This document shows, in pieces, positions 1 through 64,000 of a DNA stretch of 64,000 nt (position 1 is its first letter; the number at the start of each line of letters is the position of its first letter). The position numbers and the translations under genes are program-made. The notes beneath the pieces were generated by a model that saw nothing but the letters and a program-made list of their open reading frames with translations, was not told the DNA's origin and made no database searches. The stretch comes from a bacterium (GTDB taxonomy: Bacteria; Zixibacteria; MSB-5A5; WJJR01), in contig JAKAKI010000081.1 of assembly GCA_021813505.1 (NCBI GenBank), positions 62,001 through 126,000 of the forward strand, read 5' to 3'.

Positions 1-717
1 TGGGACCGGAAACAGAATCACCGGTCGCTTCTCCCCTATTTGCTTGAAGAGAGCTACGAAGTGATCGACTCGGTGGATCGCCGGGACATGAAGGCGTTGC
101 GCGAAGAGTTGGGCGATTTGCTGCTCCAGGTGATCTTTCACGCCCAGTTGGCGGCGGAACGGGAGCGATTCACGATCGATGACGTAATTGACCGGATTTG
201 CCGCAAACTGGTGGCGCGGCATCCGCATGTGTTCTCCAAGAAACGGCGCCTATCTGCCGGGCAGGTGCTGGGGAACTGGGAGCGCATCAAACTGGCTGAA
301 CCAAACGGGAAGGCGAAGAAGCGGGGTGTTTTGGATGGAGTCCCTCGATCACTTCCCGCCCTGCTGCGGGCTTATCGTGTCCAGGAAAAGACGGCGCGGT
401 TCGGATTCGACTGGGATGACGTGCGCGGGGTGCTCGACAAGATCGACGAGGAAGTTGGTGAACTGCGGCGCTCCATGCGAAGGCGGCGCAAAGACGAGAT
501 TGCGCATGAGCTGGGTGACGTCTTTTTCGCCCTGGTGAATTTGAGCCGCCATCTGGGAATCGATCCCGAGACAGCGTTGTCGCGAACCAATCGGCGGTTC
601 ATCCAACGGTTCCAGTACATCGAGGAGCATCTGCCCAAGACCGGCAAACATCTCGGCGAGGCGAGCCTGGCGGAGATGGATGTTCTCTGGGAGAAGGCCA
701 AGAAAGTTGTGGGATGA
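1..717 (+). CDS. mazG: Nucleoside triphosphate pyrophosphohydrolase MazG, 5'-truncated by the window edge
   Basis: MazG hydrolyses nucleoside triphosphates to the monophosphate and pyrophosphate, a house-cleaning and stringent-response-related role in the cytoplasm. The frame is open from base 1 and begins WDRKQNHRSLLPYLLEE, which matches the conserved N-terminal block of the family, so only about ten residues are missing. Two MazG helical units are visible: one around EELGDLLLQVIFHAQLA and a second around EEVGELRRSMRRRR followed by HELGDVFFALVNLSRHLG, each with the acidic EExxE/ExxD residues that bind Mg2+. The TTG at 40 is an internal codon, not the start. The gene ends 376 bases before the cytochrome cluster and shows no functional link to it. 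Confidence 0.93.
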   Translation, partial: WDRKQNHRSLLPYLLEESYEVIDSVDRRDMKALREELGDLLLQVIFHAQLAAERERFTIDDVIDRICRKLVARHPHVFSKKRRLSAGQVLGNWERIKLAEPNGKAKKRGVLDGVPRSLPALLRAYRVQEKTARFGFDWDDVRGVLDKIDEEVGELRRSMRRRRKDEIAHELGDVFFALVNLSRHLGIDPETALSRTNRRFIQRFQYIEEHLPKTGKHLGEASLAEMDVLWEKAKKVVG

Positions 718-751
718 GACGCGGTCGTGGTGAGTGTTGTGGCCCTCTCGG

Positions 752-779
752 AACTTTGTGAATCCGTATTCACAAAGTT
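752..779. repeat. Perfect 12-bp inverted repeat after mazG
   Basis: Arms 752-763 and 768-779 are perfectly complementary around a 4-base loop. It lies 35 bases after the mazG stop and has no T-tract, so it may be a factor-dependent terminator, an RNA-stabilising hairpin or a protein-binding palindrome. The rest of 780-910 shows nothing I recognise. Confidence 0.6.
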
Positions 780-916
780 GATATGGTCTTCCGGAACGCC
801 ACAACAATCATCCCCAATGTAGATAATCGGACCCTGAGGTCGTTGGCGTTCAACAGGCAGCAAGCGCTGGGAGCAATTGACACCAAAATGGTTATATTCC
901 CATGCCGAAAAAGGGC

Positions 917-945
917 TTGACGAGGATGGTGCGGGGATGTTTAAT
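917..945 (+). promoter_or_regulatory. Candidate sigma70-type promoter for the cytochrome bc cluster
   Basis: TTGACG (917-922) and TTTAAT (940-945) are separated by 17 bases. This is one mismatch from consensus in each box, but the -10 mismatch is at its important second position. It lies about 150 bases before the tetraheme cytochrome start. Sequence match only. Confidence 0.35.
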
Positions 946-979
946 GGCGCGACTTGGCTGTCAAATGATGGCCAGGAAT

Positions 980-995
980 GGTGATTTTTTTCACG
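980..995. promoter_or_regulatory. Crp/Fnr-family-like operator
   Basis: GTGA (981-984), six T residues, then TCAC (991-994) form the GTGA-N6-TCAC core typical of Crp/Fnr-family regulators, flanked by G on both outer sides. It sits downstream of the candidate promoter and about 100 bases before the first cytochrome gene, where a redox or energy-state regulator could act on the whole respiratory cluster. Which family member binds cannot be told from sequence. Confidence 0.4.
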
Positions 996-1007
996 CGTTA
1001 CGTGTAT

Positions 1008-1036
1008 ACCGATCGGGAGCCTGGACACCGATCGGT
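1008..1036. repeat. 9-bp inverted repeat in the cytochrome leader
   Basis: ACCGATCGG (1008-1016) and CCGATCGGT (1028-1036) are perfect complements across an 11-base spacer. Position just upstream of the ribosome-binding site (AAAGGAG near 1080) would suit an operator or a leader hairpin. Confidence 0.55.
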
Positions 1037-1093
1037 TGGAAAGAAAACGAAAACACTGGCTCAGAAAACTAAGGTTCGGAAAGGAGAGTTCGG

Positions 1094-1609
1094 ATGAAGC
1101 GGATCGGAATTGTGCTGGCAATCGCGGCCTGTGTGGCGCTGGTCACCGGACCGGCATGGGGACAGGATTCGGCAAAGGCCGCGCCTGCCAAAGCGGCGGC
1201 GAAGCATCAGTATGTCGGCGAGACGAAGTGCAAGATGTGCCACAAGGCCGAGTACGAATCGTGGATGACCACGAAGCACGCGAAGGCCTGGGCCTCGTTG
1301 AAGCCGGAAGAGCAGAAGAAGGCCGAGTGCAACGAGTGCCATATGACCGGCAAGACCGCATCCGACTCGATTTTGGTCAATGTTGGATGTGAATCCTGCC
1401 ACGGACCGGGCTCCGATTACAAGGCGATGAACACGATGAAGAACGCGAAGCTGGCCGCCGAGGCAGGATTGATGCCGATCACCGAGGCGACTTGCACACG
1501 TTGCCATAACAAGAAGAGCCCGAACTTCAAGGAATTCGACCTCACCAAAGCCAAGGATCCGGCAGCGGGCGGAGTCCACAAGCATAGTCCCAAGGCCACC
1601 AAGGGCTAA
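1094..1609 (+). CDS. Periplasmic tetraheme cytochrome c (cytochrome c554-like)
   Basis: A 171-residue secreted cytochrome. Residues 1-23 form a Sec signal peptide ending at AWG. Four CXXCH heme sites follow: CKMCH (46-50), CNECH (79-83), CESCH (99-103) and CTRCH (134-138). The block YVGETKCKMCHKAEYESWMT is typical of cytochrome c554/c-prime family proteins. A clear Shine-Dalgarno (AAAGGAG) precedes the ATG. The gene leads a run whose next member, the Rieske protein, starts one base after this stop by the longer reading, so it is very likely the soluble or loosely bound electron acceptor of the bc complex. Physiological partner and potentials are inferred. Confidence 0.88.
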   Translation: MKRIGIVLAIAACVALVTGPAWGQDSAKAAPAKAAAKHQYVGETKCKMCHKAEYESWMTTKHAKAWASLKPEEQKKAECNECHMTGKTASDSILVNVGCESCHGPGSDYKAMNTMKNAKLAAEAGLMPITEATCTRCHNKKSPNFKEFDLTKAKDPAAGGVHKHSPKATKG

Positions 1610-1610
1610 G

Positions 1611-2072
1611 ATGAGTCAAAGGCAGGACATAACCCCCGGCGGTTCGCCCATGAACCGCCGGGGATTTTTCGATATCTTCCTGGGGGGTGGAATCGCCGCT
1701 CTCGGCGCCGCGGTCCTCTACCCGCTTGTCCGTTTCGTGATTCCTCCGGAACAGCCGGAAGCAACCGTCTCACAGGTGGTGGCTGCGAAAGTGGGCGAAC
1801 TGGCCCCGAATTCGGGGAAGATATTCCGATTTGGCAAGGACCCGGCGATTCTGGTAATGACACCGAACGGACAGTACCGGGCGTTTACCGCCATCTGCAC
1901 CCACTTGGACTGCACCGTCCAGTACAGTTCGGAGATGCAGCAAATCTGGTGTGCCTGTCACAACGGGCATTACGATCTTAATGGCAACAACATCTCCGGC
2001 CCGCCTCCGGCGCCGCTGGCAGCCTACAGTGTCTCCGTGCGCGGCGATCAGATTCTTGTGAGCAAGGCATGA
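1611..2072 (+). CDS. Rieske iron-sulfur protein of a cytochrome bc complex
   Basis: This subunit takes the first electron from quinol at the positive-side Qo site and passes it to cytochrome c. Both Rieske boxes are intact: CTHLDC (96-101) and CACH (114-117), giving 2Fe-2S ligands C96, H98, C114 and H117 and the stabilising disulfide pair C101/C116. The N-terminus carries a twin-arginine-like NRRGFFDIF motif followed by one membrane helix (about residues 22-44), as expected for a Tat-exported, membrane-anchored Rieske protein. An ATG at 1650 (MNRRGFF) is an equally plausible start and gives 140 residues. The stop overlaps the cytochrome b start by four bases (ATGA), implying translational coupling. 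Confidence 0.93.
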
Positions 2073-3145
2073 GCGAACCCGCCACGCATTCGGGGATTTC
2101 CCAGTGGCTCGATGAGCGGCTTGGCTGGCACGCCATCAAAGAGCTCGCGCTGCACAAGCGCGTGCCGATGCACAAGCATTCGATCTGGTATTACCTCGGC
2201 GGCATGACGCTGTTTTGTTTTCTGGTCCAGATCGTCACGGGGATTTTCCTGCTGTTGTACTACCGTCCCACTGCCGAGGCAGCGTTCGAGTCGGTCGAGT
2301 TCATCATGACCGATGTGAAATTCGGCTGGCTGATCCGCTCGATCCATTCGTGGTCGGCGAATCTGATGATTTTCTTTGCCTTCGTGCACATGTTCTCGGT
2401 GTTCTTCTTGCGGGCTTACCGGCGTCCGAGGGAACTGACCTGGGTGTCTGGCGCGTTTCTCCTGTTCCTTTCTCTGGGATTCGGTTTCTCGGGATATTTG
2501 CTGCCGTGGAACCAGCTTGCGTATTTCGCCACGAAAGTCGGGACCGATATACTCGGCCAGATTCCTTTGATCGGCGAATGGCTGCTGACGGTCGCGCGCG
2601 GCGGGGAAGATGTCACCGGCGCCACCTTGACACGCTTCTTTGGCGTGCATGTCGCGGTGCTGCCGATGATTTCAACCTTCTTCCTTTTGGGCCATCTGGC
2701 GCTCGTGCAGAAGCAGGGCATGAGTGTCCCGATCGGCGAGGAGTACAAGAAGACGCGGCAGATGCCGTTCATCCCCAATTTCGCGCTGCGGGATTTGGTG
2801 GGCTGGACCTTGGCGCTCGGAATCCTGGTGTTGCTGGCTTCGTTATTCCCGTGGGAATTGGGTGAGAAGGCTGATCCCTTGGCCTCGGCTCCGGCGGGGA
2901 TCCGGCCGGAATGGTTCTTCTGCTTTATGTTCCAGACGCTCAAGTACATTCCCGGCAAAGTCTGGTTCATCAATGGCGAACTTCTGGGCATCATCGCCTT
3001 CGGACTGGGCGGAGCGGCGCTGGTTTTGGTGCCGTTCTTGGATCGCCGTGCTGCGCGTGAGGAGAGGCATAAGTGGCTGCCCGTGATCGGCTGGTTGGTG
3101 ATCCTCTACATCATCGTGTTCACTGTGCTGGCATACGTCGTATGA
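2069..3145 (+). CDS. Cytochrome b of a bc complex, b6/subunit IV fused form
   Basis: The membrane core of a quinol:cytochrome c oxidoreductase, 358 residues with about seven to eight helices. Four heme-b ligands are visible at H93, H107, H194 and H209. The 15-residue step between the last pair is the b6-type spacing rather than the 14-residue step of mitochondrial cytochrome b. The Qo-site PEWY motif appears as PEWF (280-283). The C-terminal part corresponds to subunit IV, so both halves are in one chain. It overlaps the Rieske gene upstream and the nonaheme cytochrome gene downstream by four bases each, so the three are translated as a unit. Menaquinol as donor is inferred from the likely lineage. 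Confidence 0.94.
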
Positions 3146-4443
3146 AGATGTTGCGAACCGATTTCATCCTCCGATTCCTGATCGCGGTTTCGATCGCGGT
3201 TTTGGCGACGTTCGTGCTGGCACCGCAGGATACGCGTGCGAAGGCAACCGGCAATTCCTGCGTCGACTGCCACTCGGAAATACCCGACAAGCAGCTCAGT
3301 GACCCTGTAAAGGGTGTCGAGAGCGATATCCACCATGCCAAGGGACTCGGTTGCCAGGATTGCCATGGCGGCGATCCGACCAAGGGGATGGCCGAGGGGG
3401 ATCCGGAACTGGCTCACAATCCCGCGAAAGGGTTCGTTGGCGCGCCGACCTCAAAGGAAATTCCGGATTTCTGCGCCAAGTGCCACTCCGATGTCGAGTT
3501 CATGAAGCGGTACAACCCCAAGCTACGGGTCGACCAATTGCTGGAATACCGTTCCAGCAAGCACGGGAAGCTTCTGGAAACGGGTGACGGGAAGGTCGCC
3601 ACCTGCGTGTCATGCCACGGCGTTCACGGCATTCTCGCGGTCTCTGACACGCGTTCGCCGGTCTTCCGTGCCAATGCCCCCGGGACGTGCGCCAAGTGCC
3701 ATGCCAACGCCGGATACATGAAGCCGTACGGCATTCCGACCAACCAGTTCGACCTGTACAAGTCTTCTGTGCATGGCATGCAGCTTCTGGAAAAGGGCGA
3801 TCTCGCAGCGCCGGCCTGCAACAACTGCCATGGCAACCACGGCGCAACGCCACCGGGGCTGACATCGATTGCGTTCGCTTGCGGCGAATGCCACGCCAAC
3901 AATCGCGACTTCTTTAACCAAAGCCCGCATAAAGAAGCCTACACGAAGATGGGCCTGGGCGAATGCACCACCTGCCATAACCATCACGACATCGCCAAGC
4001 CGACCGACGCCATGCTGGGAGTGGGGGAGCGCGCCTTGTGTGTGCGCTGTCACAGCCAGGGCGACAAAGGATTCGAGACGGCTGCGAAGATGGCCGTCGA
4101 GTTGGATACTCTCAAACTGACGCTGAATCTGGCGCATGAACTTCTGACGCGTGCGGAGCAGGGTGGCATCAACGTCCGGCTTGGCAAGTACGACCTGCAT
4201 ACCGCAGATGATGCGTTGATCAAAGCGCGCACGGCAATCCACTATTTCGACTTCGACAAGTTCCATGAGGTGTCCGGAGCGGGAGTGACTGAGGCGCGGC
4301 AGGTGATCACGCAGGGTGAAGAGGCGCTCCACGATCTGCGAATTCGGCAGATTGGACTTGGCGTCTCGGTGCCGATCATCCTTTGGGTGGCACTGGCACT
4401 TTATCTGCGGATCCGGCGGATGGAACGCGAGAAACCGTTCTAG
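3142..4443 (+). CDS. Membrane-anchored nonaheme cytochrome c associated with the bc complex
   Basis: A 433-residue multiheme cytochrome from the ATG at 3142, whose four-base overlap with the cytochrome b stop decides the start. Residues 1-31 are a signal sequence. Nine CXXCH sites follow in order: CVDCH, CQDCH, CAKCH, CVSCH, CAKCH, CNNCH, CGECH, CTTCH and CVRCH. After a helical region without heme sites, one hydrophobic segment ([19 protein letters not shown]) and a basic tail end the protein, so the heme domain should sit in the periplasm and stay tethered to the inner membrane. It takes the place of the usual cytochrome c1 or f in this operon. The NapC/NrfH and cytochrome c3-like folds are the nearest families I can suggest. 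Confidence 0.9.
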
Positions 4444-4604
4444 TCAGACCAGGCATCAGTAAATTCACCATAGCAGGTTTCCAGAATTATACCGCAACGG
4501 CATTGAATTCTTCTTGCCCCGATGGGAGCAAGTCCCCTTCCTTTGAAAAGAAAGCAGGATTGAAAAGAATGCAGGATTTGTCACCTTTTCACAAGGAGGA
4601 TAAT

Positions 4605-5789
4605 GTGATCAAAAGACTGGTGCCAATGGCGATCATAGCGCTCGCAATTGTGGGGTGCAGTGATAAGGACAATGGAGTGAAACCGCCGAGCTATGATCTC
4701 ACCAAGCTCAACGCGATCAAAGTCACGACGGACCCGGTTGTGGACGGCGCCAGCTCGGATGCCATGTGGGCCGACGCGCCCGCCCTGACCGTGAGCCTCG
4801 GGGACGGGATGGATGAAACCCCGCCGAATTGCACTTCGTGCCATTCCCGCAGCAGCGCCACGACGGTGACCTTGAAGGCCGTCCACAGCGCGACGAAGCT
4901 GACAATATTGGCGAGCTGGCCGGATGACGATGCCAGTTTCACGCGGTCGGAATCCTGGTCGTGGACCAACGGCGCCTGGGCGAAGCCGAATGGCGATCAA
5001 TCCGAGGACCGGATTGCATTCTTTTGGCCGATCGGAGCAATCACCAGTGATGTAGCAGGGCAGTCAACCGGCGGCTGCATGACAAAGTGCCATACAACTG
5101 ATGTCCATCCGGGAAATGACTTGGAAGATGAAGCGTACCTGGCAACGGGCACGGCTGACAGCTGGCACATGAAAGCTGCACGCTTTCTTCCGGCCACTTC
5201 AGCGAGCGGCTCGGGATTGACTATTGATGCGACCACACATCAGGTGACCGGCGGAACTGTCCGCATGGCCGGCTGGATCGACGACAAATATAACGCGCAA
5301 TGGAGCGAAGCCAATGCACCGGATGGCGGCCGTTATGCCGATGCGGGAGGCGGCGCTGAGTCCCGCAACCGGATCACGGACAAGTCCCGTCCGAAGTATA
5401 TGGAAAAGGCCCCGACGGATTTCATGGATGCCATGATCCTGACGCAGTCGGAGATCGACGCGGGGCAGACGGCGGGTGACGCAACGACCGGGGTCAGCGA
5501 TGCGGACGCCGCGCTATACTGGCCAGCTTACGCGGCATTGAAAGCGATCGTTCCGGAGAGAATCCTCAAGAACCCCGGTGGAAGCCGTGCGGATATTATC
5601 CAGGGAGGGGTCTGGGCCAGTGGCAGGTGGACGGTTGAGATGCAGCGGACTCTGACCACTACCGACGTGGAGCATGACATTCAGCTCGCCGTGGGGCAGG
5701 AATACATTTTTGGCGTGGCTACGATGGACAACGCTGGAGGTGACGAGCACAAGGCCTCTACGAAACACATTCTGAAAGTACTGGAGTAG
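4605..5789 (+). CDS. Ethylbenzene-dehydrogenase-type heme-binding lipoprotein with a CXXCH site
   Basis: A 394-residue predicted lipoprotein. The GTG start at 4605 is chosen because AAGGAGGA lies five bases before it and the product then begins with a short hydrophobic signal and lipobox IVGC (Cys18). The sequence DPVVDGASSDAMWADAP, the segment KLTILASWPDDDASFTRSESW and the later DSWHMKAAR resemble the EB_dh heme-b-binding domain of ethylbenzene and DMSO dehydrogenase gamma subunits. Unusually, it also has a c-type site CTSCH (76-80) and a CMTKCH (158-163) with one extra residue between the cysteines. The frame continues open to 4383, but that extension overlaps the upstream gene. It lies 161 bases after the nonaheme gene; a periplasmic electron shuttle is inferred. 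Confidence 0.75.
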   Translation: MIKRLVPMAIIALAIVGCSDKDNGVKPPSYDLTKLNAIKVTTDPVVDGASSDAMWADAPALTVSLGDGMDETPPNCTSCHSRSSATTVTLKAVHSATKLTILASWPDDDASFTRSESWSWTNGAWAKPNGDQSEDRIAFFWPIGAITSDVAGQSTGGCMTKCHTTDVHPGNDLEDEAYLATGTADSWHMKAARFLPATSASGSGLTIDATTHQVTGGTVRMAGWIDDKYNAQWSEANAPDGGRYADAGGGAESRNRITDKSRPKYMEKAPTDFMDAMILTQSEIDAGQTAGDATTGVSDADAALYWPAYAALKAIVPERILKNPGGSRADIIQGGVWASGRWTVEMQRTLTTTDVEHDIQLAVGQEYIFGVATMDNAGGDEHKASTKHILKVLE

Positions 5790-5880
5790 GATCTCTGAGG
5801 ACTTCGGCGACGGGCACAAGGCCCCTGACCAGTCGAGTCTCGTGAGTAAGGGCCGAAGGCCTTCCGGGAAGCGGTAGATG

Positions 5881-5916
5881 AGGATGTTCGTGCGAATGCG
5901 TGAACATCCTTTTCTT
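5881..5916 (+). terminator. Rho-independent terminator after the heme lipoprotein gene
   Basis: AGGATGTTC (5881-5889) and GAACATCCT (5902-5910) form a perfect 9-bp stem with a 12-base loop, followed by TTTCTT. It separates the bc/lipoprotein unit from the barrel and 14-heme unit. The remainder of 5917-6060 holds nothing I recognise. Confidence 0.75.
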
Positions 5917-6071
5917 ATGCTCGCGTTCGGCATGTCCCGAGGCAAGGACAGCCGCCTGGGATCCTGTCCTCACGAGATATAGTCTTTACAGTCAAGAATT
6001 CTGTTGCGGACGGAGCGGAGCCGGTCTACCGTATTGCCTGAGCCATCTACTGGTGGCAGGTGGCTTCAGTG

Positions 6072-6108
6072 CAATGGCCGGGGAACCGGCGACGCAAAGG
6101 GGGCATTG
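6072..6108 (+). promoter_or_regulatory. Structured leader hairpin with GGAA loop and GACGCAAAG bulge
   Basis: CAATG (6072-6076) pairs with CATTG (6104-6108). Inside, GCCGG (6077-6081) pairs with CCGGC (6086-6090) around a GGAA tetraloop, and GACGCAAAG (6091-6099) bulges on the 3' side. A GNRA-capped helix followed by GACGCAAAG is the layout of the P2 arm of GEMM-I (cyclic di-GMP/cGAMP) riboswitches. The second arm of that class is not visible, since the ATG of the next gene follows at once. The GGGGG at 6099-6103 could serve as the ribosome-binding site, which the fold would mask. A resemblance, not an identification. Confidence 0.3.
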
Positions 6109-6109
6109 G

Positions 6110-7399
6110 ATGAGAAAGCGGCATGCGGTTCTGGCCACATTGCTAGTCTTGGGATGTGCGTCCCTGACCCAGGCAACGACGTTGTCCGGACGGGTCGGCC
6201 TGTCGGCCTATGTATGGCAGTATCAGGAGGTGGACTCCAGCAAGACCCGCCATATCCAGAACACTGGCAGTCTCAGTCTGAGATTGGGCCAGATTGGCGG
6301 TCAGGACCTGGAGATTCTGACAGCCCTGCGCGGGCGGATCGACCTGCGCAACTCTGGCGACAACCTGAGCGATTACCATGTTTACGACCTGCAGGTGCGG
6401 TGGAAGAACATCGCCAAGTTTGCAGACTTGACCGGTGGCCGCCATCAGATCTTCTGGCCCAATGGCGCGGTGTCCATCGACGGCGGGTCGGTGAAGCTCC
6501 ATCCGCGGTGCGGCGCGGAGTTGAGCGGCTATATCGGCGTCTTGGCGCCGGAGGATGGCCGGTTCCGGCTGACCACCTACGACAAGGGGCACGCCTTCGG
6601 CGCGCAGTTCGCTTATCACTCGAACTTCACCGGCGATCTGGCGGTGAGTTTCGCGCAGAAGAATGCCGCCCGCGTGTACGAGTCCGGGACACCAACACTC
6701 AGCAGTCTGGCATCGCAGACATTGGGACTCGATTGGCGCCACCCGGTGCGGGGATTCGGCCGGGTATACGCGAACGCGATTTACCAGATACCGACAGAGC
6801 GCATTGACCGCGTGAACCTGTCGGTGCTGTGGCGGGCCAGTGATGCGTGGTCCGCCGAGGCACAGTTCCGCTATCGCCGTCCCAATCTGGCCTACAACTC
6901 GATCTTCTGGGTATTTACAGAGTCCCACTACAGCGAAGGACGGCTCAATCTCAGCTATCGCATCAATCCGTTGTGGTCGGTGAATGCGGGCGGAGTGCAC
7001 GTGGACTTGGGGGACACGAAATCGGATCGCTTCGAGTTGGGCGTGGGCCACAAGTACTTCAGTGTGATGCTGAATGCCAAGACGGGGTGGTCGGGCAAGA
7101 CGATCGGCGTCAGCGGTGATGCCTATTACCCGGTCAACGACAGTTGGACGGTGCGCGGCGGACTGCATGTTTCGAGCTACGAGGTGATGGAGGATTCGCC
7201 CGAGAAGAACTCTGAGGCGTCTGTCGTCGCCGGCGGCACCTGGCATTGGATGCCGCAATCGACAATCGATGCGGATCTTCAGTACGTCACGCAGAAGATC
7301 AAAGTACCAAGCAATTATGGTGACGGCAGTAACGACCTGCGTTTCATGCTGCGGCTGTCGTGGTGGTTCTTCAACCGGCTGGGATCGAAAGTCGGATGA
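6110..7399 (+). CDS. Outer-membrane beta-barrel protein of the cytochrome locus
   Basis: A 429-residue exported protein. The ATG at 6110 gives a good signal peptide (MRKRHAVLATLLVLGCASLTQA). The rest is rich in alternating hydrophobic/polar strands with aromatic girdle residues, glycine-rich turns and a C-terminal stretch RFMLRLSWWFFNRLGSKVG. It shows no CXXCH, enzyme motif or internal repeat that I recognise. Together with the 14-heme cytochrome gene that follows 59 bases later, it looks like the porin of a porin-cytochrome conduit, although sequence identity to MtrB or PioB cannot be judged by eye. It could instead be a general porin or a barrel of unknown ligand. Confidence 0.7.
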   Translation: MRKRHAVLATLLVLGCASLTQATTLSGRVGLSAYVWQYQEVDSSKTRHIQNTGSLSLRLGQIGGQDLEILTALRGRIDLRNSGDNLSDYHVYDLQVRWKNIAKFADLTGGRHQIFWPNGAVSIDGGSVKLHPRCGAELSGYIGVLAPEDGRFRLTTYDKGHAFGAQFAYHSNFTGDLAVSFAQKNAARVYESGTPTLSSLASQTLGLDWRHPVRGFGRVYANAIYQIPTERIDRVNLSVLWRASDAWSAEAQFRYRRPNLAYNSIFWVFTESHYSEGRLNLSYRINPLWSVNAGGVHVDLGDTKSDRFELGVGHKYFSVMLNAKTGWSGKTIGVSGDAYYPVNDSWTVRGGLHVSSYEVMEDSPEKNSEASVVAGGTWHWMPQSTIDADLQYVTQKIKVPSNYGDGSNDLRFMLRLSWWFFNRLGSKVG

Positions 7400-7458
7400 A
7401 TCACGGGTGAGCAGATTGCAGAGGTTTATCGGATAAACCAACGACAGGGAAGGCAGAC

Positions 7459-8604
7459 ATGAGACACAGAACGATATTGCTGATGATCGGGGTGGCCGTC
7501 GCGTTGACAGCGGCTGTCGCCAGTTCCAAATCCAAGGAGGCGGTGATCATGTTCTCACACAGCTACCATCTCACCGAGGTGGGGGCGAAGTGCGAGGATT
7601 GCCATGCGGATGCCGCCGGCGCGACGGAATCCTCGGCGAACCTGCTCCCGAAGATGGAGAGCTGTTACAAGTGCCATGATCAGCAGGGGACCGAGTGCAA
7701 CGTCTGCCACACGGAGAGCAATGTCCAGGATGGGAAATACTCGTCCTACGTGGCGCCGGCACGCGAGCTGAAGTTCTCTCACGCGTCACATGTCGGGACA
7801 CAGAAACTCGATTGTCAGACCTGCCATGCCGCGATTGAAAAATCGTCGAAAGTTCCCTCCAAGGGGATTCCCGAGATGGCAGTGTGCGTTGACTGCCATC
7901 GGCAGAAGGGCATTACGGATGATTGCAGCGCCTGCCACACACAAGTCGGGTTGCGCATGCCGGCGGACCATGGGCCGGACTGGGTGTTGAATCACGAGTT
8001 TGAGGCCCGTGGCGACGCCAGGAAGTGCGAGACCTGCCATCGTCCGTCGTACTGCGAGGAATGCCACCAGGGCGCGGCACTGGGTATGTCGATTCGCAAC
8101 AAGAAGGACGCCCCGGCTGACCGTCTCGGCCCGCTGGCCCCCGCACATGATGGGAAGAGCCTCCTGATCATCCAGCGCATCCATGATCTCAACTTCCGGT
8201 ACACACACGGCGCCGATGTCAAATCGAAGACGATGGATTGCGGCACATGCCATGCGACCGCCACATTCTGCGCGGCCTGCCATAATCCCGAGAACGACCT
8301 GGGCCGTTTAAAGCCGGTGTGGCATGAAGTGGCGGGGTTTGGCGCGGCCGGCAAGCATGCCGAGATGGCGCGCAAGGATATCGAAGTGTGCGCAGCGTGC
8401 CATGATCGCGATGGCGCCGATCCGGTTTGTATGAGCTGCCACCGTTCAGCCGTGTCGCCCCACCCGAACGGATTCATGAAAGATGTGAATGGCCCGTGGC
8501 ACGATGATAACAACGCTGTTTGTTTCGTGTGTCATGATCCGGGAGGACGACATCCGGGCCAGGGGTTCTGTGGAAGGTGTCACGGGGCCAAGAGTGACGA
8601 TTAG
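7459..8604 (+). CDS. Fourteen-heme cytochrome c
   Basis: A 381-residue secreted cytochrome starting with MRHRTILLMIGVAVALTAAVASS, a Sec signal. I count fourteen CXXCH sites: CEDCH, CYKCH, CNVCH, CQTCH, CVDCH, CSACH, CETCH, CEECH, CGTCH, CAACH, CAACH, CMSCH, CFVCH and CGRCH, with extra His residues (for example FSHSYH, FSHASH) able to serve as distal ligands, as in cytochrome c3/c7-type folds. There is no lipobox or membrane anchor, so it should be free in the periplasm or held within the barrel encoded just upstream. Heme density (one per about 27 residues) is that of an electron wire. A strong terminator follows at once, so it closes the unit. Confidence 0.9.
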   Translation: MRHRTILLMIGVAVALTAAVASSKSKEAVIMFSHSYHLTEVGAKCEDCHADAAGATESSANLLPKMESCYKCHDQQGTECNVCHTESNVQDGKYSSYVAPARELKFSHASHVGTQKLDCQTCHAAIEKSSKVPSKGIPEMAVCVDCHRQKGITDDCSACHTQVGLRMPADHGPDWVLNHEFEARGDARKCETCHRPSYCEECHQGAALGMSIRNKKDAPADRLGPLAPAHDGKSLLIIQRIHDLNFRYTHGADVKSKTMDCGTCHATATFCAACHNPENDLGRLKPVWHEVAGFGAAGKHAEMARKDIEVCAACHDRDGADPVCMSCHRSAVSPHPNGFMKDVNGPWHDDNNAVCFVCHDPGGRHPGQGFCGRCHGAKSDD

Positions 8605-8637
8605 CAAACCTACCGCTTAATGATCACGAAGTGTTTG

Positions 8638-8673
8638 AGGGGATCCCGGGGAATCGGGATCCCCTGCTTTTTT
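8638..8673 (+). terminator. Rho-independent terminator after the 14-heme cytochrome gene
   Basis: Perfect 11-bp stem (8638-8648 with 8655-8665), a 6-base loop, then GC and six T residues (8668-8673). It marks the 3' end of the respiratory locus. Confidence 0.88.
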
Positions 8674-8697
8674 CAATGCGCTTTCCTGTGGTCACTG

Positions 8698-8746
8698 GAA
8701 GGTGGAAGGTATGGGAATTATGGGAAGAATGGGAGGGGATGGACGG
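8698..8746. repeat. Degenerate 9-bp tandem repeat (ATGGGAANN type)
   Basis: The stretch repeats a TATGGGAAT / TATGGGAAG / AATGGGAGG-like 9-mer. Similar 9-base periodic tracts occur at 22602-22640, 32125-32160, 40640-40683, 43941-43963, 49573-49612 and 51104-51133. Confidence 0.6.
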
Positions 8747-8776
8747 TGGAGGCTCCCACAACTCCGCCGGAGAACC

Positions 8777-9496
8777 TTATTCGGGCTGGTGGAATGTGAT
8801 TTCGATGCGTCGGTTTTTGCGGCGGCCGGAGGCGGTGTTGTTGTCTGCGACGAATTTGGATTCGCCGCGGCCGATGGCTTGCAGACGCGCGGAGGAGATA
8901 CCACGGGTCACGAGATAGGCTTTGATCTTGTCAGCGCGTTTTTGCGACACGATGAGATTGGCGCTGTCTTCGCCGATGTTGTCGGTGAAGCCCTCGATGA
9001 TGGCGGTGACTTTCTGTGAGTCCATTAGCCTGATGCTCAGATCATCGAGGATTGACAGCGTGTAGGGATCAGGCCGGGTCGTGCCAGGGAAGTAGGTAAC
9101 GTGCAAGACCAGGCGGCGTTGGAGCTCGGTCATTACCAGGCAACCGGTTCTGTCGACTTTGAGACCATGGGGCGTGTTGGGACAGTGGTCGGTCGAATCG
9201 CGGATGCCGTCGCCATCGGAGTCGCCGGTGTTGGCATGCGGTTCGGGTTGAGCTGGAGACGGATGCGGCTCGCTCGGGACAGAGTCGCGGATGGCGGTGA
9301 CCGTGTCGGGCTGCGTTTTCATCGCATCGGTGCTTACCGGCAGGTTCTCAGTACCGCCGGGCGATTCATCGGGAATCTTGAGCGGAGATGGGATTGGCCG
9401 TGACGAATCCGGCACGGCTAGGGGAGTCTGGGAGAAGGCCGCAGGCACGCCCAGCATCAACAACAGCACCCAGCATGCGCTAATCGTGGTCTTCAT
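8777..9496 (-). CDS. OmpA-family outer-membrane/peptidoglycan-linking protein
   Basis: A 239-residue secreted protein from the ATG at 9496 (MKTTISACWVLLLMLGVPAAFSQ signal). A Pro/Ser/Asp-rich linker is followed by a thrombospondin type 3-like calcium motif (DSDGDGIRDSTDHCPNTPHG), then an OmpA C-terminal domain. The latter includes the typical EGFTDNIGEDSANLIVSQKRADKIKAYLV block with the Asp and Arg that contact diaminopimelate, and the ending GRRKNRRIEITF. It should bind peptidoglycan non-covalently from the periplasm; it lacks a large N-terminal barrel. It converges with the 14-heme gene across a terminator and has no evident operon partner. An in-frame upstream ATG at 9532 is less likely because the signal peptide would be internal. 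Confidence 0.88.
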   Translation of the reverse strand: MKTTISACWVLLLMLGVPAAFSQTPLAVPDSSRPIPSPLKIPDESPGGTENLPVSTDAMKTQPDTVTAIRDSVPSEPHPSPAQPEPHANTGDSDGDGIRDSTDHCPNTPHGLKVDRTGCLVMTELQRRLVLHVTYFPGTTRPDPYTLSILDDLSIRLMDSQKVTAIIEGFTDNIGEDSANLIVSQKRADKIKAYLVTRGISSARLQAIGRGESKFVADNNTASGRRKNRRIEITFHQPE

Positions 9497-9656
9497 TACG
9501 CGCGAATGTACGGCGGCGGAGGTGGGGGGCAAGAAGTTTTGCGGAGTTGGAGAATCCGCACGCCCTTTCAGGGCATTATTGTCTCGTCTCCACTTCCCAG
9601 GCCTGGCGGACGCGTTGAAAAAGGACCATCACCCCTAACGACAGCCGAATTGCAGC

Positions 9657-9792
9657 GGGTGCCACAGACAAGGAAGACCGAGCGGCTTTATCGCTCGGGC
9701 TTCCTTGTCCGTGTCTTTCTTGGATGTACCGAAAAAGACACGGACAAGCTGGTTCTCCAAAGAACCGGAGAACCAGCTTGTCCGTGGCACCC
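9657..9792. repeat. BIME-like pair of inverted REP palindromes related to the RAYT ends
   Basis: Two long palindromes face each other. The left one (9663-9713) has arms of about 21 bases; the right one (9739-9757 with 9768-9786) has perfect 19-bp arms. Both are bounded by GGTGCCACRGACAAG or its complement CTTGTCCGTGGCACC, and a spacer with TCTTTCTTGGATGT lies between them. The same boundary words and a TCTTTTTTGGACGT spacer flank the RAYT transposase gene at 60437-61237, so this is very probably a non-autonomous copy of that element. It fills most of the 9497-9934 gap. The word GCGTTGAAAAAGGACC at 9612-9627 also resembles the edge of the inverted element at 33541-33789. Confidence 0.75.
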
Positions 9793-9934
9793 TGAATTAG
9801 CTCCAACGACTTCAACACACCGTGACGGCCTGGGCTGAGTTAGATGGCGTCCTCAGGGCCAGTGGACAGGATGTCAGGGAGCAACATCGCTCACCGGGAC
9901 GTAGAATACGAGAGTATTCCCGCGAGTCCTTGAA

Positions 9935-11221
9935 TCAATACACCCGTTGGATTTGGACGCCCGTGTAGTAATGCGTGAGGATGTCGCGGTAGGGCTGGCC
10001 GGCGCGAGCCCGGCCGATCATGCCGCACTGGCACATGCCGACTCCGTGGCCGTAGCCTGAGCCGGTAATGAGGGCACCGGTGATATTCTTGTGGCGGTCA
10101 CGTTTCAGTTCCACTGTGAAACGGTCCGAAGGCAGGATGCTGCCAGGCCGAGAGGGACGCCCCAGCGCCCAGCGGATTTGGTCTGAATTGATCGTCCATT
10201 TTCCCTTGGGCGTGGTGACAACCATTGTCCGGATGCGGCCACCGGGAGTTTCGCCTTCAAGAGTGATGTCGGTCACCGCTTTGAAATCGGCGATCGGAGG
10301 CGGTTTGAGTTGATGGCGATAGGCGCGAAGATTCCGGAGCAAGGCTTTCTTGTCGAAAGTCTCGGACCAGGTCGAGTACTTGGACCATTGGCAAAAGGTG
10401 TCGTCGTCCACCGAGACGAGAAAGGGGCGAGCAGCCTTGGGCCAAACGTCCTCGATGTTGTCCGTACGGCCGCCGCAAGTCGAGTGATAGTAAGCGTCGA
10501 TCAATTGGGTACCGTAGCTGAGCACTTCACCAGCCGTCGCGGCGACGGCCTGATCCACCCAGGCACGCGGCTGGGAGGCGCCTTCGTAAACCTGATCGCT
10601 GACGTCGGCTTCTAAGTCATAGGGCGTCTGTTCGTACTGGCCGAGATGCGCCAGGGCGTAAGTACGCGCGGCGACGGCCTGGGCCTTGACCGCCTCGATC
10701 TCCTCGGGGGCTCTCTCCCCCATCTCTGGGGCGATTACGCCGCGCAAGTAGGCATCGAGACTCAGGCGATTGGTCACGATGGCTTTGCGGTCGGGGCCAA
10801 AACCAATGAACAGGGCACCGTAGTAGGATGCCTTGCCGAGCCTAAGGCGTTGCGTGGAGTCGGTGGCCGTGATTGAGACACCGGTTAGATCGCTGGCGAG
10901 GGTGACATTCTTTTCCCCACGGACACGGATGCGGTTTTTCGACAGAGTGAGATTGATCGGTCCTTCCGTCGAAAAGGTGTCGGTAGATTTCCCGGGGGCG
11001 AAGGTGCGGACGATATAGCGCCGGTCGCTTTGCACAGTGAATTTCTGTCCCTCTGCGCCAAGGCGGACCCGAACGAGTGGGGGGGCGATGTGATCATCAT
11101 CAAAAGCCCCGACATCGTGGAGGCGGGAGGGAATGCAGCCACTCGCTGCCAGAAGAGAAACTGCCGCCGCCAGAATCAGGCGACCGGCGCGAGATGTTCT
11201 GACAACGCGTGAGATGATCAT
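9935..11221 (-). CDS. SpoIID/LytB-domain lipoprotein (amidase-enhancer type)
   Basis: A 428-residue exported protein with a lipobox-like LAASGC at residue 29 after a hydrophobic segment. The central and C-terminal region carries the SpoIID hallmarks: LDAYLRGVIAPEMGERAPEEIEAVKAQAVAARTYAL, the STCGGRTDNIEDVW block, and the ending GSGYGHGVGMCQCG. In sporulating Firmicutes SpoIID is a glycan-strand-cleaving lytic transglycosylase; outside them such proteins act in general cell-wall remodelling. It overlaps the anmK stop by four bases (ATGA at 11218-11221), and anmK in turn overlaps nagZ, so this is a peptidoglycan-turnover operon. Substrate specificity is inferred. Confidence 0.9.
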   Translation of the reverse strand: MIISRVVRTSRAGRLILAAAVSLLAASGCIPSRLHDVGAFDDDHIAPPLVRVRLGAEGQKFTVQSDRRYIVRTFAPGKSTDTFSTEGPINLTLSKNRIRVRGEKNVTLASDLTGVSITATDSTQRLRLGKASYYGALFIGFGPDRKAIVTNRLSLDAYLRGVIAPEMGERAPEEIEAVKAQAVAARTYALAHLGQYEQTPYDLEADVSDQVYEGASQPRAWVDQAVAATAGEVLSYGTQLIDAYYHSTCGGRTDNIEDVWPKAARPFLVSVDDDTFCQWSKYSTWSETFDKKALLRNLRAYRHQLKPPPIADFKAVTDITLEGETPGGRIRTMVVTTPKGKWTINSDQIRWALGRPSRPGSILPSDRFTVELKRDRHKNITGALITGSGYGHGVGMCQCGMIGRARAGQPYRDILTHYYTGVQIQRVY

Positions 11222-12417
11222 GGGAGTGATATCGACCCAAGGACGGCTGGGCTTGCGCCGGTGGCGCCGCCAAGATTGCCGGGCCGACTGTGCAGGGTCT
11301 CGTAGGCGAGGACAGCAAACCCCGCCGGCTCGACATATTGCGCGGGGATTCCGATGTCATCAGACAATTGAACGATCCAACCAGCCAGGCAATCAGAAAG
11401 GCGGCTCACGAGGAAGCGATTACGGGAGCCGCCGCCGACCAGGATGAGCGAACGGGCAGGCGTGAAGGGTTCGACCCATTTCGCGACCGCACGAGAGATA
11501 GCCAGTGCCGTTACTTCGGTTGCCGTAGCCAGAAGATCAGCGGCATGCGCGCGGCCGCGGCGGTCTCCCCTGTCATCACCGAAGAACGACCTGTTGACGG
11601 CATGCGGCCCGAATTGCTCCCGCCCACAGGTCTTGGGCGGTCTTTTATGGAAATACGCGGCTGCAAGAATCCGGCGGATGAGCAATTGATCTGGTTTGCC
11701 CTGCGAGGCGATGCGCCCATTGGCATCATAGGGTCTGCCGAGGACTGTGCGCGCGATGGCATCGAGCATCATGTTGGCGGGGCCGATGTCGAATGCGAGT
11801 ATCTCCAGACGATTTCGCTTTCGCCGAGTCGCCGAGATGTTGGCGATCCCGCCGAGATTCAGGACGGCATGCTTGTCACCAAAGAGCAAGTGGTGGTAAT
11901 ACCCCGAGAGCGGCGCCCCCATTCCCCCGGCGGCGATGTCGGAGGAGCGGAAGTCGCCAATCGTGACGACGCCGGTACGGTGGGCAATGGCCGCGGTGGA
12001 TCCAATCTGCCAGGTGGCGCGTGAGCGCGAACCGGCGGAGCGGCCGGCATCGGGAAAATGACCAATGGTCTGACCGTGAGAGGCGATCAAGTCGGGAAGC
12101 CGGCCACCGTTACGCCGGCGTACGAACTCCAAAACTCTTCCACCGATCCAATCCCCCAGCGCAAAGTGGGCGCGCGCGACCTCCTCTTTGGAAACGGAGT
12201 CGGCGTCGGCCAGGTGAGCGAGAGTTAGTCGAACCAACTTCGGGAATCGATACGAGGCGGTCTGGAGAAGGCGGATCGACTCGATCCGATCACCGCCTTT
12301 GATCTCGACCAAGGCGAGATCAAGGCCATCCATTGAGGTACCGGTATTGATGCCGAGAACAATGCACCGTGGCTTCTGCAGCAAGCGAACGATTGGATGG
12401 CTCTTGATCGCAATCAT
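11218..12417 (-). CDS. anmK: Anhydro-N-acetylmuramic acid kinase
   Basis: AnmK phosphorylates and hydrolyses 1,6-anhydro-MurNAc recovered from peptidoglycan, giving MurNAc-6-phosphate. The 399-residue product shows the family signature GINTGTSMDGLDLALVEI near residue 22, SHGQTIGHFP in the sugar-binding region, VVTIGDFRSSDIAAGGMGAPL, LNLGGIANIS, and a C-terminal VGGGSRNRFLVSRL. Length is close to the usual 370-390. Position between nagZ (which makes the free anhydro-sugar) and a SpoIID-type wall enzyme supports a recycling role. Four-base overlaps occur at both ends. Confidence 0.94.
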   Translation of the reverse strand: MIAIKSHPIVRLLQKPRCIVLGINTGTSMDGLDLALVEIKGGDRIESIRLLQTASYRFPKLVRLTLAHLADADSVSKEEVARAHFALGDWIGGRVLEFVRRRNGGRLPDLIASHGQTIGHFPDAGRSAGSRSRATWQIGSTAAIAHRTGVVTIGDFRSSDIAAGGMGAPLSGYYHHLLFGDKHAVLNLGGIANISATRRKRNRLEILAFDIGPANMMLDAIARTVLGRPYDANGRIASQGKPDQLLIRRILAAAYFHKRPPKTCGREQFGPHAVNRSFFGDDRGDRRGRAHAADLLATATEVTALAISRAVAKWVEPFTPARSLILVGGGSRNRFLVSRLSDCLAGWIVQLSDDIGIPAQYVEPAGFAVLAYETLHSRPGNLGGATGASPAVLGSISLP

Positions 12418-13322
12418 TTGGACGGAGATTCTTGATCAGTGAAGGCACGATTGCGCCAGTACGACAGGGCGCGACGTTGGAGCAATCGATCCTGACATAC
12501 CAGGACCAGATTGCACCCGGCTTCGATCGAGGCGCGAACGGCGTCTTCGATGGGATACTGTTTCGAGATTGCCCCCATTGCAAGATCATCTGTGAGGATT
12601 AGGCCGCCGAATCCCAGGCGCTCGCGCAGCAAAACAGTTGTGATCAGAGGCGACGTGCAGGCCGGGCGGGTGGCATCGAAGCCGAGCATGCGCTGGTGGC
12701 CGACCATGACCATCTGAACACCGGCGAGGATGGCTGCCCGGAATGGCGGCGCGTCAATCCGGTCCCACTCGGACAGCGGCGTCGGATCGACGGCGACACC
12801 GTGGTGAGGGTCGGCTTTGACGGCCCGTGTGCCGGGGAAATGCTTGGCGCAAGCGGCAACTCCGGCCGACTGGACGGCAGGGATAACTGTACGGGCCATT
12901 GCGACCACTTGAGTAGGGTCGTCGGAGAATGTCCTGTCGTGCAGCCACTCGGAATCTGTGGCACCGACGTCCACAACCGGCGCGAGCAAAGTATCAATAC
13001 CAAGGTCCACCAGCCGCCGAGCCACGCGCGCATAGGCGGCCGCTACGGCTTGCGGGGGGCCCGCTTGATACGACCGGAGAGCGGGCATCGACGCGGGACC
13101 ATCAGGCAGCCGGCGAACCCGCCCACCCTCTTCGTCGATCATGATTCTGATGGGGGCGGGTGATGCCGAACGGAGTTGACCCACTGCTTCGCGAAGCTGC
13201 TGATCGGAGCGGGCATTCTTCTGGAACAGGACAACACCTCCGACCAGGCCCTCTTTCAGCCATTCGAGAAGTTCGGCATCGGGCCCAAGGCCGTCATATG
13301 AGAGGACGAGTGGCGATGTCAT
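12414..13322 (-). CDS. nagZ: Glycoside hydrolase family 3 beta-N-acetylhexosaminidase, NagZ-like
   Basis: NagZ removes GlcNAc from GlcNAc-anhydroMurNAc peptides in the cytoplasm. Visible motifs are IDEEGGRVRRLP, the acid/base-bearing loop KHFPGTRAVKADPHHG (family form KHFPGHG..D.H) and LTDDLAMGAI with the nucleophile Asp. The ATG at 13322 is preferred because the product then starts SPLVLSYDGLGPDAELLEWL, aligning with the family N-terminus. ATG 13364 and TTG 13391 in the same frame are alternatives, and none has a convincing Shine-Dalgarno. The loop spells GTRAVKADPHH where family members usually read GHGxxxxDSH, so one conserved His is displaced by Thr. It is first in the NagZ-AnmK-SpoIID operon. 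Confidence 0.9.
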   Translation of the reverse strand: MTSPLVLSYDGLGPDAELLEWLKEGLVGGVVLFQKNARSDQQLREAVGQLRSASPAPIRIMIDEEGGRVRRLPDGPASMPALRSYQAGPPQAVAAAYARVARRLVDLGIDTLLAPVVDVGATDSEWLHDRTFSDDPTQVVAMARTVIPAVQSAGVAACAKHFPGTRAVKADPHHGVAVDPTPLSEWDRIDAPPFRAAILAGVQMVMVGHQRMLGFDATRPACTSPLITTVLLRERLGFGGLILTDDLAMGAISKQYPIEDAVRASIEAGCNLVLVCQDRLLQRRALSYWRNRAFTDQESPSK

Positions 13323-13427
13323 GATACGGGCCGCGGCCTTCGCAATCGAAGGTCGGCGGCACATGTTAGAGTGAATCTGCGGGTGGCGCAATGGTGGTTT
13401 TTGCGTGGCCCCGGCAACTCGCGAAGT

Positions 13428-14993
13428 TCACACAGTGCAGACGGTGTTGCGGCCCTCGCCCTTTGCAAGGTAGAGGGCTTTGTCGACCGTTTCGACCAAA
13501 TCCTCGTAGGAGCGGCCGTTTTCCGGGAAGCTGGTGATGCCGATTGACACGGTCATTTTGAGGGGACGCCCCCGCTGGTCGGGGCCGAAATCGGTCTGCT
13601 CGACGCGGCGGCGGATGCGTTCGCCGATGGTAATGGCTTCCGCGTAACTGGTCTGCGGCAGGATGACGATGAATTCCTCGCCGCCATAGCGGGCGAGGAT
13701 GTCAACGTCGCGAATGCATGAAGCGACCACCTGGGCCAGTCCCCGCAAGGCGACGTTGCCGGTTTCGTGGCCGCATTGGTCATTGAGATGTTTGAACCAA
13801 TCGATATCGACCATGATCAGCGCGAGGGACTGCGTGTAGCGCATAGCACGCCGTTTTTCGTCCTCAAGACGTCCCCGGAAATAGCGGTAGTTGTACACGC
13901 CAGTGAGTTCGTCGATGATGGTCAGCTTTTCCATCCGCTGATGCAAATCGGCATTGACCAGGGCCATGGCGGCGGATGTCGCCAGCACCGACATGACGCG
14001 TTCGTCACGCTCGCTGAAGGCATTGACCTTGGGTGACTCGGCGCTGAGCACGCCGACAACCTGTCCCTGGGAAACCATCGGCACCATCAGGCAGGATTGA
14101 TAAACGTGGTGGTCGGTGCCCCAGTGTTCCAGATGGCGGTCGACAATCCGGCGGGGCTCACCGGTTTCGATGACCTCCCGCATGGGATCGAGCAGCGGGG
14201 CAAGCTGGGGACGTTCGAAGCGCACGGTGCGCTCGAGATCGACGCGCCCCTTGAGCCAGAGGGCTTTGGGAACCGGATCCCAGGTGTAGACTTCACAGAC
14301 CGGGTAATTCAGCACTGATCGCGCGATCAGGAGCACGCGATCGATGACGTCGTCTTCGGCCAGCAGTTCGGCCAGCGAGTGTGATGCCTTGTAGATCGTC
14401 TCGAGGAGATTGTGGGTGCTCTCGAGTTCCGAGGTGCGTTCGTTCAGTTTGTCAAGGGCGTTGAGCAGGCGGTCCTCGGAACGCCGGATATGGGCCGCGG
14501 AGTACCCCATTGCCGCGGTGAACAATGCCAGCATGACCGCACGGAACAGAAGTGACGGGACAGCACTGACACCGGCTTCGGGGAGACAAAGGAACAGATA
14601 ACCCGTGGTCACCACGGTGGCGAGAAACATGCCCACTCGCAGGCCCCGGTAGTACCCGACGAAGGGGATGAGCGCGAAGTAGAGCAGATAATGATTGCTT
14701 GACGCTCCGCCATCGAGGTGGATGGAAAACGCGATGGTAATCAGGTCAAGGCTGGCGATCAGCCAGAATGACGATTCGAAGTGAATCTTGAGGCGCCGTA
14801 CCAGCGAAAACGCCACCGCCATCAGGAGCAGGCAGACGAGGGCGATAGTAATCCCCCCGCGTACCGCTCTGATTTCCGACCACGACGTAGCCACCCAGAG
14901 GGCGAATCCGGACAGAATAAGGCCGTGCACTGCCCAGAAGATGGAATCCACCCCGGGCGCCAGAGACTTATGCGACGACAGCTTCCAGCGCAT
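13428..14993 (-). CDS. Membrane-bound GAF-GGDEF diguanylate cyclase
   Basis: A 521-residue sensor that should make cyclic di-GMP from two GTP. The N-terminal third has about five to six hydrophobic helices (residues 15-185) forming a membrane sensor. A coiled-coil linker (LDKLNERTSELESTHNLLETIY) and a GAF domain (about 205-360) follow. The C-terminal GGDEF domain has an intact GGEEF active site near residue 437, and an RxxD product-inhibition site (RDVD) exactly five residues before it, so the enzyme should be active and feedback-inhibited. It is monocistronic. No EAL domain or dedicated effector lies beside it, though cell-surface genes flank it on both sides. Confidence 0.93.
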   Translation of the reverse strand: MRWKLSSHKSLAPGVDSIFWAVHGLILSGFALWVATSWSEIRAVRGGITIALVCLLLMAVAFSLVRRLKIHFESSFWLIASLDLITIAFSIHLDGGASSNHYLLYFALIPFVGYYRGLRVGMFLATVVTTGYLFLCLPEAGVSAVPSLLFRAVMLALFTAAMGYSAAHIRRSEDRLLNALDKLNERTSELESTHNLLETIYKASHSLAELLAEDDVIDRVLLIARSVLNYPVCEVYTWDPVPKALWLKGRVDLERTVRFERPQLAPLLDPMREVIETGEPRRIVDRHLEHWGTDHHVYQSCLMVPMVSQGQVVGVLSAESPKVNAFSERDERVMSVLATSAAMALVNADLHQRMEKLTIIDELTGVYNYRYFRGRLEDEKRRAMRYTQSLALIMVDIDWFKHLNDQCGHETGNVALRGLAQVVASCIRDVDILARYGGEEFIVILPQTSYAEAITIGERIRRRVEQTDFGPDQRGRPLKMTVSIGITSFPENGRSYEDLVETVDKALYLAKGEGRNTVCTV

Positions 14994-15272
14994 GCTTACA
15001 GCAGGGCATCCGCACCATCATGGTGCAGTTGTCCTAAATCCTTGTATCGGCTGGGGATATGCAACTCTCCAGCGGGATTGCGGGAAGAGGACAAGAATCG
15101 GGAACGAGCCGATCTGGCGACCGGGACCGAGGTGATGCAGGCGACGTCGGGAATTTAGTTGCATTTACCTTGCGACACCCTAACCTGCCAAAGGGGGAAC
15201 AATCCCCCTATGACCCACGTACCCCGGACTGTGTTCAAGTTCGGCGGTCTGACATGGGAAGGAGCTCGATCC

Positions 15273-16442
15273 ATGAGGAAATCCGACTGGCTCGCTTCAA
15301 TCCGACAAATCAGAACCCCTGGGGGTTGGGCCGTATTAGCGGGTTTGGCCCTGCTGCTGTTGGCGTTCGGGACGGCATGGGGCACCCAGTTTAAGGGGGG
15401 CGAAGCGGTCCATGTCCGGGAGGGTGAGATCCTCGACGATTTCTTTGCAGCGGCGAGCGATGTGGACTTTGATGCCCATCTGGTGGGCGATCTGTTTGCC
15501 GGCGGAGCGGCCGTTACGGTGGGCGATTCAGCCCTCATCGAGAATTCTGTGATGGCGGCGGCGCGCCGGGTCGATGTCGGTGGGCATGTTCTCAACTCGG
15601 TGCGTGTGTGCGGGCAGGATATTTTCATCCGCGGCCATGTGGAGCGAAACGTGATGGCGTTCGGCCAGTCGGTCACAATCGATGACCGTGGCTGGATCGA
15701 GAAGGATCTCTACCTGGGCTCGGCGGAGGCCATGATCCGGGGCCGCATCGGCGGCGACGTCGGAGGGGGTTGCGGCAAGGTCGTAATTGCGGGGCAGATC
15801 GACGGCAATGTGACGATCGATGCCGATCAGGTGACGGTGATGCAGTCGGCGATCATTGGCGGAAAGCTGAAATACCGTTCCGGGCATGAGGCCAAGATCG
15901 AGGAGGGCGCCCAATTGCTGGGTGGCGTGGAGAAGATGGCGCCACGCGCTTCCAAGAGCTCCTCGTACGGACTGGGAAGCTTCTTCTGGGATACTTGGTG
16001 GTTCCTGGCGGCGTTCGTCGCCGGACTGGTTTTGTATGCGCTGTTCAAGCCGTTCTTCACGGGCGTCAAGCAGTCGATTCTCCTGGCATCCTGGAGAAGT
16101 TTGGGGCTGGGATTCCTCTTCTTGGTCTGCGTGCCGGTTGCGGCTTTCATTGTCGCCATCACGCTGGTGGGATTCTGGCTGGCGGGTCTGACGATGTTGG
16201 GGTGGGCGATCCTGTTGATTCTCTCGAAGGTCTTTGTCGGCCTCGCCATGGGAGACTGGCTACTGAGCCGGATGAGGGGCGGTCGCGGAGTTCCGGCGGG
16301 AGTCGCCATGTTCGTGGGAATGGTGATTCTCACTTTTGTAACGAAGATTCCCTATTTTGGGACGCTGGCTCATGTGATGGTCTTTTCGCTCGCCTTGGGC
16401 GCGTTCATGATCACTGCGTACAAATACCGGACGCAGGCGTAG
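15273..16442 (+). CDS. Bactofilin-like polymer-forming domain protein with C-terminal membrane helices
   Basis: A 389-residue protein; the ATG at 15273 has GGGAAGGAGC eight bases upstream. A first hydrophobic segment (residues 15-34) may be a signal or anchor. Residues about 40-230 contain short right-handed beta-helix-type repeats (for example VGGHVLNSVRVCGQDIFIRGHVERNVMAFGQSVTI), as in bactofilins and the polymer-forming cytoskeletal family. Four hydrophobic segments follow (about 245-385: FWDTWWFLAAFVAGLVLYAL, LGFLFLVCVPVAAFIVAI, LTMLGWAILLILSKVFVGL, and GVAMFVGMVILTF with the final helix). The beta-helix is predicted outside the cytoplasm if the first helix is a signal. Such fusions are common but poorly characterised; function is unknown. 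Confidence 0.78.
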   Translation: MRKSDWLASIRQIRTPGGWAVLAGLALLLLAFGTAWGTQFKGGEAVHVREGEILDDFFAAASDVDFDAHLVGDLFAGGAAVTVGDSALIENSVMAAARRVDVGGHVLNSVRVCGQDIFIRGHVERNVMAFGQSVTIDDRGWIEKDLYLGSAEAMIRGRIGGDVGGGCGKVVIAGQIDGNVTIDADQVTVMQSAIIGGKLKYRSGHEAKIEEGAQLLGGVEKMAPRASKSSSYGLGSFFWDTWWFLAAFVAGLVLYALFKPFFTGVKQSILLASWRSLGLGFLFLVCVPVAAFIVAITLVGFWLAGLTMLGWAILLILSKVFVGLAMGDWLLSRMRGGRGVPAGVAMFVGMVILTFVTKIPYFGTLAHVMVFSLALGAFMITAYKYRTQA

Positions 16443-16749
16443 GGCGGGGGCATCGAATGGTGTCAATGTCCTCATTCTCCTCAACGAATCTGTAGGCGTA
16501 TTGCATGTGCCCTTGTTTGGGATTCCTCCCGAGTGGGAGAGGGCGTATGCAATACACCCCTACGCGGCTTGGGCGATTTCCTCCAGTGCAGATGTGGGGT
16601 GAGCCCAGTCTTGCCTCCCGCTAAGAGATTCGATGGTTCGCGTCGAACCCAGGCGAGGGCGAGGGCGCCACATCTCTGGCAAAAACTCACCTGCTGAGCG
16701 CAAGAGGCATGGGCAGGATGCCCATGCTACCAGCATTGGACTGCGGAAA
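16443..16749. repeat. Intergenic region with dispersed palindromes
   Basis: No gene is visible. GTAGGCGTATTGCATGTGCCC (16491-16511, one base over in total) is approximately complementary to GGGCGTATGCAATACACCCC and CTAC at 16542-16563; the word GGGCGTATGCAATAC recurs at 41573-41587 before rseP. GGCATGGGCAGGATGCCCATG at 16707-16727 is a second hairpin. GGCGAGGGCGAGGGCGCCAC at 16655 resembles a stretch at 53049-53070. These look like dispersed intergenic repeats between convergent genes. Confidence 0.5.
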
Positions 16750-19700
16750 TCAGCCCGTTACCGCGCCGTGGCATTTCTTGTATTTCTTGCCGGAGCCGCA
16801 CGGACAGGGATCGTTGCGGCCGACTTTGGTGTCGACGCGGCGGACGGGTTGTTTCTTGCCCGCGGTGCGCGCTTCCTCGTCGTTGCCGCTGTAGCCCATT
16901 GATGACGCTTCGGCGTGGATCGCCTCCATGCGGCGGATGGGGACGGCCTCCGGCATCGGGGGGGGCTGGGAAATCTGGAGGCGGTAGATCATCTCGACAG
17001 TCTCGGTATCGATGGTGTCCATCAATTGCGAGAACATCGCATACGCTTCCTTCTTGTATTCGATCAAGGGATCGCGCTGGCCATAGGCCCGCAGGCCGAT
17101 GCCGGTCTTGAGCTGGTCCATTTCGTAGAGATGCTCTTTCCAGCGCTCGTCGATAACGCGCAGCATGGCAAACCGTTCGAGCTGGCGCATCAATTCGGGG
17201 GTCAAGGCGAGTTCTTTATTCGCATGAACCGCCAGGGCCCGGGATTTGACCTTCTCAATCAGACCTGCCTGATTGAGTTCTTTGACTTCCGGTGAGTCAA
17301 ATGGGATATCGACCATCATGTTCTTGATCAGCTCAAGACGCAATGCGGTTGTGTCCCAGGCGTCGGGCGCTGAGTCGGCTGGACAGTATTGATTGACCAG
17401 CCGCTCGGCGACTGCTTCAATCAGTCCGATGGCTTCTTCACGCAGATCATCCTGTTCCAGGCACATGGCGCGGCGATTATAGATCACCTCGCGTTGCTGG
17501 TTCATGACGTTGTCGTATTCCAGCAGGTGTTTGCGAATGCCGAAGTTCTGACCCTCGACGCGTTTTTGCGCACGCTCGATGGCGCTGGTGACCATCGAGT
17601 GCTCGATGACTTCGCCTTCCTGCAGACCGAGGCGGTCCATGATCCCGGCGATGCGTTCGGAGCCGAAGAGGCGCATGAGATCGTCTTCGAGTGACAGGTA
17701 GAACCGTGAGGAACCTGGGTCGCCCTGGCGGCCGGCGCGGCCACGCAACTGGCGGTCGATGCGCCGCGCTTCGTGGCGCTCGGTGCCGATGATGTGCAGC
17801 CCACAGGGGACGGCGTCGGGGCACTTCAAATCGTCAATCAGCGGGCAGGCTTCATCGACCTTCTCCGTCTTGAGGACGAGGGCGCAGTTGTGATGTTTGA
17901 CCACACTGCCGCCCAGCTTGATGTCGGTGCCGCGTCCCGCCATGTTGGTCGCGATCGTCACGTGTCCGGGTTCGCCGGCGCGCGCTACAATCTCGGCCTC
18001 CTGCTGGTGATACTTGGCATTGAGGACGGCGTGGGGGATGCCGACGCGTTTCAGCATGCGCGAGAGTGTTTCGGACGCTTCGACTGAGACGGTTCCCACC
18101 AGCACCGGACGGCCGGCGTTGTGCTGCGCGGCGATCTCCTCGATGATGGCGTTGTACTTCTCACGGCGGGTGCGGTAGATGACGTCCTCATAGTCGATGC
18201 GGCGCACCGGTTCATTGGTCGGAATCGCGGTGACGTCGAGCTTGTAGATTTCGTAAAACTCGCCGGCTTCGGTGACCGCGGTGCCGGTCATGCCTGCGAG
18301 TTTCTTATAGAGCCGGAAGTAGTTTTGCAGGGTGATCGTGGCAAGCGTCTGGGTTTCGGCTTCTATTGTGACTTTCTCTTTGGCTTCGATGGCTTGATGC
18401 AGGCCCTCGGAGTAGCGCCGTCCAGGCATCAGGCGGCCGGTGAACTCATCGACGATGACGACTTTGCCGTCCTGCACGACATACTCGACGTCCTTCTCAT
18501 AGAGCGAGTACGCCTTGAGTAATTGCGAGACGATGTGGACTTTCTCGGATCGCTCAGCGTGGACGTTGAAGAGATCGTTTTTGGCTTTGGCCTTTTGGAT
18601 GTCGTCGAGGTCCTCGCGCTCATCGATTTCGGCGACACCGGTGCCGATATCAGGAATCTCAAACAATGCCTGCTCGTCGGGACGAAGGGAATTGAGTCCA
18701 TTGTCGGTCAGGTCGATTGTATTGTCGCGCTCATCGATGGCAAAGAGCAGATGCTCGTCGATTTCCGGCAGGCGCTTGTCGCGCATGAAGTCGGCCTCGA
18801 CGCGCTGGATGGCGCGTTTAACACCGGCTTCCTTCATGAATTTCATGAAGCGGTTGTTCTTGGGAGCGCCGCGTTTGACCGCGAGAAGCTTGACGGCGGC
18901 TTCGTACTCCTCCCCTGCTTCAAAGAGCTTCTCGCCTTCTTCGACGAGGCGGCCGGTGATTTCGGCCTGCTTGCGATTGAGCCGTTCGACCATCTCCCGC
19001 ATGTCGGAGAAACGCGACATATCGGTTCGGCCGGTGGGGCCGGCGATGATGAGCGGGGTACGGGCCTCATCGATCAGGACAGAGTCAACTTCGTCGACGA
19101 TGGCGAAATGGAAGCCGCGCTGGACGCGGTCTTCAACACGGACCGCCATGTTGTCGCGCAGGTAATCGAAGCCGAATTCGTTGTTGGTTCCATAGGTAAT
19201 GTCGCGATTGTACATATCGCGGCGCGTGGGCGGGTCCATGTCGTGCTGGATGCAGCCGACCGTCAATCCGAGAAACTGGTAGATCTGGCCCATCCACTCG
19301 GAATCGCGGCGCGCGAGGTAGTCGTTGACCGTGACCAGGTGAACGCCTTTGCCCTCGAGGGCGTTCAAGTAAACCGGCATCGTGGCCACAAGGGTCTTGC
19401 CTTCACCGGTGGCCATCTCGGCGATCTTGCCTTCGTGCAGGACAACACCACCCACGACCTGAACATCATAGGGGATCATGTCCCATGTGTACTTGATGCC
19501 CACGATATCGAATGTCCGGTCCTTCAGCCGGCGGCAGGCGTCCTTGACGGCGGCGAACGCTTCGGGCAGGAGATCATCGACCGTTTCGCCTTCGGCCAGG
19601 CGGCGCTTGAATTCCTCGGTCTTGGCACGCAACTGTTCGTCGGTCAGCCCCTGATACTCCTCATAGAATTGATTGACCAACTCGACGAGAGGCTGAATCC

Positions 19701-19764
19701 GCTTCACATCGCGGTCGTGTTTGGAGCCGAAGATCTTGGTCAGGACGGATTCAATGAATGACAT
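16750..19764 (-). CDS. secA: Preprotein translocase ATPase SecA
   Basis: SecA drives unfolded precursors through SecYEG using ATP. The 1004-residue protein carries Walker A as ATGEGKT (about 118-124), the DEVDS box, motif VNDYLARRD, the [14 protein letters not shown]-type helicase motif and [13 protein letters not shown]. The C-terminal zinc tail [17 protein letters not shown], which contacts SecB or lipids, is complete. Between the second half of the first nucleotide-binding domain and the preprotein-binding region there is a long acidic segment (about 250-400), bringing the protein to roughly 100 residues above E. coli SecA; FCB-group SecAs commonly carry this extension. It is separated from recR by a repeat tract. 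Confidence 0.97.
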
Positions 19765-19782
19765 GGGGTTTCGCTCTCAGAG

Positions 19783-19867
19783 AGTGGTGGGCAAAGCTGG
19801 TGGGCAAAGCCCACCCTACCAACTTGGTGGGCACAGCCCACCCTGCTTGGTGGGCTGAGCCCACCCT
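19783..19867. repeat. Tandem GGTGGGCAAAGCCCACC palindromes
   Basis: About four copies of a GGTGGGC-(A/T)NAG-CCCACC unit lie in this short space between secA and recR, ending just before the recR stop. A single related unit (CGGGCAAAGCCCAC) lies between atpG and atpA at 48019-48032, and CTCGGGCTTTGCCCGAG at 23014-23030 has the same design. Probably intergenic REP-like hairpins. Confidence 0.7.
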
Positions 19868-19870
19868 ACA

Positions 19871-20470
19871 TCAGAACTCCGTTCGGCCTTCCAGGGCGCG
19901 GATGACGGTGTTGGCGTCGGCGTATTCGACGTCGCCGCCCATGGGCAGGCCGCGGGCGATACGCGAGACAGTGACTCCCAGCGGCTTCAAGACCTTGGCG
20001 AGATAAAGCGCCGTGGTCTCTCCCTCGGGCGTCGGATTGGTGGCGACGATGATTTCCGTGACGCCATCGTTCTTCACGCGCGCGACCAGATCGGCGATCT
20101 TCAATTCGTCTGGGCCGATTCCGTCCAGTGGAGAGAAGACACCGCCGAGCACGTGATATATGCCACGGAATGACCCGGCGCGTTCGAAGGCAATAACATC
20201 GTGCGGTTCCTCGACGACACAAATCAGCGAATGGTCGCGGTCGGATGCCTTGCAGATCGGGCACGGATCGTCATCGGTGACATTGAAGCAGCACGAACAG
20301 AACTGGATCTTCTCTTTGACGGCAATGATGGCATCCACCAGGGCGCGGGCGTTGTCCGCCGGTGCCTGCATGACGTGGTAGGCCAGACGGTACGCGGTCT
20401 TCTTGCCGACTCCGGGGAGGCGGGCAAACTGATCGATGAGGCGTTCCAAAGTTGCTGATGTGTTGGCCAT
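19871..20470 (-). CDS. recR: Recombination mediator protein RecR
   Basis: RecR acts with RecF/RecO to load RecA on gapped DNA. The 199-residue product has the helix-hairpin-helix LPGVGKKTAYRLAYH (about 19-33), the zinc finger CSCCFNVTDDDPCPIC (about 58-73), a Toprim domain with ICVVEEPHDVIAFERAG, and the DGIGPDELKI and GDVEYADANTVIRALEGR blocks. It lies downstream of dnaX and ebfC on the same strand, 27 bases after ebfC, in the ancestral dnaX-ebfC-recR order. Confidence 0.97.
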   Translation of the reverse strand: MANTSATLERLIDQFARLPGVGKKTAYRLAYHVMQAPADNARALVDAIIAVKEKIQFCSCCFNVTDDDPCPICKASDRDHSLICVVEEPHDVIAFERAGSFRGIYHVLGGVFSPLDGIGPDELKIADLVARVKNDGVTEIIVATNPTPEGETTALYLAKVLKPLGVTVSRIARGLPMGGDVEYADANTVIRALEGRTEF

Positions 20471-20497
20471 GGTATCGCGTTACCTCATCCCGGCCGT

Positions 20498-20812
20498 TCA
20501 GAATCCCATGCCGGGCATGGGGAGCCCGCCGGTGAGCTTGGCCATGCCCTGTGACTGCAGTTCCATGGCGTGTTGTTGCGCTTGATTGATGGCGGCGCAG
20601 ATCAGTTCTTCGAGCATTTCGACGTCGTCCGGCTTGACGACTTCGGGATCGATTTTGAGTTCCAGAATCTCGCGTTTGCCGTTGAGCACGGCGCGGACCA
20701 TACCGCCGCCCGAGGTTCCTTCGACGCGTTCGTTTTCGAGATTGGCCTGCAACTTCTCCATCTCGGCCTGCATCTTCTGCACCTGTTTGAACAACTGGTC
20801 GATGTTTTTCAT
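20498..20812 (-). CDS. ebfC: YbaB/EbfC nucleoid-associated protein
   Basis: A small DNA-binding dimer (104 residues) of the YbaB/EbfC family. Seen here: an N-terminal coiled-coil (IDQLFKQVQKMQAEMEKLQANL), the core GTSGGGMVRAVLNGKREILELKIDPEVV, and the C-terminal helix with MLEELICAAINQAQQHAMELQSQGM. It is 27 bases from dnaX and 27 from recR, so they are surely co-transcribed. Its exact role in recombination or nucleoid shape is not settled. Confidence 0.95.
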   Translation of the reverse strand: MKNIDQLFKQVQKMQAEMEKLQANLENERVEGTSGGGMVRAVLNGKREILELKIDPEVVKPDDVEMLEELICAAINQAQQHAMELQSQGMAKLTGGLPMPGMGF

Positions 20813-20839
20813 GGTCGCCTGTCCTTGTATGCTGAGTGC

Positions 20840-22588
20840 TCAGCCAACGATTTCACCGTCGAAACGGCGCAAGATCTCCTGCAGACTATGATCCGACCGC
20901 ACCGAATCGTCGGAGCTGGCCGGTGCGGGTGCACGCGTGCCAGCGACCGGCAGATTGGGGCGGGCGGTTTTCGCATCTTTCACATGAATTGCTACGCGGA
21001 TTCCGGCCCCGAGTACGCGTGTCATCTCGGCATTGATCAGGTCGCGGATGGGTTTCTGCTTCAATTGTTGCTGATGAAACGGTGACCCATTGTAGACATT
21101 GAGATCGGCCGCGCCGGGGCCGGTACGAATCAACTGCGCCTGTCCCAATATGGCGCGCATCGTGGGCCGCGTCCGGCAGATGGCCTCCAGGATTGGTTCG
21201 AAGTCCAAAGCCGTGCCGGGGGCGACAACTGGCGCTAGCGGTTCAAGCGTTGCGACAGTGGGCTGAGAATCGGGAGTCGTACTTGACTCGACTTGACTAT
21301 CGGGGTTGGCGCGGCTCACCGGCGGCGGATAGGCGGGTTCACCTCGCGGGCCGGCCGGCCTTGGTGGCGCAACTTGAGGGCGCTCAAAAAGCGTGTCGGA
21401 ACTGGCTGGTCTGGGCGTGGCATCGGGACGTGGCGCCTGGGCGCCCCCTCCCCCGCCACGGCGCTCGAGGCTATCAATGACGGTGCGAATATCGATCGAG
21501 CGGTCCATGCGTGCACAACGCATCATCAGCAGTTCGACTTCCAGCCGGGGCTGGGCCGCTTTCTTGTAGCGATTTTCCTGGTCGATGGTCATCCGCAGCA
21601 GGCGGAGCAAGTCATTTTCCTCGAGCGCGGGGGCCGAAGCGGTATAGCGGGCGATCGTATCGGTGTTCAGCGACTCGTCGGTGAACTTCGATCCCAGGGA
21701 ACGGGCGAAGAGCATCCGTTTGAGGTGCTCGGCCAATTGCTTGAGCAATTGATGGAAATCGCGTCCGGCTCTTGAGACCTCGGCGAGAACATCGAGTGCT
21801 CTGGCAGGATCGTGTGCCGCGAATGCATCGGTGATATCGAAAAGGACGGAAATATCGACCAAGCCAAGCGCTTCACGCGCCAGATCGGCGGTGAGCCTGC
21901 CACCGGCATAGCCCACGAGCTGGTCGAGCAGCGACTGGGCATCGCGAAGCGATCCGGCAGCCTCGGTGGCGACAACGTCGAGGGCGCCGCTGTCGATGTT
22001 GATCGATTCGGCACCAGCTATCCGTTCCAGCGTTTGCCGGAGCCCTTGATGCGAAACGAGATGGAAGTCGAAACGCAGCGTGCGCGAACGAACTGTCGCG
22101 GGGACATCGTTGGGTTCGGTCGTGGCCATCATGAAGATGACCGACGGCGGCGGCTCTTCCAGTGTCTTTAACAGGGCGTCGAAGGCACTACCGGAGAGGC
22201 GATGCACTTCATCGATGATGTATATCTTGTAGCGCGCCGCCACCGGGACATAGCGCGCCGACTCGCGCAGGTCCCGAATGTTGTCAACCCCCGTATTGGA
22301 GGCGGCGTCGATTTCCAGCACATCCAGGCAGGAGCCGTTGGTGATCCCCATACAGGTCGGACACGTGTTGCAGGGCGTAACCGCCGGGCCTTTATCGCAA
22401 TTGAGCGCTTTGGCCAGAATCCGCGCTGTGGTGGTCTTTCCGGTACCGCGTGGCCCACAGAGGAGGTAGGCATGATGGATACGGCCGGCAGCGATGGCGT
22501 TTTGCAGGGTCTGGGTGACCTGTGGCTGCTCGACGACATCCTCGAAGGTCTGCGGGCGCCATTTTCGGGCTAGGGCTTCGTAGGTCAT
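20840..22588 (-). CDS. dnaX: DNA polymerase III subunits gamma/tau
   Basis: The clamp-loader ATPase of the replisome, 582 residues from ATG 22588. That start gives the invariant opening MTYEALARKWRPQTFEDVVEQ; 14 further in-frame codons upstream are unlikely. Walker A is GPRGTGKTTTAR, the zinc module is CNTCPTC...C, Walker B is IIDEVHRLS, and the SRC-equivalent TTEPNDVPATVRSRTLRFDF is clear. A Pro-rich linker (about 380-460) precedes a C-terminal domain, so the tau form is encoded. I saw no obvious slippery A-run for a programmed frameshift. It is preceded by the SRP RNA and followed by ebfC and recR. Confidence 0.97.
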   Translation of the reverse strand: MTYEALARKWRPQTFEDVVEQPQVTQTLQNAIAAGRIHHAYLLCGPRGTGKTTTARILAKALNCDKGPAVTPCNTCPTCMGITNGSCLDVLEIDAASNTGVDNIRDLRESARYVPVAARYKIYIIDEVHRLSGSAFDALLKTLEEPPPSVIFMMATTEPNDVPATVRSRTLRFDFHLVSHQGLRQTLERIAGAESINIDSGALDVVATEAAGSLRDAQSLLDQLVGYAGGRLTADLAREALGLVDISVLFDITDAFAAHDPARALDVLAEVSRAGRDFHQLLKQLAEHLKRMLFARSLGSKFTDESLNTDTIARYTASAPALEENDLLRLLRMTIDQENRYKKAAQPRLEVELLMMRCARMDRSIDIRTVIDSLERRGGGGGAQAPRPDATPRPASSDTLFERPQVAPPRPAGPRGEPAYPPPVSRANPDSQVESSTTPDSQPTVATLEPLAPVVAPGTALDFEPILEAICRTRPTMRAILGQAQLIRTGPGAADLNVYNGSPFHQQQLKQKPIRDLINAEMTRVLGAGIRVAIHVKDAKTARPNLPVAGTRAPAPASSDDSVRSDHSLQEILRRFDGEIVG

Positions 22589-22601
22589 GGGGTGCGCGCT
22601 A

Positions 22602-22640
22602 GGTAGACGAAATGGACTAAGTGGACCCAATGGACGAATA
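22602..22640. repeat. Degenerate 9-bp tandem repeat (RTGGACNNA type)
   Basis: Four units of the form GTAGACGAA, ATGGACTAA, GTGGACCCA and ATGGACGAA sit between dnaX and the SRP RNA. The same motif is found at 40640-40683 and 49573-49612. Confidence 0.65.
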
Positions 22641-22649
22641 GATCAACAA

Positions 22650-22927
22650 AAAGGGTTCGTGCACCCGCCTTCGACCCCGACCGATGGGGCAGTTCTGATC
22701 ACCGACTCCGGCCGAGCGACCCTGCGGCACACGAAAAATAACGCCGACCGCTGCTACCTTCCGGTCCTGACGGGGTTAAGCATCTTTCCGTTGCGCAAGA
22801 CCCGGCCCTCAACATCGACTGGTCCGACCTGCGGTCCACCGTTCTGACAGGCCTCGGGCGGTCTTCAGCCCCGGTATAGCGGGTTCCGGGTACAGGGCAC
22901 CGCTAACTCCCCGCCTAGCACGAACCC
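22650..22927 (-). ncRNA. ffs: Signal recognition particle RNA, large bacterial type
   Basis: Read on the minus strand, the RNA opens GGGTTCGTGCTAGGCGGGG and has the Alu-domain block GTTAGCGGTGCCCTGTACCC. The domain IV core GTCAGGACCGGAAGGTAGCAGC lies around 22757-22780, and GTGCCGCAGGG comes near the 3' part. The ends GGGTTCGTGC and GCACGAACCC pair perfectly (22918-22927 with 22653-22662), and a run of five T residues follows (22652-22648). The size of about 275 bases matches the Bacillus-type 6S-like scRNA that retains the Alu domain. Position directly before dnaX is the same as in Bacillus subtilis. It pairs with Ffh, which is not in this window. Confidence 0.95.
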
Positions 22928-23011
22928 GGTGGATTATACGTTTTAACGGAGATTGGAACAAGAGCAATGGTCGGCGCGGGGCGTTTCCGGCTATCACTTT
23001 GAGTGACATGG

Positions 23012-23056
23012 TGCTCGGGCTTTGCCCGAGCACCGCGGCCGGGGGTGGCCGCGCCA
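23012..23056. repeat. Two adjacent hairpins
   Basis: GGTGCTCGGGC / GCCCGAGCACC around TTT (about 23011-23035), then a GC-rich GCGGCC...GGCCGC stem. They are of the same palindromic style as the secA-recR tract. They lie between the SRP RNA 5' end and the Cys-rich gene, and no gene is visible in 22928-23128. Confidence 0.5.
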
Positions 23057-23116
23057 GATTTCCCCTCGCGCCGCGGACCCCTCTAAAACGATGAATTCTG
23101 AAATCCCGAAATCGCG

Positions 23117-23122
23117 TATAAT
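23117..23122 (+). promoter_or_regulatory. Perfect TATAAT -10 box seven bases before an ATG
   Basis: TATAAT at 23117-23122 would place the transcription start at or next to the ATG at 23129, and no Shine-Dalgarno is visible, which suggests a leaderless mRNA. The -35 region (about 23094-23099) is a poor match. Confidence 0.35.
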
Positions 23123-23128
23123 AAAAGT

Positions 23129-23734
23129 ATGCGACGGCTTGCCACAGTTGGCGCGCTCCTGGTGGCGATATCTTCGTTTCTAGCGTTGCAGGCCATCTGT
23201 CGCCCCTATCTGCTTTGCGTCGTACGCGTCTGTAAGATGGACGGGGCTCAAGCCGGTCTGATGCCGGCGTGCGCCACCGAGGACGATAGCGCACCCAATT
23301 GCCGTATGGCATCAGGGTGCCGGGATAAACGACCATGTGACTCGCCGTGTAGCCAAGAAGAGACGGATTCCGAAGAGACAAGTTGTTTCGGAATGCCTGC
23401 CGGGGACATTGACGCCATGCCATGCCTGGCGGGTGGTCGTGCCTCCGACATGAACTGTTGCCTCGACGGCAAGCCGAGCGAAGGGCGCGCCCGCTGCCCC
23501 AAACGGGTACTCTCCTGTTTCTATTGCATTCCGGCGCGATTTGTCTGGGAACCGCCCCCGCTGTATGCCACTCGCGATGCCGACCATGCGAATGCGCTGG
23601 CAATTGTCGCCACGGCAGCTCTGGCATCGGCGGATTTGATCCGCCAATCGACTCACGCTCATTCTCCGCCGGGTGTCCGGCACTCCATAGCTGGCACCGA
23701 CCGGCGTATTTCCATCTGCTCATTCCTCCTATGA
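23129..23734 (+). CDS. Cys-rich secreted protein of unknown function
   Basis: A 201-residue protein with a hydrophobic N-terminus (MRRLATVGALLVAISSFLALQA) that should be a signal peptide. The mature part has 16 cysteines, many in pairs such as CDSPC, NCC and CFYC, and is acidic in the middle (EETDSEETSC). I recognise no family. Cys spacing resembles small metal- or disulfide-rich periplasmic proteins. The 3' end may be shorter in reality, since residues after about 150 are low in Cys and unremarkable. It precedes another Cys-rich secreted protein on the same strand by 81 bases. Coding nature is supported by the signal peptide and length, not by homology. Confidence 0.55.
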   Translation: MRRLATVGALLVAISSFLALQAICRPYLLCVVRVCKMDGAQAGLMPACATEDDSAPNCRMASGCRDKRPCDSPCSQEETDSEETSCFGMPAGDIDAMPCLAGGRASDMNCCLDGKPSEGRARCPKRVLSCFYCIPARFVWEPPPLYATRDADHANALAIVATAALASADLIRQSTHAHSPPGVRHSIAGTDRRISICSFLL

Positions 23735-23760
23735 GCCGTTCGACCATCGCTGTCCGTTAA

Positions 23761-23784
23761 GTGCCGGACCGATTCGTCCGGCAC
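23761..23784 (+). other. Perfect 9-bp hairpin between the two Cys-rich genes
   Basis: GTGCCGGAC (23761-23769) and GTCCGGCAC (23776-23784) around CGATTC. No T-tract directly follows, so it may be a leader element of the next gene or a weak terminator of the previous one. Confidence 0.5.
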
Positions 23785-23815
23785 AAGAGTCGAATTATTT
23801 ATCAGGAGGTATTCA

Positions 23816-24157
23816 GTGAATTTCAGGAATCTTACCTTGCGTGTACTCATTGCTGCCATCGTGGCGGCATCGTTTCTGACATCGGGTGCGGCCTTTGCGG
23901 CCGGGAATTGTGATCCAGCCAACTGCAAGATGGCCGCCAAGGCCGAGTGCAAGGACAAGTGCAAGACTGGCGACATGAGCAAGTGTACGACGGAATGCAA
24001 AGAGAAGTGCAAATCCGGCGACATGAGCAAATGCACCGCCGAGTGCAAGGACAAATGCAAGTCTCAGTGCCAGGACCAGTGCAAAGACAACACGGCCTGC
24101 GCCAAGAAGTGCACTGCGATGACTGGGGCAAGCTGCCCCGGTAAGGGCAAGTCCTAA
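23816..24157 (+). CDS. Small Cys/Lys-rich periplasmic protein with internal repeats
   Basis: A 113-residue protein starting at GTG 23816 with an ideal AGGAGG six bases upstream. Residues 1-29 form a signal peptide (ending SGAAFA). The mature chain has 15 cysteines in about 84 residues, mostly as ECKDKCK, and an imperfect tandem repeat CKTGDMSKCTTECKEK / CKSGDMSKCTAECKDK. Length, charge and Cys density fit a periplasmic metal-binding or heavily disulfide-bonded protein; it has no CXXCH heme site. I know no named family with this pattern. A terminator follows at 24182-24213. Confidence 0.75.
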   Translation: MNFRNLTLRVLIAAIVAASFLTSGAAFAAGNCDPANCKMAAKAECKDKCKTGDMSKCTTECKEKCKSGDMSKCTAECKDKCKSQCQDQCKDNTACAKKCTAMTGASCPGKGKS

Positions 24158-24181
24158 GTCGCAGCTTGATCGTTAGTCGAG

Positions 24182-24213
24182 GGCCGGGCGCACGCTGCCC
24201 GGCCTTCTAATTT
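24182..24213. terminator. Bidirectional terminator between convergent genes
   Basis: GGCCGGGC (24182-24189) pairs with GCCCGGCC (24197-24204) around a 7-base loop. TTCTAATTT follows on the plus strand; the minus-strand gene's stop (24207-24209) lies within that flank. Confidence 0.65.
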
Positions 24214-25598
24214 GGTATGTGATGAGCCGGCGAAGTGCGCGGCGGCTGGCAGGGATCCGCCGGTCCGGGACCGCTGCTGAAGACCGTGGCAATCAGGTCT
24301 ATGACGTCGAAGACATCGGTCGCCTGGTCGGCATTCACATCTCCCCGTGAGACGGGGCAGTTGACATCGACTGTGTCGGGGGCGCCACTGAATGCGGCGC
24401 CGATGACACCGTTGACGTCAAAAACATCCAGCAGTCCGTCATGATTCAGATCCCCCTGGTTTGGACAGATACAGGCGATGACACGGCAACTGAGATACAC
24501 CGCACCGTATCCGGTGCCGTTCTCGGCGATCGCGATGTCGGGGTCGGTGTCGCCATCGAGATCGGCGGCAGCGATGCCGAAGGGACGCGAGCCGGTGGCG
24601 ACAGTTATTCCGGGGGCAAAACTCCCGGCGCCATTGTTCGTCAAGATCGAGAAGTCGGCCGATTGATAATTGGCGGCGGCGATATCGATGGCACCATCGG
24701 CGTCCAGATCGGCTGCCGTGATAGCGGACGGCCAGCCTCCAGCGGGGTATAGCGCTGGCGTGGCGAATGTCCCGTCGCCATTGTTAAGCATTACGGAGAC
24801 ACTGTCGCTCGTCCAATTCCCGGTCGCCAGGTCGGGATGAAGGTCGGCGTTGAAGTCGGCGGCGACGATAGCGCTTGGCCCAGTTCCCGCAGGGTAATTG
24901 ACCTGCGCACTGAACGTACCATCCCCATTGCCGGGAAGAATCGTGACGAAATTGCGGTATGACTTCGCGATCGCCAGATCGGGATGGCCGTCGCCATTCA
25001 AGTCGGCGGCAACCATACCGCTGGCGCTGTATCCGGCGGTGTCGACAACAGGAGCGGAAAAGATGCCGGTGCCATTGTTTTTCAGAATAGACACGCCGGT
25101 GCCCCCCGCCACGGCGAGGTCCAAGTCACCGTCGCCGTCGAAGTCGGCACCGGCGACGGCCGATGGCATGTTCTGGGTATTAAATGTCCCGGCCGCGCTG
25201 AAGTTTCCAGCGCCGTTATTCTTGAGGATCGATACATCGTTGCTGCCCCAGTTTGCAATGGCGAGATCAACATCGCCGTCGGCGTCAATATCAGCGGCAC
25301 AAAGGGCAGAGCTGTAAGTTCCGGTCAAATACCACTGTGAGGGGGCGAAGCTGCCGTCGCCATAGTTCTTGAACACGCTGACCGAGCTGAGGGTTTCGCT
25401 GGCGTCATTGGCGATGATCATGTCCCTGGCACCATCGCCGTTTACGTCGGCAATGGCGATTGCCCGTGGACTGTACGAGGCGCGATACAATGCTGGGGGA
25501 CCGAAACAGAAGGTCTGGGCCTGGCCCGTTGATGCGCATAAGCCGAGCCTAGTCAGCATGACGGTTGCCATGCTCCCGATTCTCGCAGCCGTCTTCAT
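24207..25598 (-). CDS. Secreted FG-GAP/VCBS repeat protein with dockerin-like C-terminus
   Basis: A 463-residue extracellular protein. The ATG at 25598 is chosen because AGGGAG lies six bases upstream; a signal peptide follows (to CASTGQAQ). At least seven FG-GAP repeats with calcium-loop signatures can be read (ADVNGDGARD, ADIDADGDVD, ADFDGDGDLD, ADLNGDGHPD, ADFNADLHPD, ADLDADGAID, ADLDGDTDPD), predicting a seven-bladed beta-propeller. The C-terminus has two dockerin-type F-hand motifs (GDLNHDGLLDVFDV and GDVNADQATDVFDV) spaced like a type I dockerin pair. It may dock to cohesin-like partners at the cell surface; the 29775-32021 protein is one candidate. Confidence 0.85.
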   Translation of the reverse strand: MKTAARIGSMATVMLTRLGLCASTGQAQTFCFGPPALYRASYSPRAIAIADVNGDGARDMIIANDASETLSSVSVFKNYGDGSFAPSQWYLTGTYSSALCAADIDADGDVDLAIANWGSNDVSILKNNGAGNFSAAGTFNTQNMPSAVAGADFDGDGDLDLAVAGGTGVSILKNNGTGIFSAPVVDTAGYSASGMVAADLNGDGHPDLAIAKSYRNFVTILPGNGDGTFSAQVNYPAGTGPSAIVAADFNADLHPDLATGNWTSDSVSVMLNNGDGTFATPALYPAGGWPSAITAADLDADGAIDIAAANYQSADFSILTNNGAGSFAPGITVATGSRPFGIAAADLDGDTDPDIAIAENGTGYGAVYLSCRVIACICPNQGDLNHDGLLDVFDVNGVIGAAFSGAPDTVDVNCPVSRGDVNADQATDVFDVIDLIATVFSSGPGPADPCQPPRTSPAHHIPN

Positions 25599-25758
25599 CG
25601 CCATCTCCCTGTCCGGCGTGGCACGCCAGGCAAACTTGCCCCGCAAACGCGAAATCGTCTGCAGTCAATCTACACAATAATGCAATCTTGGCAAGATTCG
25701 GCGGCCGTTTTTGGGACGATCGCGGTCGTTGGTACCTTGACGTGAAGTCCCCCAACAG

Positions 25759-25786
25759 TTGAGGCCCGGGCTGGACCGGGCCTCAG
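25759..25786 (-). terminator. Hairpin after tRNA-Ala
   Basis: GAGGCCCGG (25761-25769) pairs with CCGGGCCTC (25776-25784); it begins about 12 bases after the tRNA 3' end on the minus strand. There is no T-tract, so its termination role is uncertain. Confidence 0.45.
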
Positions 25787-25796
25787 AGTGCGAATT

Positions 25797-25872
25797 TGGT
25801 GGAGCAGAGCGGGATCGAACCGCCGACCTGTACGTTGCGAACGTACCGCTCTCCCAGCTGAGCTACTGCCCC
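25797..25872 (-). tRNA. tRNA-Ala, anticodon CGC
   Basis: Full cloverleaf on the minus strand: acceptor GGGGCAG / CTGCTCC, D-arm GCTCAGCTGGGAGAGC, anticodon arm GTACG-TTCGCAA-CGTAC (anticodon CGC) and T-arm GGCGG-TTCGATC-CCGCT. Discriminator A and an encoded CCA end the gene. The G3-U70 wobble pair, the alanine identity element, is present. It reads GCG codons. Confidence 0.97.
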
Positions 25873-26031
25873 ATGGGATCAGGGCGCGACTGCGAGCCTG
25901 GCGCCGTGACGGTGCGAATATATTGCGGGATGCCCGGTTAACGCAAGGGGCTCGGGCGAGGTTTCACGCGCCAGGAATCACCGGGGTTCACATGCACAAG
26001 CCAGGACCAATCGCAACATGTTCGCGATTGG

Positions 26032-26586
26032 CTACTTTACGTCCTTCAGGGCGGCCTTGAGAGCGACAAAATCCGAGTCGTTGCCGACGCTATATTCATT
26101 GTCGATGAACGCAAGTTTCCCGTCACGCCCGACCACGAAGACGGTTCTGCGATTGAAGCCGTTGTCGGCATTGTAGGTCCCGTACAGCTTGGCCACGGCG
26201 TGGTCATGGTCACTGAGCAATTCGAACGGGAGTTTGTGGTGCATGGCCCATTCGTGGTGCGAGAAGATATAATCGCCGGAAATCGCCCAAATGCGGACAC
26301 CCAGTTTGGCCATATCGGCGAAACCATCGCGAAATGTGCAGACTTCCTTCGTGCATCCCCCGCTCCAGTCGGCGGGATAAAACGCCAGCAGAATCGGGCT
26401 CTTCTTGACTTCGGTCGAGAGGGTCAGCTTCGAAAAGCTGACGGAATCTCGGGTGGCGAAACGCAGAGCGAAATCGGGGGCAACGGCACCCACTACGGGA
26501 ACAGACGATTCGGCAGCGCTTGTGGAACGAACCGAAATCGGAGCGACAACCAGCAAAACCGTCAAAAGGATCACGCGTCCAATCAT
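26032..26586 (-). CDS. Exported peroxiredoxin (AhpC/TSA family, BCP-like)
   Basis: A 184-residue thiol peroxidase. The ATG at 26586 is preceded by GAGGAGG and gives a signal peptide (MIGRVILLTVLLVVAPISVRSTSAAES), so it should act in the periplasm. The active-site segment FYPADWSGGCTKEVCTF has the peroxidatic Cys, with a second Cys five residues later as in BCP/PrxQ-type atypical 2-Cys enzymes. The usual Thr before the catalytic Cys is replaced (WSGGC). The motifs AISGDYIFSHHEW and GRDGKLAFI fit the fold. Periplasmic peroxide defence would suit a heme-rich cell envelope. Confidence 0.9.
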   Translation of the reverse strand: MIGRVILLTVLLVVAPISVRSTSAAESSVPVVGAVAPDFALRFATRDSVSFSKLTLSTEVKKSPILLAFYPADWSGGCTKEVCTFRDGFADMAKLGVRIWAISGDYIFSHHEWAMHHKLPFELLSDHDHAVAKLYGTYNADNGFNRRTVFVVGRDGKLAFIDNEYSVGNDSDFVALKAALKDVK

Positions 26587-26946
26587 TGAACCTCCTCGCC
26601 GGGCTTCAAGCCGGCAAACATACACACTTGAACAACCCAGGCGCCTGTGTGTTCGCGCCAAAGCCGTGAAATCGTATGAATCTCCCGACAGGCCGGGGCA
26701 GGCGATGGGGCGAAACCACTGCGGCCGAGCGCTCTTTCAGGGGGAAATGGATGTCAAAAAGACCGGCGATCTCGGACGGAAAGTGGGATGTATTGTTGAC
26801 CGGATGAAATCCTGCCGATTATGTTGGGGATGTTGGGATTGCGTTGCCGGGCTTGGCCGGGCCTGGCGAAGTGGTCTCATCTACGGTTCTTGACCCGCCT
26901 TGTCACCGGATCGATAGCGGCCACAGCAAACTTTCAAAGAGAGCTT

Positions 26947-27792
26947 ATGCACCGGATCGTACACAAACGCGTAGTGGCTCCTGATACTGTGATGTTCCAC
27001 ATCGAGGCGCCCTGGGTGGCCCGCAAAGTCCAGCCGGGACAGTTTGTGATTGTCCGCTTGGACGAAAAGGGCGAACGGATTCCCCTGTCGCTTTCTGGTT
27101 GGGATGAGATCGAAGGGACACTTCGGATCATCGTGCAGGGGATTGGCTTTACGACCAAGACGCTGATCCGGCTCAACGAAGGAGACATGATTCGCGACGT
27201 GGTTGGCCCTCTGGGACGGCGCACTCATTTGCCGCAGGACGGGACATTGGTCGTGATCGGCGGCGGTTACGGCGCCGGGGCAGTTATGCCGAATGCGCGC
27301 GAGGCCAAATCCAAGGGACGGCGGACGATCGGGATTATCGGGGCGCGGACCAAGGAACTGGTATTGCTCGAGGATGAAATGCGCGAAGTTTGCGACGAAG
27401 TCTATATCACGACCAATGACGGATCGTACGGCATCGAGGGGTTCGTGACGCACGCACTGACGAAGATTCTTGAAAAGGAATCGGTGGGAGCGATCCTGGC
27501 CATTGGGCCGGTGCCGATGATGAAGGCTGTCAGCGATATGACCAAACCGAAGCAGATCCCCACGTTCGTTTCCTTGAATGCGATCATGGTGGACGGCACC
27601 GGGATGTGCGGCGCCTGCCGGGTCACGGTGGGAGGGCAGACGAAGTTTGCCTGCTATGATGGTCCGGATTTCGACGGACACACGGTCAATTATGATGAAC
27701 TGATGCTCCGCCAAAAAATGTACAAGACCCAGGAGGCGCAGGCGATGGACCTGTTCTGCCGGCTGGAAGAACAATTGCACGCCAAAGTCTGA
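26947..27792 (+). CDS. NfnA/SudB-type FAD/NAD-binding oxidoreductase subunit
   Basis: A 281-residue protein of the ferredoxin-NADP reductase/dihydroorotate dehydrogenase electron-transfer superfamily. The start at 26947 gives MHRIVHKRVVAPDTVMFHIEAPWVARKVQPGQFVIV, the canonical N-terminus; codons further upstream are not family-like. It has a flavin-binding RIPLSLSGWD, a nucleotide-binding GGGYGAGAVMPNAREAK, and a C-terminal 2Fe-2S cluster motif (GTGMCGACRVTVGG...FACYDGP). The gltB-like partner follows 10 bases later, the order of NfnAB, which couples NADH, NADPH and ferredoxin by electron bifurcation, or of sulfide dehydrogenase SudBA. The two cannot be distinguished from sequence alone. Confidence 0.88.
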   Translation: MHRIVHKRVVAPDTVMFHIEAPWVARKVQPGQFVIVRLDEKGERIPLSLSGWDEIEGTLRIIVQGIGFTTKTLIRLNEGDMIRDVVGPLGRRTHLPQDGTLVVIGGGYGAGAVMPNAREAKSKGRRTIGIIGARTKELVLLEDEMREVCDEVYITTNDGSYGIEGFVTHALTKILEKESVGAILAIGPVPMMKAVSDMTKPKQIPTFVSLNAIMVDGTGMCGACRVTVGGQTKFACYDGPDFDGHTVNYDELMLRQKMYKTQEAQAMDLFCRLEEQLHAKV

Positions 27793-27802
27793 CCACCTGA
27801 GG

Positions 27803-29296
27803 ATGACACGCCCGATGGATAAGCCCGACAAACTCCCACTCAAGGAACGGATGAAAATCCCCCGGCAGTTGATGCCGGAGCAGGCACCGGAAGAACGCCG
27901 CCACAATTTCAGCGAGGTTCCGCTTGGACTGGACCCGGAAGCGGCCATGCGGGAGGCTTCGCGCTGTCTGGAGTGCCGCAAGCCGACGTGTGTGGATGGC
28001 TGCCCGGTGCGGATCGACATTCCGGCATTCGTGAAATTGATCGCCGAGGGAAAATTCGCCGACGCGGCGGAGAAGATCAAAGAAACGAATGTGCTCCCGG
28101 CGATTTGCGGCCGGGTGTGTCCGCAGGATGAACAGTGCGAGGCCGTCTGCCTGGTCGGCAAAAAGAACAAGCCTTTGGCAGTCGGCATGCTGGAAAGGTT
28201 TGCCGCGGATTGGGAGCGCGCGTCGGGACATGTGAAAGACCCGAAAGTGGCGCCGCCCACAGGATGCAAAGTGGCCGTAGTGGGTTCGGGGCCGGCGGGT
28301 TTGACCGCGGCGTTCGAGTTGGCCAAACGCGGGCACAAAGTCACGATATTTGAGGCACTGCATCGCCCCGGTGGCGTGCTGTTCTATGGAATTCCGCGAT
28401 TCCGGCTGCCGGGAGAAGTGATCGAGTCGGAGATTGCGTACCTGCAGAAGATGGGTGTCGAGATCATCTGCAATGCGCTGGTCGGAAAGCTGGTCACGGT
28501 TGATGAACTGCTTGAGGAAGAAGGATTCGATTCGGTCTTTCTGGGGACTGGGGCGGGGCTGCCCTGGTTCACGGGTCTTCCGGGTGAGAATCTCAATGGC
28601 GTGTATTCGGCCAACGAATTTCTGACGCGGCTGAATCTGATGCGTTCGGACCTCTTCCCCGATCGCGCGACGCCGGTGTTCTGCGGCAAGCGGGTGGCGG
28701 TTATCGGCGGCGGCAACACGGCAATGGATGCGGCCCGTACGTCGTTGCGATTGGGACCGGAGAAGGTTTATCTCTTCTATCGCCGGACTCGTGAAGAGGC
28801 ACCGGCACGTTCGGAGGAGATCGACCACGCGATTGCGGAAGGAATCGACTTCCGCTGGCTGACGGCGCCGACGCGGTTCATCGGCAATGAAAACTACTTT
28901 GTGAAGCAAGTCGAGATCCAGCAGATGAGGCTGGGCGAGCCGGACAGTTCCGGCCGCCGCCGCCCGGAACCGGTACCCGGTTCGGAAGAGATATTCGATG
29001 TCGACACAGTTGTGCTGGCGCTGGGATTTGGAGTCAATCCGCTCATCACGGAGGCGACTCCCGAAATCAAGACCGACCGGCGCGGGGTGGTGCAAGTCGA
29101 CAACGGAACCGGGATGACATCCAAGGAGGGCGTCTTTGCCGCCGGGGACGTGATTACCGGTGGTGCCACGGTGATCCTCGCGATGGGCCAGGCCAAGACC
29201 GCAGCGCTTGGATTGCACAACTGGCTGATCCGCCGCAAGGGGTTGGATCTGCCGATTGAAGCGATGGTTTCACAAGCGGCCGCGCCGGCCGCTTGA
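27803..29296 (+). CDS. NfnB/SudA (glutamate synthase small-subunit-like) NADPH oxidoreductase
   Basis: A 497-residue flavoprotein of the GltD family. Near the N-terminus are two Cys clusters for 4Fe-4S centres: CLECRKPTCVDGCP and CGRVCPQDEQCEAVC. The FAD-binding motif VVGSGPAGLTAAFELAKRGHKVTIFE and NADPH-binding motif VIGGGNTAMDAARTSLRLG follow, and GVFAAGDVITGGATVI closes the FAD site. ATG 27815 (MDKPDK) is a plausible alternative start. There is no gltB large subunit nearby; instead the partner is the NfnA-like gene, so a bifurcating NADH-dependent ferredoxin:NADP oxidoreductase is the better call than glutamate synthase. Confidence 0.9.
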   Translation: MTRPMDKPDKLPLKERMKIPRQLMPEQAPEERRHNFSEVPLGLDPEAAMREASRCLECRKPTCVDGCPVRIDIPAFVKLIAEGKFADAAEKIKETNVLPAICGRVCPQDEQCEAVCLVGKKNKPLAVGMLERFAADWERASGHVKDPKVAPPTGCKVAVVGSGPAGLTAAFELAKRGHKVTIFEALHRPGGVLFYGIPRFRLPGEVIESEIAYLQKMGVEIICNALVGKLVTVDELLEEEGFDSVFLGTGAGLPWFTGLPGENLNGVYSANEFLTRLNLMRSDLFPDRATPVFCGKRVAVIGGGNTAMDAARTSLRLGPEKVYLFYRRTREEAPARSEEIDHAIAEGIDFRWLTAPTRFIGNENYFVKQVEIQQMRLGEPDSSGRRRPEPVPGSEEIFDVDTVVLALGFGVNPLITEATPEIKTDRRGVVQVDNGTGMTSKEGVFAAGDVITGGATVILAMGQAKTAALGLHNWLIRRKGLDLPIEAMVSQAAAPAA

Positions 29297-29415
29297 GGCG
29301 ATTCGGCGGGTACGCGAACATTGTGTACCCGCCCATTCCATTCTCCTGCAGTCTGTTCGGCTTATTGATTGCCGCCAGCAATAGTGAAATAGAGAATTTT
29401 TTCGGTTTGTAACTC

Positions 29416-29443
29416 TTGACAAACCGTCGGCGCCGTGTATTCT
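29416..29443 (+). promoter_or_regulatory. Sigma70-type promoter with long leader
   Basis: A perfect TTGACA (29416-29421), a 16-base spacer and TATTCT (29438-29443) lie 330 bases before the next start codon. The leader (about 29450-29774) contains several GC-rich stems such as GGGCCGGCAGGCC but no riboswitch class that I recognise. Confidence 0.55.
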
Positions 29444-29774
29444 GCCGTCAGGGCTGTGCCCGTTCCAAAGGTGGTTCTGCGCGTAGTGCTGGTCATGCCT
29501 TTGGTGTCACAGTTCAGAAGAGTATATAAAGTAGTCTAAATCTATCCTGGATACGGGGTCGGTAGTGCCGATGTCCCGCGATGGTGGAGTTTTGCAGCCT
29601 GGAGGCCAGGGGCGTTCGCCGCCCACCGGTGCCCGAAACTGTCCGAGAAGCCGCATGGCATTCCGGGCCGGCAGGCCGGTTGCCTGCAGGTGATTCAGCC
29701 TGCTGGGAAGCGGCAACTCGTCACTGTACCGACAATCATTCTGCGCACAGTGAAGTGCGAGATCAGGAGAGGTT

Positions 29775-32021
29775 ATGAAACTTGGAGGAAGATGGGTCGG
29801 GCGCTTGTTGCTTGTGAGTATCTCGGTTTTGTTTGGATCCGTGACGGGGTTTGCAGGTTCGGTCATCGGAGAACCACCGCCAGAGGATCAGACCGCGCTA
29901 ACTTGCACCGGCGAAGATCCCGCGGACACCGCGACTATCGAGACAGCAACGGTTGCCCTTGGAGACATGGCTATCGTGCGCGTGCATGTTCAGAATACGG
30001 ACTCTTTACGAGGCTATGAATTGTCGTTTACGCTCCCTGAGAACCTGGGTTATGAGCCGGGTATTGACACGGTCATAGCCGGTCCGGGAGTACCAGAACC
30101 AGACATTACCGGTGGTATCTCGTACAACTCGACAACGCGCCAGCTTACCGTGAGCCACCTCACAGCAGGCCCCTTATTCCCCCCACCGGGAATGAACGAT
30201 GTGTTTCTGGAACTACATCTGAGCACTCATTGCATGAGCCAACACGGCGTCACGCTGCCCCTCACTTGGGGACCGGACGCCTGGCTCAGCACGAAAGACT
30301 GTGTAGCTGATAATATACTATCACTCACGGATGGCGCAATTGTGATTGACCCCATCAGCATCACCTTCGACATCTCGGAGGAGACGGCGCTGGTCGGCGA
30401 CATCATCGACGTTACCGTGAATTGTACTAACAGCTACTCGTTCGATGAGTTCTTGCACGCCTGGGTCCAGTACGACCCCAATATACTGTCTCCTGTGTAT
30501 CCCTATGTGATCGAGACCGGACGCACAACGGGCGGACTGGATCAGCCTCTCCTCTTTGGTCCCTGGATAAAGGTCTCTGGAAGCAAGGCCGGGGGATATG
30601 GAACTTCGGCGGCCGATGGACCGGCCTTCTACAAGTTGCGGTTCCAGGTAATCTCTCCGGTCGATAACGACACGGGGCTTGTTTTCTGGCATCCGTACTA
30701 CCTTTTCACTTACGGAATGGATTGCCATCAGAACCTGGATTCTCTGATTCCGCCGCCCGTTCACCACGCCGACGGGTCAGTAACCGTGCCACCGTACCGG
30801 GCGCTCTTCGATTTCGGCGACACGGCGTGGAACAACCAGTCGCTGTGCGAGGTTCGGGTGCCGATTCGCTTGCGCAACAACTATCCACTGAACAATTTCT
30901 CACTCGTCGTCAATTACAGCGACAACTTCCTGGCGCCACTGGAGTTCGTGCGCGTCGAATCGTCAGACCCGCTGATTCCCCTCAGCGGCATGGATCGGAG
31001 TTGCGGCACGGACCAGTATGCCTGGATTCAAACCACCAGTTCCGCATCGATCGATACATCGAGCGCACTGCGGACTGTTGGATGGATGGTCTTTCAGAAT
31101 CGCTGGGACGTACCGGTGCCGTTGACACACGCACTGCAATTGTCCGACTGTGCCGACTACGGGGACAGCACATGGGTCGAAACGCGCGATGTCGTTCGGC
31201 TTACGACTCGTTATCGCCTGGCCGATCCGCAGGTCGACGGAGACAGTGGGGTCATTACCGAAGATAACCCGCTCGCGCAGGTGAGCGTACCATCGGCTCA
31301 GGCCCGGTGGCGAAAGACCGGCGGGCGGCCCGGTTACTATGAGGGCTTCGCGTACTCCGGCGTCTACGCAAAGAGCAATGCTGACCTCGACAGTGTCTGG
31401 TTCACGTTAAGTTGGGATGCCAGCAGATTCTGTGTCAGATTTTCGGAGGTTTCACGGTTTGCGCACATCGTAACCGGAAACGGGACAGCTTATATCCGCG
31501 TCGACAGTCTGAAGACTTCGGCCCTATACCAGAAGTTCGCAACAATCAGAGTGGACAACAACTATGGCACCAATCAATCCGGGGGCTGGACCATCAGCAA
31601 CGATTCGGCGCAAGGGGCTTGTGCCATCGGGCCCGTGACAACAACCGGAGTGGGCGGCAGCATCTTCCTTGGACCCGGCGGCTCCACCGCCTGCGCGATC
31701 TCACAACCATCGGAAAACCTGATGAAGCTGTCCAACGTGCCCGAGCGCTTTGAGCTTCTGCAGAACTACCCGAATCCGTTCAATGCCTCGACCGTGATCA
31801 ATTTCGATCTCGCGGCGCCGGGTCAAACCACACTGGAGATCTACAACATCATGGGCCAGTTGGTGGCGAAACCATTCGACTCCTACACTGAGGCCGGACG
31901 TTACAGCATCCGCTGGGATGGACGGGACGAACGTGGCCAGACGGCCGCATCCGGTGTCTATCTGTACCGTCTGCAGTCGGGGACGATGATCGCTACGAAG
32001 AAGATGGTGATTCTGAAGTAA
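29775..32021 (+). CDS. Large secreted protein with cohesin-like domains and a C-terminal sorting/FlgD-like domain
   Basis: A 748-residue secreted protein, starting at an ATG preceded by AGGAGAG, with a signal peptide through VTGFAGS. Residues about 45-175 and 190-345 look like cohesin-type beta-sandwiches (VALGDMAIVRVHVQNTDSLRGYELSFTLP; ALVGDIIDVTVNCTNSYSFDEFLHAWVQYDPNIL), and two more divergent sandwiches may follow. The C-terminal 90 residues (FELLQNYPNPFNASTVINFDL ... GVYLYRLQSGTMIATKKMVILK) are a typical FlgD-like/T9SS type A sorting domain. The protein is likely displayed on or released from the surface. Its ligand is unknown; the dockerin-like FG-GAP protein at 24207-25598 is a conceivable partner. 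Confidence 0.8.
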   Translation: MKLGGRWVGRLLLVSISVLFGSVTGFAGSVIGEPPPEDQTALTCTGEDPADTATIETATVALGDMAIVRVHVQNTDSLRGYELSFTLPENLGYEPGIDTVIAGPGVPEPDITGGISYNSTTRQLTVSHLTAGPLFPPPGMNDVFLELHLSTHCMSQHGVTLPLTWGPDAWLSTKDCVADNILSLTDGAIVIDPISITFDISEETALVGDIIDVTVNCTNSYSFDEFLHAWVQYDPNILSPVYPYVIETGRTTGGLDQPLLFGPWIKVSGSKAGGYGTSAADGPAFYKLRFQVISPVDNDTGLVFWHPYYLFTYGMDCHQNLDSLIPPPVHHADGSVTVPPYRALFDFGDTAWNNQSLCEVRVPIRLRNNYPLNNFSLVVNYSDNFLAPLEFVRVESSDPLIPLSGMDRSCGTDQYAWIQTTSSASIDTSSALRTVGWMVFQNRWDVPVPLTHALQLSDCADYGDSTWVETRDVVRLTTRYRLADPQVDGDSGVITEDNPLAQVSVPSAQARWRKTGGRPGYYEGFAYSGVYAKSNADLDSVWFTLSWDASRFCVRFSEVSRFAHIVTGNGTAYIRVDSLKTSALYQKFATIRVDNNYGTNQSGGWTISNDSAQGACAIGPVTTTGVGGSIFLGPGGSTACAISQPSENLMKLSNVPERFELLQNYPNPFNASTVINFDLAAPGQTTLEIYNIMGQLVAKPFDSYTEAGRYSIRWDGRDERGQTAASGVYLYRLQSGTMIATKKMVILK

Positions 32022-32073
32022 TCCATTACTCGACCGCACTGCCGCTTGCTGCCAGGCATCAGCGGTGCGGGAG

Positions 32074-32112
32074 GCCGGGGGACGCTGCCACGCGTCTCCC
32101 GGCTATTTTTTT
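32074..32112 (+). terminator. Strong rho-independent terminator
   Basis: A 12-bp stem (32074-32085 with 32092-32103, one G-T pair) with loop TGCCAC, followed by TATTTTTTT. It ends the 29775-32021 transcript. Confidence 0.9.
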
Positions 32113-32124
32113 GGGGGACGAGCG

Positions 32125-32160
32125 GGATGGGATTGATGGGAAGAATGGGAAGAATGGCAG
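32125..32160. repeat. Degenerate 9-bp tandem repeat (ATGGGAAGA type)
   Basis: Units GGGATGGGA, TTGATGGGA, AGAATGGGA and AGAATGGCA follow each other between the terminator and ccmA. They are related to the tract at 8698-8746. Confidence 0.65.
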
Positions 32161-32220
32161 CGACATTGGACGAATTTTGTGCTTCTGCGTTGAGCGGACG
32201 TGGCCGTAATTGGGGGCTCT

Positions 32221-32856
32221 ATGGTGGGGGAGCAGCCGCATACCTCTTTTGCCCTGCAAATCGAGGGGTTGTCCAAGTCCTTTGGCAAGCGTGTGATCTG
32301 CCGGGGGGCGGCCCTGCGGTTGGCCACCGGGGAATCACTGGCCGTGGTGGGGCCCAATGGCTCTGGGAAGAGCACACTGGTCAAGATCGTCGCCGGGCTG
32401 ATGCGGCCGGACGCGGGCACGATTACCCATTCATTCGGTTCGAGCGAGATTAAGCGGGAGGTATGGCACCGGCACATCGGGCTGGTCTCCCCCGAGCTCG
32501 CGCTCTATGAGGAGTTAAGCGGCACCGAGAATTTGGACTTTGGGAATCGGGTTGGCGGCTGGGGTAAGATGGCGGCGGATTACGCGGCCGCTCTCGATGA
32601 AGTCGGTCTCGGAGGGCGCGGCAACGATCTGGTTTCGACCTATTCATCGGGAATGAAGCAACGGTTGAAGTATGCCGCGGCCTTTCTCAAGGATCCGGCG
32701 CTGCTGGTTCTCGATGAGCCCACCGCCAATCTGGATGAGGATGGTGTGGCGCGCGTGTGGTCGTCTCTGGCGCGGCGGACACTGGCGCTCATTATCGCGA
32801 CCAATGAACCCTCGGAGGCCGAGCGTGCCCAAAGCCGCTTCGTCGTCGGCCGATAG
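32221..32856 (+). CDS. ccmA: Heme exporter ATP-binding subunit CcmA
   Basis: The ATPase of the CcmABCD system that releases heme-loaded CcmE for c-type cytochrome assembly. The 211-residue product has Walker A GPNGSGKST, signature YSSGMKQR and Walker B LLVLDEPTANLD. ATG 32221 is used; an in-frame GTG at 32200 is possible. ccmB begins 32 bases before this stop, in another frame, implying tight coupling. The following ccmB, ccmC, ccmD and ccmE secure the assignment, since CcmA alone resembles many ABC ATPases. Confidence 0.92.
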   Translation: MVGEQPHTSFALQIEGLSKSFGKRVICRGAALRLATGESLAVVGPNGSGKSTLVKIVAGLMRPDAGTITHSFGSSEIKREVWHRHIGLVSPELALYEELSGTENLDFGNRVGGWGKMAADYAAALDEVGLGGRGNDLVSTYSSGMKQRLKYAAAFLKDPALLVLDEPTANLDEDGVARVWSSLARRTLALIIATNEPSEAERAQSRFVVGR

Positions 32857-33508
32857 AATCTGGGCGGTCTTCGCCAAGGATGCGCGTTCGGAGTACCGGA
32901 CGCGGTTCGCGGTCAATGCCCTGTTTCTGTTCGCGCTGGTGACCTTGACGGCGCTGTCGTTTGCGACCGGGGGGGCGGGACTGACCCCGCTCTTGGCCTC
33001 AGTGTTCTTCTGGGTGATTGTCTTCTTCTCCGCTCTCTCTTCGCTGGCGCAAACATTTGTCAAGGAAGTCGAGACCAAGACGGCGACGTTTCTGCGGCTG
33101 ACCGCTCCCGATGACGCCGTGTTCTTTGGCAAATGGGGATTCAATTTGCTTCTGCTCCTTCTCCTTGAGGTGGTGCTGACACCGTTGTTCATCGTGATGC
33201 TGAATATGCCGGTCGTCAACTGGACGGTTTGGATCGCGACGTTGATCCTGGGAGCTTTAGGGCTTGTATCGACAACGACGCTGATCGGCGCGCTGATCGC
33301 CGTGGCGGGTGTGCGTGGGGCGTTGTTCTCCGTGCTGTCGTTCCCGGTGCTGCTGCCGCTGCTGGTGGTGCTGATCCGGACGACCGAAGTGGCATTCGGT
33401 GGCGGGCTGGAGGCGGGGCTGCGGGACGGATTCCTCGTGTTGGGGGCGTACGCGGTGGTCGCGACGACGGCGGGGTGGATGTTGTTTCCGTTCGTGTGGC
33501 GGGAGTGA
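32825..33508 (+). CDS. ccmB: Heme exporter membrane subunit CcmB
   Basis: A 227-residue inner-membrane protein with six hydrophobic helices, partner of CcmA. The GTG start at 32825, inside the end of ccmA, gives the N-terminus VPKAASSSADRIWAVFAKDARSEYRTRFAVNALFLFALVTL, which matches CcmB in layout (cytoplasmic helix then RxELR-type motif, here KDARSEYRTR). Upstream in-frame codons would run through ccmA and are not plausible. Length is as usual for CcmB (about 220). It is followed by a 573-base gap filled with an inverted repeat element before ccmC. Confidence 0.9.
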   Translation: MPKAASSSADRIWAVFAKDARSEYRTRFAVNALFLFALVTLTALSFATGGAGLTPLLASVFFWVIVFFSALSSLAQTFVKEVETKTATFLRLTAPDDAVFFGKWGFNLLLLLLLEVVLTPLFIVMLNMPVVNWTVWIATLILGALGLVSTTTLIGALIAVAGVRGALFSVLSFPVLLPLLVVLIRTTEVAFGGGLEAGLRDGFLVLGAYAVVATTAGWMLFPFVWRE

Positions 33509-33540
33509 GGGCGATTCAATCCAAGTCGAATTCGGATAAC

Positions 33541-33789
33541 CCCGCGCTTTAGCGCGTGTTGAAGAAGCCCTCCGAAAGGTGGCGACAGTTGCGTAAGGGT
33601 GAGGTTGCTTCGGCGCAAAGAGCCGCGCCTCGCAACGACATCACACTGGTCGTTGGCAACGCAGAGGCACAGTTGTCGTTGCGAGGAGCGCCTCCGCCGA
33701 AGGCGGAGGGAGCGACGAAGCAATCTCCCCCTTACACAACTGCTGCGATCTCGGGGACAAGTTTTTCAACAGGCCCTTTAGCGCGGGGG
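33541..33789. mobile_element. MITE-like inverted repeat element inside the ccm cluster
   Basis: About 100-base arms (33541-33642 and 33672-33789) are imperfect reverse complements. Matching words include CCCGCGCTTTAGCGCG / GGGCCTGTTGAAAAA at the ends, CAGTTGCGTAAGGGTGAGGTTGCTTCG against CAGTTGTGTAAGGGGGAGATTGCTTCG (total quoted as two motif alternatives), and GCCTCGCAACGACA near the centre. No protein is encoded. It looks like a non-autonomous mobile element, and it splits ccmB from ccmC. The remaining 33790-34081 has a small hairpin (CACCTCGCTAAAGCGAGGTG, 33889-33908) and no gene. Confidence 0.65.
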
Positions 33790-34081
33790 TGCGGAGAGAG
33801 TAGATTTCCCCCCGTTCACTGTTGAACACACTCGCCTAGGTGCCCCGGCTGCCAAAGCCCCAAGTCAATGAAAATGGAGCGGTCGCAGCACCTCGCTAAA
33901 GCGAGGTGTTAATTGAGCAGGGGTCTGGGGAGATCCCGCGCGACGCTTTAGTTTATGTACCCCAAGCGCTTATGGTCTCGACCGTGTCAAAAACGACTTA
34001 TTCGGACTTGAATTGGCTTTGGGGGAACGGTGATGTGTTTAATATTGGGGTTCGGTTCGACCGACTAAGGGTAGGGCGCCT

Positions 34082-34744
34082 ATGGGTATCGTCAGAATTG
34101 CCGCTGTGGTCTTGATAACGATTGTCATCATCGCTGCGTTTACCATTGCTCCTCCTCTGGCAGCAATGGGAACGAGCGGCGAGGCCTCGCGGATATTCTT
34201 CTTCCATGTGCCTATGGCGCAGGTGTCGTTTCTATCGTTTGTGGTGGCCGCGGTCTACGCGATCGTCTATTTGCGCACCCGCAAGACCGATCATGATCTG
34301 ATCTCATCGGTGTCGGCGGAGCTCGGGCTGGTGTTCTCCATTGTCGCGATGATCACCGGATCGATCTGGGCCAAGCAGGCGTGGGGGGCGTACTGGAACT
34401 GGGATCCCCGCCAGTTATTCCTGTTTGTGCTTGTGCTGTTTTACGGCGCCTTCTTTGCTCTGCGGCAGGCGATTGTCCAGGCCGATGCGCGCCGTCGTCT
34501 GTCGGCGGTCTACTTGATTTTTGGCGGTGCGATCTCTCCCTTGTTGTTTTTCGTGCTGCCACGCATGTATCAGTCGTTGCACGAGGACGCGAACCAGGTT
34601 GTGGTCGCAACTCAGGGGAAATTCAACATGTCGGGGCCGGTGGCGACCGTGTTCATCACCTCGATTGCCGGCTTCCTTTGCCTCTATGTTTGGCTGCTCA
34701 AACTGGGGGTGGCGGCGGCGCGTATGCAGGAGGAGCAGGGCTGA
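34082..34744 (+). CDS. ccmC: Heme exporter/handling protein CcmC
   Basis: CcmC presents heme to CcmE at the periplasmic face. This 220-residue protein has six hydrophobic helices and the tryptophan-rich heme-handling (WWD) motif as SIWAKQAWGAYWNWDPRQ. Flanking His residues are present (FFFHVPMAQ near residue 40; SLHEDANQ near 163), as required for heme ligation. A GGGTAGGG stretch lies upstream of the ATG. ccmD starts four bases after its stop. Confidence 0.94.
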   Translation: MGIVRIAAVVLITIVIIAAFTIAPPLAAMGTSGEASRIFFFHVPMAQVSFLSFVVAAVYAIVYLRTRKTDHDLISSVSAELGLVFSIVAMITGSIWAKQAWGAYWNWDPRQLFLFVLVLFYGAFFALRQAIVQADARRRLSAVYLIFGGAISPLLFFVLPRMYQSLHEDANQVVVATQGKFNMSGPVATVFITSIAGFLCLYVWLLKLGVAAARMQEEQG

Positions 34745-34748
34745 ACCT

Positions 34749-34859
34749 ATGGATGCAAACTACATAGCGATGGTGGCGGTATTGATCACATGGGCGGGAA
34801 TCGCCTTCTACCTTTGGCGGGTGGACCGTAGGGTGACCCGAGGGAGCAAAGCGGAATGA
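34749..34859 (+). CDS. ccmD: Small membrane protein CcmD
   Basis: A 36-residue protein (MDANYIAMVAVLITWAGI plus FYLWRVDRR) with one membrane helix followed by a basic tail, the standard CcmD layout. It lies exactly between ccmC (four-base gap) and ccmE (four-base ATGA overlap). CcmD stabilises the CcmABC-CcmE complex and is needed for release of holo-CcmE. The assignment rests on position, size and topology, as CcmD sequences are poorly conserved. Confidence 0.85.
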   Translation: MDANYIAMVAVLITWAGIAFYLWRVDRRVTRGSKAE

Positions 34860-35272
34860 ACAAACGGTATGTAATCGGGATTGCGCTGATCGTGGTGTGC
34901 GGGATCGTCGGATTCACGGCCTTTCGCGGGTCGCTGACGCCGTACGTCGGATTCGCCGAGGCGCAACAGTTGACCCGCGCTTGCCAGGTGATGGGCGTCA
35001 TCGAGAAGGACAAAGTGCGCTACGATTTGACGGCCGGCGAGCTCAAGTTCACCATCGTCGATGAGCAGGGGCACGTCCTGCCGGTGTCCTATCGCGGGGT
35101 CAAGCCGGGGAATTTCGACCAGGCGAAATCGGTGGTCTGCAATGGCCGAGTGGTTGACGGGACATTTCAGGCCGACCGGTTGCTCGTCAAATGCCCGTCC
35201 AAGTACCAGGGACTCGAGCAGGAAGGCGAGGAGAATCCCCACGAAACCAGCCCGGCGACCGGCGGAGTTTGA
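34856..35272 (+). CDS. ccmE: Heme chaperone CcmE, CxxxY variant
   Basis: CcmE carries heme covalently from CcmC to the cytochrome c lyase. The 138-residue product has an N-terminal membrane helix (RYVIGIALIVVCGIVGFTAF) and an OB-fold core (GVIEKDKVRYDLTAGELKFTIVD...LPVSYRGVKPGNFDQAKSVVCNGRV). Where Gram-negative CcmE has the heme-binding His in HxxxY, this protein reads VKCPSKYQG, i.e. CxxxY. That variant is known from archaea and some bacteria, usually with no CcmH. No ccmF, ccmG or ccmH lies in the cluster, in agreement with the variant system, although ccmF could be elsewhere. Confidence 0.93.
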   Translation: MNKRYVIGIALIVVCGIVGFTAFRGSLTPYVGFAEAQQLTRACQVMGVIEKDKVRYDLTAGELKFTIVDEQGHVLPVSYRGVKPGNFDQAKSVVCNGRVVDGTFQADRLLVKCPSKYQGLEQEGEENPHETSPATGGV

Positions 35273-35296
35273 GCCAGAGCCGGTTGAATCTTAGCG

Positions 35297-35322
35297 AAAG
35301 GCGCCCCCAGGGCGCCTTTTTT
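35297..35322 (+). terminator. Rho-independent terminator after ccmE
   Basis: AAAGGCGCC (35297-35305) with GGCGCCTTT (35311-35319), loop CCCAG, continuing into TTTTTT. The rest of 35323-35632 holds nothing recognisable apart from a possible in-frame extension of the following kinase. Confidence 0.85.
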
Positions 35323-35632
35323 GTTGGGCTCCATGCCGGGCTGAGTGTCGGAACCTGTTCGAACCAGACTGACTAGCCTGTCAGGATGCGTCAAACAGCC
35401 GGCCGGATCCTCCTCTCCACCCTCTCCAAACACAGCCGTCATTTTCTCGCGGTGTGGGACAGAAGCCATAGAGCAAACCTGCCGATAATCCCAATGAGCT
35501 GCCCCCGTGCGGGCGCGACAGGATTGTCAAGGCAGAGGAATGCGAAGGAACGCGCAAATCACACCGTCACCCGGACGGGCAAGACACCTTCCTGTTTCCG
35601 GCGAGACTGGGCCCGGCGCTGTGCAACTACGC

Positions 35633-36925
35633 ATGGATCTCAAACGGGAGATTTTTGATCTCCATACGCTCTTTGAGATTCTGCGGGGATTCAGCGCGGT
35701 GCTGGATACCTCTGCCCTGTTGGACGGAATCCTGCTGACCACGATCAGCCAGTTGGGCGTCGGCGCAGCGGCAATTGTCATCGAGACGCCGGGCCGGAAC
35801 AACTTTCTGGGCATCAGCAAGTCAAAGGGCTGGCCAGACACAGATTCATCGCTCTGGGAACTCGACTTGAATTCCGGGTTCGCACGCCGGCTGGTGGAAC
35901 ACGCGCAGCCGGTGCTATTCGAAGATTTGCGGCGCCGTCTCGACTCGGCCTGGCCGCAGACACGGCTTCTGGAGCGGCTGGGTTGCGCGTTGATCGCACC
36001 AATGCATCGCCGCGAACGGTTGCGCGGGGTTCTCTACGTCTCCGGGCGGCTGAATGGACAGCCATTCAGCGAGACCGACCGCAAGTTTCTGGGACTGTTG
36101 GTCGAGCAGCTCACCGTTTCGATTGAAAACGCGGTGTTGTTCGAATCGGAGCGGCGTTACGCGCAGGACCTGATCAGCACGCGCGAGCAACTGGCCGAGA
36201 GCGAGCGAATGGCGGCGCTGGGCCGGCTGTCGGCGGCGATTGCCCATGAAATCAACAACCCGCTCGGAATCATCCGAAACTATCTGCAATTGATCCGTGG
36301 GCATGTGCCGGACAACCAGCAGGCGGTGCGCGAACTTGACCAGGTGTCCTCGGAAGTCGACCGGATTGCACGCATTGTGCGCCAGTTGCTCGACGCCTAC
36401 CGTCCGGAGACATCGCGTCCGGCGGCGGTGGACGTCGGGGAAGTCGTCCTCGAAGTCGTCCAGTTCCTGTCGCCGGAATTGCACCAACGCCGGATCGCAA
36501 TCCATCCCGCGAGGCTTGAGAATCTTCCGCTGGTGATCGGCAGCACCGATGCGCTGCGCCAGGTATTCCTCAATCTGACATTGAACGCCCGCGATGCCAT
36601 GCCGGGCGGCGGCGGGCTGTACATTCGCACCCAAGTCGACGAGCGATTCGTCGAAATCGAGATCGCCGACGAGGGCAAGGGCATCGCGTCGGAGAACATG
36701 CCGAGGCTGTTCGATCCCTTCTTTTCGACGAAGCCTTCGGGGCATGGATCGGGACTGGGACTTTCGATCTGCCGGGGAATCCTGGAAGGATTCGGCGGAT
36801 CCATCGAGGCATCGAGCGCCCCGGGTCACGGCGCCTGCTTCCGGGTACGTTTCCGCCGGGTCGACGCGGCGCCGGAACTTAAGATAGATCAAACCGAAGT
36901 TGCTGTGGAGAGCGCCACCTCATGA
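35633..36925 (+). CDS. GAF-domain sensor histidine kinase
   Basis: A cytoplasmic kinase of 430 residues from ATG 35633. GTG 35507 and ATG 35540 are in frame, but their extra residues are Arg/Pro-rich and not domain-like; no site has a good Shine-Dalgarno. It has a GAF domain (about 10-175), a linker helix, HisKA with the phospho-acceptor in AIAHEINNPLGIIRNYL, and HATPase with N box NLTLNARDAM, G1 DEGKGI and G2 GSGLGLSI. The ATGA overlap with the next gene ties it to a second kinase with a receiver domain, so phosphotransfer between them is likely. The signal is unknown. Confidence 0.9.
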   Translation: MDLKREIFDLHTLFEILRGFSAVLDTSALLDGILLTTISQLGVGAAAIVIETPGRNNFLGISKSKGWPDTDSSLWELDLNSGFARRLVEHAQPVLFEDLRRRLDSAWPQTRLLERLGCALIAPMHRRERLRGVLYVSGRLNGQPFSETDRKFLGLLVEQLTVSIENAVLFESERRYAQDLISTREQLAESERMAALGRLSAAIAHEINNPLGIIRNYLQLIRGHVPDNQQAVRELDQVSSEVDRIARIVRQLLDAYRPETSRPAAVDVGEVVLEVVQFLSPELHQRRIAIHPARLENLPLVIGSTDALRQVFLNLTLNARDAMPGGGGLYIRTQVDERFVEIEIADEGKGIASENMPRLFDPFFSTKPSGHGSGLGLSICRGILEGFGGSIEASSAPGHGACFRVRFRRVDAAPELKIDQTEVAVESATS

Positions 36926-39063
36926 ACGCTGCGGCCACCGGACAACCACTGACTGAACGGTCCAGGCGCACCGAGCGTTCGACGGGCCGGATTCTTATTG
37001 TGGACGATGAGCCACGGATGACCGCATCGCTGCGCGCGCTGTTGTCCGAAGAAGGGCACCAGACAGAAGGCGCGCTGTCCGGCGAAGAGGCGATCAAGCG
37101 GATGCAGAGGACCGCCTACGACGTGCTGGTGGTTGATGTGCGCATGCCGGGTGTGGACGGGATGGATGTGCTGCGCGCGGCGCGGGCGCAGAATCCCGAC
37201 CGGCCGGTGATCATGATGACGGCGTACGCGTCGCTGGAATCGGCCGTGAGCGCGATCAACGAGGGTGCCTACGACTATCTCGTCAAACCGATCGATCTGA
37301 CCGAGATGAGGCTGACGGTACGGCGGGCGGTCGAGAAGCACCGTCTCAATCTGGCGCGGACCTCGCTGACCGAGGAACTGCAGGAGAAGAACCGGACATT
37401 GTCGCGGCGCGTGGTGGAACTCAATGCGCTTCACGAGGTCGGCGCGGCACTGTCGACGACCGGCGAGCTGGACCGTCTGTTGAAGTCGATTCTGAATCAG
37501 GCGATGGGTGTGATCGGGACCAATTATGGTTCAATCATGCTGCTCAATCCGGAGCGGGAGACGCTCTCGGTGGTGGCGTCGAGCGAGTCCGACGTCGACC
37601 GGTTTGACCACGTCGAGGTGGCTGTTGGCGATTCGATCGCCGGCCATGTGACATCCACCGGCGATCCGATGATGATCGAAGACGTGGAAAGCGATCCCCG
37701 TTTCCGGCGCCGCAACCGGCCGCAATTCGAGACGAAATCACTGATCTGCGCACCACTGCGGACCCCGAATTCGATTCTGGGAGTGATCAACCTTTCGGAC
37801 AAATGCGATCATCTTCCTTTCACGCGTGAGGATTTGCGCCTGCTGGTGACGCTGGCGGCGCAGGCCGCGATGGCGATTGAAGACGCGCGTCATTTCCAGC
37901 AGGTACGCCGGCAACTGGACGAAGTGACGGCGTTGCACGAGCTCGCCAACCGCCTGGCGGAGGTCGAACGCACCGATCAGATGGTCGATGCGGTGTTCGA
38001 CACGCTGGCACGTTTGACCAGTGGCGACAAAGTCCAATGGTGGGAGTGGCAGACTGACCGGGAGGGGATTGCCCTCGCCGCCTGTCGCGCGGGAACAGAG
38101 GGGAAGACACAGGTACAGCCGTTGTTTGCGGCCATTACGCAGGCGGAGTTGATGGATGACGCCTGCTGTGGGCAGACCGTGCTGAACCAGTTGCGCACGT
38201 CGGAGCCGCGTTGCTCTGTGGAGACCGTGCTAACAGTTCCGGTTCGGTCCTCAGAGCACCCGTTGGGCGTGTTTGTTGTGGGCCGTTGCCGGAAGTCTAC
38301 GTTCTCCGACCATGAGCGCCATCTGGTCGGTTTAGCCTGTTCACAGGCCGAGCGGATATTCGAACGGCAGCGTGCACTGCTCAACGCGACGCGACTGGTG
38401 ACGATGGGGAAGATGATCTCGGAGATTTCGCACGACTTGCGCAAACCGCTGACGAATATCCGGGGGAGCCTGCAGGTATTGCGCGGCAAATCGGGATTGA
38501 GCGCGGAGACCGGCGGGATTCTCGAGTCGGCCGATCACGAGATTGTCCGACTGGCAACGCTCGTGACCGAGCTGGTGGATTTCGCCAATCCGAAGCGGTA
38601 CCGAACAGAGCGGCGCGACCTGGGGCCGATCTTGCGCCGGGCAGTGAGTCTGATCAACCGCGCGGCCACCAAACATGGGGTGACAGTGACGGTCGATTTC
38701 CCCGAACGGCTGCCGTCGATCTTTTGCGATGAGAATCAAATTATCGAGGCGATGCTCAATGTCCTGTCCAACGCGATCGATGCGATGGGCAAGGGTGGTA
38801 GCCTCACGGTCGGGGCCTCGGTCGATTCGGCCGGCGCCGATGGCGGGCAAAAGCTGGTCATCTCGATCCGTGACACCGGGCAGGGCATGCAAAAGAGTGA
38901 ACTGAACCGGATATTCGAACGCTACTACACCACGAAGGCATCGGGCACCGGGCTGGGCCTGGCCATTGTCCAACGGATTGTCCGGGCGCACGCCGGAGAA
39001 GTTCGGGCGGACAGCACGCCGGGGAAGGGCACGACGTTCTACCTGGAACTGCCGGTACGATGA
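36922..39063 (+). CDS. Receiver-GAF-GAF-histidine kinase hybrid
   Basis: A 713-residue cytoplasmic signalling protein with reversed hybrid order. An N-terminal receiver domain (about 22-140) has phospho-acceptor Asp72 in VVDVRMPG and Lys in YLVKPID. Two GAF domains follow (about 175-330 and 340-490), then HisKA (ISEISHDLRKPLTNIRGSL) and HATPase (NVLSNAIDAM, RDTGQGM, GTGLGLAIVQRIV). The kinase upstream could phosphorylate Asp72, and this kinase in turn the NtrC-type regulator encoded 94 bases downstream. Four-base overlap with the upstream gene. Confidence 0.92.
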   Translation: MNAAATGQPLTERSRRTERSTGRILIVDDEPRMTASLRALLSEEGHQTEGALSGEEAIKRMQRTAYDVLVVDVRMPGVDGMDVLRAARAQNPDRPVIMMTAYASLESAVSAINEGAYDYLVKPIDLTEMRLTVRRAVEKHRLNLARTSLTEELQEKNRTLSRRVVELNALHEVGAALSTTGELDRLLKSILNQAMGVIGTNYGSIMLLNPERETLSVVASSESDVDRFDHVEVAVGDSIAGHVTSTGDPMMIEDVESDPRFRRRNRPQFETKSLICAPLRTPNSILGVINLSDKCDHLPFTREDLRLLVTLAAQAAMAIEDARHFQQVRRQLDEVTALHELANRLAEVERTDQMVDAVFDTLARLTSGDKVQWWEWQTDREGIALAACRAGTEGKTQVQPLFAAITQAELMDDACCGQTVLNQLRTSEPRCSVETVLTVPVRSSEHPLGVFVVGRCRKSTFSDHERHLVGLACSQAERIFERQRALLNATRLVTMGKMISEISHDLRKPLTNIRGSLQVLRGKSGLSAETGGILESADHEIVRLATLVTELVDFANPKRYRTERRDLGPILRRAVSLINRAATKHGVTVTVDFPERLPSIFCDENQIIEAMLNVLSNAIDAMGKGGSLTVGASVDSAGADGGQKLVISIRDTGQGMQKSELNRIFERYYTTKASGTGLGLAIVQRIVRAHAGEVRADSTPGKGTTFYLELPVR

Positions 39064-39157
39064 CCTGCACCGATCCACAAGTATGCCGCAATTTGCAGGT
39101 TTTGGCTTAAGTCTTTCACAGGATGACCGATAGCGCAATTAGGGAGACTTTTCGATC

Positions 39158-40585
39158 ATGTCTGGAAGAAACGTTTCAGGTGAGCAGGCCGTGAAGCTGC
39201 TGGTCATCGATGATGACCCCAAGGTTCCGTGGATCCTTTCCGAGCGGTTGCCGAACCAATACGAGGTGATTTCGGCTTCGGATGGTTATGAGGGAATTCA
39301 ACTCGCGTCCACCGAGCAGCCTCCGCTCATTCTGCTGGATATCATGATGCCCGGCATGTCCGGGCTTGAAGTGCTGGAACGGCTCCGGCATGCGCAGACA
39401 TCGAGCGACATCATCATGCTGTCGGGCCACGGCGACACCGAAAACGTGGTGAAGTCAATCCAGCTCGGCGCGGCCGAGTTTATCAGCAAGCCGTTTGATC
39501 CGGCCGAAGTGGAAATCCACTTGCGCAAGGTTCTCGAATCGCGCGCACTGCGAGACGAGAACGCGCAGTTGCGCGAATCGTTGAAATCGCGATTTGAGAC
39601 ATTGATTGGCGACTCCGTGGCGATGCAACGGGTCAAGGGGATTTTGGAGGAGATCGCCGACAGCGACTTGACCGTCTTGATCCGGGGCGAGAGCGGCACC
39701 GGCAAGGAAGTCGTGGCGCGCCTGCTCCACGCCGGATCGGCGCGGGCGAAAGAGGCATTCACCAAGGTGAATTGCGCCGCCATTCCACGGGAATTGCTCG
39801 AAGCCGAGTTGTTCGGCTACGAACGAGGGGCGTTTACCGGCGCGAACAAGATGAAGCCGGGACGGTTCGAGGCGGCAACCAAGGGTACGATCTTCCTCGA
39901 CGAAATCGGCGAGATGCCGCTGGAATTGCAGTCGAAGCTCCTTCAGGTCTTGGAGCAGCAGGAATTCGTCCGTGTCGGCGGGTTGCAGACGATCAAAGTC
40001 GACGTGCGGATCGTTTGTGCCACCAACCGCGATCTCGAAGTGGCGATTGCCGAGCGGCAGATGCGCGACGATCTTTACTACCGACTGAATGAGATTACTG
40101 TTACGCTGCCCTCCCTGCGAGAGCGGACGGAGGATATCCCGCTGCTGGTCTCCCACTTCATCCAGAAATATAATGCCGCCTACTCGAAGTCATTCGCCGG
40201 TCTGAGCGCGGAGACGATGCAAAAACTGGTCTCGTATCCGTGGCCGGGAAATGTGCGGCAGTTGGAAAATCTGGTGAAGCAGATTGTCGTCCGGCAGGAC
40301 GAAGCGGTCATCGACGAGATCCTGCGGCGTCCGCAACCGGCCGTTCGCACGGCTGGAGTCCCCGTGAATGTACCGGAGCCAGTGGCAGGCACCACCGAGG
40401 GAAACGGCTACTCGCTGAAAGATCGGGTTGGCGCAGCGGTGGCACGCGAAGAGCGCAATCTGATTGCCGACGTCCTGCGCAAGACCAATTGGAATCGCCG
40501 CAAGGCTGCGGATGTGCTGGAGATCAGTTATCGATCGCTGCTCTACAAGATCAAAGAATACGGGCTGTCGAAGTCGGAGTTGTAG
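39158..40585 (+). CDS. NtrC-family sigma54-dependent response regulator
   Basis: A 475-residue activator. The receiver domain has Asp61 (LLDIMMPG) and Lys111 (FISKPFD). The AAA+ domain carries Walker A GESGTGKE (177-184), the sigma54-contacting GAFTGA (224-229) and Walker [13 protein letters not shown]-terminal Fis-type helix-turn-helix ([37 protein letters not shown]) binds DNA. All catalytic motifs are intact. It would turn on genes with -24/-12 promoters; I saw no convincing one in the window. The two preceding kinases are its likely partners. Confidence 0.95.
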
Positions 40586-40612
40586 GACCGCCGCCCATAG
40601 CAAGACATCCCT

Positions 40613-40638
40613 GGCCCCGAGATTCGGGGCCTTTTTTT
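40613..40638 (+). terminator. Rho-independent terminator after the NtrC-type gene
   Basis: GGCCCCGA (40613-40620) with TCGGGGCC (40624-40631), loop GAT, then seven T residues. Confidence 0.92.
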
Positions 40639-40639
40639 G

Positions 40640-40683
40640 TGGACGGGGTGGACGGAGTGGACTTGGTGGACGAGGTGGACACA
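40640..40683. repeat. Degenerate 9-bp tandem repeat (GTGGACNNG type), five units
   Basis: GTGGACGGG, GTGGACGGA, GTGGACTTG, GTGGACGAG and GTGGACACA run head to tail between the terminator and lepB. Same family as at 22602-22640 and 49573-49612. Confidence 0.75.
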
Positions 40684-40738
40684 AAAGAAGGAGGCCCTGT
40701 GTCAACAGGGCCTCGTGAGTTCCTCTGTTCGACTCTCG

Positions 40739-41512
40739 TTAGTGGATTACGGTTGCCAGGCGCTTCCAGCGGACGCGGTCGACGAAGTGGGCGACGTTGT
40801 AGGCGACGGCTTGCGCCATGCCGACGGGGTCAGACCAGGTCCACGGGGGGGCATGTTCGTCGGTGCCCCATGACCAATGAATGACCATGGCTTTGCCCTG
40901 GATGAGGTCATAGGGAACGGGACCCCAGAATCGGGAATCGTAGGAGTTGTCCCGGTTGTCGCCCATCATGAAGAAGCAATTCGAAGGCACCTTGTACGGC
41001 CCGTAGTTGTCGCGCTGGCTGCGTGAGGCCGGTTCAATTTGGTCGGCGGCGGTGTATTTGCCGGTGGGTGGTAGCGGCATGGGATTGCCATCGACAAAGA
41101 GCTGCTTGTTCTTGACCTCGACCACCTGGCCGCCAACGGCCACGCATCGCTTGATGTAATTCACCGAGGGATTGCCGGGGAATTTGAAGATTACAACATC
41201 GCCGGGACGGGGGTCACGGACCTTCGGCAGGCGATAGTCGATGAGCGGCAGCTTGGAACCGTAGACAAACTTGTTGGCGAGAAGGAAATCGCCGACCAAC
41301 AGGGTGTCCTCCATCGAGCCGGACGGAATCTTGTAGGCCTCGACAATTGACGTCTTGATGATGATCGCCAGGATTAAAGCGATACCGAGCGATTTGGTGT
41401 ACTCCCAGAGGACCTGGGTAACTGGCGTCTTCTGGGCGGACCGAGCGCCCGTGACGTCCGATGTTGATTGCCGTCTGCTCACTGGTATCATCCTTCCTGA
41501 CTGGTCAGCCAT
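40739..41512 (-). CDS. lepB: Signal peptidase I
   Basis: Cleaves signal peptides from exported proteins at the outer face of the inner membrane. The 257-residue product has one N-terminal helix (SLGIALILAIIIKTSIVEAY), the catalytic Ser in IPSGSMEDTL, the catalytic Lys in NYIKRCVAVGG, and box E GDNRDNSYDSRFWG. ATG 41512 is chosen because GAGGTG lies just upstream; a GTG at 41518 is possible. The C-terminal extension (SWGTDEHAPPWTWSD...) is a little longer than in short Gram-positive forms. Confidence 0.95.
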   Translation of the reverse strand: MADQSGRMIPVSRRQSTSDVTGARSAQKTPVTQVLWEYTKSLGIALILAIIIKTSIVEAYKIPSGSMEDTLLVGDFLLANKFVYGSKLPLIDYRLPKVRDPRPGDVVIFKFPGNPSVNYIKRCVAVGGQVVEVKNKQLFVDGNPMPLPPTGKYTAADQIEPASRSQRDNYGPYKVPSNCFFMMGDNRDNSYDSRFWGPVPYDLIQGKAMVIHWSWGTDEHAPPWTWSDPVGMAQAVAYNVAHFVDRVRWKRLATVIH

Positions 41513-41642
41513 GGTCACCTCAAGTCCGTATACGTGGGCCGGTCGCCAAACGATTCAGCGAATTTGCGGGCGGGCGTATGCAATACGCCCCTCCCGGACA
41601 ATCCGGACATTCTCGTCTGGGGTGTTGATCAGCGCGCATGCA

Positions 41643-42707
41643 TTATCCCGAAATGAAGCGAGCAATGTCATGGTAGGTGACCGTGACGATCAGGAGCACC
41701 AAAAGGAGCATCCCGACCTGTTGGGCAACGGCGCGCTGCTTCATCGACAGGGGTCTCCCCCGCAACTTCTCGATCAACAGAAAGACCAGGTGGCCGCCAT
41801 CCAGAATGGGGACCGGCAGGATGTTCAGGAGGGCCAGGTTGAGCGAGAGAACGGCCATGAAGTTCATGAGCACTGCCCAGCCTTCGCGGGCGACCTTGCC
41901 GGCGATTTGCGCGATCCCGACCGGACCTGAGACGTTTTTGATCGAAACGCTCCCGCTGACCAGCCCCCACAGGAATTTGAGCATCTCGCCGCAGAACTCG
42001 AAGGTTTGGCTGATCCCGCCACTGACCGCAGCGGTGAAGCCCACGTTTTCGGTCACATAGCCCATGCCGATGCCGATCACACCGACCACCGTGTCGCCGC
42101 CGTCGGTCTTCTTGGCTGTGTCGATGCGGGTGCGGACACGGGCGGAGTAGAGATCGCCGTCGTGTTTCCAGAGAACCTCGACGGTGTCGCCTGGACGGGA
42201 GTGGATCAGCTTGGCCATGGAGTCGAAATCGGAAACCCGGTTATGGTCGACGGCCTGGATGATATCACCTGTCTTGATTCCGATCTTGTCGGCAGGTCCG
42301 TCGGCGACGACGGGGCCGACGACGACTTGTGTCTTTTCAATCGTGTCACGGCCATGCAGCCAGAGCACCGCGATGAAGATTAATGCCGCGGCTACGAAAT
42401 TCATGAGGGGACCGGCCAGGATTACCAGAGTACGGGTGCCCACCGATTTGGACATGAACTCGCGCGGGTCACCGGTCGAGGGCTCGTCCGGGTTCTCCCC
42501 GACCATCTTGACGTAACCGCCGAGGGGTACCCAGGAGATGCAGTAGTCGGTTTCGCCGATCTGTTTACCGATCATCTTGGGAGGGAAACCCAGCGAAAAC
42601 CGTTCGACCTTGATCCCCGCCCACTTGGCCACAACAAAGTGACCCAGCTCGTGAATGAAGATCAGAACACCTAAAACGAAGACTGTTGCCCAGATCGTGG
42701 TTGTCAC
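41643..42707 (-). CDS. rseP: RIP-type zinc metalloprotease RseP/site-2 protease
   Basis: An intramembrane protease of envelope stress signalling. The zinc site is HELGHF near residue 19 in the first helix, and the third ligand motif is NILPVPILDGGHLVF near the C-terminal part. One PDZ domain (about 125-205, VVADGPADKIGIKTGDIIQAVD) lies between; E. coli RseP has two, so this is the single-PDZ form common in other phyla. The start is GTG 42707. It follows dxr by 37 bases on the same strand, the common dxr-rseP arrangement. Confidence 0.95.
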   Translation of the reverse strand: MTTTIWATVFVLGVLIFIHELGHFVVAKWAGIKVERFSLGFPPKMIGKQIGETDYCISWVPLGGYVKMVGENPDEPSTGDPREFMSKSVGTRTLVILAGPLMNFVAAALIFIAVLWLHGRDTIEKTQVVVGPVVADGPADKIGIKTGDIIQAVDHNRVSDFDSMAKLIHSRPGDTVEVLWKHDGDLYSARVRTRIDTAKKTDGGDTVVGVIGIGMGYVTENVGFTAAVSGGISQTFEFCGEMLKFLWGLVSGSVSIKNVSGPVGIAQIAGKVAREGWAVLMNFMAVLSLNLALLNILPVPILDGGHLVFLLIEKLRGRPLSMKQRAVAQQVGMLLLVLLIVTVTYHDIARFISG

Positions 42708-42744
42708 ATCCGACTCGCTTTCATCTGCTCTCTATATCGCCAAC

Positions 42745-43944
42745 CTATCGGGTTGATGCAACAGCCTTTGCAGGGGTTCCCGGCAGGTGGCCGGTTACGT
42801 AATCGCGTGCCCATCGGTCGGCGGCCACGATATCGTCGAAACACGGATCGGAGACGGGCTTGTGGGCCGTGAGGGTCTCCCCTATCTGATCCACGATTCC
42901 GGTGAACGGCAGGTGGCCATCCAGAAAAGCGGCCACGGCGATTTCATCGGCGGCATTGAGGACGGCGCAGGCCGTTGGCCCCATAGCCAGCGCACGCCGG
43001 GCCAGGTCTAAGGCAGGATAGCGGGCCAGATCGGGAGGGGTGAACTCCAGGGTGTTTGCTTTGGTCATATCCAGCGTTTGCGGACCTGTCACACCCTCCG
43101 GGCGTTCGGGGGCCAGCAGCGCATAGGCGATCGGCAAAGTCATGTCGGGAGAGCCGAGCTGGGCGATCACGGAGCCGTCCTGGTATTCCACCATCGAGTG
43201 CACCACAGACTGAGGATGGATGACGACGTCGATTTGGTCCGGAGTCAGGTCGAACAGCCAGGTGGCTTCGATGATTTCGAATGCCTTATTCATCATTGTC
43301 GCCGAGTCGATCGTGATCCGTGGGCCCATCCGCCATGTTGGGTGATTGAGCGCTTCGGCCGGCGTGATGGCTGCGAACGTCTCCAGCGGCCGATTGCGAA
43401 ATGGTCCTCCTGAGGCGGTCAGGATGATCTTCCGTACTTCCTCATGCGCTCCTGCCCGTAAACACTGCCAGACGGCCGAGTGTTCCGAATCAATTGGGGC
43501 GATGGTAACCCCCCGCTGCCGGGCACGGGGCATGACAACGGCGCCGGCGGCAACGAGCGTCTCTTTGTTGGCGAGGGCGATGTTCTTGCCGGCGTCGATG
43601 GCCGCCAAAGTGGGCGCGGCACCGGCAAAGCCGACTACGGCGACAACGAGGGTCTGGATTGAGGGCCAGGCGGCCATTTCGCAGAGGCTGTCGGGGTCGA
43701 CGAAGATTCGCCCGTAGTAATCTCCAAGCTGGGCCCGCAGAGCATCCCCCTGAGAGGAATCAATCAGGGCGACGACTTCGGGACGGTACTTGCGGACTTG
43801 GGCCGCGAGTAGATCGACATTGCGGGAAGCCGCGAGAGCGGTGACACGGAACCGGCCGGGGAAGCGGTCGACCACACGGAGGGTGTTCTGGCCAATGGAG
43901 CCAGTGCTTCCAAGAATGCCGATGTTAAGCGGAACTGGAATCAT
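42745..43944 (-). CDS. dxr: 1-deoxy-D-xylulose 5-phosphate reductoisomerase
   Basis: Makes 2-C-methyl-erythritol 4-phosphate, the committed step of non-mevalonate isoprenoid synthesis. The 399-residue product has the NADPH-binding GILGSTGSIGQNTLRVV, LANKETLVAAGAVV, the metal/substrate motif PIDSEHSAVWQCL, TASGGPFRN, HPTWRMGPRITIDSATMMNKAFE and HPQSVVHSMVEYQDGSV. Length and motifs are canonical. It forms a unit with rseP downstream. Confidence 0.97.
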   Translation of the reverse strand: MIPVPLNIGILGSTGSIGQNTLRVVDRFPGRFRVTALAASRNVDLLAAQVRKYRPEVVALIDSSQGDALRAQLGDYYGRIFVDPDSLCEMAAWPSIQTLVVAVVGFAGAAPTLAAIDAGKNIALANKETLVAAGAVVMPRARQRGVTIAPIDSEHSAVWQCLRAGAHEEVRKIILTASGGPFRNRPLETFAAITPAEALNHPTWRMGPRITIDSATMMNKAFEIIEATWLFDLTPDQIDVVIHPQSVVHSMVEYQDGSVIAQLGSPDMTLPIAYALLAPERPEGVTGPQTLDMTKANTLEFTPPDLARYPALDLARRALAMGPTACAVLNAADEIAVAAFLDGHLPFTGIVDQIGETLTAHKPVSDPCFDDIVAADRWARDYVTGHLPGTPAKAVASTR

Positions 43945-44005
43945 GGGACCGATGGGACCTATTGCACAGACGGAGGGCGTTCCGGCCTGTGGCCAGAACG
44001 CCCCC
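43941..44005. repeat. 9-bp repeat and hairpin between dxr and the cyclophilin gene
   Basis: ATGGGACCG/ATGGGACCT repeats the 9-base theme (43943-43960). A stem GGGCGTTC-C-GGCC / GGCC-A-GAACGCCC (about 43977-44004) follows, without a T-tract. Confidence 0.45.
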
Positions 44006-44027
44006 TGGAGAATACCCGTACGATCAA

Positions 44028-44927
44028 TTAGTTCGTCTTCTCAGTTTTCTCGACGGTAACCTTGGTCATCTTGACCGGCTCCGCAGGACGCTCGCCGTTG
44101 CACTTGACCTTTTCGATCTTGTGGACGACGTCCAGGCCCTCAATGACTTTGCCGAAGACCGTGTACTTGTTGTCCAGCGAGGCCAGGCGTCCAAGGCAGA
44201 TAAAGAACTGCGAACCGGCCGAATTGGGATCGGCCGACCGCGCCATCGACAGCACGCCGTCTTCATGCAGCTTGTTGTTGAACTCAGCGGGGACATTGTA
44301 TCCAGGGCCACCGGTGCCGTTGCCGAGCGGATCGCCGCCCTGGATCACAAATCCGGGGACAATGCGGTGGAACTGAAGGGAATCATAGAATCCCTTGTTG
44401 GTCAGATACACAAAGCTCTGGCAATGCTTGGGAGCAACGTCGGGCCACAGTTCGAGCACGATCTTCCCCATGGTCGTTTCCATGACGACCTTCGGCTTTT
44501 CGCCTTTGGCAAACGTGACGCTCTTATACGGAGCTTTGGGATCGACGGCCTCGGTCACTGCCTTACTCCCTTCCTTGGCTTTCGTGGCGGCCTTGGCCTC
44601 GGTTTCCTGAGTTGTGGCCTTGGGCTTTGGCTGAGCTTTCTTGCCGGTGTCAGCGGGTGCAGTCTGAGTGGCCTTGGCTTTCGTGGTGTCCGGCGTCGAC
44701 GGCGGTGTCACATGCTTGCCGGTGTCCGCGTGTGTCGCTGCGGGAACCACGGCTTTGGGCTTGGTCGTGTCCGGCGCAGGCGGAGTCACTTTCTTGGCAG
44801 TATCCTGCGCTGCGGTCGCGGGAGCCTTGGTCGAATCTTGTGCGACAGCACTGGTGGCAACCGCAAGACTGAACGCACCGGTGATGGTGAGTGTCAGTAA
44901 GGCTGCCCGTACGGTTAGTTTTCGCAT
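44028..44927 (-). CDS. Exported cyclophilin-type peptidyl-prolyl isomerase with Thr/Pro/Lys-rich linker
   Basis: A 299-residue protein. ATG 44927 is chosen because AGGAGGA lies just upstream and a signal peptide follows (MRKLTVRAALLTLTITGAFS...VAQ). Residues about 30-125 are a low-complexity linker with repeated PDTTK, ADTGKK and KPKA motifs. The cyclophilin domain comes after: MGKIVLELWPDVAPKHCQSFVYL, FHRIVPGFVIQGGDP, SAGSQFFICLG and YTVFGKVIEGLDVVHKIE, with the catalytic Arg in FHRIVPGFVIQGG present. It should catalyse proline isomerisation in the periplasm, perhaps on folding outer-membrane proteins. Confidence 0.93.
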   Translation of the reverse strand: MRKLTVRAALLTLTITGAFSLAVATSAVAQDSTKAPATAAQDTAKKVTPPAPDTTKPKAVVPAATHADTGKHVTPPSTPDTTKAKATQTAPADTGKKAQPKPKATTQETEAKAATKAKEGSKAVTEAVDPKAPYKSVTFAKGEKPKVVMETTMGKIVLELWPDVAPKHCQSFVYLTNKGFYDSLQFHRIVPGFVIQGGDPLGNGTGGPGYNVPAEFNNKLHEDGVLSMARSADPNSAGSQFFICLGRLASLDNKYTVFGKVIEGLDVVHKIEKVKCNGERPAEPVKMTKVTVEKTEKTN

Positions 44928-45054
44928 TGAACTTCCTCCTTGGAAAACCATTTTAGTTTCAAGCGGCACAATAAGTTCCTGAATAATCCTCAAGGCAAGA
45001 CAATTCGGCCAAGCTAATATCTTGTAGGGCAATCACTTGCTGTTCGCTGTGGGC

Positions 45055-45474
45055 CTAATGCCCTGAGACCAAGATTTCGTCAGCGATGCGGATGCGATTT
45101 TGGGCACGACGGAACGCGGCGGTGGCGCGGTCGACGTCGAGGCCTTCGGGACGATCACGCAGCCGCTTGTCGGCACGATCGAGGGCGGTAACGGCGCGGG
45201 CCCTGTCGATCTTGGTGGCGTGCTCGGCAGCATCGGCGAGGATGGTGGCGCGATTGTGAGCGACTTCGAGGAAACCACCCGACACCGCCAGCAACAGTTC
45301 CGTGCCGCCGGGAAGGTGGATCGTGATCTTACCCGGTTGCAATGGGGTGATCAGCGCAGCATGATTGGCCATGACCCCGAGATATCCCTGGGCGCCGGGG
45401 ACAATGATCGACTCGACCATCTCTTCAAGGATGGTCTCCTCGGGGGTCGCGATGGAGAGCTGGTAGGTTGCCAT
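45055..45474 (-). CDS. atpC: F-type ATP synthase epsilon subunit
   Basis: Central-stalk subunit of F1 that couples c-ring rotation to catalysis and can inhibit hydrolysis. The 139-residue product has the N-terminal beta-sandwich (LSIATPEETILEEMVESIIVPGAQGYLGVMANHAALITPLQPG) and a C-terminal helical hairpin. It is last in the atp gene set, 39 bases after atpD. Confidence 0.95.
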   Translation of the reverse strand: MATYQLSIATPEETILEEMVESIIVPGAQGYLGVMANHAALITPLQPGKITIHLPGGTELLLAVSGGFLEVAHNRATILADAAEHATKIDRARAVTALDRADKRLRDRPEGLDVDRATAAFRRAQNRIRIADEILVSGH

Positions 45475-45513
45475 AAAATGCTAAAGGGCCATCGACACGC
45501 TAGGCTGTGCCGT

Positions 45514-46950
<1,437 letters not shown>

Positions 46951-46983
46951 TCAACAGTCAGACAGAAATCTCAGTTGTTCGCG

Positions 46984-47105
46984 CGCAAGGGGCTGGAAGC
47001 CCCTTGTCCGCCGATTCAGAGTTGAGCGGTTGAGGGAGGGCGAGGCTCCTGCCGAGCCTGCGTCCCGCGCGGAAACCTGGCTCGGCGGGAGCCTCGCCCT
47101 CCCTC
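46984..47105. repeat. Two hairpins, one with 27-bp arms, inside the atp operon
   Basis: CAAGGGGCT-GGA-AGCCCCTTG (about 46986-47006) is the same palindrome seen at 57973 and 58156. Next, arms 47032-47058 and 47079-47105 match at 26 of 27 positions around a 20-base loop. They lie between atpG and atpD and may act as an mRNA processing or attenuation point, or be a REP-type insertion. Confidence 0.7.
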
Positions 47106-47149
47106 GGGCAATCCTGTGCTATGATCAATACACGTTTCATAGATCGGTT

Positions 47150-48016
47150 CTACTTCAACGCCTCGGCACCGCCGACGATATCGAGGAGTTCCTTGGTGAT
47201 CGCGGATTGGCGTGCCTTGTTGAATTGCAGGGTGAGCACGTCGATCATCTCCCCTGCCGATTTGGTGGCACCACCCATGGCGATCATCCGGGCAGCGTGT
47301 TCGGCCGCGAACGATTCGGCAATGGCGGTTTGCATCCGGGTGGTCACATAGCGCGGCATCAGATCGGCGAAGATCGCGGCCGGATCCGGCTCAAAGATAT
47401 AGTCGGCGCGGTGGCTGCTGCTTTCCTGAACCGACTCGATCGGCAGGAAGCGGCTGAGGGTGATCTCGTACCGGGATGTTGTGATGAATTTTGCGTACAG
47501 GATATGAATCGCATCGGTCTCGCCTGAGACGAATCGTACGGCGAGTTCGGCCGCGATGCGGCGGACGCGAGTGAAGTCCATGTTGCCGCCGAAATCCTGG
47601 TGCCTGCCGACGACAGGAATCGGGCGTTTCTTGAACCAGTCGACGCCGCGCTTGCCGATGCAGACGAGTTCGGCATTCGCGGGAGTGTAGTCCTTCAGAA
47701 ACAGCGTCGCGCGACGAATCAGATTGGCGTTGAACGATCCGCACAGGCCACGATCGGATGTGACCAGCACGAGCGTCGTCTTGCGCACGGGACGCTGTTC
47801 GAAGTATGGATGCGGCACCGAACCGCCGGCCTGGGCAATCGCGCTCGACAGATTGGAGAGGATCAGTTCCATCTTGGTGGCATAGGGACGCGACCGTTCC
47901 GCGCGCATCTGCGCCTTGCGCAGTTTGGCGGCGGAGACCATCTCCATGGCCTTTGTGATCTGCTGGGTCGAGCGGACCGAGCGGATCCGGCGTTTGATGT
48001 CACGCAACGATGGCAT
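47150..48016 (-). CDS. atpG: F-type ATP synthase gamma subunit
   Basis: The rotating shaft of F1. 288 residues with the N-terminal coiled coil MPSLRDIKRRIRSVRSTQQITKAMEMVSAAKLRKAQ, the central SDRGLCGSFNANLIR and the C-terminal ATKSAGEMIDVLTLQFNKARQSAITKELLDIVGGAEAL. Canonical length and motifs. Confidence 0.97.
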   Translation of the reverse strand: MPSLRDIKRRIRSVRSTQQITKAMEMVSAAKLRKAQMRAERSRPYATKMELILSNLSSAIAQAGGSVPHPYFEQRPVRKTTLVLVTSDRGLCGSFNANLIRRATLFLKDYTPANAELVCIGKRGVDWFKKRPIPVVGRHQDFGGNMDFTRVRRIAAELAVRFVSGETDAIHILYAKFITTSRYEITLSRFLPIESVQESSSHRADYIFEPDPAAIFADLMPRYVTTRMQTAIAESFAAEHAARMIAMGGATKSAGEMIDVLTLQFNKARQSAITKELLDIVGGAEALK

Positions 48017-48042
48017 GCGTTATCCGGCGGGCAAAGCCCACG

Positions 48043-49551
48043 TTACGGCTTGAAGACCCCTTTGAATTTGACGACCGCTTCTTTCAGTTTCGCGTCGAGA
48101 TCGTCGGTCAATTGGCCTTTCGTCTTCAGTGTATGGCCTACATCGGGGTAGTCCTTGTGCATAAAGGCGAGGAATTCGCGCTCGAACTTGCGCACCGCAC
48201 CGACCGGCAGATCATCGAGGTGGCCATTGGCGCCCGCCCAGATCACCATGACCTGATCCTCGACGGGCATCGGAACATACTGATCCTGTTTGAGCAGCTC
48301 GACCATGCGTTCACCGCGTGTCAACTGGCGGCGCGTGGCTTCGTCAAGATCGGAACCGAACTGGGCGAATGCCGCCAGTTCGCGGTATTGGGCCAGATCG
48401 AGGCGCAAACGTCCGGCGATTTTCTTCATCGCCTTGGTCTGGGCATTTCCGCCAACGCGCGACACCGAAATACCGACATTGATCGCAGGACGAACGCCTG
48501 AATAGAAAAGGTCGCCTTCGAGGAATATCTGACCATCGGTGATCGAGATCACGTTGGTCGGAATATACGCGGTGACGTCGCCGGCCTGCGTTTCGATAAT
48601 GGGAAGTGCCGTCAGCGAACCACCACCGAGCTGGTCGTTTAGCTTGGCCGCACGCTCCAACAAACGCGAGTGGAGGTAGAAAACGTCGCCGGGGAACGCC
48701 TCGCGTCCCGGCGGGCGGCGCAACAAAAGCGCCAACTGGCGGTACGCGGTCGCGTGCTTGGAGAGGTCATCATAGATGCAGACGACGTGACGTTTGGTGT
48801 AGAGGAATTCTTCGCCGATCGCGACACCGGCGTACGGCGCGATGAATTGCAGCGGCGCCGGATCGGTGGCGGAGGCCACAACCACGGTGGTGTAGTCCAT
48901 GGCGCCGTGCTTGCGCAGGATTTCCACGACTTTGGCCACGGTGGATGATTTCTGGCCGATCGCGACATATATGCAGTAAAGATCGTTGCCCTTTTGGTTG
49001 ATGATTGTGTCGATGGCGATGGCCGTCTTGCCGGTCTGGCGGTCGCCGATGATGAGTTCGCGCTGGCCGCGTCCAATCGGAATCATCGAATCGATGGCCT
49101 TGAGTCCGGTCTGCACCGGTTCTTTCACCGGCTGGCGTTCCACGACCGAAGGGGCGCGGCCTTCCAGTGGCCGGAACTTGTCAGTGACAATCGGTCCGGC
49201 GCCATCAAGCGGCAGGCCAATGGGGCTGACCACGCGTCCGATCAGGGCATCGCCGACAGGCACGGATGCGACACGTCCGGTACGGCGCACGGTATCACCC
49301 TCTTTGATATCGCGGTCCGAACCGAAAATTGCGCAACCGACGTTGTCCTCTTCGAGGTTGAGGATCATCCCCATGATATCGCCGGGGAAGAGCACCAGCT
49401 CGGACATCATGGCGTCCTCAAGCCCCCAGACGCGGGCGATTCCGTCGCCGACCTGGAGGACAGTGCCGACCGACTCCATGTCGAGGCGGCCTTCGTATTT
49501 GTCGATTTCGCGTGCGATGATCGACGAAACTTCTTCGGGTCTCAAAGCCAT
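48043..49551 (-). CDS. atpA: F-type ATP synthase alpha subunit
   Basis: Regulatory nucleotide-binding subunit of F1. 502 residues from ATG 49551 ([16 protein letters not shown]), which has GTGGAG nine bases upstream; the in-frame GTG at 49566 is part of that site. P-loop GDRQTGKT (169-176), catalytic-interface Arg in the [11 protein letters not shown] motif ([17 protein letters not shown]), and the DELSEED-equivalent C-terminal helical domain are present. A short 9-bp repeat tract separates it from atpH. Confidence 0.97.
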
Positions 49552-49572
49552 TTTGTATTTCTCCACGATTTG

Positions 49573-49612
49573 TTAGTGGACGAAGTGGACTTAGTGGACG
49601 CAGTGGACGAGG
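49573..49612. repeat. Degenerate 9-bp tandem repeat (GTGGACNNA type), four units
   Basis: GTGGACGAA, GTGGACTTA, GTGGACGCA and GTGGACGAG lie between atpA and atpH, inside the operon. Confidence 0.75.
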
Positions 49613-49652
49613 CACCGGTGATTGATGGAATCGGGAATGAACAGGTCATCGG

Positions 49653-50210
49653 TCAGGCTGCCTCGTGAACTTTGATGCCGCGCAACTGGTCGCGCAGACG
49701 GGCCAGGTCGTGGCGGACGGAATGGTCGATGATTTCGCCACCGATGAGAACGACGACGCCCCCCAGGATTTCCGGATCCACTTCGAGCTTATGCCGGACT
49801 TTTTTCCCGCTGATTCGTTCGAGCCGGGCCACAATTCGGTCGCGTTCCTGATCATTGAGCGGAACGGCACTGGTGATCGTGGCTTCAACGATGCCTTGCG
49901 CTTCATCCCACATCTGGCCGAACAACCGGATGATTTCCGGCAGGTGGTCGGCCCGCGCTTTGTCGACGAGGAACAGCACGAAGTCACGCACCATTGGCTG
50001 AGCGACGTCTTTGAGCACCGTCCGCACCAGCGTGCGCTTCTCTTCGTCGGGAACTTGGGGAGCAGCGAGGAATTCGAGGAACCGGGGCTCTTTGACGAGC
50101 ACATCGCGCAGCACCACGAGGTCGGCCCAAACAGCGGGCTCGGCTTGCGCCTTGCGGGCGAGGCCGAAGATGGCGGTGGCGTATTTCCCTGCGATGCGAG
50201 TTCCGGTCAT
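49653..50210 (-). CDS. atpH: F-type ATP synthase delta subunit
   Basis: Peripheral-stalk subunit joining F1 to the b subunits. 185 residues: an N-terminal helical bundle (AGKYATAIFGLARKAQAEPAVWADL) and the C-terminal LEVDPEILGGVVVLIGGEIIDHSVRHDLARLRDQL, which is the family signature. Confidence 0.95.
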   Translation of the reverse strand: MTGTRIAGKYATAIFGLARKAQAEPAVWADLVVLRDVLVKEPRFLEFLAAPQVPDEEKRTLVRTVLKDVAQPMVRDFVLFLVDKARADHLPEIIRLFGQMWDEAQGIVEATITSAVPLNDQERDRIVARLERISGKKVRHKLEVDPEILGGVVVLIGGEIIDHSVRHDLARLRDQLRGIKVHEAA

Positions 50211-50227
50211 GGGCTCAGCCTGCTGCT

Positions 50228-50728
50228 TCAGTTGGCTCCGGAGATGGGAGCGGATTCGATTTCATCGACAAACCGGGCGATCAGGCGGCGCTGGGCATCT
50301 TGATCGATCGACTGCTTGATGATGCGCTCGGTGGCGACGACGGTCATGCCGACGATCTGATCTTTGAGTTCCACCCGGGCCTTGGCGAGATCACGTTGCA
50401 GGTCGGCACGGGCTTTCTCGATGATCTTGTGGGCTTCGGCACGGGCCTCTTCGCGGATTTCTCCGGCGATGCGGCGTCCGTCGGTGATCGCTTCCTGGAT
50501 CTTCTGGCGCGCCTCAGCTTCGATATCTTTGAGTTGTGACGCGTAACGGGCCGCCGCATCCTCCGCCTCACGCCGCTTGTCGGCGGCGGCATCGAAATCG
50601 GATTTGATCTTGCGGCGCCGTTCTTCCAGCACACCGAGAAGCGGGCCCCACGCGAAGCGCCGCAGAATCCACAGCGCGATCAGGAAGCCGACGATGTGAG
50701 TCAGAATCTGTGATATTTCGGGATTCAT
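50228..50728 (-). CDS. atpF: F-type ATP synthase b subunit
   Basis: Peripheral-stalk subunit, 166 residues: one N-terminal helix (ISQILTHIVGFLIALWILRRFAW), then a long charged coiled coil rich in Ala, Glu and Arg. Only one b-type gene is present, so the stalk is probably a b2 homodimer. Confidence 0.95.
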   Translation of the reverse strand: MNPEISQILTHIVGFLIALWILRRFAWGPLLGVLEERRRKIKSDFDAAADKRREAEDAAARYASQLKDIEAEARQKIQEAITDGRRIAGEIREEARAEAHKIIEKARADLQRDLAKARVELKDQIVGMTVVATERIIKQSIDQDAQRRLIARFVDEIESAPISGAN

Positions 50729-50818
50729 GCCTGGTTTTCCCTTTCACCATCACGCGGCCGGAGCGCCATTGGCACACCTATCCGGCAGCGATCTGCGAAA
50801 TTCTCCCCGCGTCCGCGG

Positions 50819-51052
50819 TCAGGCAATCCGGCCCTGCAGGATGAAGAAGGCGACCAGTGCATAGATGGTCAGCGCTTCGATCAGCGCGCAGCCGATGATC
50901 ATGCCGGTTTGGATCTTGCCGGCGGCTTCCGGCTGACGGCCCATGGCGTCCATGGCGGCAGCAACGGCGCGACCGAGTCCGAACGCCGATCCCAGGGCGG
51001 CAATCGCCAGGCCGAGCGGAAGGGCAAACGATAATGCGGTTTTGAAGTCCAT
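50819..51052 (-). CDS. atpE: F-type ATP synthase c subunit
   Basis: The rotor-ring proteolipid, 77 residues. ATG 51052 is fixed by AAGGAG just upstream and the normal length; a longer frame upstream is not real. Two helices flank the polar loop GRQPEAAGKI. The ion-binding Glu lies in CALIEALTIYALV. The extra Gln and Ser that accompany Na+ binding in sodium-type c subunits are not seen, so proton coupling is likely. Confidence 0.95.
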   Translation of the reverse strand: MDFKTALSFALPLGLAIAALGSAFGLGRAVAAAMDAMGRQPEAAGKIQTGMIIGCALIEALTIYALVAFFILQGRIA

Positions 51053-51103
51053 GATGGTTCTCCTTTTGGTCAATAGTTCGAGGGTGACATGATTGCGCTT
51101 TGC

Positions 51104-51133
51104 CATAGGTCCTATAGGACCTATTGAACCTAT
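51104..51133. repeat. 9-bp periodic repeat ahead of atpE
   Basis: ATAGGTCCT, ATAGGACCT and ATTGAACCT run in tandem between atpB and atpE; this is another member of the 9-base periodic family. Confidence 0.5.
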
Positions 51134-51137
51134 TCTT

Positions 51138-51998
51138 CTAGTGGTGCTCGGCGTGCTCCTCGTGGGTGGCAAGCATCATCGAGAAGTACACAGTTGACAG
51201 TAATGTGAACACGAGTGCCTGGATCGTGCCGGTCAGGAGCGCCAGAAAAATGAAAGGCAGCTCCAACGGAATACCGACTGGTGAGTGCATAAAGGAGACG
51301 GCCATGACACCGAGACCGACAAATGCGGCCAGGAGCACGTCCTCTCCCGTGATATTGCCGAATAGACGTAACGAAAGTGAGAGTGGCTTGGCGAGTTCGC
51401 CGATGATGTGGATCGGCAAATTGAGCGGAACGAGTATCCACTGCACGGTGTCGCGCGGGCTGCCCATGAGGTGATCGACGTATCCTTTGATCCCCTGCTT
51501 CCTGAGTCCGGCGTACTGGACGTAGAGGAAGACACAGACCGCGAGGGCGATCGTGGTGTTGATTCCGTTCGGGCCACCGGTCGGCGACATCATGCCGGGG
51601 ATGAGCCCGAACATGTTCATGCACCAGATGTAGATGAACAGGGTGCCCAGGAACGGCGTGTACTTCCGACCCTCCGGACCAAGAATACCGGCGAAGAAAT
51701 CATCGAGTCCCTCAACCACCATCTCGAGGAAGTTCTGCAGTTTTCCCGGCAGAAGGCCGTGTTTGCGTGTGGCGGACCAGGCGACGATCGAGATAATGAT
51801 CGCCACGGTGAAGGCGAAGACCACATTCTCCCAGTGGTGGAGAAACTGAATGAACGGCGAGTCGTGAAAGTAGTGCGACAGGAGCGTGATGACATTGGGC
51901 AGTTCGGGAGCGCCCGCCGGTTTGGCGGCCCCGCCCTCGGCGACGTGCTCAGTGACGTCAAGAAGTGGATAGAACATGGCGAGCAGAGCCGTCAGCAT
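51138..51998 (-). CDS. atpB: F-type ATP synthase a subunit
   Basis: The stator half-channel subunit in the membrane, 286 residues with about six hydrophobic segments. The essential Arg is in ELAKPLSLSLRLFGNITGEDVL. An N-terminal periplasmic stretch (HVAEGGAAKPAGAPELPNV) is present. The His-rich tail HEEHAEHH is unusual but not unique. Start overlaps the atpI stop by one base. Confidence 0.96.
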   Translation of the reverse strand: MLTALLAMFYPLLDVTEHVAEGGAAKPAGAPELPNVITLLSHYFHDSPFIQFLHHWENVVFAFTVAIIISIVAWSATRKHGLLPGKLQNFLEMVVEGLDDFFAGILGPEGRKYTPFLGTLFIYIWCMNMFGLIPGMMSPTGGPNGINTTIALAVCVFLYVQYAGLRKQGIKGYVDHLMGSPRDTVQWILVPLNLPIHIIGELAKPLSLSLRLFGNITGEDVLLAAFVGLGVMAVSFMHSPVGIPLELPFIFLALLTGTIQALVFTLLSTVYFSMMLATHEEHAEHH

Positions 51999-52414
51999 CA
52001 GGTGCGGGTCCCCAGAGTCTCAGGTGTCGACGCGGGGCGCTTGGCCCGGTCGTCAAGATGAAGGAAGATGCGTCCGGCGGCTTTCAGCGCGACAACCACG
52101 AACAGGATCGTAAATCCCGCGAGAAGTGCCAGCGGCGGGAACCAGCCTGAAGTGAGAATGAAATAGCCGCCGACATACAGAACCGGGAATTTGATGGCCG
52201 CCATAGTAAGGGCGCGGCGGCGATCGATGCCATGCGGTGTCACCAGCGCGGTGATCACGCGCGTCAGTGCCCAGAAATTGCCGATGCCCCAGGCACAACC
52301 GACCAGAATTCCCCACGCGAATTCAATGTTGTAGTACAGTGCCACAAAGGCGAAGGCGAGCACACCCACGACGGCGGTGGCTCGCATCACCCGATGAAGG
52401 AACTCCAATCCCAA
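51998..52414 (-). CDS. atpI: ATP synthase subunit I-like membrane protein
   Basis: A 138-residue protein with four hydrophobic helices (residues about 10-30, 32-52, 72-92, 95-115), the topology of AtpI/AtpR-type assembly factors for the c-ring. Sequence conservation in this family is low, so the call depends on topology and on its place between atpZ and atpB. Confidence 0.8.
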   Translation of the reverse strand: MGLEFLHRVMRATAVVGVLAFAFVALYYNIEFAWGILVGCAWGIGNFWALTRVITALVTPHGIDRRRALTMAAIKFPVLYVGGYFILTSGWFPPLALLAGFTILFVVVALKAAGRIFLHLDDRAKRPASTPETLGTRT

Positions 52415-52430
52415 TTTGACCCTCGCGACT

Positions 52431-52682
52431 CTACTTCTTTTCGGATCGCTCGTCGTCGCGCGAAGCTTTCTGGATCAATCCCCAGACTTCTTTGCCTGCT
52501 GCGATGAATCCCAGTATGATGAACAAGACCATCAACCAGGGATCAGTACCGAAACGACCATCCAGCCAGTGACCGATGACGTACCCGATGAGCGGCCCGA
52601 ACATCAGGACAAACGGAATGGCGGTTAGAATCGCCACCGGTCGCATCCGTCGGCCTATGTCACCGCTCTTCGGTCGTGTCAT
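52431..52682 (-). CDS. atpZ: AtpZ-like small membrane protein
   Basis: An 83-residue protein with two helices (ILTAIPFVLMFGPLIGYVIGHWLDGRFG and WLMVLFIILGFIAAGKEVW). The GYVIGHWLDxxFGTxPW...GFxAG pattern is typical of the AtpZ/AtpI family at the head of F-ATPase operons, proposed to help c-ring assembly or Mg2+/Ca2+ supply. First gene of the atp set. Confidence 0.85.
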   Translation of the reverse strand: MTRPKSGDIGRRMRPVAILTAIPFVLMFGPLIGYVIGHWLDGRFGTDPWLMVLFIILGFIAAGKEVWGLIQKASRDDERSEKK

Positions 52683-53112
52683 TGCCGACCGGCTGGTCCT
52701 CGCTTCGGCCTTCTGAACGCCCCTTGTGACTTATTTCGCAAGGTCGCCGCCGAAGCGAAACACAAGTATTTGTGCGGAAAAGGCCCGAAGTCAAGGCGAT
52801 TTTGCCCTGATTTCGCAAACGTATGGAGCGGTCGCATCCGACTGGGCTGGCCTCCCGCGAAGAACCCCACCATCCGTCCTGTCTGCGGCGCAGACTGGAC
52901 TCCTGGTGGGCCACCGTGAGCTCGGAGTGGTGGCCCACCAAGAGCGGAATCGCCGAAGGCGATGGAGCGGATGGCGGGGTTCGGCGCGGTAGCGGTATAA
53001 ATTTCAGTTCGCCTGCCGCAAAATGATTCGAGGCTTCGCCTCGAACGCGGGCGAGGGCGCCCCGCGCCACCTTCGCTAAGTCAGTTGCGCTGCGCCTACC
53101 AACGGGCCTCTA
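52683..53112. repeat. Intergenic region with a nested multi-hairpin element
   Basis: No gene is seen. GAACCCCACCATCCG (about 52861-52875) is nearly complementary to CGGATGGCGGGGTTC (about 52968-52982). Inside this outer stem lie CTGCGGCGCAG, CTTGGTGGGCCACC-type and GGAATCGCCGAAGGCGAT-type hairpins, giving a 120-base branched structure. A second stem, ATTCGAGGC/GCCTCGAAC, is at about 53028-53048. The atp promoter presumably lies here on the minus strand, but I found no convincing boxes. Confidence 0.5.
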
Positions 53113-54201
53113 TCATGTTAGTCTATCGGTGAACGGGGTGAGCTGTTTCAAGCGGGCTTCGAGTTCGGCGATGCGCTTTTCGAGGCTGCGGATGGTCTTC
53201 ACGTGCTCGGGGAGCGAGTACATTGAGGCGATGATACGTTTTTGGCGGGAGAAGTCGACCGCGGGCGAGCCGAACTGCTGCCCGCCTTCCGGGATGGATT
53301 TGGCCACGCCGGATTGGGCGGCGACGACGGCGCCGTTGCCGATTTCGATGTGCCCGATCACGCCCACTTGGCCGGCGAGTGTAACGCGATCACCCAGCTT
53401 GGTCGAGCCGGAAATGCCGACCTGCGAGATGATGATGCAGTCCTCGCCGATCTGCACATTGTGCGCGATTTGCACGAGGTTGTCGATTTTCGTGCCGCGT
53501 CCGATCGTGGTCTGTCCCATGGTGGCGCGGTCGATTGCACAGCAGGCGCCGATCTCGACATCGTCGCCAACAGTCACACCGCCGACCTGGGGAATCTTAT
53601 GGTGGCGGCCCTGGTAGGGAGCGTAGCCGAAACCATCGGACCCGACGACTGTTCCGGGGTGAATGCGCACGCGATTCCCGAGCGTGCATCCGGGCAGGAT
53701 GGTCGTAGTCGGACCGATGCAGCAGCTTTCACCGATAACCGATCGCGTTCCGACAAAGGAGCCGGCGAGTATCACACTCCCCGCTCCCAGCGTCACATCG
53801 TCCTCGATGACGCAGTTTGGACCAACATGCACGCCATCGGCAAGATGAACCCGCTTGCCGATCCGTGCCGAGCGGTCGACCCCGGGTTCGGGTGCGGGCG
53901 GCCCTGGATGGAAGACACGTAGCGCCTGCAAAAAGGCGTAGTATGGATTCGGATGAAAAAGCAGGGCGAGGCCCGGCGGGATGTCCTCGCTGTTGACGCG
54001 AAAGGCGGCGGATTCCGGCGGAAGCAGGATGGCGGAAGCGCGCGTCGATTTCAGATGCTGGCCGTACTTGGGATTGGCCAGAAACGTCAGGTGTCCCGAT
54101 CCGGCGTCTTCAATCCCCGCGACACCGGTCAGGACCGTATCGCCATCACCGACCAGCCGGGCTTGAAGTTGCCCGGCCAACTCCCGCAGAGAGACGGTCA
54201 T
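53113..54201 (-). CDS. lpxD: UDP-3-O-acylglucosamine N-acyltransferase
   Basis: Adds the N-linked acyl chain in lipid A synthesis. 362 residues: an N-terminal uridine-binding domain (to about 100), then a left-handed beta-helix of hexapeptide repeats (IGKRVHLADGVHVGPNCVIEDDVTLGAGSVI onwards), and the family motif with catalytic His region GSDGFGYAPYQGRHHKIPQVGGV. A C-terminal helix and coiled coil (VKTIRSLEKRIAELEARLKQL) close the chain. It overlaps skp by four bases. Confidence 0.96.
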   Translation of the reverse strand: MTVSLRELAGQLQARLVGDGDTVLTGVAGIEDAGSGHLTFLANPKYGQHLKSTRASAILLPPESAAFRVNSEDIPPGLALLFHPNPYYAFLQALRVFHPGPPAPEPGVDRSARIGKRVHLADGVHVGPNCVIEDDVTLGAGSVILAGSFVGTRSVIGESCCIGPTTTILPGCTLGNRVRIHPGTVVGSDGFGYAPYQGRHHKIPQVGGVTVGDDVEIGACCAIDRATMGQTTIGRGTKIDNLVQIAHNVQIGEDCIIISQVGISGSTKLGDRVTLAGQVGVIGHIEIGNGAVVAAQSGVAKSIPEGGQQFGSPAVDFSRQKRIIASMYSLPEHVKTIRSLEKRIAELEARLKQLTPFTDRLT

Positions 54202-54770
54202 TTGAGTTTGGCGAGTTCTTCGAACACCCGGTCGGTCAAGTCGAGCTTGTCTTTGGCGTACATGATCGGGCTGAACTGGATTCCCGCCGATGTCAGGTAA
54301 TTCTGTGAACCGTTCAAGACGTAGTCAAAATCCTCGCCGACGGCGATGCGCTGAACCACGTCCTGAATCTTCTTCAGGATCGGCGAGGTCAGCTCGGCAC
54401 GGCGTTTCTCGGCTTCGCCTTCGTACTTGGCCTTGGTTTGCATGAGATTCTGCTCCATCTGGGCCAGTTCGGTCTCCCGCGCCTTGCGTGTGTCGTCGGT
54501 GAGGATCAGACGCTGTTTGCGATAATCATCCAGTTTGTTCAAATACTCGGTCTGCAGGCTGTCGAAGTTGGCTTCCCAAACCTGCGCATCTTTTTGGAAG
54601 AGGTTCTCGGCTTCCTTGAATTCCTTGTATTCGCTGAGGATTTTGTCCAGATCCACCCAGCCAATCTTGCCGGACTGGGCTCTTGCACCGGGGACGGCGG
54701 CAAATGCCATCAGCATCAGAACCCCCAACAGACAAATGAAGAATCGTGTAAACGTCGAATGTGTGGTCAT
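54198..54770 (-). CDS. skp: OmpH/Skp-family periplasmic chaperone
   Basis: A trimeric chaperone for unfolded outer-membrane proteins. 190 residues from ATG 54770 (GGAG upstream), with signal peptide ending PGARAQ. The mature part begins SGKIGWVDLDKILSEYKEFKEAE and continues as a long charged helix pair, as in OmpH. It lies between bamA and lpxD in the classical bamA-skp-lpxD order. Confidence 0.93.
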   Translation of the reverse strand: MTTHSTFTRFFICLLGVLMLMAFAAVPGARAQSGKIGWVDLDKILSEYKEFKEAENLFQKDAQVWEANFDSLQTEYLNKLDDYRKQRLILTDDTRKARETELAQMEQNLMQTKAKYEGEAEKRRAELTSPILKKIQDVVQRIAVGEDFDYVLNGSQNYLTSAGIQFSPIMYAKDKLDLTDRVFEELAKLK

Positions 54771-54805
54771 GGTCTCTCCATCGAACGAGTTCAATTCCCC
54801 CAATA

Positions 54806-57250
54806 CTAGAAATTCCCTCCGAACTGAAAATGCGGCTTGAGCTTTCCCTTTCCAGAACCGCGCAGCGGGATGCCAAAATCGAAGCCCAGCGTCCCCATAC
54901 CCGGCACCGTTAATCTAAAGCCAAATCCGTACGAAGTGTAGAGATTCGAGAAGGGCTTCATGAGGGAAAGATTGGTCCAGACATTTCCAGCATCGAAGAA
55001 CAAGAGGCCGTGAATCTGCTCTTTGACCACCGGGAAGGTCAATTCCGCGTTCATGACAGCGAGGGCGCGGCCGGGGTAAGAGATGTAACGGCTGTAACTC
55101 CCGACATATCCGCCGGGGATCTGCCCGCCAATGAAACCGCCGCGGATGAGTCCGGGAATCCGTGTCTTGCCGGTCGTATCACTGAGTAATTGGGCCTGGA
55201 TGACACCGTCGTCGTAGCCACGGATTGTGCCATCGGAACGAATCCCACCGGCGCTTAGCAATTCGAGATATGGCACGGCATTGACCCCGGCATCACCCTG
55301 AATCGCCGTGAGTTTCCACGACGGGGCAAACGTCAGACCCTTGAAGATCGGAGAGTAATGGGCATAGCTCACCGTGTGTTTGACATACGACCACAGGCCT
55401 CCGAGTGCGCCGCCGGCGAATTCGATCTGATATGAAAACCGCGAGCCATGCTCGGCAAATTCCGGTAGATCGCGGGAGTCCCGCTGGACCGTGAACGACG
55501 TCGCCGAAGTTGTCTGCGGCCACGGCTGCTTATCGAGCGACGACACCTGGCCGCTGAAGTAATCTTTGAAACCGGTCGAGAAATCCTTGGCGATCGTGCT
55601 TTCCAGCCGATAGTCGGCGTAAACGCGGAAGTAATCGTCGGGCCAGCGCAACCTCCGTCCAAAGCGGAGATCGAATCCCTTGCGCTTTTCGGTGTAATCG
55701 GTGGTTCCTGCGATGTAGGTGAGATCGACGTCACGTGTCGTGTTGTACAGATCAAATCCAACGGTGGTCGGCGTATCGAGGAACCAGGGTTCGGTCAGCC
55801 CAATCGAATACGACTGGCGGCGCGCGCCGAAGTCGACCGAAAGATTCGCGTCCTGGCCGTTGCCGCCAAGATTGGGAATGCCGAGCGATATGGTTCCAAC
55901 CAGCTTGTCGGTGCCAGAATAGCCGGCGCCGACCTGGACCTGGCCGGTGGGTTTCTCTTCCACTTTCACCATCAGATCGACCTGGCCATCGGGCAGCACT
56001 TTGTAATCGGGATTGACGTTCGCGAAGTAATTCAAGGCCATCACGTTTCGCAGAGAACGCATGAGGCTCGAGCGGTGGAACACCTCGCCGGGGTAGATCG
56101 CCAACTCACGCCGAATCACCTTATCCTTGGTCTTGACGTTGCCTTCGATGTTGATCCGGTGCACGTGAGCCGGAACACCCTCGGAGACCTCACAACTGAC
56201 ATTGACCACGGAATCGACGGTCTTGGTGTCCTCGACGACCCGCGCGTAGAGATAGCCGTCTTCCTGATATGCCTGGTAAATGTTGCCGATGGACTTCTCA
56301 AAGCTTTCCTGATCGAAGACATCCCCCTGCTTATATTCAAGGGTACGGCGCAGTTTGTCTTCCGTGAAGACCTGTTGCCCGGAGAAACTTGTCGTACCGA
56401 AGTAGTACTTCGGCCCTTCGTTCACTTCGAACTTCAGCGTCACTTTGGTCTTGGACTCGTTGAGGATGATCGTGTCGGAGACCAGGATTGCGTCGAGGAA
56501 TCCGTTCTTCTTGTAGGTATCGATTATCGCCGTCTTGTCTTCGGCGTATTTCTCACGATTGAATTTGCCGCCGCCGAAGATCGATTTCAGAAAGCTGCGG
56601 GGCTTGTTCTGCATCTTCTTTTGCAGCGTCGAGTGGGACAGCTGCCTGGCGCTGTCAAAGATGATCGCTTCGACGGTGACCGGTTTATTCTCTTCGATTT
56701 CGAAGACAGCGTCGGCCTCACCGACGACCGTGGTCGGCTGCAACTGCGGTTTGACGTTGACGAGGAAGAAGCCCTTTTCCCGGTAGGCTTTGCGGATCGC
56801 AGACTCGGCATCCTTGAGCCGCTCCGGCGTGATGGTTTGACCACGTTTCAAGCCGAGCTTGAAGTCCTCTTCCTTGATATCCTCGTTGCCCTTGAAGACC
56901 AGCTTGTCCAGTCGGGGCGCCTCGACCACCTTGATGATGAGGTGAATGCCGCCCGGCTCTTGTTCGCCCAGGATCTTGACGTCATCGAAGAGTTTGAGGC
57001 CATAGACCTGGTGGATCGCCTGTTGGATGTTCTCGCTGTTGACCTTCTGTCCGGGAACGAAGCCGCTGTTGCCGATGATCAACTGGGCATCGGTCACCCG
57101 GTTCCCTTCGACGGTGACTTCGGAGATAACCTGGTCCTGCGCGAACGTGTGAGAGGCGCTCGTGAGGAGGAGGAACAACGCGAACACGGCGACGCCCCAG
57201 CCCACAGGGCGCCTCGCGGGTTTGCGGAGATGCGGATGGTTCATCTTCAC
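54806..57250 (-). CDS. bamA: Outer membrane protein assembly factor BamA
   Basis: The Omp85 barrel that inserts outer-membrane proteins. 814 residues: signal peptide (to THTFAQ region), five POTRA domains (about 35-430, beginning ISEVTVEGNRVTD and ending with the GNVKTKDKVIRRELAIYPGEVF block), and a 16-strand barrel. The lid-lock motif of loop 6 is GGIRSDGTIRGYDDG, where family members usually read VRGF/Y, and the C-terminal signal ends GKLKPHFQFGGNF with a terminal Phe. ATG 57250 or 57244 can serve as start. Confidence 0.96.
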   Translation of the reverse strand: MKMNHPHLRKPARRPVGWGVAVFALFLLLTSASHTFAQDQVISEVTVEGNRVTDAQLIIGNSGFVPGQKVNSENIQQAIHQVYGLKLFDDVKILGEQEPGGIHLIIKVVEAPRLDKLVFKGNEDIKEEDFKLGLKRGQTITPERLKDAESAIRKAYREKGFFLVNVKPQLQPTTVVGEADAVFEIEENKPVTVEAIIFDSARQLSHSTLQKKMQNKPRSFLKSIFGGGKFNREKYAEDKTAIIDTYKKNGFLDAILVSDTIILNESKTKVTLKFEVNEGPKYYFGTTSFSGQQVFTEDKLRRTLEYKQGDVFDQESFEKSIGNIYQAYQEDGYLYARVVEDTKTVDSVVNVSCEVSEGVPAHVHRINIEGNVKTKDKVIRRELAIYPGEVFHRSSLMRSLRNVMALNYFANVNPDYKVLPDGQVDLMVKVEEKPTGQVQVGAGYSGTDKLVGTISLGIPNLGGNGQDANLSVDFGARRQSYSIGLTEPWFLDTPTTVGFDLYNTTRDVDLTYIAGTTDYTEKRKGFDLRFGRRLRWPDDYFRVYADYRLESTIAKDFSTGFKDYFSGQVSSLDKQPWPQTTSATSFTVQRDSRDLPEFAEHGSRFSYQIEFAGGALGGLWSYVKHTVSYAHYSPIFKGLTFAPSWKLTAIQGDAGVNAVPYLELLSAGGIRSDGTIRGYDDGVIQAQLLSDTTGKTRIPGLIRGGFIGGQIPGGYVGSYSRYISYPGRALAVMNAELTFPVVKEQIHGLLFFDAGNVWTNLSLMKPFSNLYTSYGFGFRLTVPGMGTLGFDFGIPLRGSGKGKLKPHFQFGGNF

Positions 57251-57288
57251 GACGGAGACTAATCCCCGCCAACGGCTGGACGGCCTGT

Positions 57289-57606
57289 TCAGGAGACGAC
57301 GTCGGTAATGCGAACGAGCGTATGCATCTGCCGGTGGCCGTTTTTGCGCCGGTAAACCGCACGCTTCTTATGTTTGAAGACGATCAGTCTGCCGTCACGT
57401 CCCTGTTCGACGATTTCCCCAACGATCCGGGCGCCATTGACATACGGCCGGCCGGTGGCGGTTTCGTCGCCCTTGCGAACCAGGAGCACTTTTTCGAATT
57501 CGATGCGGTCGCCAGCGGCACCACCGAGTCGCTCGACCCGGACGACGTCACCCACGCCGACGGCGTACTGTCTTGCTCCGGATTCAAAGATTGCAGCCAA
57601 ACTCAT
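57289..57606 (-). CDS. rplU: 50S ribosomal protein L21
   Basis: A 105-residue ribosomal protein. The start at ATG 57606 (MSLAAIFESGARQYAVGVGDVVRVERLGG) is favoured because GGAG lies six bases upstream; ATG 57609 is possible. The family block FKHKKRAVYRRKNGHRQMHTLVRI ends the protein. rpmA (L27), which normally follows rplU, is not present downstream; bamA starts 38 bases later instead. Confidence 0.95.
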   Translation of the reverse strand: MSLAAIFESGARQYAVGVGDVVRVERLGGAAGDRIEFEKVLLVRKGDETATGRPYVNGARIVGEIVEQGRDGRLIVFKHKKRAVYRRKNGHRQMHTLVRITDVVS

Positions 57607-57797
57607 CATACTCTCCATTCTGCGACAGCCGGCTTCCATTGGCCGACGAATCTTCCATTTTTGCCAATTTCTGCCCAATTGTCAACAGAATTCGCCTCCA
57701 TGGCGCGTTCAATTGCGCATTGTATCTCTGCTGCAGAACTGTATACACCGGGGCAAGGGGTTGTTTCCCAGATGGTTCCGGGATTGTGACGGGGGTG

Positions 57798-58190
57798 AGT
57801 CCAAAGGGCTGAAAGCCCCTCAGCCGCTATTCGCGGCCCGTCAATCGGTAGCGGCGCCCCTGTGTGGGCGCCCCATTGTCTCGGCGCGCGGCGGCGGACC
57901 GGGCGGCCACACAGGGCCGCCTCTACGGGGCAGAGGCGGCGGCGCAAGGAAGAATGGAATCGGATGGGAGGCCAAGGGGCTGAAAGCCCCTTGTCCGCAA
58001 TTCGCGGTCCGCCGATTAGTAGCGGCGCCCCTGTGTGGGCGTCCCATTGCATCGGCGCGCGGACCGGGCGGCCACACAGGGCCGCCCCTACGGGTGAAAG
58101 CGTGCTGCTGCGCCCGGGCGGCCATCGCAAAGGGGGAATAGAATCGGATGGGAGGACAAGGGGCTTTCAGCCCCTTGGCCCTTGGACTTT
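57798..58190. repeat. Two tandem copies of a ~171-bp GC-rich repeat between rplU and uvrB
   Basis: Words such as GCGGCGCCCCTGTGTGGGCG recur at 57851 and 58022, CAATTCGCGG-type words at 57830 and 58000, and GGGCTGAAAGCCCC at 57806 and 57979. A third partial copy (GGATGGGAGGACAAGGGG) starts at 58146. Each unit contains a CAAGGGGCTGAAAGCCCCTTG palindrome, which also occurs at 46986-47006. No protein is predicted, and nothing else is visible in 57607-58282 except the uvrB leader. Confidence 0.75.
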
Positions 58191-58282
58191 TTCGGCTAAG
58201 ATGATTGGCAACGCCAATTCTTAGGGAGTATCATGGGGGGTTGGCAGAGATTGATCCGAATTAGGCGAGGGTGTGAATCCAT

Positions 58283-60283
58283 ATGAGTGTCTTCAATCTG
58301 AAAAGTCCGTACACACCGACCGGGGATCAGCCGGAGGCGATTACGGCGCTGGTGGATGGGCTGAACCGTGGACTGCAATACCAGACCTTGCTGGGGGTCA
58401 CCGGTTCGGGCAAGACGTTTACGATGGCGAATGTGATCGCCCAGTGGGAGCGGCCGACATTGGTCATCTCGCACAACAAGACATTGGCCGCCCAGTTGTA
58501 CGGCGAGTTGAAATCGTTCTTTCCGGACAACGCGGTCGAGTTCTTTATCAGCTACTACGACTACTACCAGCCGGAAGCTTACGTGCCGCAGACGGACACG
58601 TATATCGAGAAGGACACATCGATCAATGACGATATCGACCGCATGCGTCTGCGTGCGACAGCGTCGCTATTGGAGCGGCGCGACGTGATCATCGTGGCGT
58701 CGGTGTCGTGCATTTACGGATTAGGCTCGCCGGAAGATTACAAGAACATGATGATCTTTCTGGAGGTCGGCCAGACGATTCCGCGCGATGAATTGCTACG
58801 GAAGCTGATCGACATTCATTACAACCGCAATGACTTCGAACTGGCGCGGGGAACGTTTCGGGTGCGCGGGGACACGATTGAGATCATGCCGGCGTACGAG
58901 CAGACCGCGGTGCGCGTCGAGCTGTTTGGTGATGAAATCGATAAGATCACCCTGGTCGATTCGCTGACGGGTGAAGTCAAACGGCAGCAGAATCGGAAAG
59001 CCATCTATCCGGCGAAACACTTCGTCACCACGGTGCCAAGTCTGCAACGGGCCATCAAGGGAATCGAAATCGAGCTGGCCGAGCGGCTGGAGCAGTTCCG
59101 CGCGCAAGACAAGCTGCTCGAAGCGCAACGGCTGGAATCGCGGACGAAGTTTGATCTGGAGATGCTCAAGGAAGTCGGGTACTGCACCGGGGTCGAGAAT
59201 TATTCACGCCATCTGTCGGGACGCAAGCCGGGTGAGCGGCCGTTCACGCTTCTGGATTTCTTTCCCCAGGGAGATTTCCTGACGATCCTCGATGAGTCGC
59301 ATCAATCGCTGCCGCAGATTCGCGGCATGTACGCGGGTGACCGGTCACGCAAGGAGGTGCTGGTCGAATACGGCTTCCGGCTGCCGTCGGCGCTGGACAA
59401 CCGTCCGATGTTCTTCGACGAATTCTGGGCCTCGCTCGACCGGGTGGTGTTCGCGTCGGCCACGCCGGCTGACCTGGAGTTGGAGCGGTCGGCGGGAGTC
59501 GTCGTCGAGCAGATTATCCGGCCGACCGGGCTGATCGATCCGGAGATCATTGTCCGTCCGCTGGCCAAGCAGGTCGACGATTTGCTGGAGGAAATCCGCA
59601 AGCGCGTGGAACTCCACCAGCGGGTGCTGGTCACGACGCTCACGAAGCGCATGGCGGAGGACCTGGCGGACTACCTGGCGCAGATGAAAATCCGGGTGCG
59701 GTATCTCCACTCGGAGATCGATGCGATTGAGCGAACCGAGATTCTGCGCGACTTGCGACTGGCGGAATTCGACGTCTTGGTGGGGATCAACCTGTTGCGC
59801 GAGGGACTCGATCTGCCGGAGGTATCGCTGGTCGCAATTCTCGATGCCGATAAAGAAGGATTCTTGCGCTCCGAGCGGTCGCTGATCCAAGTCTCGGGTC
59901 GCGCGGCGCGGCATGTCAACGGCACCGTCGTCATGTATGCGGACAAGATCACCGACTCAATGCGCAAAGCGATCGACGAGACTGCACGGCGCCGCACAAT
60001 TCAGTTGCGCTATAACGAAGAGCATGGGATCGTGCCGCAGACGATTGTGAAGAGCGAAGAGGAAATCCGGCGCGCCACGGTGTTCGCCGATTCCAAAACC
60101 GATTTGCCGCCGTCCGAGAAGCCTGACCGTCCTACCGGATTCGAGCAAATGGAGCTCGAGGATCAGATCCTGTTTCTCACCAAAGCGATGAAGGAAGCAT
60201 CCAAGAAACTCGACTTTGAACGGGCGGCACATCTGCGAGATGAAATCGCGGAGGTGCGGAAGAGGCGGCATGGGGGGAAGTGA
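58283..60283 (+). CDS. uvrB: Excinuclease ABC subunit B
   Basis: The damage-verifying helicase of nucleotide excision repair. 666 residues: P-loop [13 protein letters not shown] (38-50), the beta-hairpin [21 protein letters not shown] (about 92-112), helicase motifs [13 protein letters not shown] and [27 protein letters not shown], and the C-terminal UVR motif [24 protein letters not shown] that contacts UvrC. Full length and canonical. It is monocistronic. Confidence 0.98.
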
Positions 60284-60436
60284 TAACTGTGACAATGGAG
60301 CCCCTTGAAGCGAGTGGCTCAGATCGAAGCTAACGATGAATACGTCAACAACAGGGGAAGGTGGGACCGTTCACCGACCACCCAGCTGTATGCCTCTTGC
60401 AAGGAAGGCCACATTGTGTTCCTTTCGCGTGGCGAG

Positions 60437-60473
60437 AGGTGCCACGGACAAACTTGTTTGTCCGTGTCTTTTT
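60437..60473. repeat. REP palindrome at the 5' side of the RAYT gene
   Basis: GGTGCCACGGACAAA followed by a perfect 10-bp stem (60443-60452 with 60457-60466, loop CTTG), then GTCTTTTTTGGACGT. The outer words match those at 9657-9792. Confidence 0.8.
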
Positions 60474-60561
60474 TGGACGTGCTGCGGGCAATAGAAGGCG
60501 GGCAAACGCACAGGGCATCCAACGCCGAATCCCCTTGTCCAGGACCCGCAGCCAGCTCTTC

Positions 60562-61200
60562 ATGACCCAGATGGATCTCCCCCGAAAGCACTTCAATCGA
60601 TTCAACGACCCGGGACATGCGCACGCGCTGACGTTCTCATGTAACGGGCGCCTCCCGCTTTTGTCCCGCGATCGGACGCGGGTTTGGCTAATCAATGCCC
60701 TCGAAGCAGCCCGCCTGAAATACAGATTCGCCATCCTGGCCTATGTTATCATGCCGGAGCATGTCCACCTGCTTGTGTATCCACGTGAAGAACAATATGA
60801 TGTCTCGGCATTCTTGAAGGCAGTGAAACAGGCTGTTGCACGCAAGGCGAAGCACTTTCTTGCCATTGAAGCACCGGAATGGCTCCAAAGACTCAGCGTG
60901 AGAACACCGGAGGGAAAGGTCTTCCGATTTTGGCAGCAGGGTCCGGGATTCGATTCGAACATCACTTCGATGGAAACGCTCCGTAGGCAGATTGAATACA
61001 TCCACTACAATCCTGTGCGTCGAGGACTTGTCGATGTGCCCGGGGCTTGGCTGTGGTCGAGCGCTGGTACCATGGAATCTGGAAGGATCAGGAGATTGAT
61101 CGTCGATCCGATAGATGGAATCTTCCCTCAAGAGACTGCCTGCGCGGAGACTGAGAGCGGCAGGCCCTCAGTCGGGCAAAAAGACACGGACAAAGAATGA
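60562..61200 (+). CDS. REP-associated tyrosine transposase (RAYT, IS200-like)
   Basis: A 212-residue single-strand transposase of the Y1 HUH class that mobilises REP palindromes. The HUH motif is in VIMPEHVHLLVYP (about 62-74), and the catalytic Tyr region is RQIEYIHYNPVRRGLV with the typical WLWSSA following. ATG 60562 gives the usual N-terminus (HFNRFNDPGHAHALTFSCNGRLPLLS); codons further upstream cross a REP. It is flanked by REP palindromes in inverted orientation, the right one overlapping its stop codon, the expected RAYT-REP layout. Confidence 0.93.
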   Translation: MTQMDLPRKHFNRFNDPGHAHALTFSCNGRLPLLSRDRTRVWLINALEAARLKYRFAILAYVIMPEHVHLLVYPREEQYDVSAFLKAVKQAVARKAKHFLAIEAPEWLQRLSVRTPEGKVFRFWQQGPGFDSNITSMETLRRQIEYIHYNPVRRGLVDVPGAWLWSSAGTMESGRIRRLIVDPIDGIFPQETACAETESGRPSVGQKDTDKE

Positions 61201-61237
61201 CGGCACTAACGTGCCGTCATTCTTTGTCCGTGGCACC
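61179..61237. repeat. Inverted REP at the 3' side of the RAYT gene
   Basis: A perfect 22-bp stem (61185-61206 with 61211-61232, loop TAAC) bounded by AAAAAGACACGGACAA and TTGTCCGTGGCACC. It overlaps the transposase stop codon and is in the opposite orientation to the 5' REP. Confidence 0.85.
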
Positions 61238-61295
61238 CTCTTTTCGTGTCACCCTCTCTTCGTCGCACCCTCTTTTCATCGTACCCTTTGGCCGT
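61232..61295. repeat. Four 16-bp tandem repeats beside the right REP
   Basis: GGCACCCTCTTTTCGT, GTCACCCTCTCTTCGT, CGCACCCTCTTTTCAT and CGTACCCTTTGGCCGT follow in register from the REP edge. The last unit degenerates into GGCACC, as if the REP border had been iterated. Confidence 0.75.
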
Positions 61296-61313
61296 GGCAC
61301 CGCACTCTGGGCA

Positions 61314-62996
61314 CTAGGCAGATTCTGGGATTACGCTTCCCTTCCTCTCATTCCTGAGTTTGACAATTGCGGCGACTGCCAAGTAGAGCGCCAACAAGAT
61401 CAGAGCAATTGCCGAGATGCTGTTGATCAGCGCGATGTCTAGGCCTTGAGCCACGGCGATGTTGGAGATTGCGAGTCGACCCAGTGACCAGAGGGTGATG
61501 GTCAGGACGAAGATCATTGGTAGAAGGGTGAAGGCGATTCGCTTGCGCGCCTGATAGAGCCAGACGGTGATTGATAATAGCGAGAGCGCGGCGAGCAGTT
61601 GATTGGAGGAACCGAAGAGTGTCCAGAACTTGACCCACGATCCCTCGGGGGCGCCGGCGAGAAAATAGACGGGCAGGGCGATCGTAATCAGCGTTCCCCA
61701 AACCGCGCCCATTCTCCCCTTCCAGCCAAACAACTCTTGCACGATCATGCGCCCCAGGCGGGTGCAGACGTCGAGCGTGTCGAACACAAATGTCGAGAAC
61801 GCCATCGCGCCGAAGGTGACGGCGAATTTGAGATTGGCCTTGCCGATCAATAGGCAGAGGAAATTGCCGATGCCGTTACCGTAGATTGTCCCCGGCTTGA
61901 GACCCTTGATGTCGTCTTGTGTGACGATCATGATCGTCACCAGCGCGATCAGCGCGACGAATCCCTCGGCGAGCATGGCCCCGTAACCGACCGGCTTCAT
62001 GTGCGACTCGCGGTCAACCTGTTTGGACGTAGTTCCAGAGCAGACCAGTCCGTGGAAGCCTGAACAGGCCCCACAGGCAATGGTGACGAACAAAAATGGG
62101 AACATCGCGCCGGTCATGCCGCCGACGTCCCACGAGTGAAATGCCTCCTGCTTGATTTCGTAACCGCCGAAGAAGACGCCCACGATTCCGAGCGCCAACG
62201 CGAGATACAACACAAAGCCGCCGAGGTAACCGCGGGGCTGCAAGAGCGCCCACACGGGAACAACCGATGCGACACAACAGTACGCCAGAATCAGGATGCC
62301 CCACATGCGCGCATCCATAATCAACAGGGTCGAGATCTTGGTGCCGAAGTACGCCAGCCCCAAGGTCAGCGGAACGAAAATGATCGTCACCAGCCAGAGC
62401 GGCGGCTTCAGGTAACGTTGCACGATGCCCATGATGACCGCCAGCAGGAGGTACATCACACTGGCCGCAGCGACCGCACCGCCGGGATTGAAGCTGACCT
62501 TGACCGCCTCCAATTCCTCCGTGACACCGACAAAACTGGCGGCGGTGATATCGGCGAAGGCGACGATCACATAGATGAGCGCGATCCAAATGAAGGCCAT
62601 CATCGCCATTCCGGCGCGCGGGCCGAGATGATCGCGCGTGATTTCGGCGATTGAGCGGGCGCCGTGGCGAACCGATGCGGTCAACGTCGAGAAATCATGC
62701 ACCGCGCCAATCAGGACAACGCCGAGGCCGATCCACAGAAGGCACGGCAGCCAGCCGAATGTCTGGCAGGCGAGAATCGGACCGGCGATTGGTCCGGCGG
62801 CGGCGATGGCGGAAAAATGCTGGGCGAATAGATAGAAGGGGCGTGTCGGAACGTAGTCGATGCCATCGTTGACCGTGTGCGCTGGGGTGATGCGTTTGTC
62901 ATCGAGGGCAAACTGCCGCGCCACCCAACCGCCGTAGAGGCGATAGGCCAGGACCATCAAGATCAGGAAAGAAATTGTAATCAGCAGGACACTCAC
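61314..62996 (-). CDS. cstA: Carbon starvation protein A family transporter
   Basis: A peptide or pyruvate importer of the inner membrane, 560 residues with about 14 hydrophobic segments. The CstA signature GGWVARQFALDDKRITPAHTVNDGIDYVPT near the N-terminus, FAAIAAAGPIAGPILA-type glycine run (QHFSAIAAAGPIAGPI) and GACSGFHGLVCSGTTSKQ are clear. E. coli CstA is about 700 residues; this is the shorter form common in other phyla. It is divergent from the arsR-type gene. Confidence 0.93.
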   Translation of the reverse strand: MSVLLITISFLILMVLAYRLYGGWVARQFALDDKRITPAHTVNDGIDYVPTRPFYLFAQHFSAIAAAGPIAGPILACQTFGWLPCLLWIGLGVVLIGAVHDFSTLTASVRHGARSIAEITRDHLGPRAGMAMMAFIWIALIYVIVAFADITAASFVGVTEELEAVKVSFNPGGAVAAASVMYLLLAVIMGIVQRYLKPPLWLVTIIFVPLTLGLAYFGTKISTLLIMDARMWGILILAYCCVASVVPVWALLQPRGYLGGFVLYLALALGIVGVFFGGYEIKQEAFHSWDVGGMTGAMFPFLFVTIACGACSGFHGLVCSGTTSKQVDRESHMKPVGYGAMLAEGFVALIALVTIMIVTQDDIKGLKPGTIYGNGIGNFLCLLIGKANLKFAVTFGAMAFSTFVFDTLDVCTRLGRMIVQELFGWKGRMGAVWGTLITIALPVYFLAGAPEGSWVKFWTLFGSSNQLLAALSLLSITVWLYQARKRIAFTLLPMIFVLTITLWSLGRLAISNIAVAQGLDIALINSISAIALILLALYLAVAAIVKLRNERKGSVIPESA

Positions 62997-63161
62997 GGCC
63001 GGGTTTCCTCCCTCCGGGACGAAGTGTCATAAAAACGGGATTGCAGTGATGGAGCAAGCGCAATGTTGAGGGAATCCATGGTCGATTGTGACCGCGCCCC
63101 CTGCGTTCGCTGATCAAAGCGTTTACTAATGGCTCGCCGATGCCCTATCGGTCGGCAGTTT

Positions 63162-63171
63162 GCCAATTGGC
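63162..63171. promoter_or_regulatory. GCCAATTGGC palindrome, candidate ArsR-type operator
   Basis: The perfect 10-bp palindrome GCCAATTGGC lies 85 bases before the regulator start. A related TTGGC-N6-GCCAA repeat is at 63199-63214 and an identical palindrome at 63605-63614. Confidence 0.5.
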
Positions 63172-63198
63172 GTCCATTGAGGAAATTCGTGTCATTCC

Positions 63199-63214
63199 TT
63201 GGCCAATTTGCCAA
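63199..63214. promoter_or_regulatory. TTGGC-N6-GCCAA inverted repeat before the ArsR-family gene
   Basis: TTGGC (63199-63203), six bases, GCCAA (63210-63214). This is the middle of three related sites and is closest to the regulator start at 63256. Confidence 0.5.
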
Positions 63215-63255
63215 ACGGCCCATATCACCCTGGGCGTATATGGCACGAGGCAACC

Positions 63256-63579
63256 ATGACTGGCAACAAGACGAGAACACAATACGAGGCGCGGGCGCGA
63301 GTGATCAAGGCCATGGCGCACCCGAGCCGTCTGCTCATCATCGACGAACTAAACCGTCGCGAGCGTTGCGTTCACGAGCTCACAGAAATTGTCGGGACCG
63401 ACATCTCCACGGTCTCCAAGCACCTTTCCGTCCTGAAGAACGCCGGTATCGTCACCGATGAGAAGCGGGGTGTGATGGTTTACTACCGGCTGAGGGTGCC
63501 GTGCATTCTGAATTTCTTCGGTTGCGTGGAGAGCGTCCTGAAACAAGCCGCAAAGGACAGCTTGAGCGTCGTCGGATGA
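63256..63579 (+). CDS. ArsR-family transcriptional regulator
   Basis: A 107-residue winged-helix repressor. ATG 63256 is chosen because the conserved N-terminal helix begins TRTQYEARARVIKAMAHPSRLLIIDEL; longer in-frame codons run into the operator region. The recognition helix is DISTVSKHLSVLKNAGIV. The cysteines are in RRERCVHEL and further on in VPCILNFFGCVE, giving possible metal or thiol sensing, though the classical ELCVCDL box reads RCVHELTE here. The next gene and matching palindromes before both suggest joint control. Confidence 0.9.
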   Translation: MTGNKTRTQYEARARVIKAMAHPSRLLIIDELNRRERCVHELTEIVGTDISTVSKHLSVLKNAGIVTDEKRGVMVYYRLRVPCILNFFGCVESVLKQAAKDSLSVVG

Positions 63580-63604
63580 GGTGGATTCGCAGTCACATTA
63601 ATTG

Positions 63605-63614
63605 GCCAATTGGC
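63605..63614. promoter_or_regulatory. Second GCCAATTGGC palindrome, before the thioredoxin-like gene
   Basis: Same 10-bp palindrome as at 63162-63171, set within AATTGGCCAATTGGC. It lies between the ArsR-family stop and the thioredoxin-like start, so the repressor may also act here. Confidence 0.5.
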
Positions 63615-63643
63615 ACAATAAGCAAACATTGAGGCGGATCACG

Positions 63644-63892
63644 ATGGAAATCGAAGTGCTGGGACCTGGCTGCAATAACTGCAAGAAGCTTCATGCGGAG
63701 ACCGAGAAAGCGCTTCACCAACTGGGTCTCGAGGTGCCGGTGACCAAGGTCGAGAGGATCGATGAGATTGTGGCGCACGGGGCGCTGATGACTCCGGCGC
63801 TAGTCATCAACGGTAAGGTCAAGGCGGCGGGGCGTATTCCATCGCAGGCGGAATTGACCAGTTGGCTGGCAACGGCGGCGATGGATAGGTGA
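63644..63892 (+). CDS. Small thioredoxin-like redox protein (TM0996/MTH895 type)
   Basis: An 82-residue single-domain redox protein starting at ATG 63644 with GAGGCGG upstream. The active site is PGCNNCKKL (CXXC), and the C-terminal half has the cis-Pro segment LMTPALVINGKVKAAGRIPS. Such proteins are often found with ArsR regulators and permeases of the ArsP/DUF318 type in metal or arsenic loci. Substrate unknown. Confidence 0.88.
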   Translation: MEIEVLGPGCNNCKKLHAETEKALHQLGLEVPVTKVERIDEIVAHGALMTPALVINGKVKAAGRIPSQAELTSWLATAAMDR

Positions 63893-63896
63893 CGCA

Positions 63897-64000
63897 GTGC
63901 GTACCCCGGCAAACCCACAGCAATTGTCGAAAGTCAGCGCCGAACCGCCGACGCCGAGACGCGAGCCGATTCTGATTTCACCGACGCGCGCTCGGGGCAG
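63897..64000 (+). CDS. Possible next gene of the ArsR operon, cut by the window edge
   Basis: A frame opens at GTG 63897, four bases after the previous stop, with AGGTGA upstream, and stays open to base 64000 (VRTPANPQQLSKVSAEPPTP...). The visible part is hydrophilic and Pro-rich with no family recognisable. By context a permease could follow, but the visible sequence gives no evidence for it. Confidence 0.3.
   Translation, partial: MRTPANPQQLSKVSAEPPTPRREPILISPTRARG

What the first reader, a model, noticed from the sequence alone, without database searches (positions are those of the whole stretch)
6110..8604. Barrel and 14-heme cytochrome as a separate transcription unit
A terminator (5881-5916) precedes and another (8638-8673) follows these two genes. 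They may therefore be expressed separately from the bc complex, as expected for a regulated outer-membrane conduit. The gene order (porin first) and 14 hemes differ from the 10-heme MtrA type.
Basis: partly seen in the sequence, partly recalled or inferred. Interest (0 to 1): 0.5.

Follow-up and report, generated by a model that had tools for sequence, protein, structure and literature searches.

The report
Porin–cytochrome conduit beside a bc complex
Two neighbouring genes in an uncultured Zixibacteria genome most likely build a protein wire through the outer membrane for trading electrons with the outside; the pair is a widespread kind of module, and its repeated placement next to an inner-membrane quinol-oxidising complex is the more interesting part.

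Summary
In detail: a barrel (6110-7399) and a 14-CXXCH cytochrome (7459-8604), flanked by hairpins at 5880-5911 and 8638-8665. Both hairpins persist in the one same-genus genome available, the upstream one with three pair-preserving changes in a diverged spacer, so a separate unit in this genus is likely, although no sigma-70-like promoter was found. It is not a general rule: in a same-family genome bc genes and barrel are 146 bp apart without a terminator, and in some Kryptonia and Ignavibacteria loci the bc multiheme gene abuts or overlaps the barrel. The pair is widespread: 79 of 80 named loci (Zixibacteria, Ignavibacteria, Kryptonia, Calditrichota, KSB1) have the barrel beside a 13-14-heme cytochrome. 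The barrel models with 22 strands (pLDDT 86). Strand number and heme number fall in the published range of Pcc conduits, including Ignavibacterium album, so this is a new member of a known kind. Less usual are recurrent linkage to a Rieske/cytochrome b complex (cytochrome b upstream in 16 of 66 loci outside the family), absence of an adjacent surface cytochrome (a homologue lies elsewhere in the genome), an EB_dh lipoprotein beside the bc genes, and a conserved untranslated leader. Electron direction and substrate are not shown.

The parts
6110..7399 (+). 22-stranded outer-membrane beta-barrel (porin part of the conduit), 429 aa with N-terminal signal-like helix
   Evidence: AF2 pLDDT 85.9, pTM 0.75, 22 strands after helix 2-21; family in 31 of 146 genomes and beside the cytochrome in 79 of 80 named loci
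7459..8604 (+). 14-heme (14 CXXCH) c-type cytochrome, 381 aa, about 25.6 residues per heme if 22 residues are taken as signal peptide
   Evidence: Pfam Cytochrome_C7 and Mtrc-MtrF_II-IV; most heme motifs invariant or nearly so in 26 sequences
5880..5911 (+). terminator-like hairpin between the EB_dh gene and the barrel
   Evidence: z -5.07; kept in G001 with three pair-preserving changes
8638..8665 (+). terminator-like hairpin after the cytochrome
   Evidence: z -3.50; kept in G001
5985..6109 (+). conserved untranslated leader of the barrel; the last 69 bases are 63/69 identical in G001 (the 56 before them 44/57), with a GGAA-capped hairpin followed by GACGCAAAG
   Evidence: no Rfam family; full-length match only in G000 and G001 among 38 genomes
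1094..1609 (+). tetraheme c554-like cytochrome heading the bc cluster; c554-like genes lie upstream of the barrel in 54 of 68 named loci
1611..2072 (+). Rieske iron-sulfur protein (an in-frame ATG at 1650 is also possible)
2069..3145 (+). cytochrome b of the bc complex
   Evidence: 76-97% identity in 7 of the 8 relatives searched
3142..4443 (+). 9-heme cytochrome with a C-terminal hydrophobic segment (read from sequence); start ATG 3142 overlaps the cytochrome b stop
   Evidence: homologues follow cytochrome b in relatives
4605..5789 (+). EB_dh-domain lipoprotein (GTG start after AAGGAGG; lipobox-like LAIVGC) with one CXXCH and one CX3CH
   Evidence: (EB_dh E=4.6e-22); a distant relative follows the bc cluster in G006, where no conduit adjoins

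Best explanation
The two genes encode a Pcc-type porin-cytochrome conduit. A 22-stranded barrel in the outer membrane sheathes a 14-heme cytochrome whose closely spaced hemes carry electrons across the membrane. Electrons most likely come from quinol through the adjacent Rieske/cytochrome b/9-heme complex and the c554-like tetraheme carrier, and leave to an extracellular acceptor, perhaps through a surface 5-6-heme lipoprotein now encoded elsewhere in the genome. In this genus the pair is transcribed separately from the bc cluster, starting between 5912 and 6110 and ending at 8638-8673. Shown: gene content, hairpins and their conservation in one sister genome, the strand count of the model, family-wide pairing and recurrent bc linkage. 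Inferred: insertion of the cytochrome in the barrel, the electron path and direction, and the promoter.
For: Barrel beside a 13-14-heme cytochrome in 79 of 80 named loci, the exception L109 beginning at a contig end; gap 67 bp or less in all 79. Barrel model with 22 strands, pLDDT 85.9; best VIA matches are TonB-dependent receptor barrels, which I recall as 22-stranded (5t3r_D Z 19.8, rmsd 3.8, 368 aligned), with ushers and Occ porins within about 3 Z. 14 CXXCH at about 25.6 residues per heme, against 25.1 quoted for MtrA (PMC7399161 section 18). The cytochrome profile matches the multiheme chain 3ov0 (E 1.3e-28) and more weakly 6r2q_A (E 8.9e-5; its PDB label reads 'Cystathionine beta-synthase', I recall 6r2q as the MtrCAB complex). 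A gene with 3 or more CXXCH follows in 72 of 77 named loci with enough sequence, 51 of the 72 with a lipobox-like motif. Cytochrome b upstream on the same strand in 16 of 66 loci outside the family. Published Pcc ranges fit.
Against: No multiheme gene follows the pair in window or G001. No experiment; no complex model was possible. The cytochrome model is poor (pLDDT 52.5). The barrel has no family above cut-off and was not compared with Geobacter OmbB or ExtB. In most of the family the bc cluster and the pair are apart, so the bc complex need not be the donor. Foldseek's best matches are ordinary porins and ushers at low TM-score (0.22-0.56). No promoter found.
Confidence: 0.8

Rival explanations
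1. The same conduit runs inward: it takes electrons from Fe(II), a mineral or a partner cell and feeds them to the bc complex working in reverse or to an oxidase, as MtoAB and PioAB do.
For: The genes do not fix direction. PMC4245776 passages name both extracellular reduction and Fe(II) oxidation for the Mtr system. [quoted passage not shown]
Against: Relatives named include Melioribacter roseus and Stygiobacter electus, which I recall as heterotrophs able to reduce external acceptors. Multiheme genes with lipobox-like starts downstream in many relatives (51 of 72) resemble reduction systems.
Confidence: 0.15
2. The barrel is a substrate-specific channel and the cytochrome a periplasmic reductase of the imported compound, as proposed for Geobacter ExtI with selenite and tellurite.
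For: The Geobacter ext cluster also joins a porin, multiheme cytochromes, Rieske ExtO and cytochrome b ExtP (PMC5877670 passages). Weak sub-threshold porin-type hits.
Against: No porin family above cut-off for the window barrel; 22 strands against 12 predicted for ExtI; all 14 motifs are plain CXXCH; constant pairing over several phyla with variable downstream cytochromes.
Confidence: 0.08
3. The upstream hairpin does not terminate fully and the genes from 1094 to 8604 are one operon with an internal attenuator.
For: The T tract is short and interrupted, and no promoter was found after it. Related loci have bc and conduit genes overlapping or a few bases apart. All these genes are on one strand.
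Against: Hairpin kept with pair-preserving changes in a diverged spacer, and a conserved leader after it.
Confidence: 0.3

Closest known systems
Pcc porin-cytochrome conduits, in particular Ignavibacterium album IALB_1839/1838/1837 and Geobacter OmbB-OmaB-OmcB
   Same: Porin beside a periplasmic multiheme cytochrome, 22 strands within the published 18-22, 14 hemes within the published 5-14, 381 aa close to the 400 aa of IALB_1838
   Different: No adjacent surface cytochrome in this genus; adjacent bc complex and EB_dh lipoprotein; Zixibacteria are not named in PMC4245776 or PMC7399161
Iron-cycling genes already reported in Zixibacteria MAGs
   Same: PMC9769843 passages report mtrAB-type genes and PMC8478452 passages report iron oxidation and reduction genes in Zixibacteria, so a conduit in this phylum is not a surprise
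   Different: The passages seen do not describe this pair, its bc neighbour or its hairpins; whether their mtrAB calls are this family was not checked
MtrAB / PioAB / DmsEF
   Same: Barrel plus multiheme cytochrome, same working principle
   Different: 14 rather than 10 hemes, 22 rather than 28 predicted strands, no match of the window barrel to the MtrB_PioB model at E<=1
Geobacter extHIJKLMNOPQS cluster (ExtI)
   Same: Porin, multiheme cytochromes, Rieske and cytochrome b in one cluster; the window cytochrome b scores 223.5 bits against the ExtP model, cut-off 290
   Different: No rhodanese or ExtKL-type gene identified among the genes of 1094-8604; different predicted strand number

Membership tests
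Pcc porin-cytochrome conduit (Shi et al. 2014 sense) | porin-like gene next to a periplasmic multiheme c-type cytochrome gene | tested here: met
   periplasmic location inferred from the signal-like N-terminus only
Pcc porin-cytochrome conduit (Shi et al. 2014 sense) | 18-22 outer-membrane strands | tested here: met
   22 strands in the AF2 model, pLDDT 85.9; range from PMC4245776
Pcc porin-cytochrome conduit (Shi et al. 2014 sense) | 5-14 hemes in the periplasmic cytochrome | tested here: met
   14 CXXCH
Pcc porin-cytochrome conduit (Shi et al. 2014 sense) | adjacent surface cytochrome gene (present in most, not all, Pcc clusters, so not defining) | tested here: not met
   none in window or G001; homologue of the family's 5-heme lipoprotein on another contig, G000:C9:130614-131624
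Pcc porin-cytochrome conduit (Shi et al. 2014 sense) | sequence relationship of the barrel to OmbB or IALB_1839 | not tested
   those sequences were not on hand; Ignavibacteria relatives were found
Pcc porin-cytochrome conduit (Shi et al. [quoted passage not shown]
   needs biochemistry
MtrAB/PioAB | match to the MtrB_PioB barrel model (TIGR03509, cut-off 240 bits) above cut-off | tested here: not met
   no match of the window barrel at E<=1; 1 of 30 family barrels reaches E 0.0017; nothing in the genome, but the 14 control genomes were silent too
MtrAB/PioAB | 10-heme DmsE-type cytochrome (TIGR03508) above cut-off | tested here: not met
   13.1 bits against 192.2; 14 hemes
ExtI-type cluster | porin with multiheme cytochromes plus Rieske and cytochrome b in one cluster | tested here: met
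   window order against PMC5877670 passages
ExtI-type cluster | porin related to ExtI | tested here: inconclusive
   no ExtI model among the hits; it was not verified that the library holds one
Substrate-specific porin families | match of the window barrel above a curated cut-off | tested here: not met
   best sub-threshold: Toluene_X 15.9 of 29.7 bits, YaiO 17.9 of 32

The most novel reading that the evidence does not exclude
The bc complex, its tetraheme carrier and the 14-heme conduit form one dedicated respiratory chain, a Q-cycle complex wired straight to the cell surface, that has been assembled repeatedly across Zixibacteria, Ignavibacteria and Kryptonia. In this genus it was split into two transcription units so that the conduit could be controlled on its own through a structured leader RNA.
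Probability: 0.25. Interest if true: 0.65.

Novelty: new member of a known kind. Interest (0 to 1): 0.42.

Why it matters
How electrons get from the quinone pool to outer-membrane conduits is unsettled in most uncultured lineages. A bc complex recurrently next to a conduit in gene order names a likely donor and makes the link testable, for instance in cultured Melioribacter or Stygiobacter relatives. It also suggests that these bacteria could conserve energy by a Q-cycle during extracellular respiration.

Tried and rejected
Riboswitch in the leader: the GCAAT-hairpin(GGAA)-GACGCAAAG stretch recalls half of a GEMM (c-di-GMP) riboswitch from memory, but Rfam at E 10 gave only seven far sub-threshold matches in 5785-6200, none of them a riboswitch, and nothing at gathering threshold in 9 class loci and 12 named loci. 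A pattern made after the site finds only this one place in the genome. The leader as a whole is matched only in G000 and G001 of 38 genomes; the other rows are matches of about 15-37 bases at E 0.008-1. Kept as an observation only.

EB_dh lipoprotein as surface partner of the conduit: weakened, because in G006 a distant relative follows the bc cluster without a conduit and G002 has the bc-conduit join without it. L097 (Calditrichota) has an EB_dh-like gene upstream and no downstream multiheme gene, which speaks the other way.

bc-conduit linkage as ancestral: the cytochrome tree needs at least 13 changes of the bc-linked label over 89 labelled rows (19 linked, 70 not), so linkage is labile. 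The label is noisy: at most about 4.7 kb upstream of the barrel was visible in the named loci, and 12 of 80 lacked a barrel or 2.6 kb there. The tree is a quick one and warns of long branches meeting.

The cytochrome model was too poor for a fold search and none was run. Foldseek ranks common porins and ushers first with TM 0.22-0.56. MtrB does not appear in the 50 VIA rows shown, which excludes nothing.

Literature: seven searches. No listing or passage I saw describes a bc complex joined to a conduit in Zixibacteria or Ignavibacteria; that is no proof that none exists. Seen as passages: PMC4245776, PMC7399161 (plus section 18 in full), PMC6295460, PMC11475568, PMC5317091, PMC10654088, PMC5877670, PMC8478452, PMC9769843. 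All other papers were seen only in search listings.

Full report
What is there. The window lies on contig C87 of a 3.9-Mb genome. The nearest named relative found is a Candidatus Zixiibacteriota MAG whose cytochrome is 95% identical. Genes on the + strand: MazG (40-717), c554-like tetraheme cytochrome (1094-1609), Rieske (1611-2072), cytochrome b (2069-3145), 9-heme cytochrome with a hydrophobic C-terminus (3142-4443), EB_dh-domain lipoprotein (4605-5789), hairpin (5880-5911), barrel (6110-7399), 14-heme cytochrome (7459-8604), hairpin (8638-8665); then an OmpA-type gene on the other strand.

The hairpins. Both score well against shuffles (z -5.07 and -3.50). Because the scan also flags a hairpin inside the Rieske coding sequence, conservation is the better test. 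Against G001 the spacer before the upstream hairpin is 46/91 identical, the hairpin 28/32, the stretch after it 46/75, then 44/57, and the 69 bases before the barrel start 63/69. The three stem differences all keep pairing and the fourth lies in the loop. This is what a selected terminator followed by a selected leader would look like, but it rests on two genomes, and no sigma-70-like promoter was found in the leader of either.

The barrel. It has no Pfam or NCBIfam match above cut-off and no meaningful PDB sequence match (none; one chance-level hit, E 0.49). With 29 relatives as an alignment, AlphaFold2 gives pLDDT 85.9 and 22 strands after a signal-like helix. VIA-align puts TonB-dependent receptor barrels first (5t3r_D Z 19.8, rmsd 3.8 over 368 residues; 5fp2_A Z 19.5, rmsd 3.7 over 345), with ushers and Occ porins close behind. 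This says 'large barrel', not function.

The cytochrome. It has 14 CXXCH in 381 aa, Cytochrome_C7 and MtrC/MtrF-type Pfam matches, and a profile match to the multiheme chain 3ov0 (E 1.3e-28) and weakly to 6r2q_A. Besides the heme motifs, H242, N245 and H250 are invariant in 26 sequences. The structure model is weak (pLDDT 52.5).

Distribution. Barrel relatives occur in 31 of 146 genomes. Of 30 loci refetched (29 other genomes and the own second pair), 29 have a cytochrome relative beside the barrel, split in L060; L061 ends at the contig edge. A search of named genomes gave 154 relatives of the cytochrome, 80 kept: Zixibacteria, Ignavibacteria including Melioribacter roseus and Stygiobacter electus, Kryptonia, Calditrichota, KSB1 and MAGs labelled Bacteroidetes. 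In 79 of 80 the barrel sits directly upstream; 76 of 80 cytochromes have 14 CXXCH and 4 have 13. In 72 of 77 loci with 700 bp downstream a gene with 3 or more CXXCH follows, 69 of the 72 with 4-11. Cytochrome b lies upstream on the same strand in 18 of 68 loci (16 of 66 without the family's own), and a c554-like gene in 54 of 68, within 300 bp of the barrel in 45. A cytochrome b within 4.7 kb of a given gene would be expected in well under 1% of loci by chance (my estimate from genome size, not a run control). In 9 of 68 a bc-type multiheme gene ends within 200 bp of the barrel, all nine with a Rieske gene upstream; in L067, L069 and L134 it overlaps the longest-ORF barrel start by 4 bases.

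Within the family. A cytochrome b of this type is present in 7 of 8 relatives at 76-97% identity, G007 having none. The cluster MazG-c554-Rieske-b-9-heme is seen free of the conduit in G004 and G006. In G003 the c554-Rieske-b-9-heme part lies about 11 kb from the pair. In G005 and G008 the upstream end meets a contig edge and no conduit adjoins. It is joined to the conduit in G000, G001 and G002. An EB_dh gene follows it in G000 and G001, and a distant one (E 8e-8) in G006. The 5-heme lipoprotein that follows the pair in G003, G005 and G006 (there with one in-frame TGA) has a 47%-identical homologue on contig C9 in this genome, with no barrel seen within the 12 kb fetched. So the conduit may be a module that came to lie next to the bc cluster while its surface partner stayed behind; that history is inference.

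Two conduits in one genome. A second barrel-cytochrome pair lies on C43. In the cytochrome tree the focal copy falls on the side of the Ignavibacteria-type sequences (branch 99 by SH-aLRT, quick tree), the second copy with other genomes of the class. Next to the second pair is a 2252-aa ORF with a lipobox-like start, 56 CXXCH and 11 CX4CH.

Judgement. The pair fits the published Pcc description on strand number, heme number and gene pairing (PMC4245776 passages), including the proposal there that large 12-14-heme cytochromes could span the membrane without a surface partner. It is not an MtrAB member by the tests run. A Rieske/cytochrome b pair in one cluster with a porin has a Geobacter precedent, the ext cluster (PMC5877670 passages), and iron-cycling genes including mtrAB have been reported in Zixibacteria (PMC8478452 and PMC9769843 passages). 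The finding is therefore real and mostly ordinary. The recurrent bc linkage and the conserved leader are what deserve follow-up.

Noticed in passing
L032:1755-8513 (G000:C43, minus strand): A 2252-aa ORF with a lipobox-like start, 56 CXXCH and 11 CX4CH motifs in repeats of about 192 residues, directly after the genome's second barrel-cytochrome pair; probably a giant surface cytochrome.
   Followed up: partly
window 5985-6109: Untranslated leader conserved between two genomes, with a GGAA-capped hairpin followed by GACGCAAAG; no Rfam family.
   Followed up: partly
window 1634-1663: A 13-pair hairpin with a U run lies inside the start of the Rieske gene, with an in-frame ATG in its loop; a hairpin is also predicted there in G001, G004 and G006. 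Probably an effect of the PGG...RRG coding repeat, but an attenuator is not excluded.
   Followed up: partly
window 4605-5789: EB_dh-domain lipoprotein with one CXXCH and one CX3CH next to a bc complex; an EB_dh-like heme b protein beside a Rieske/cytochrome b complex recalls archaeal CbsA (from memory).
   Followed up: partly
L098, gene after the cytochrome at 6001-7197: In this Melioribacteraceae locus the gene after the 14-heme cytochrome has 28 CXXCH, against 4-11 in 69 of 72 loci.
   Followed up: no
window 22657-22923: Bacterial large SRP RNA on the minus strand (162.5 bits), with a tRNA at 25800-25872.
   Followed up: no
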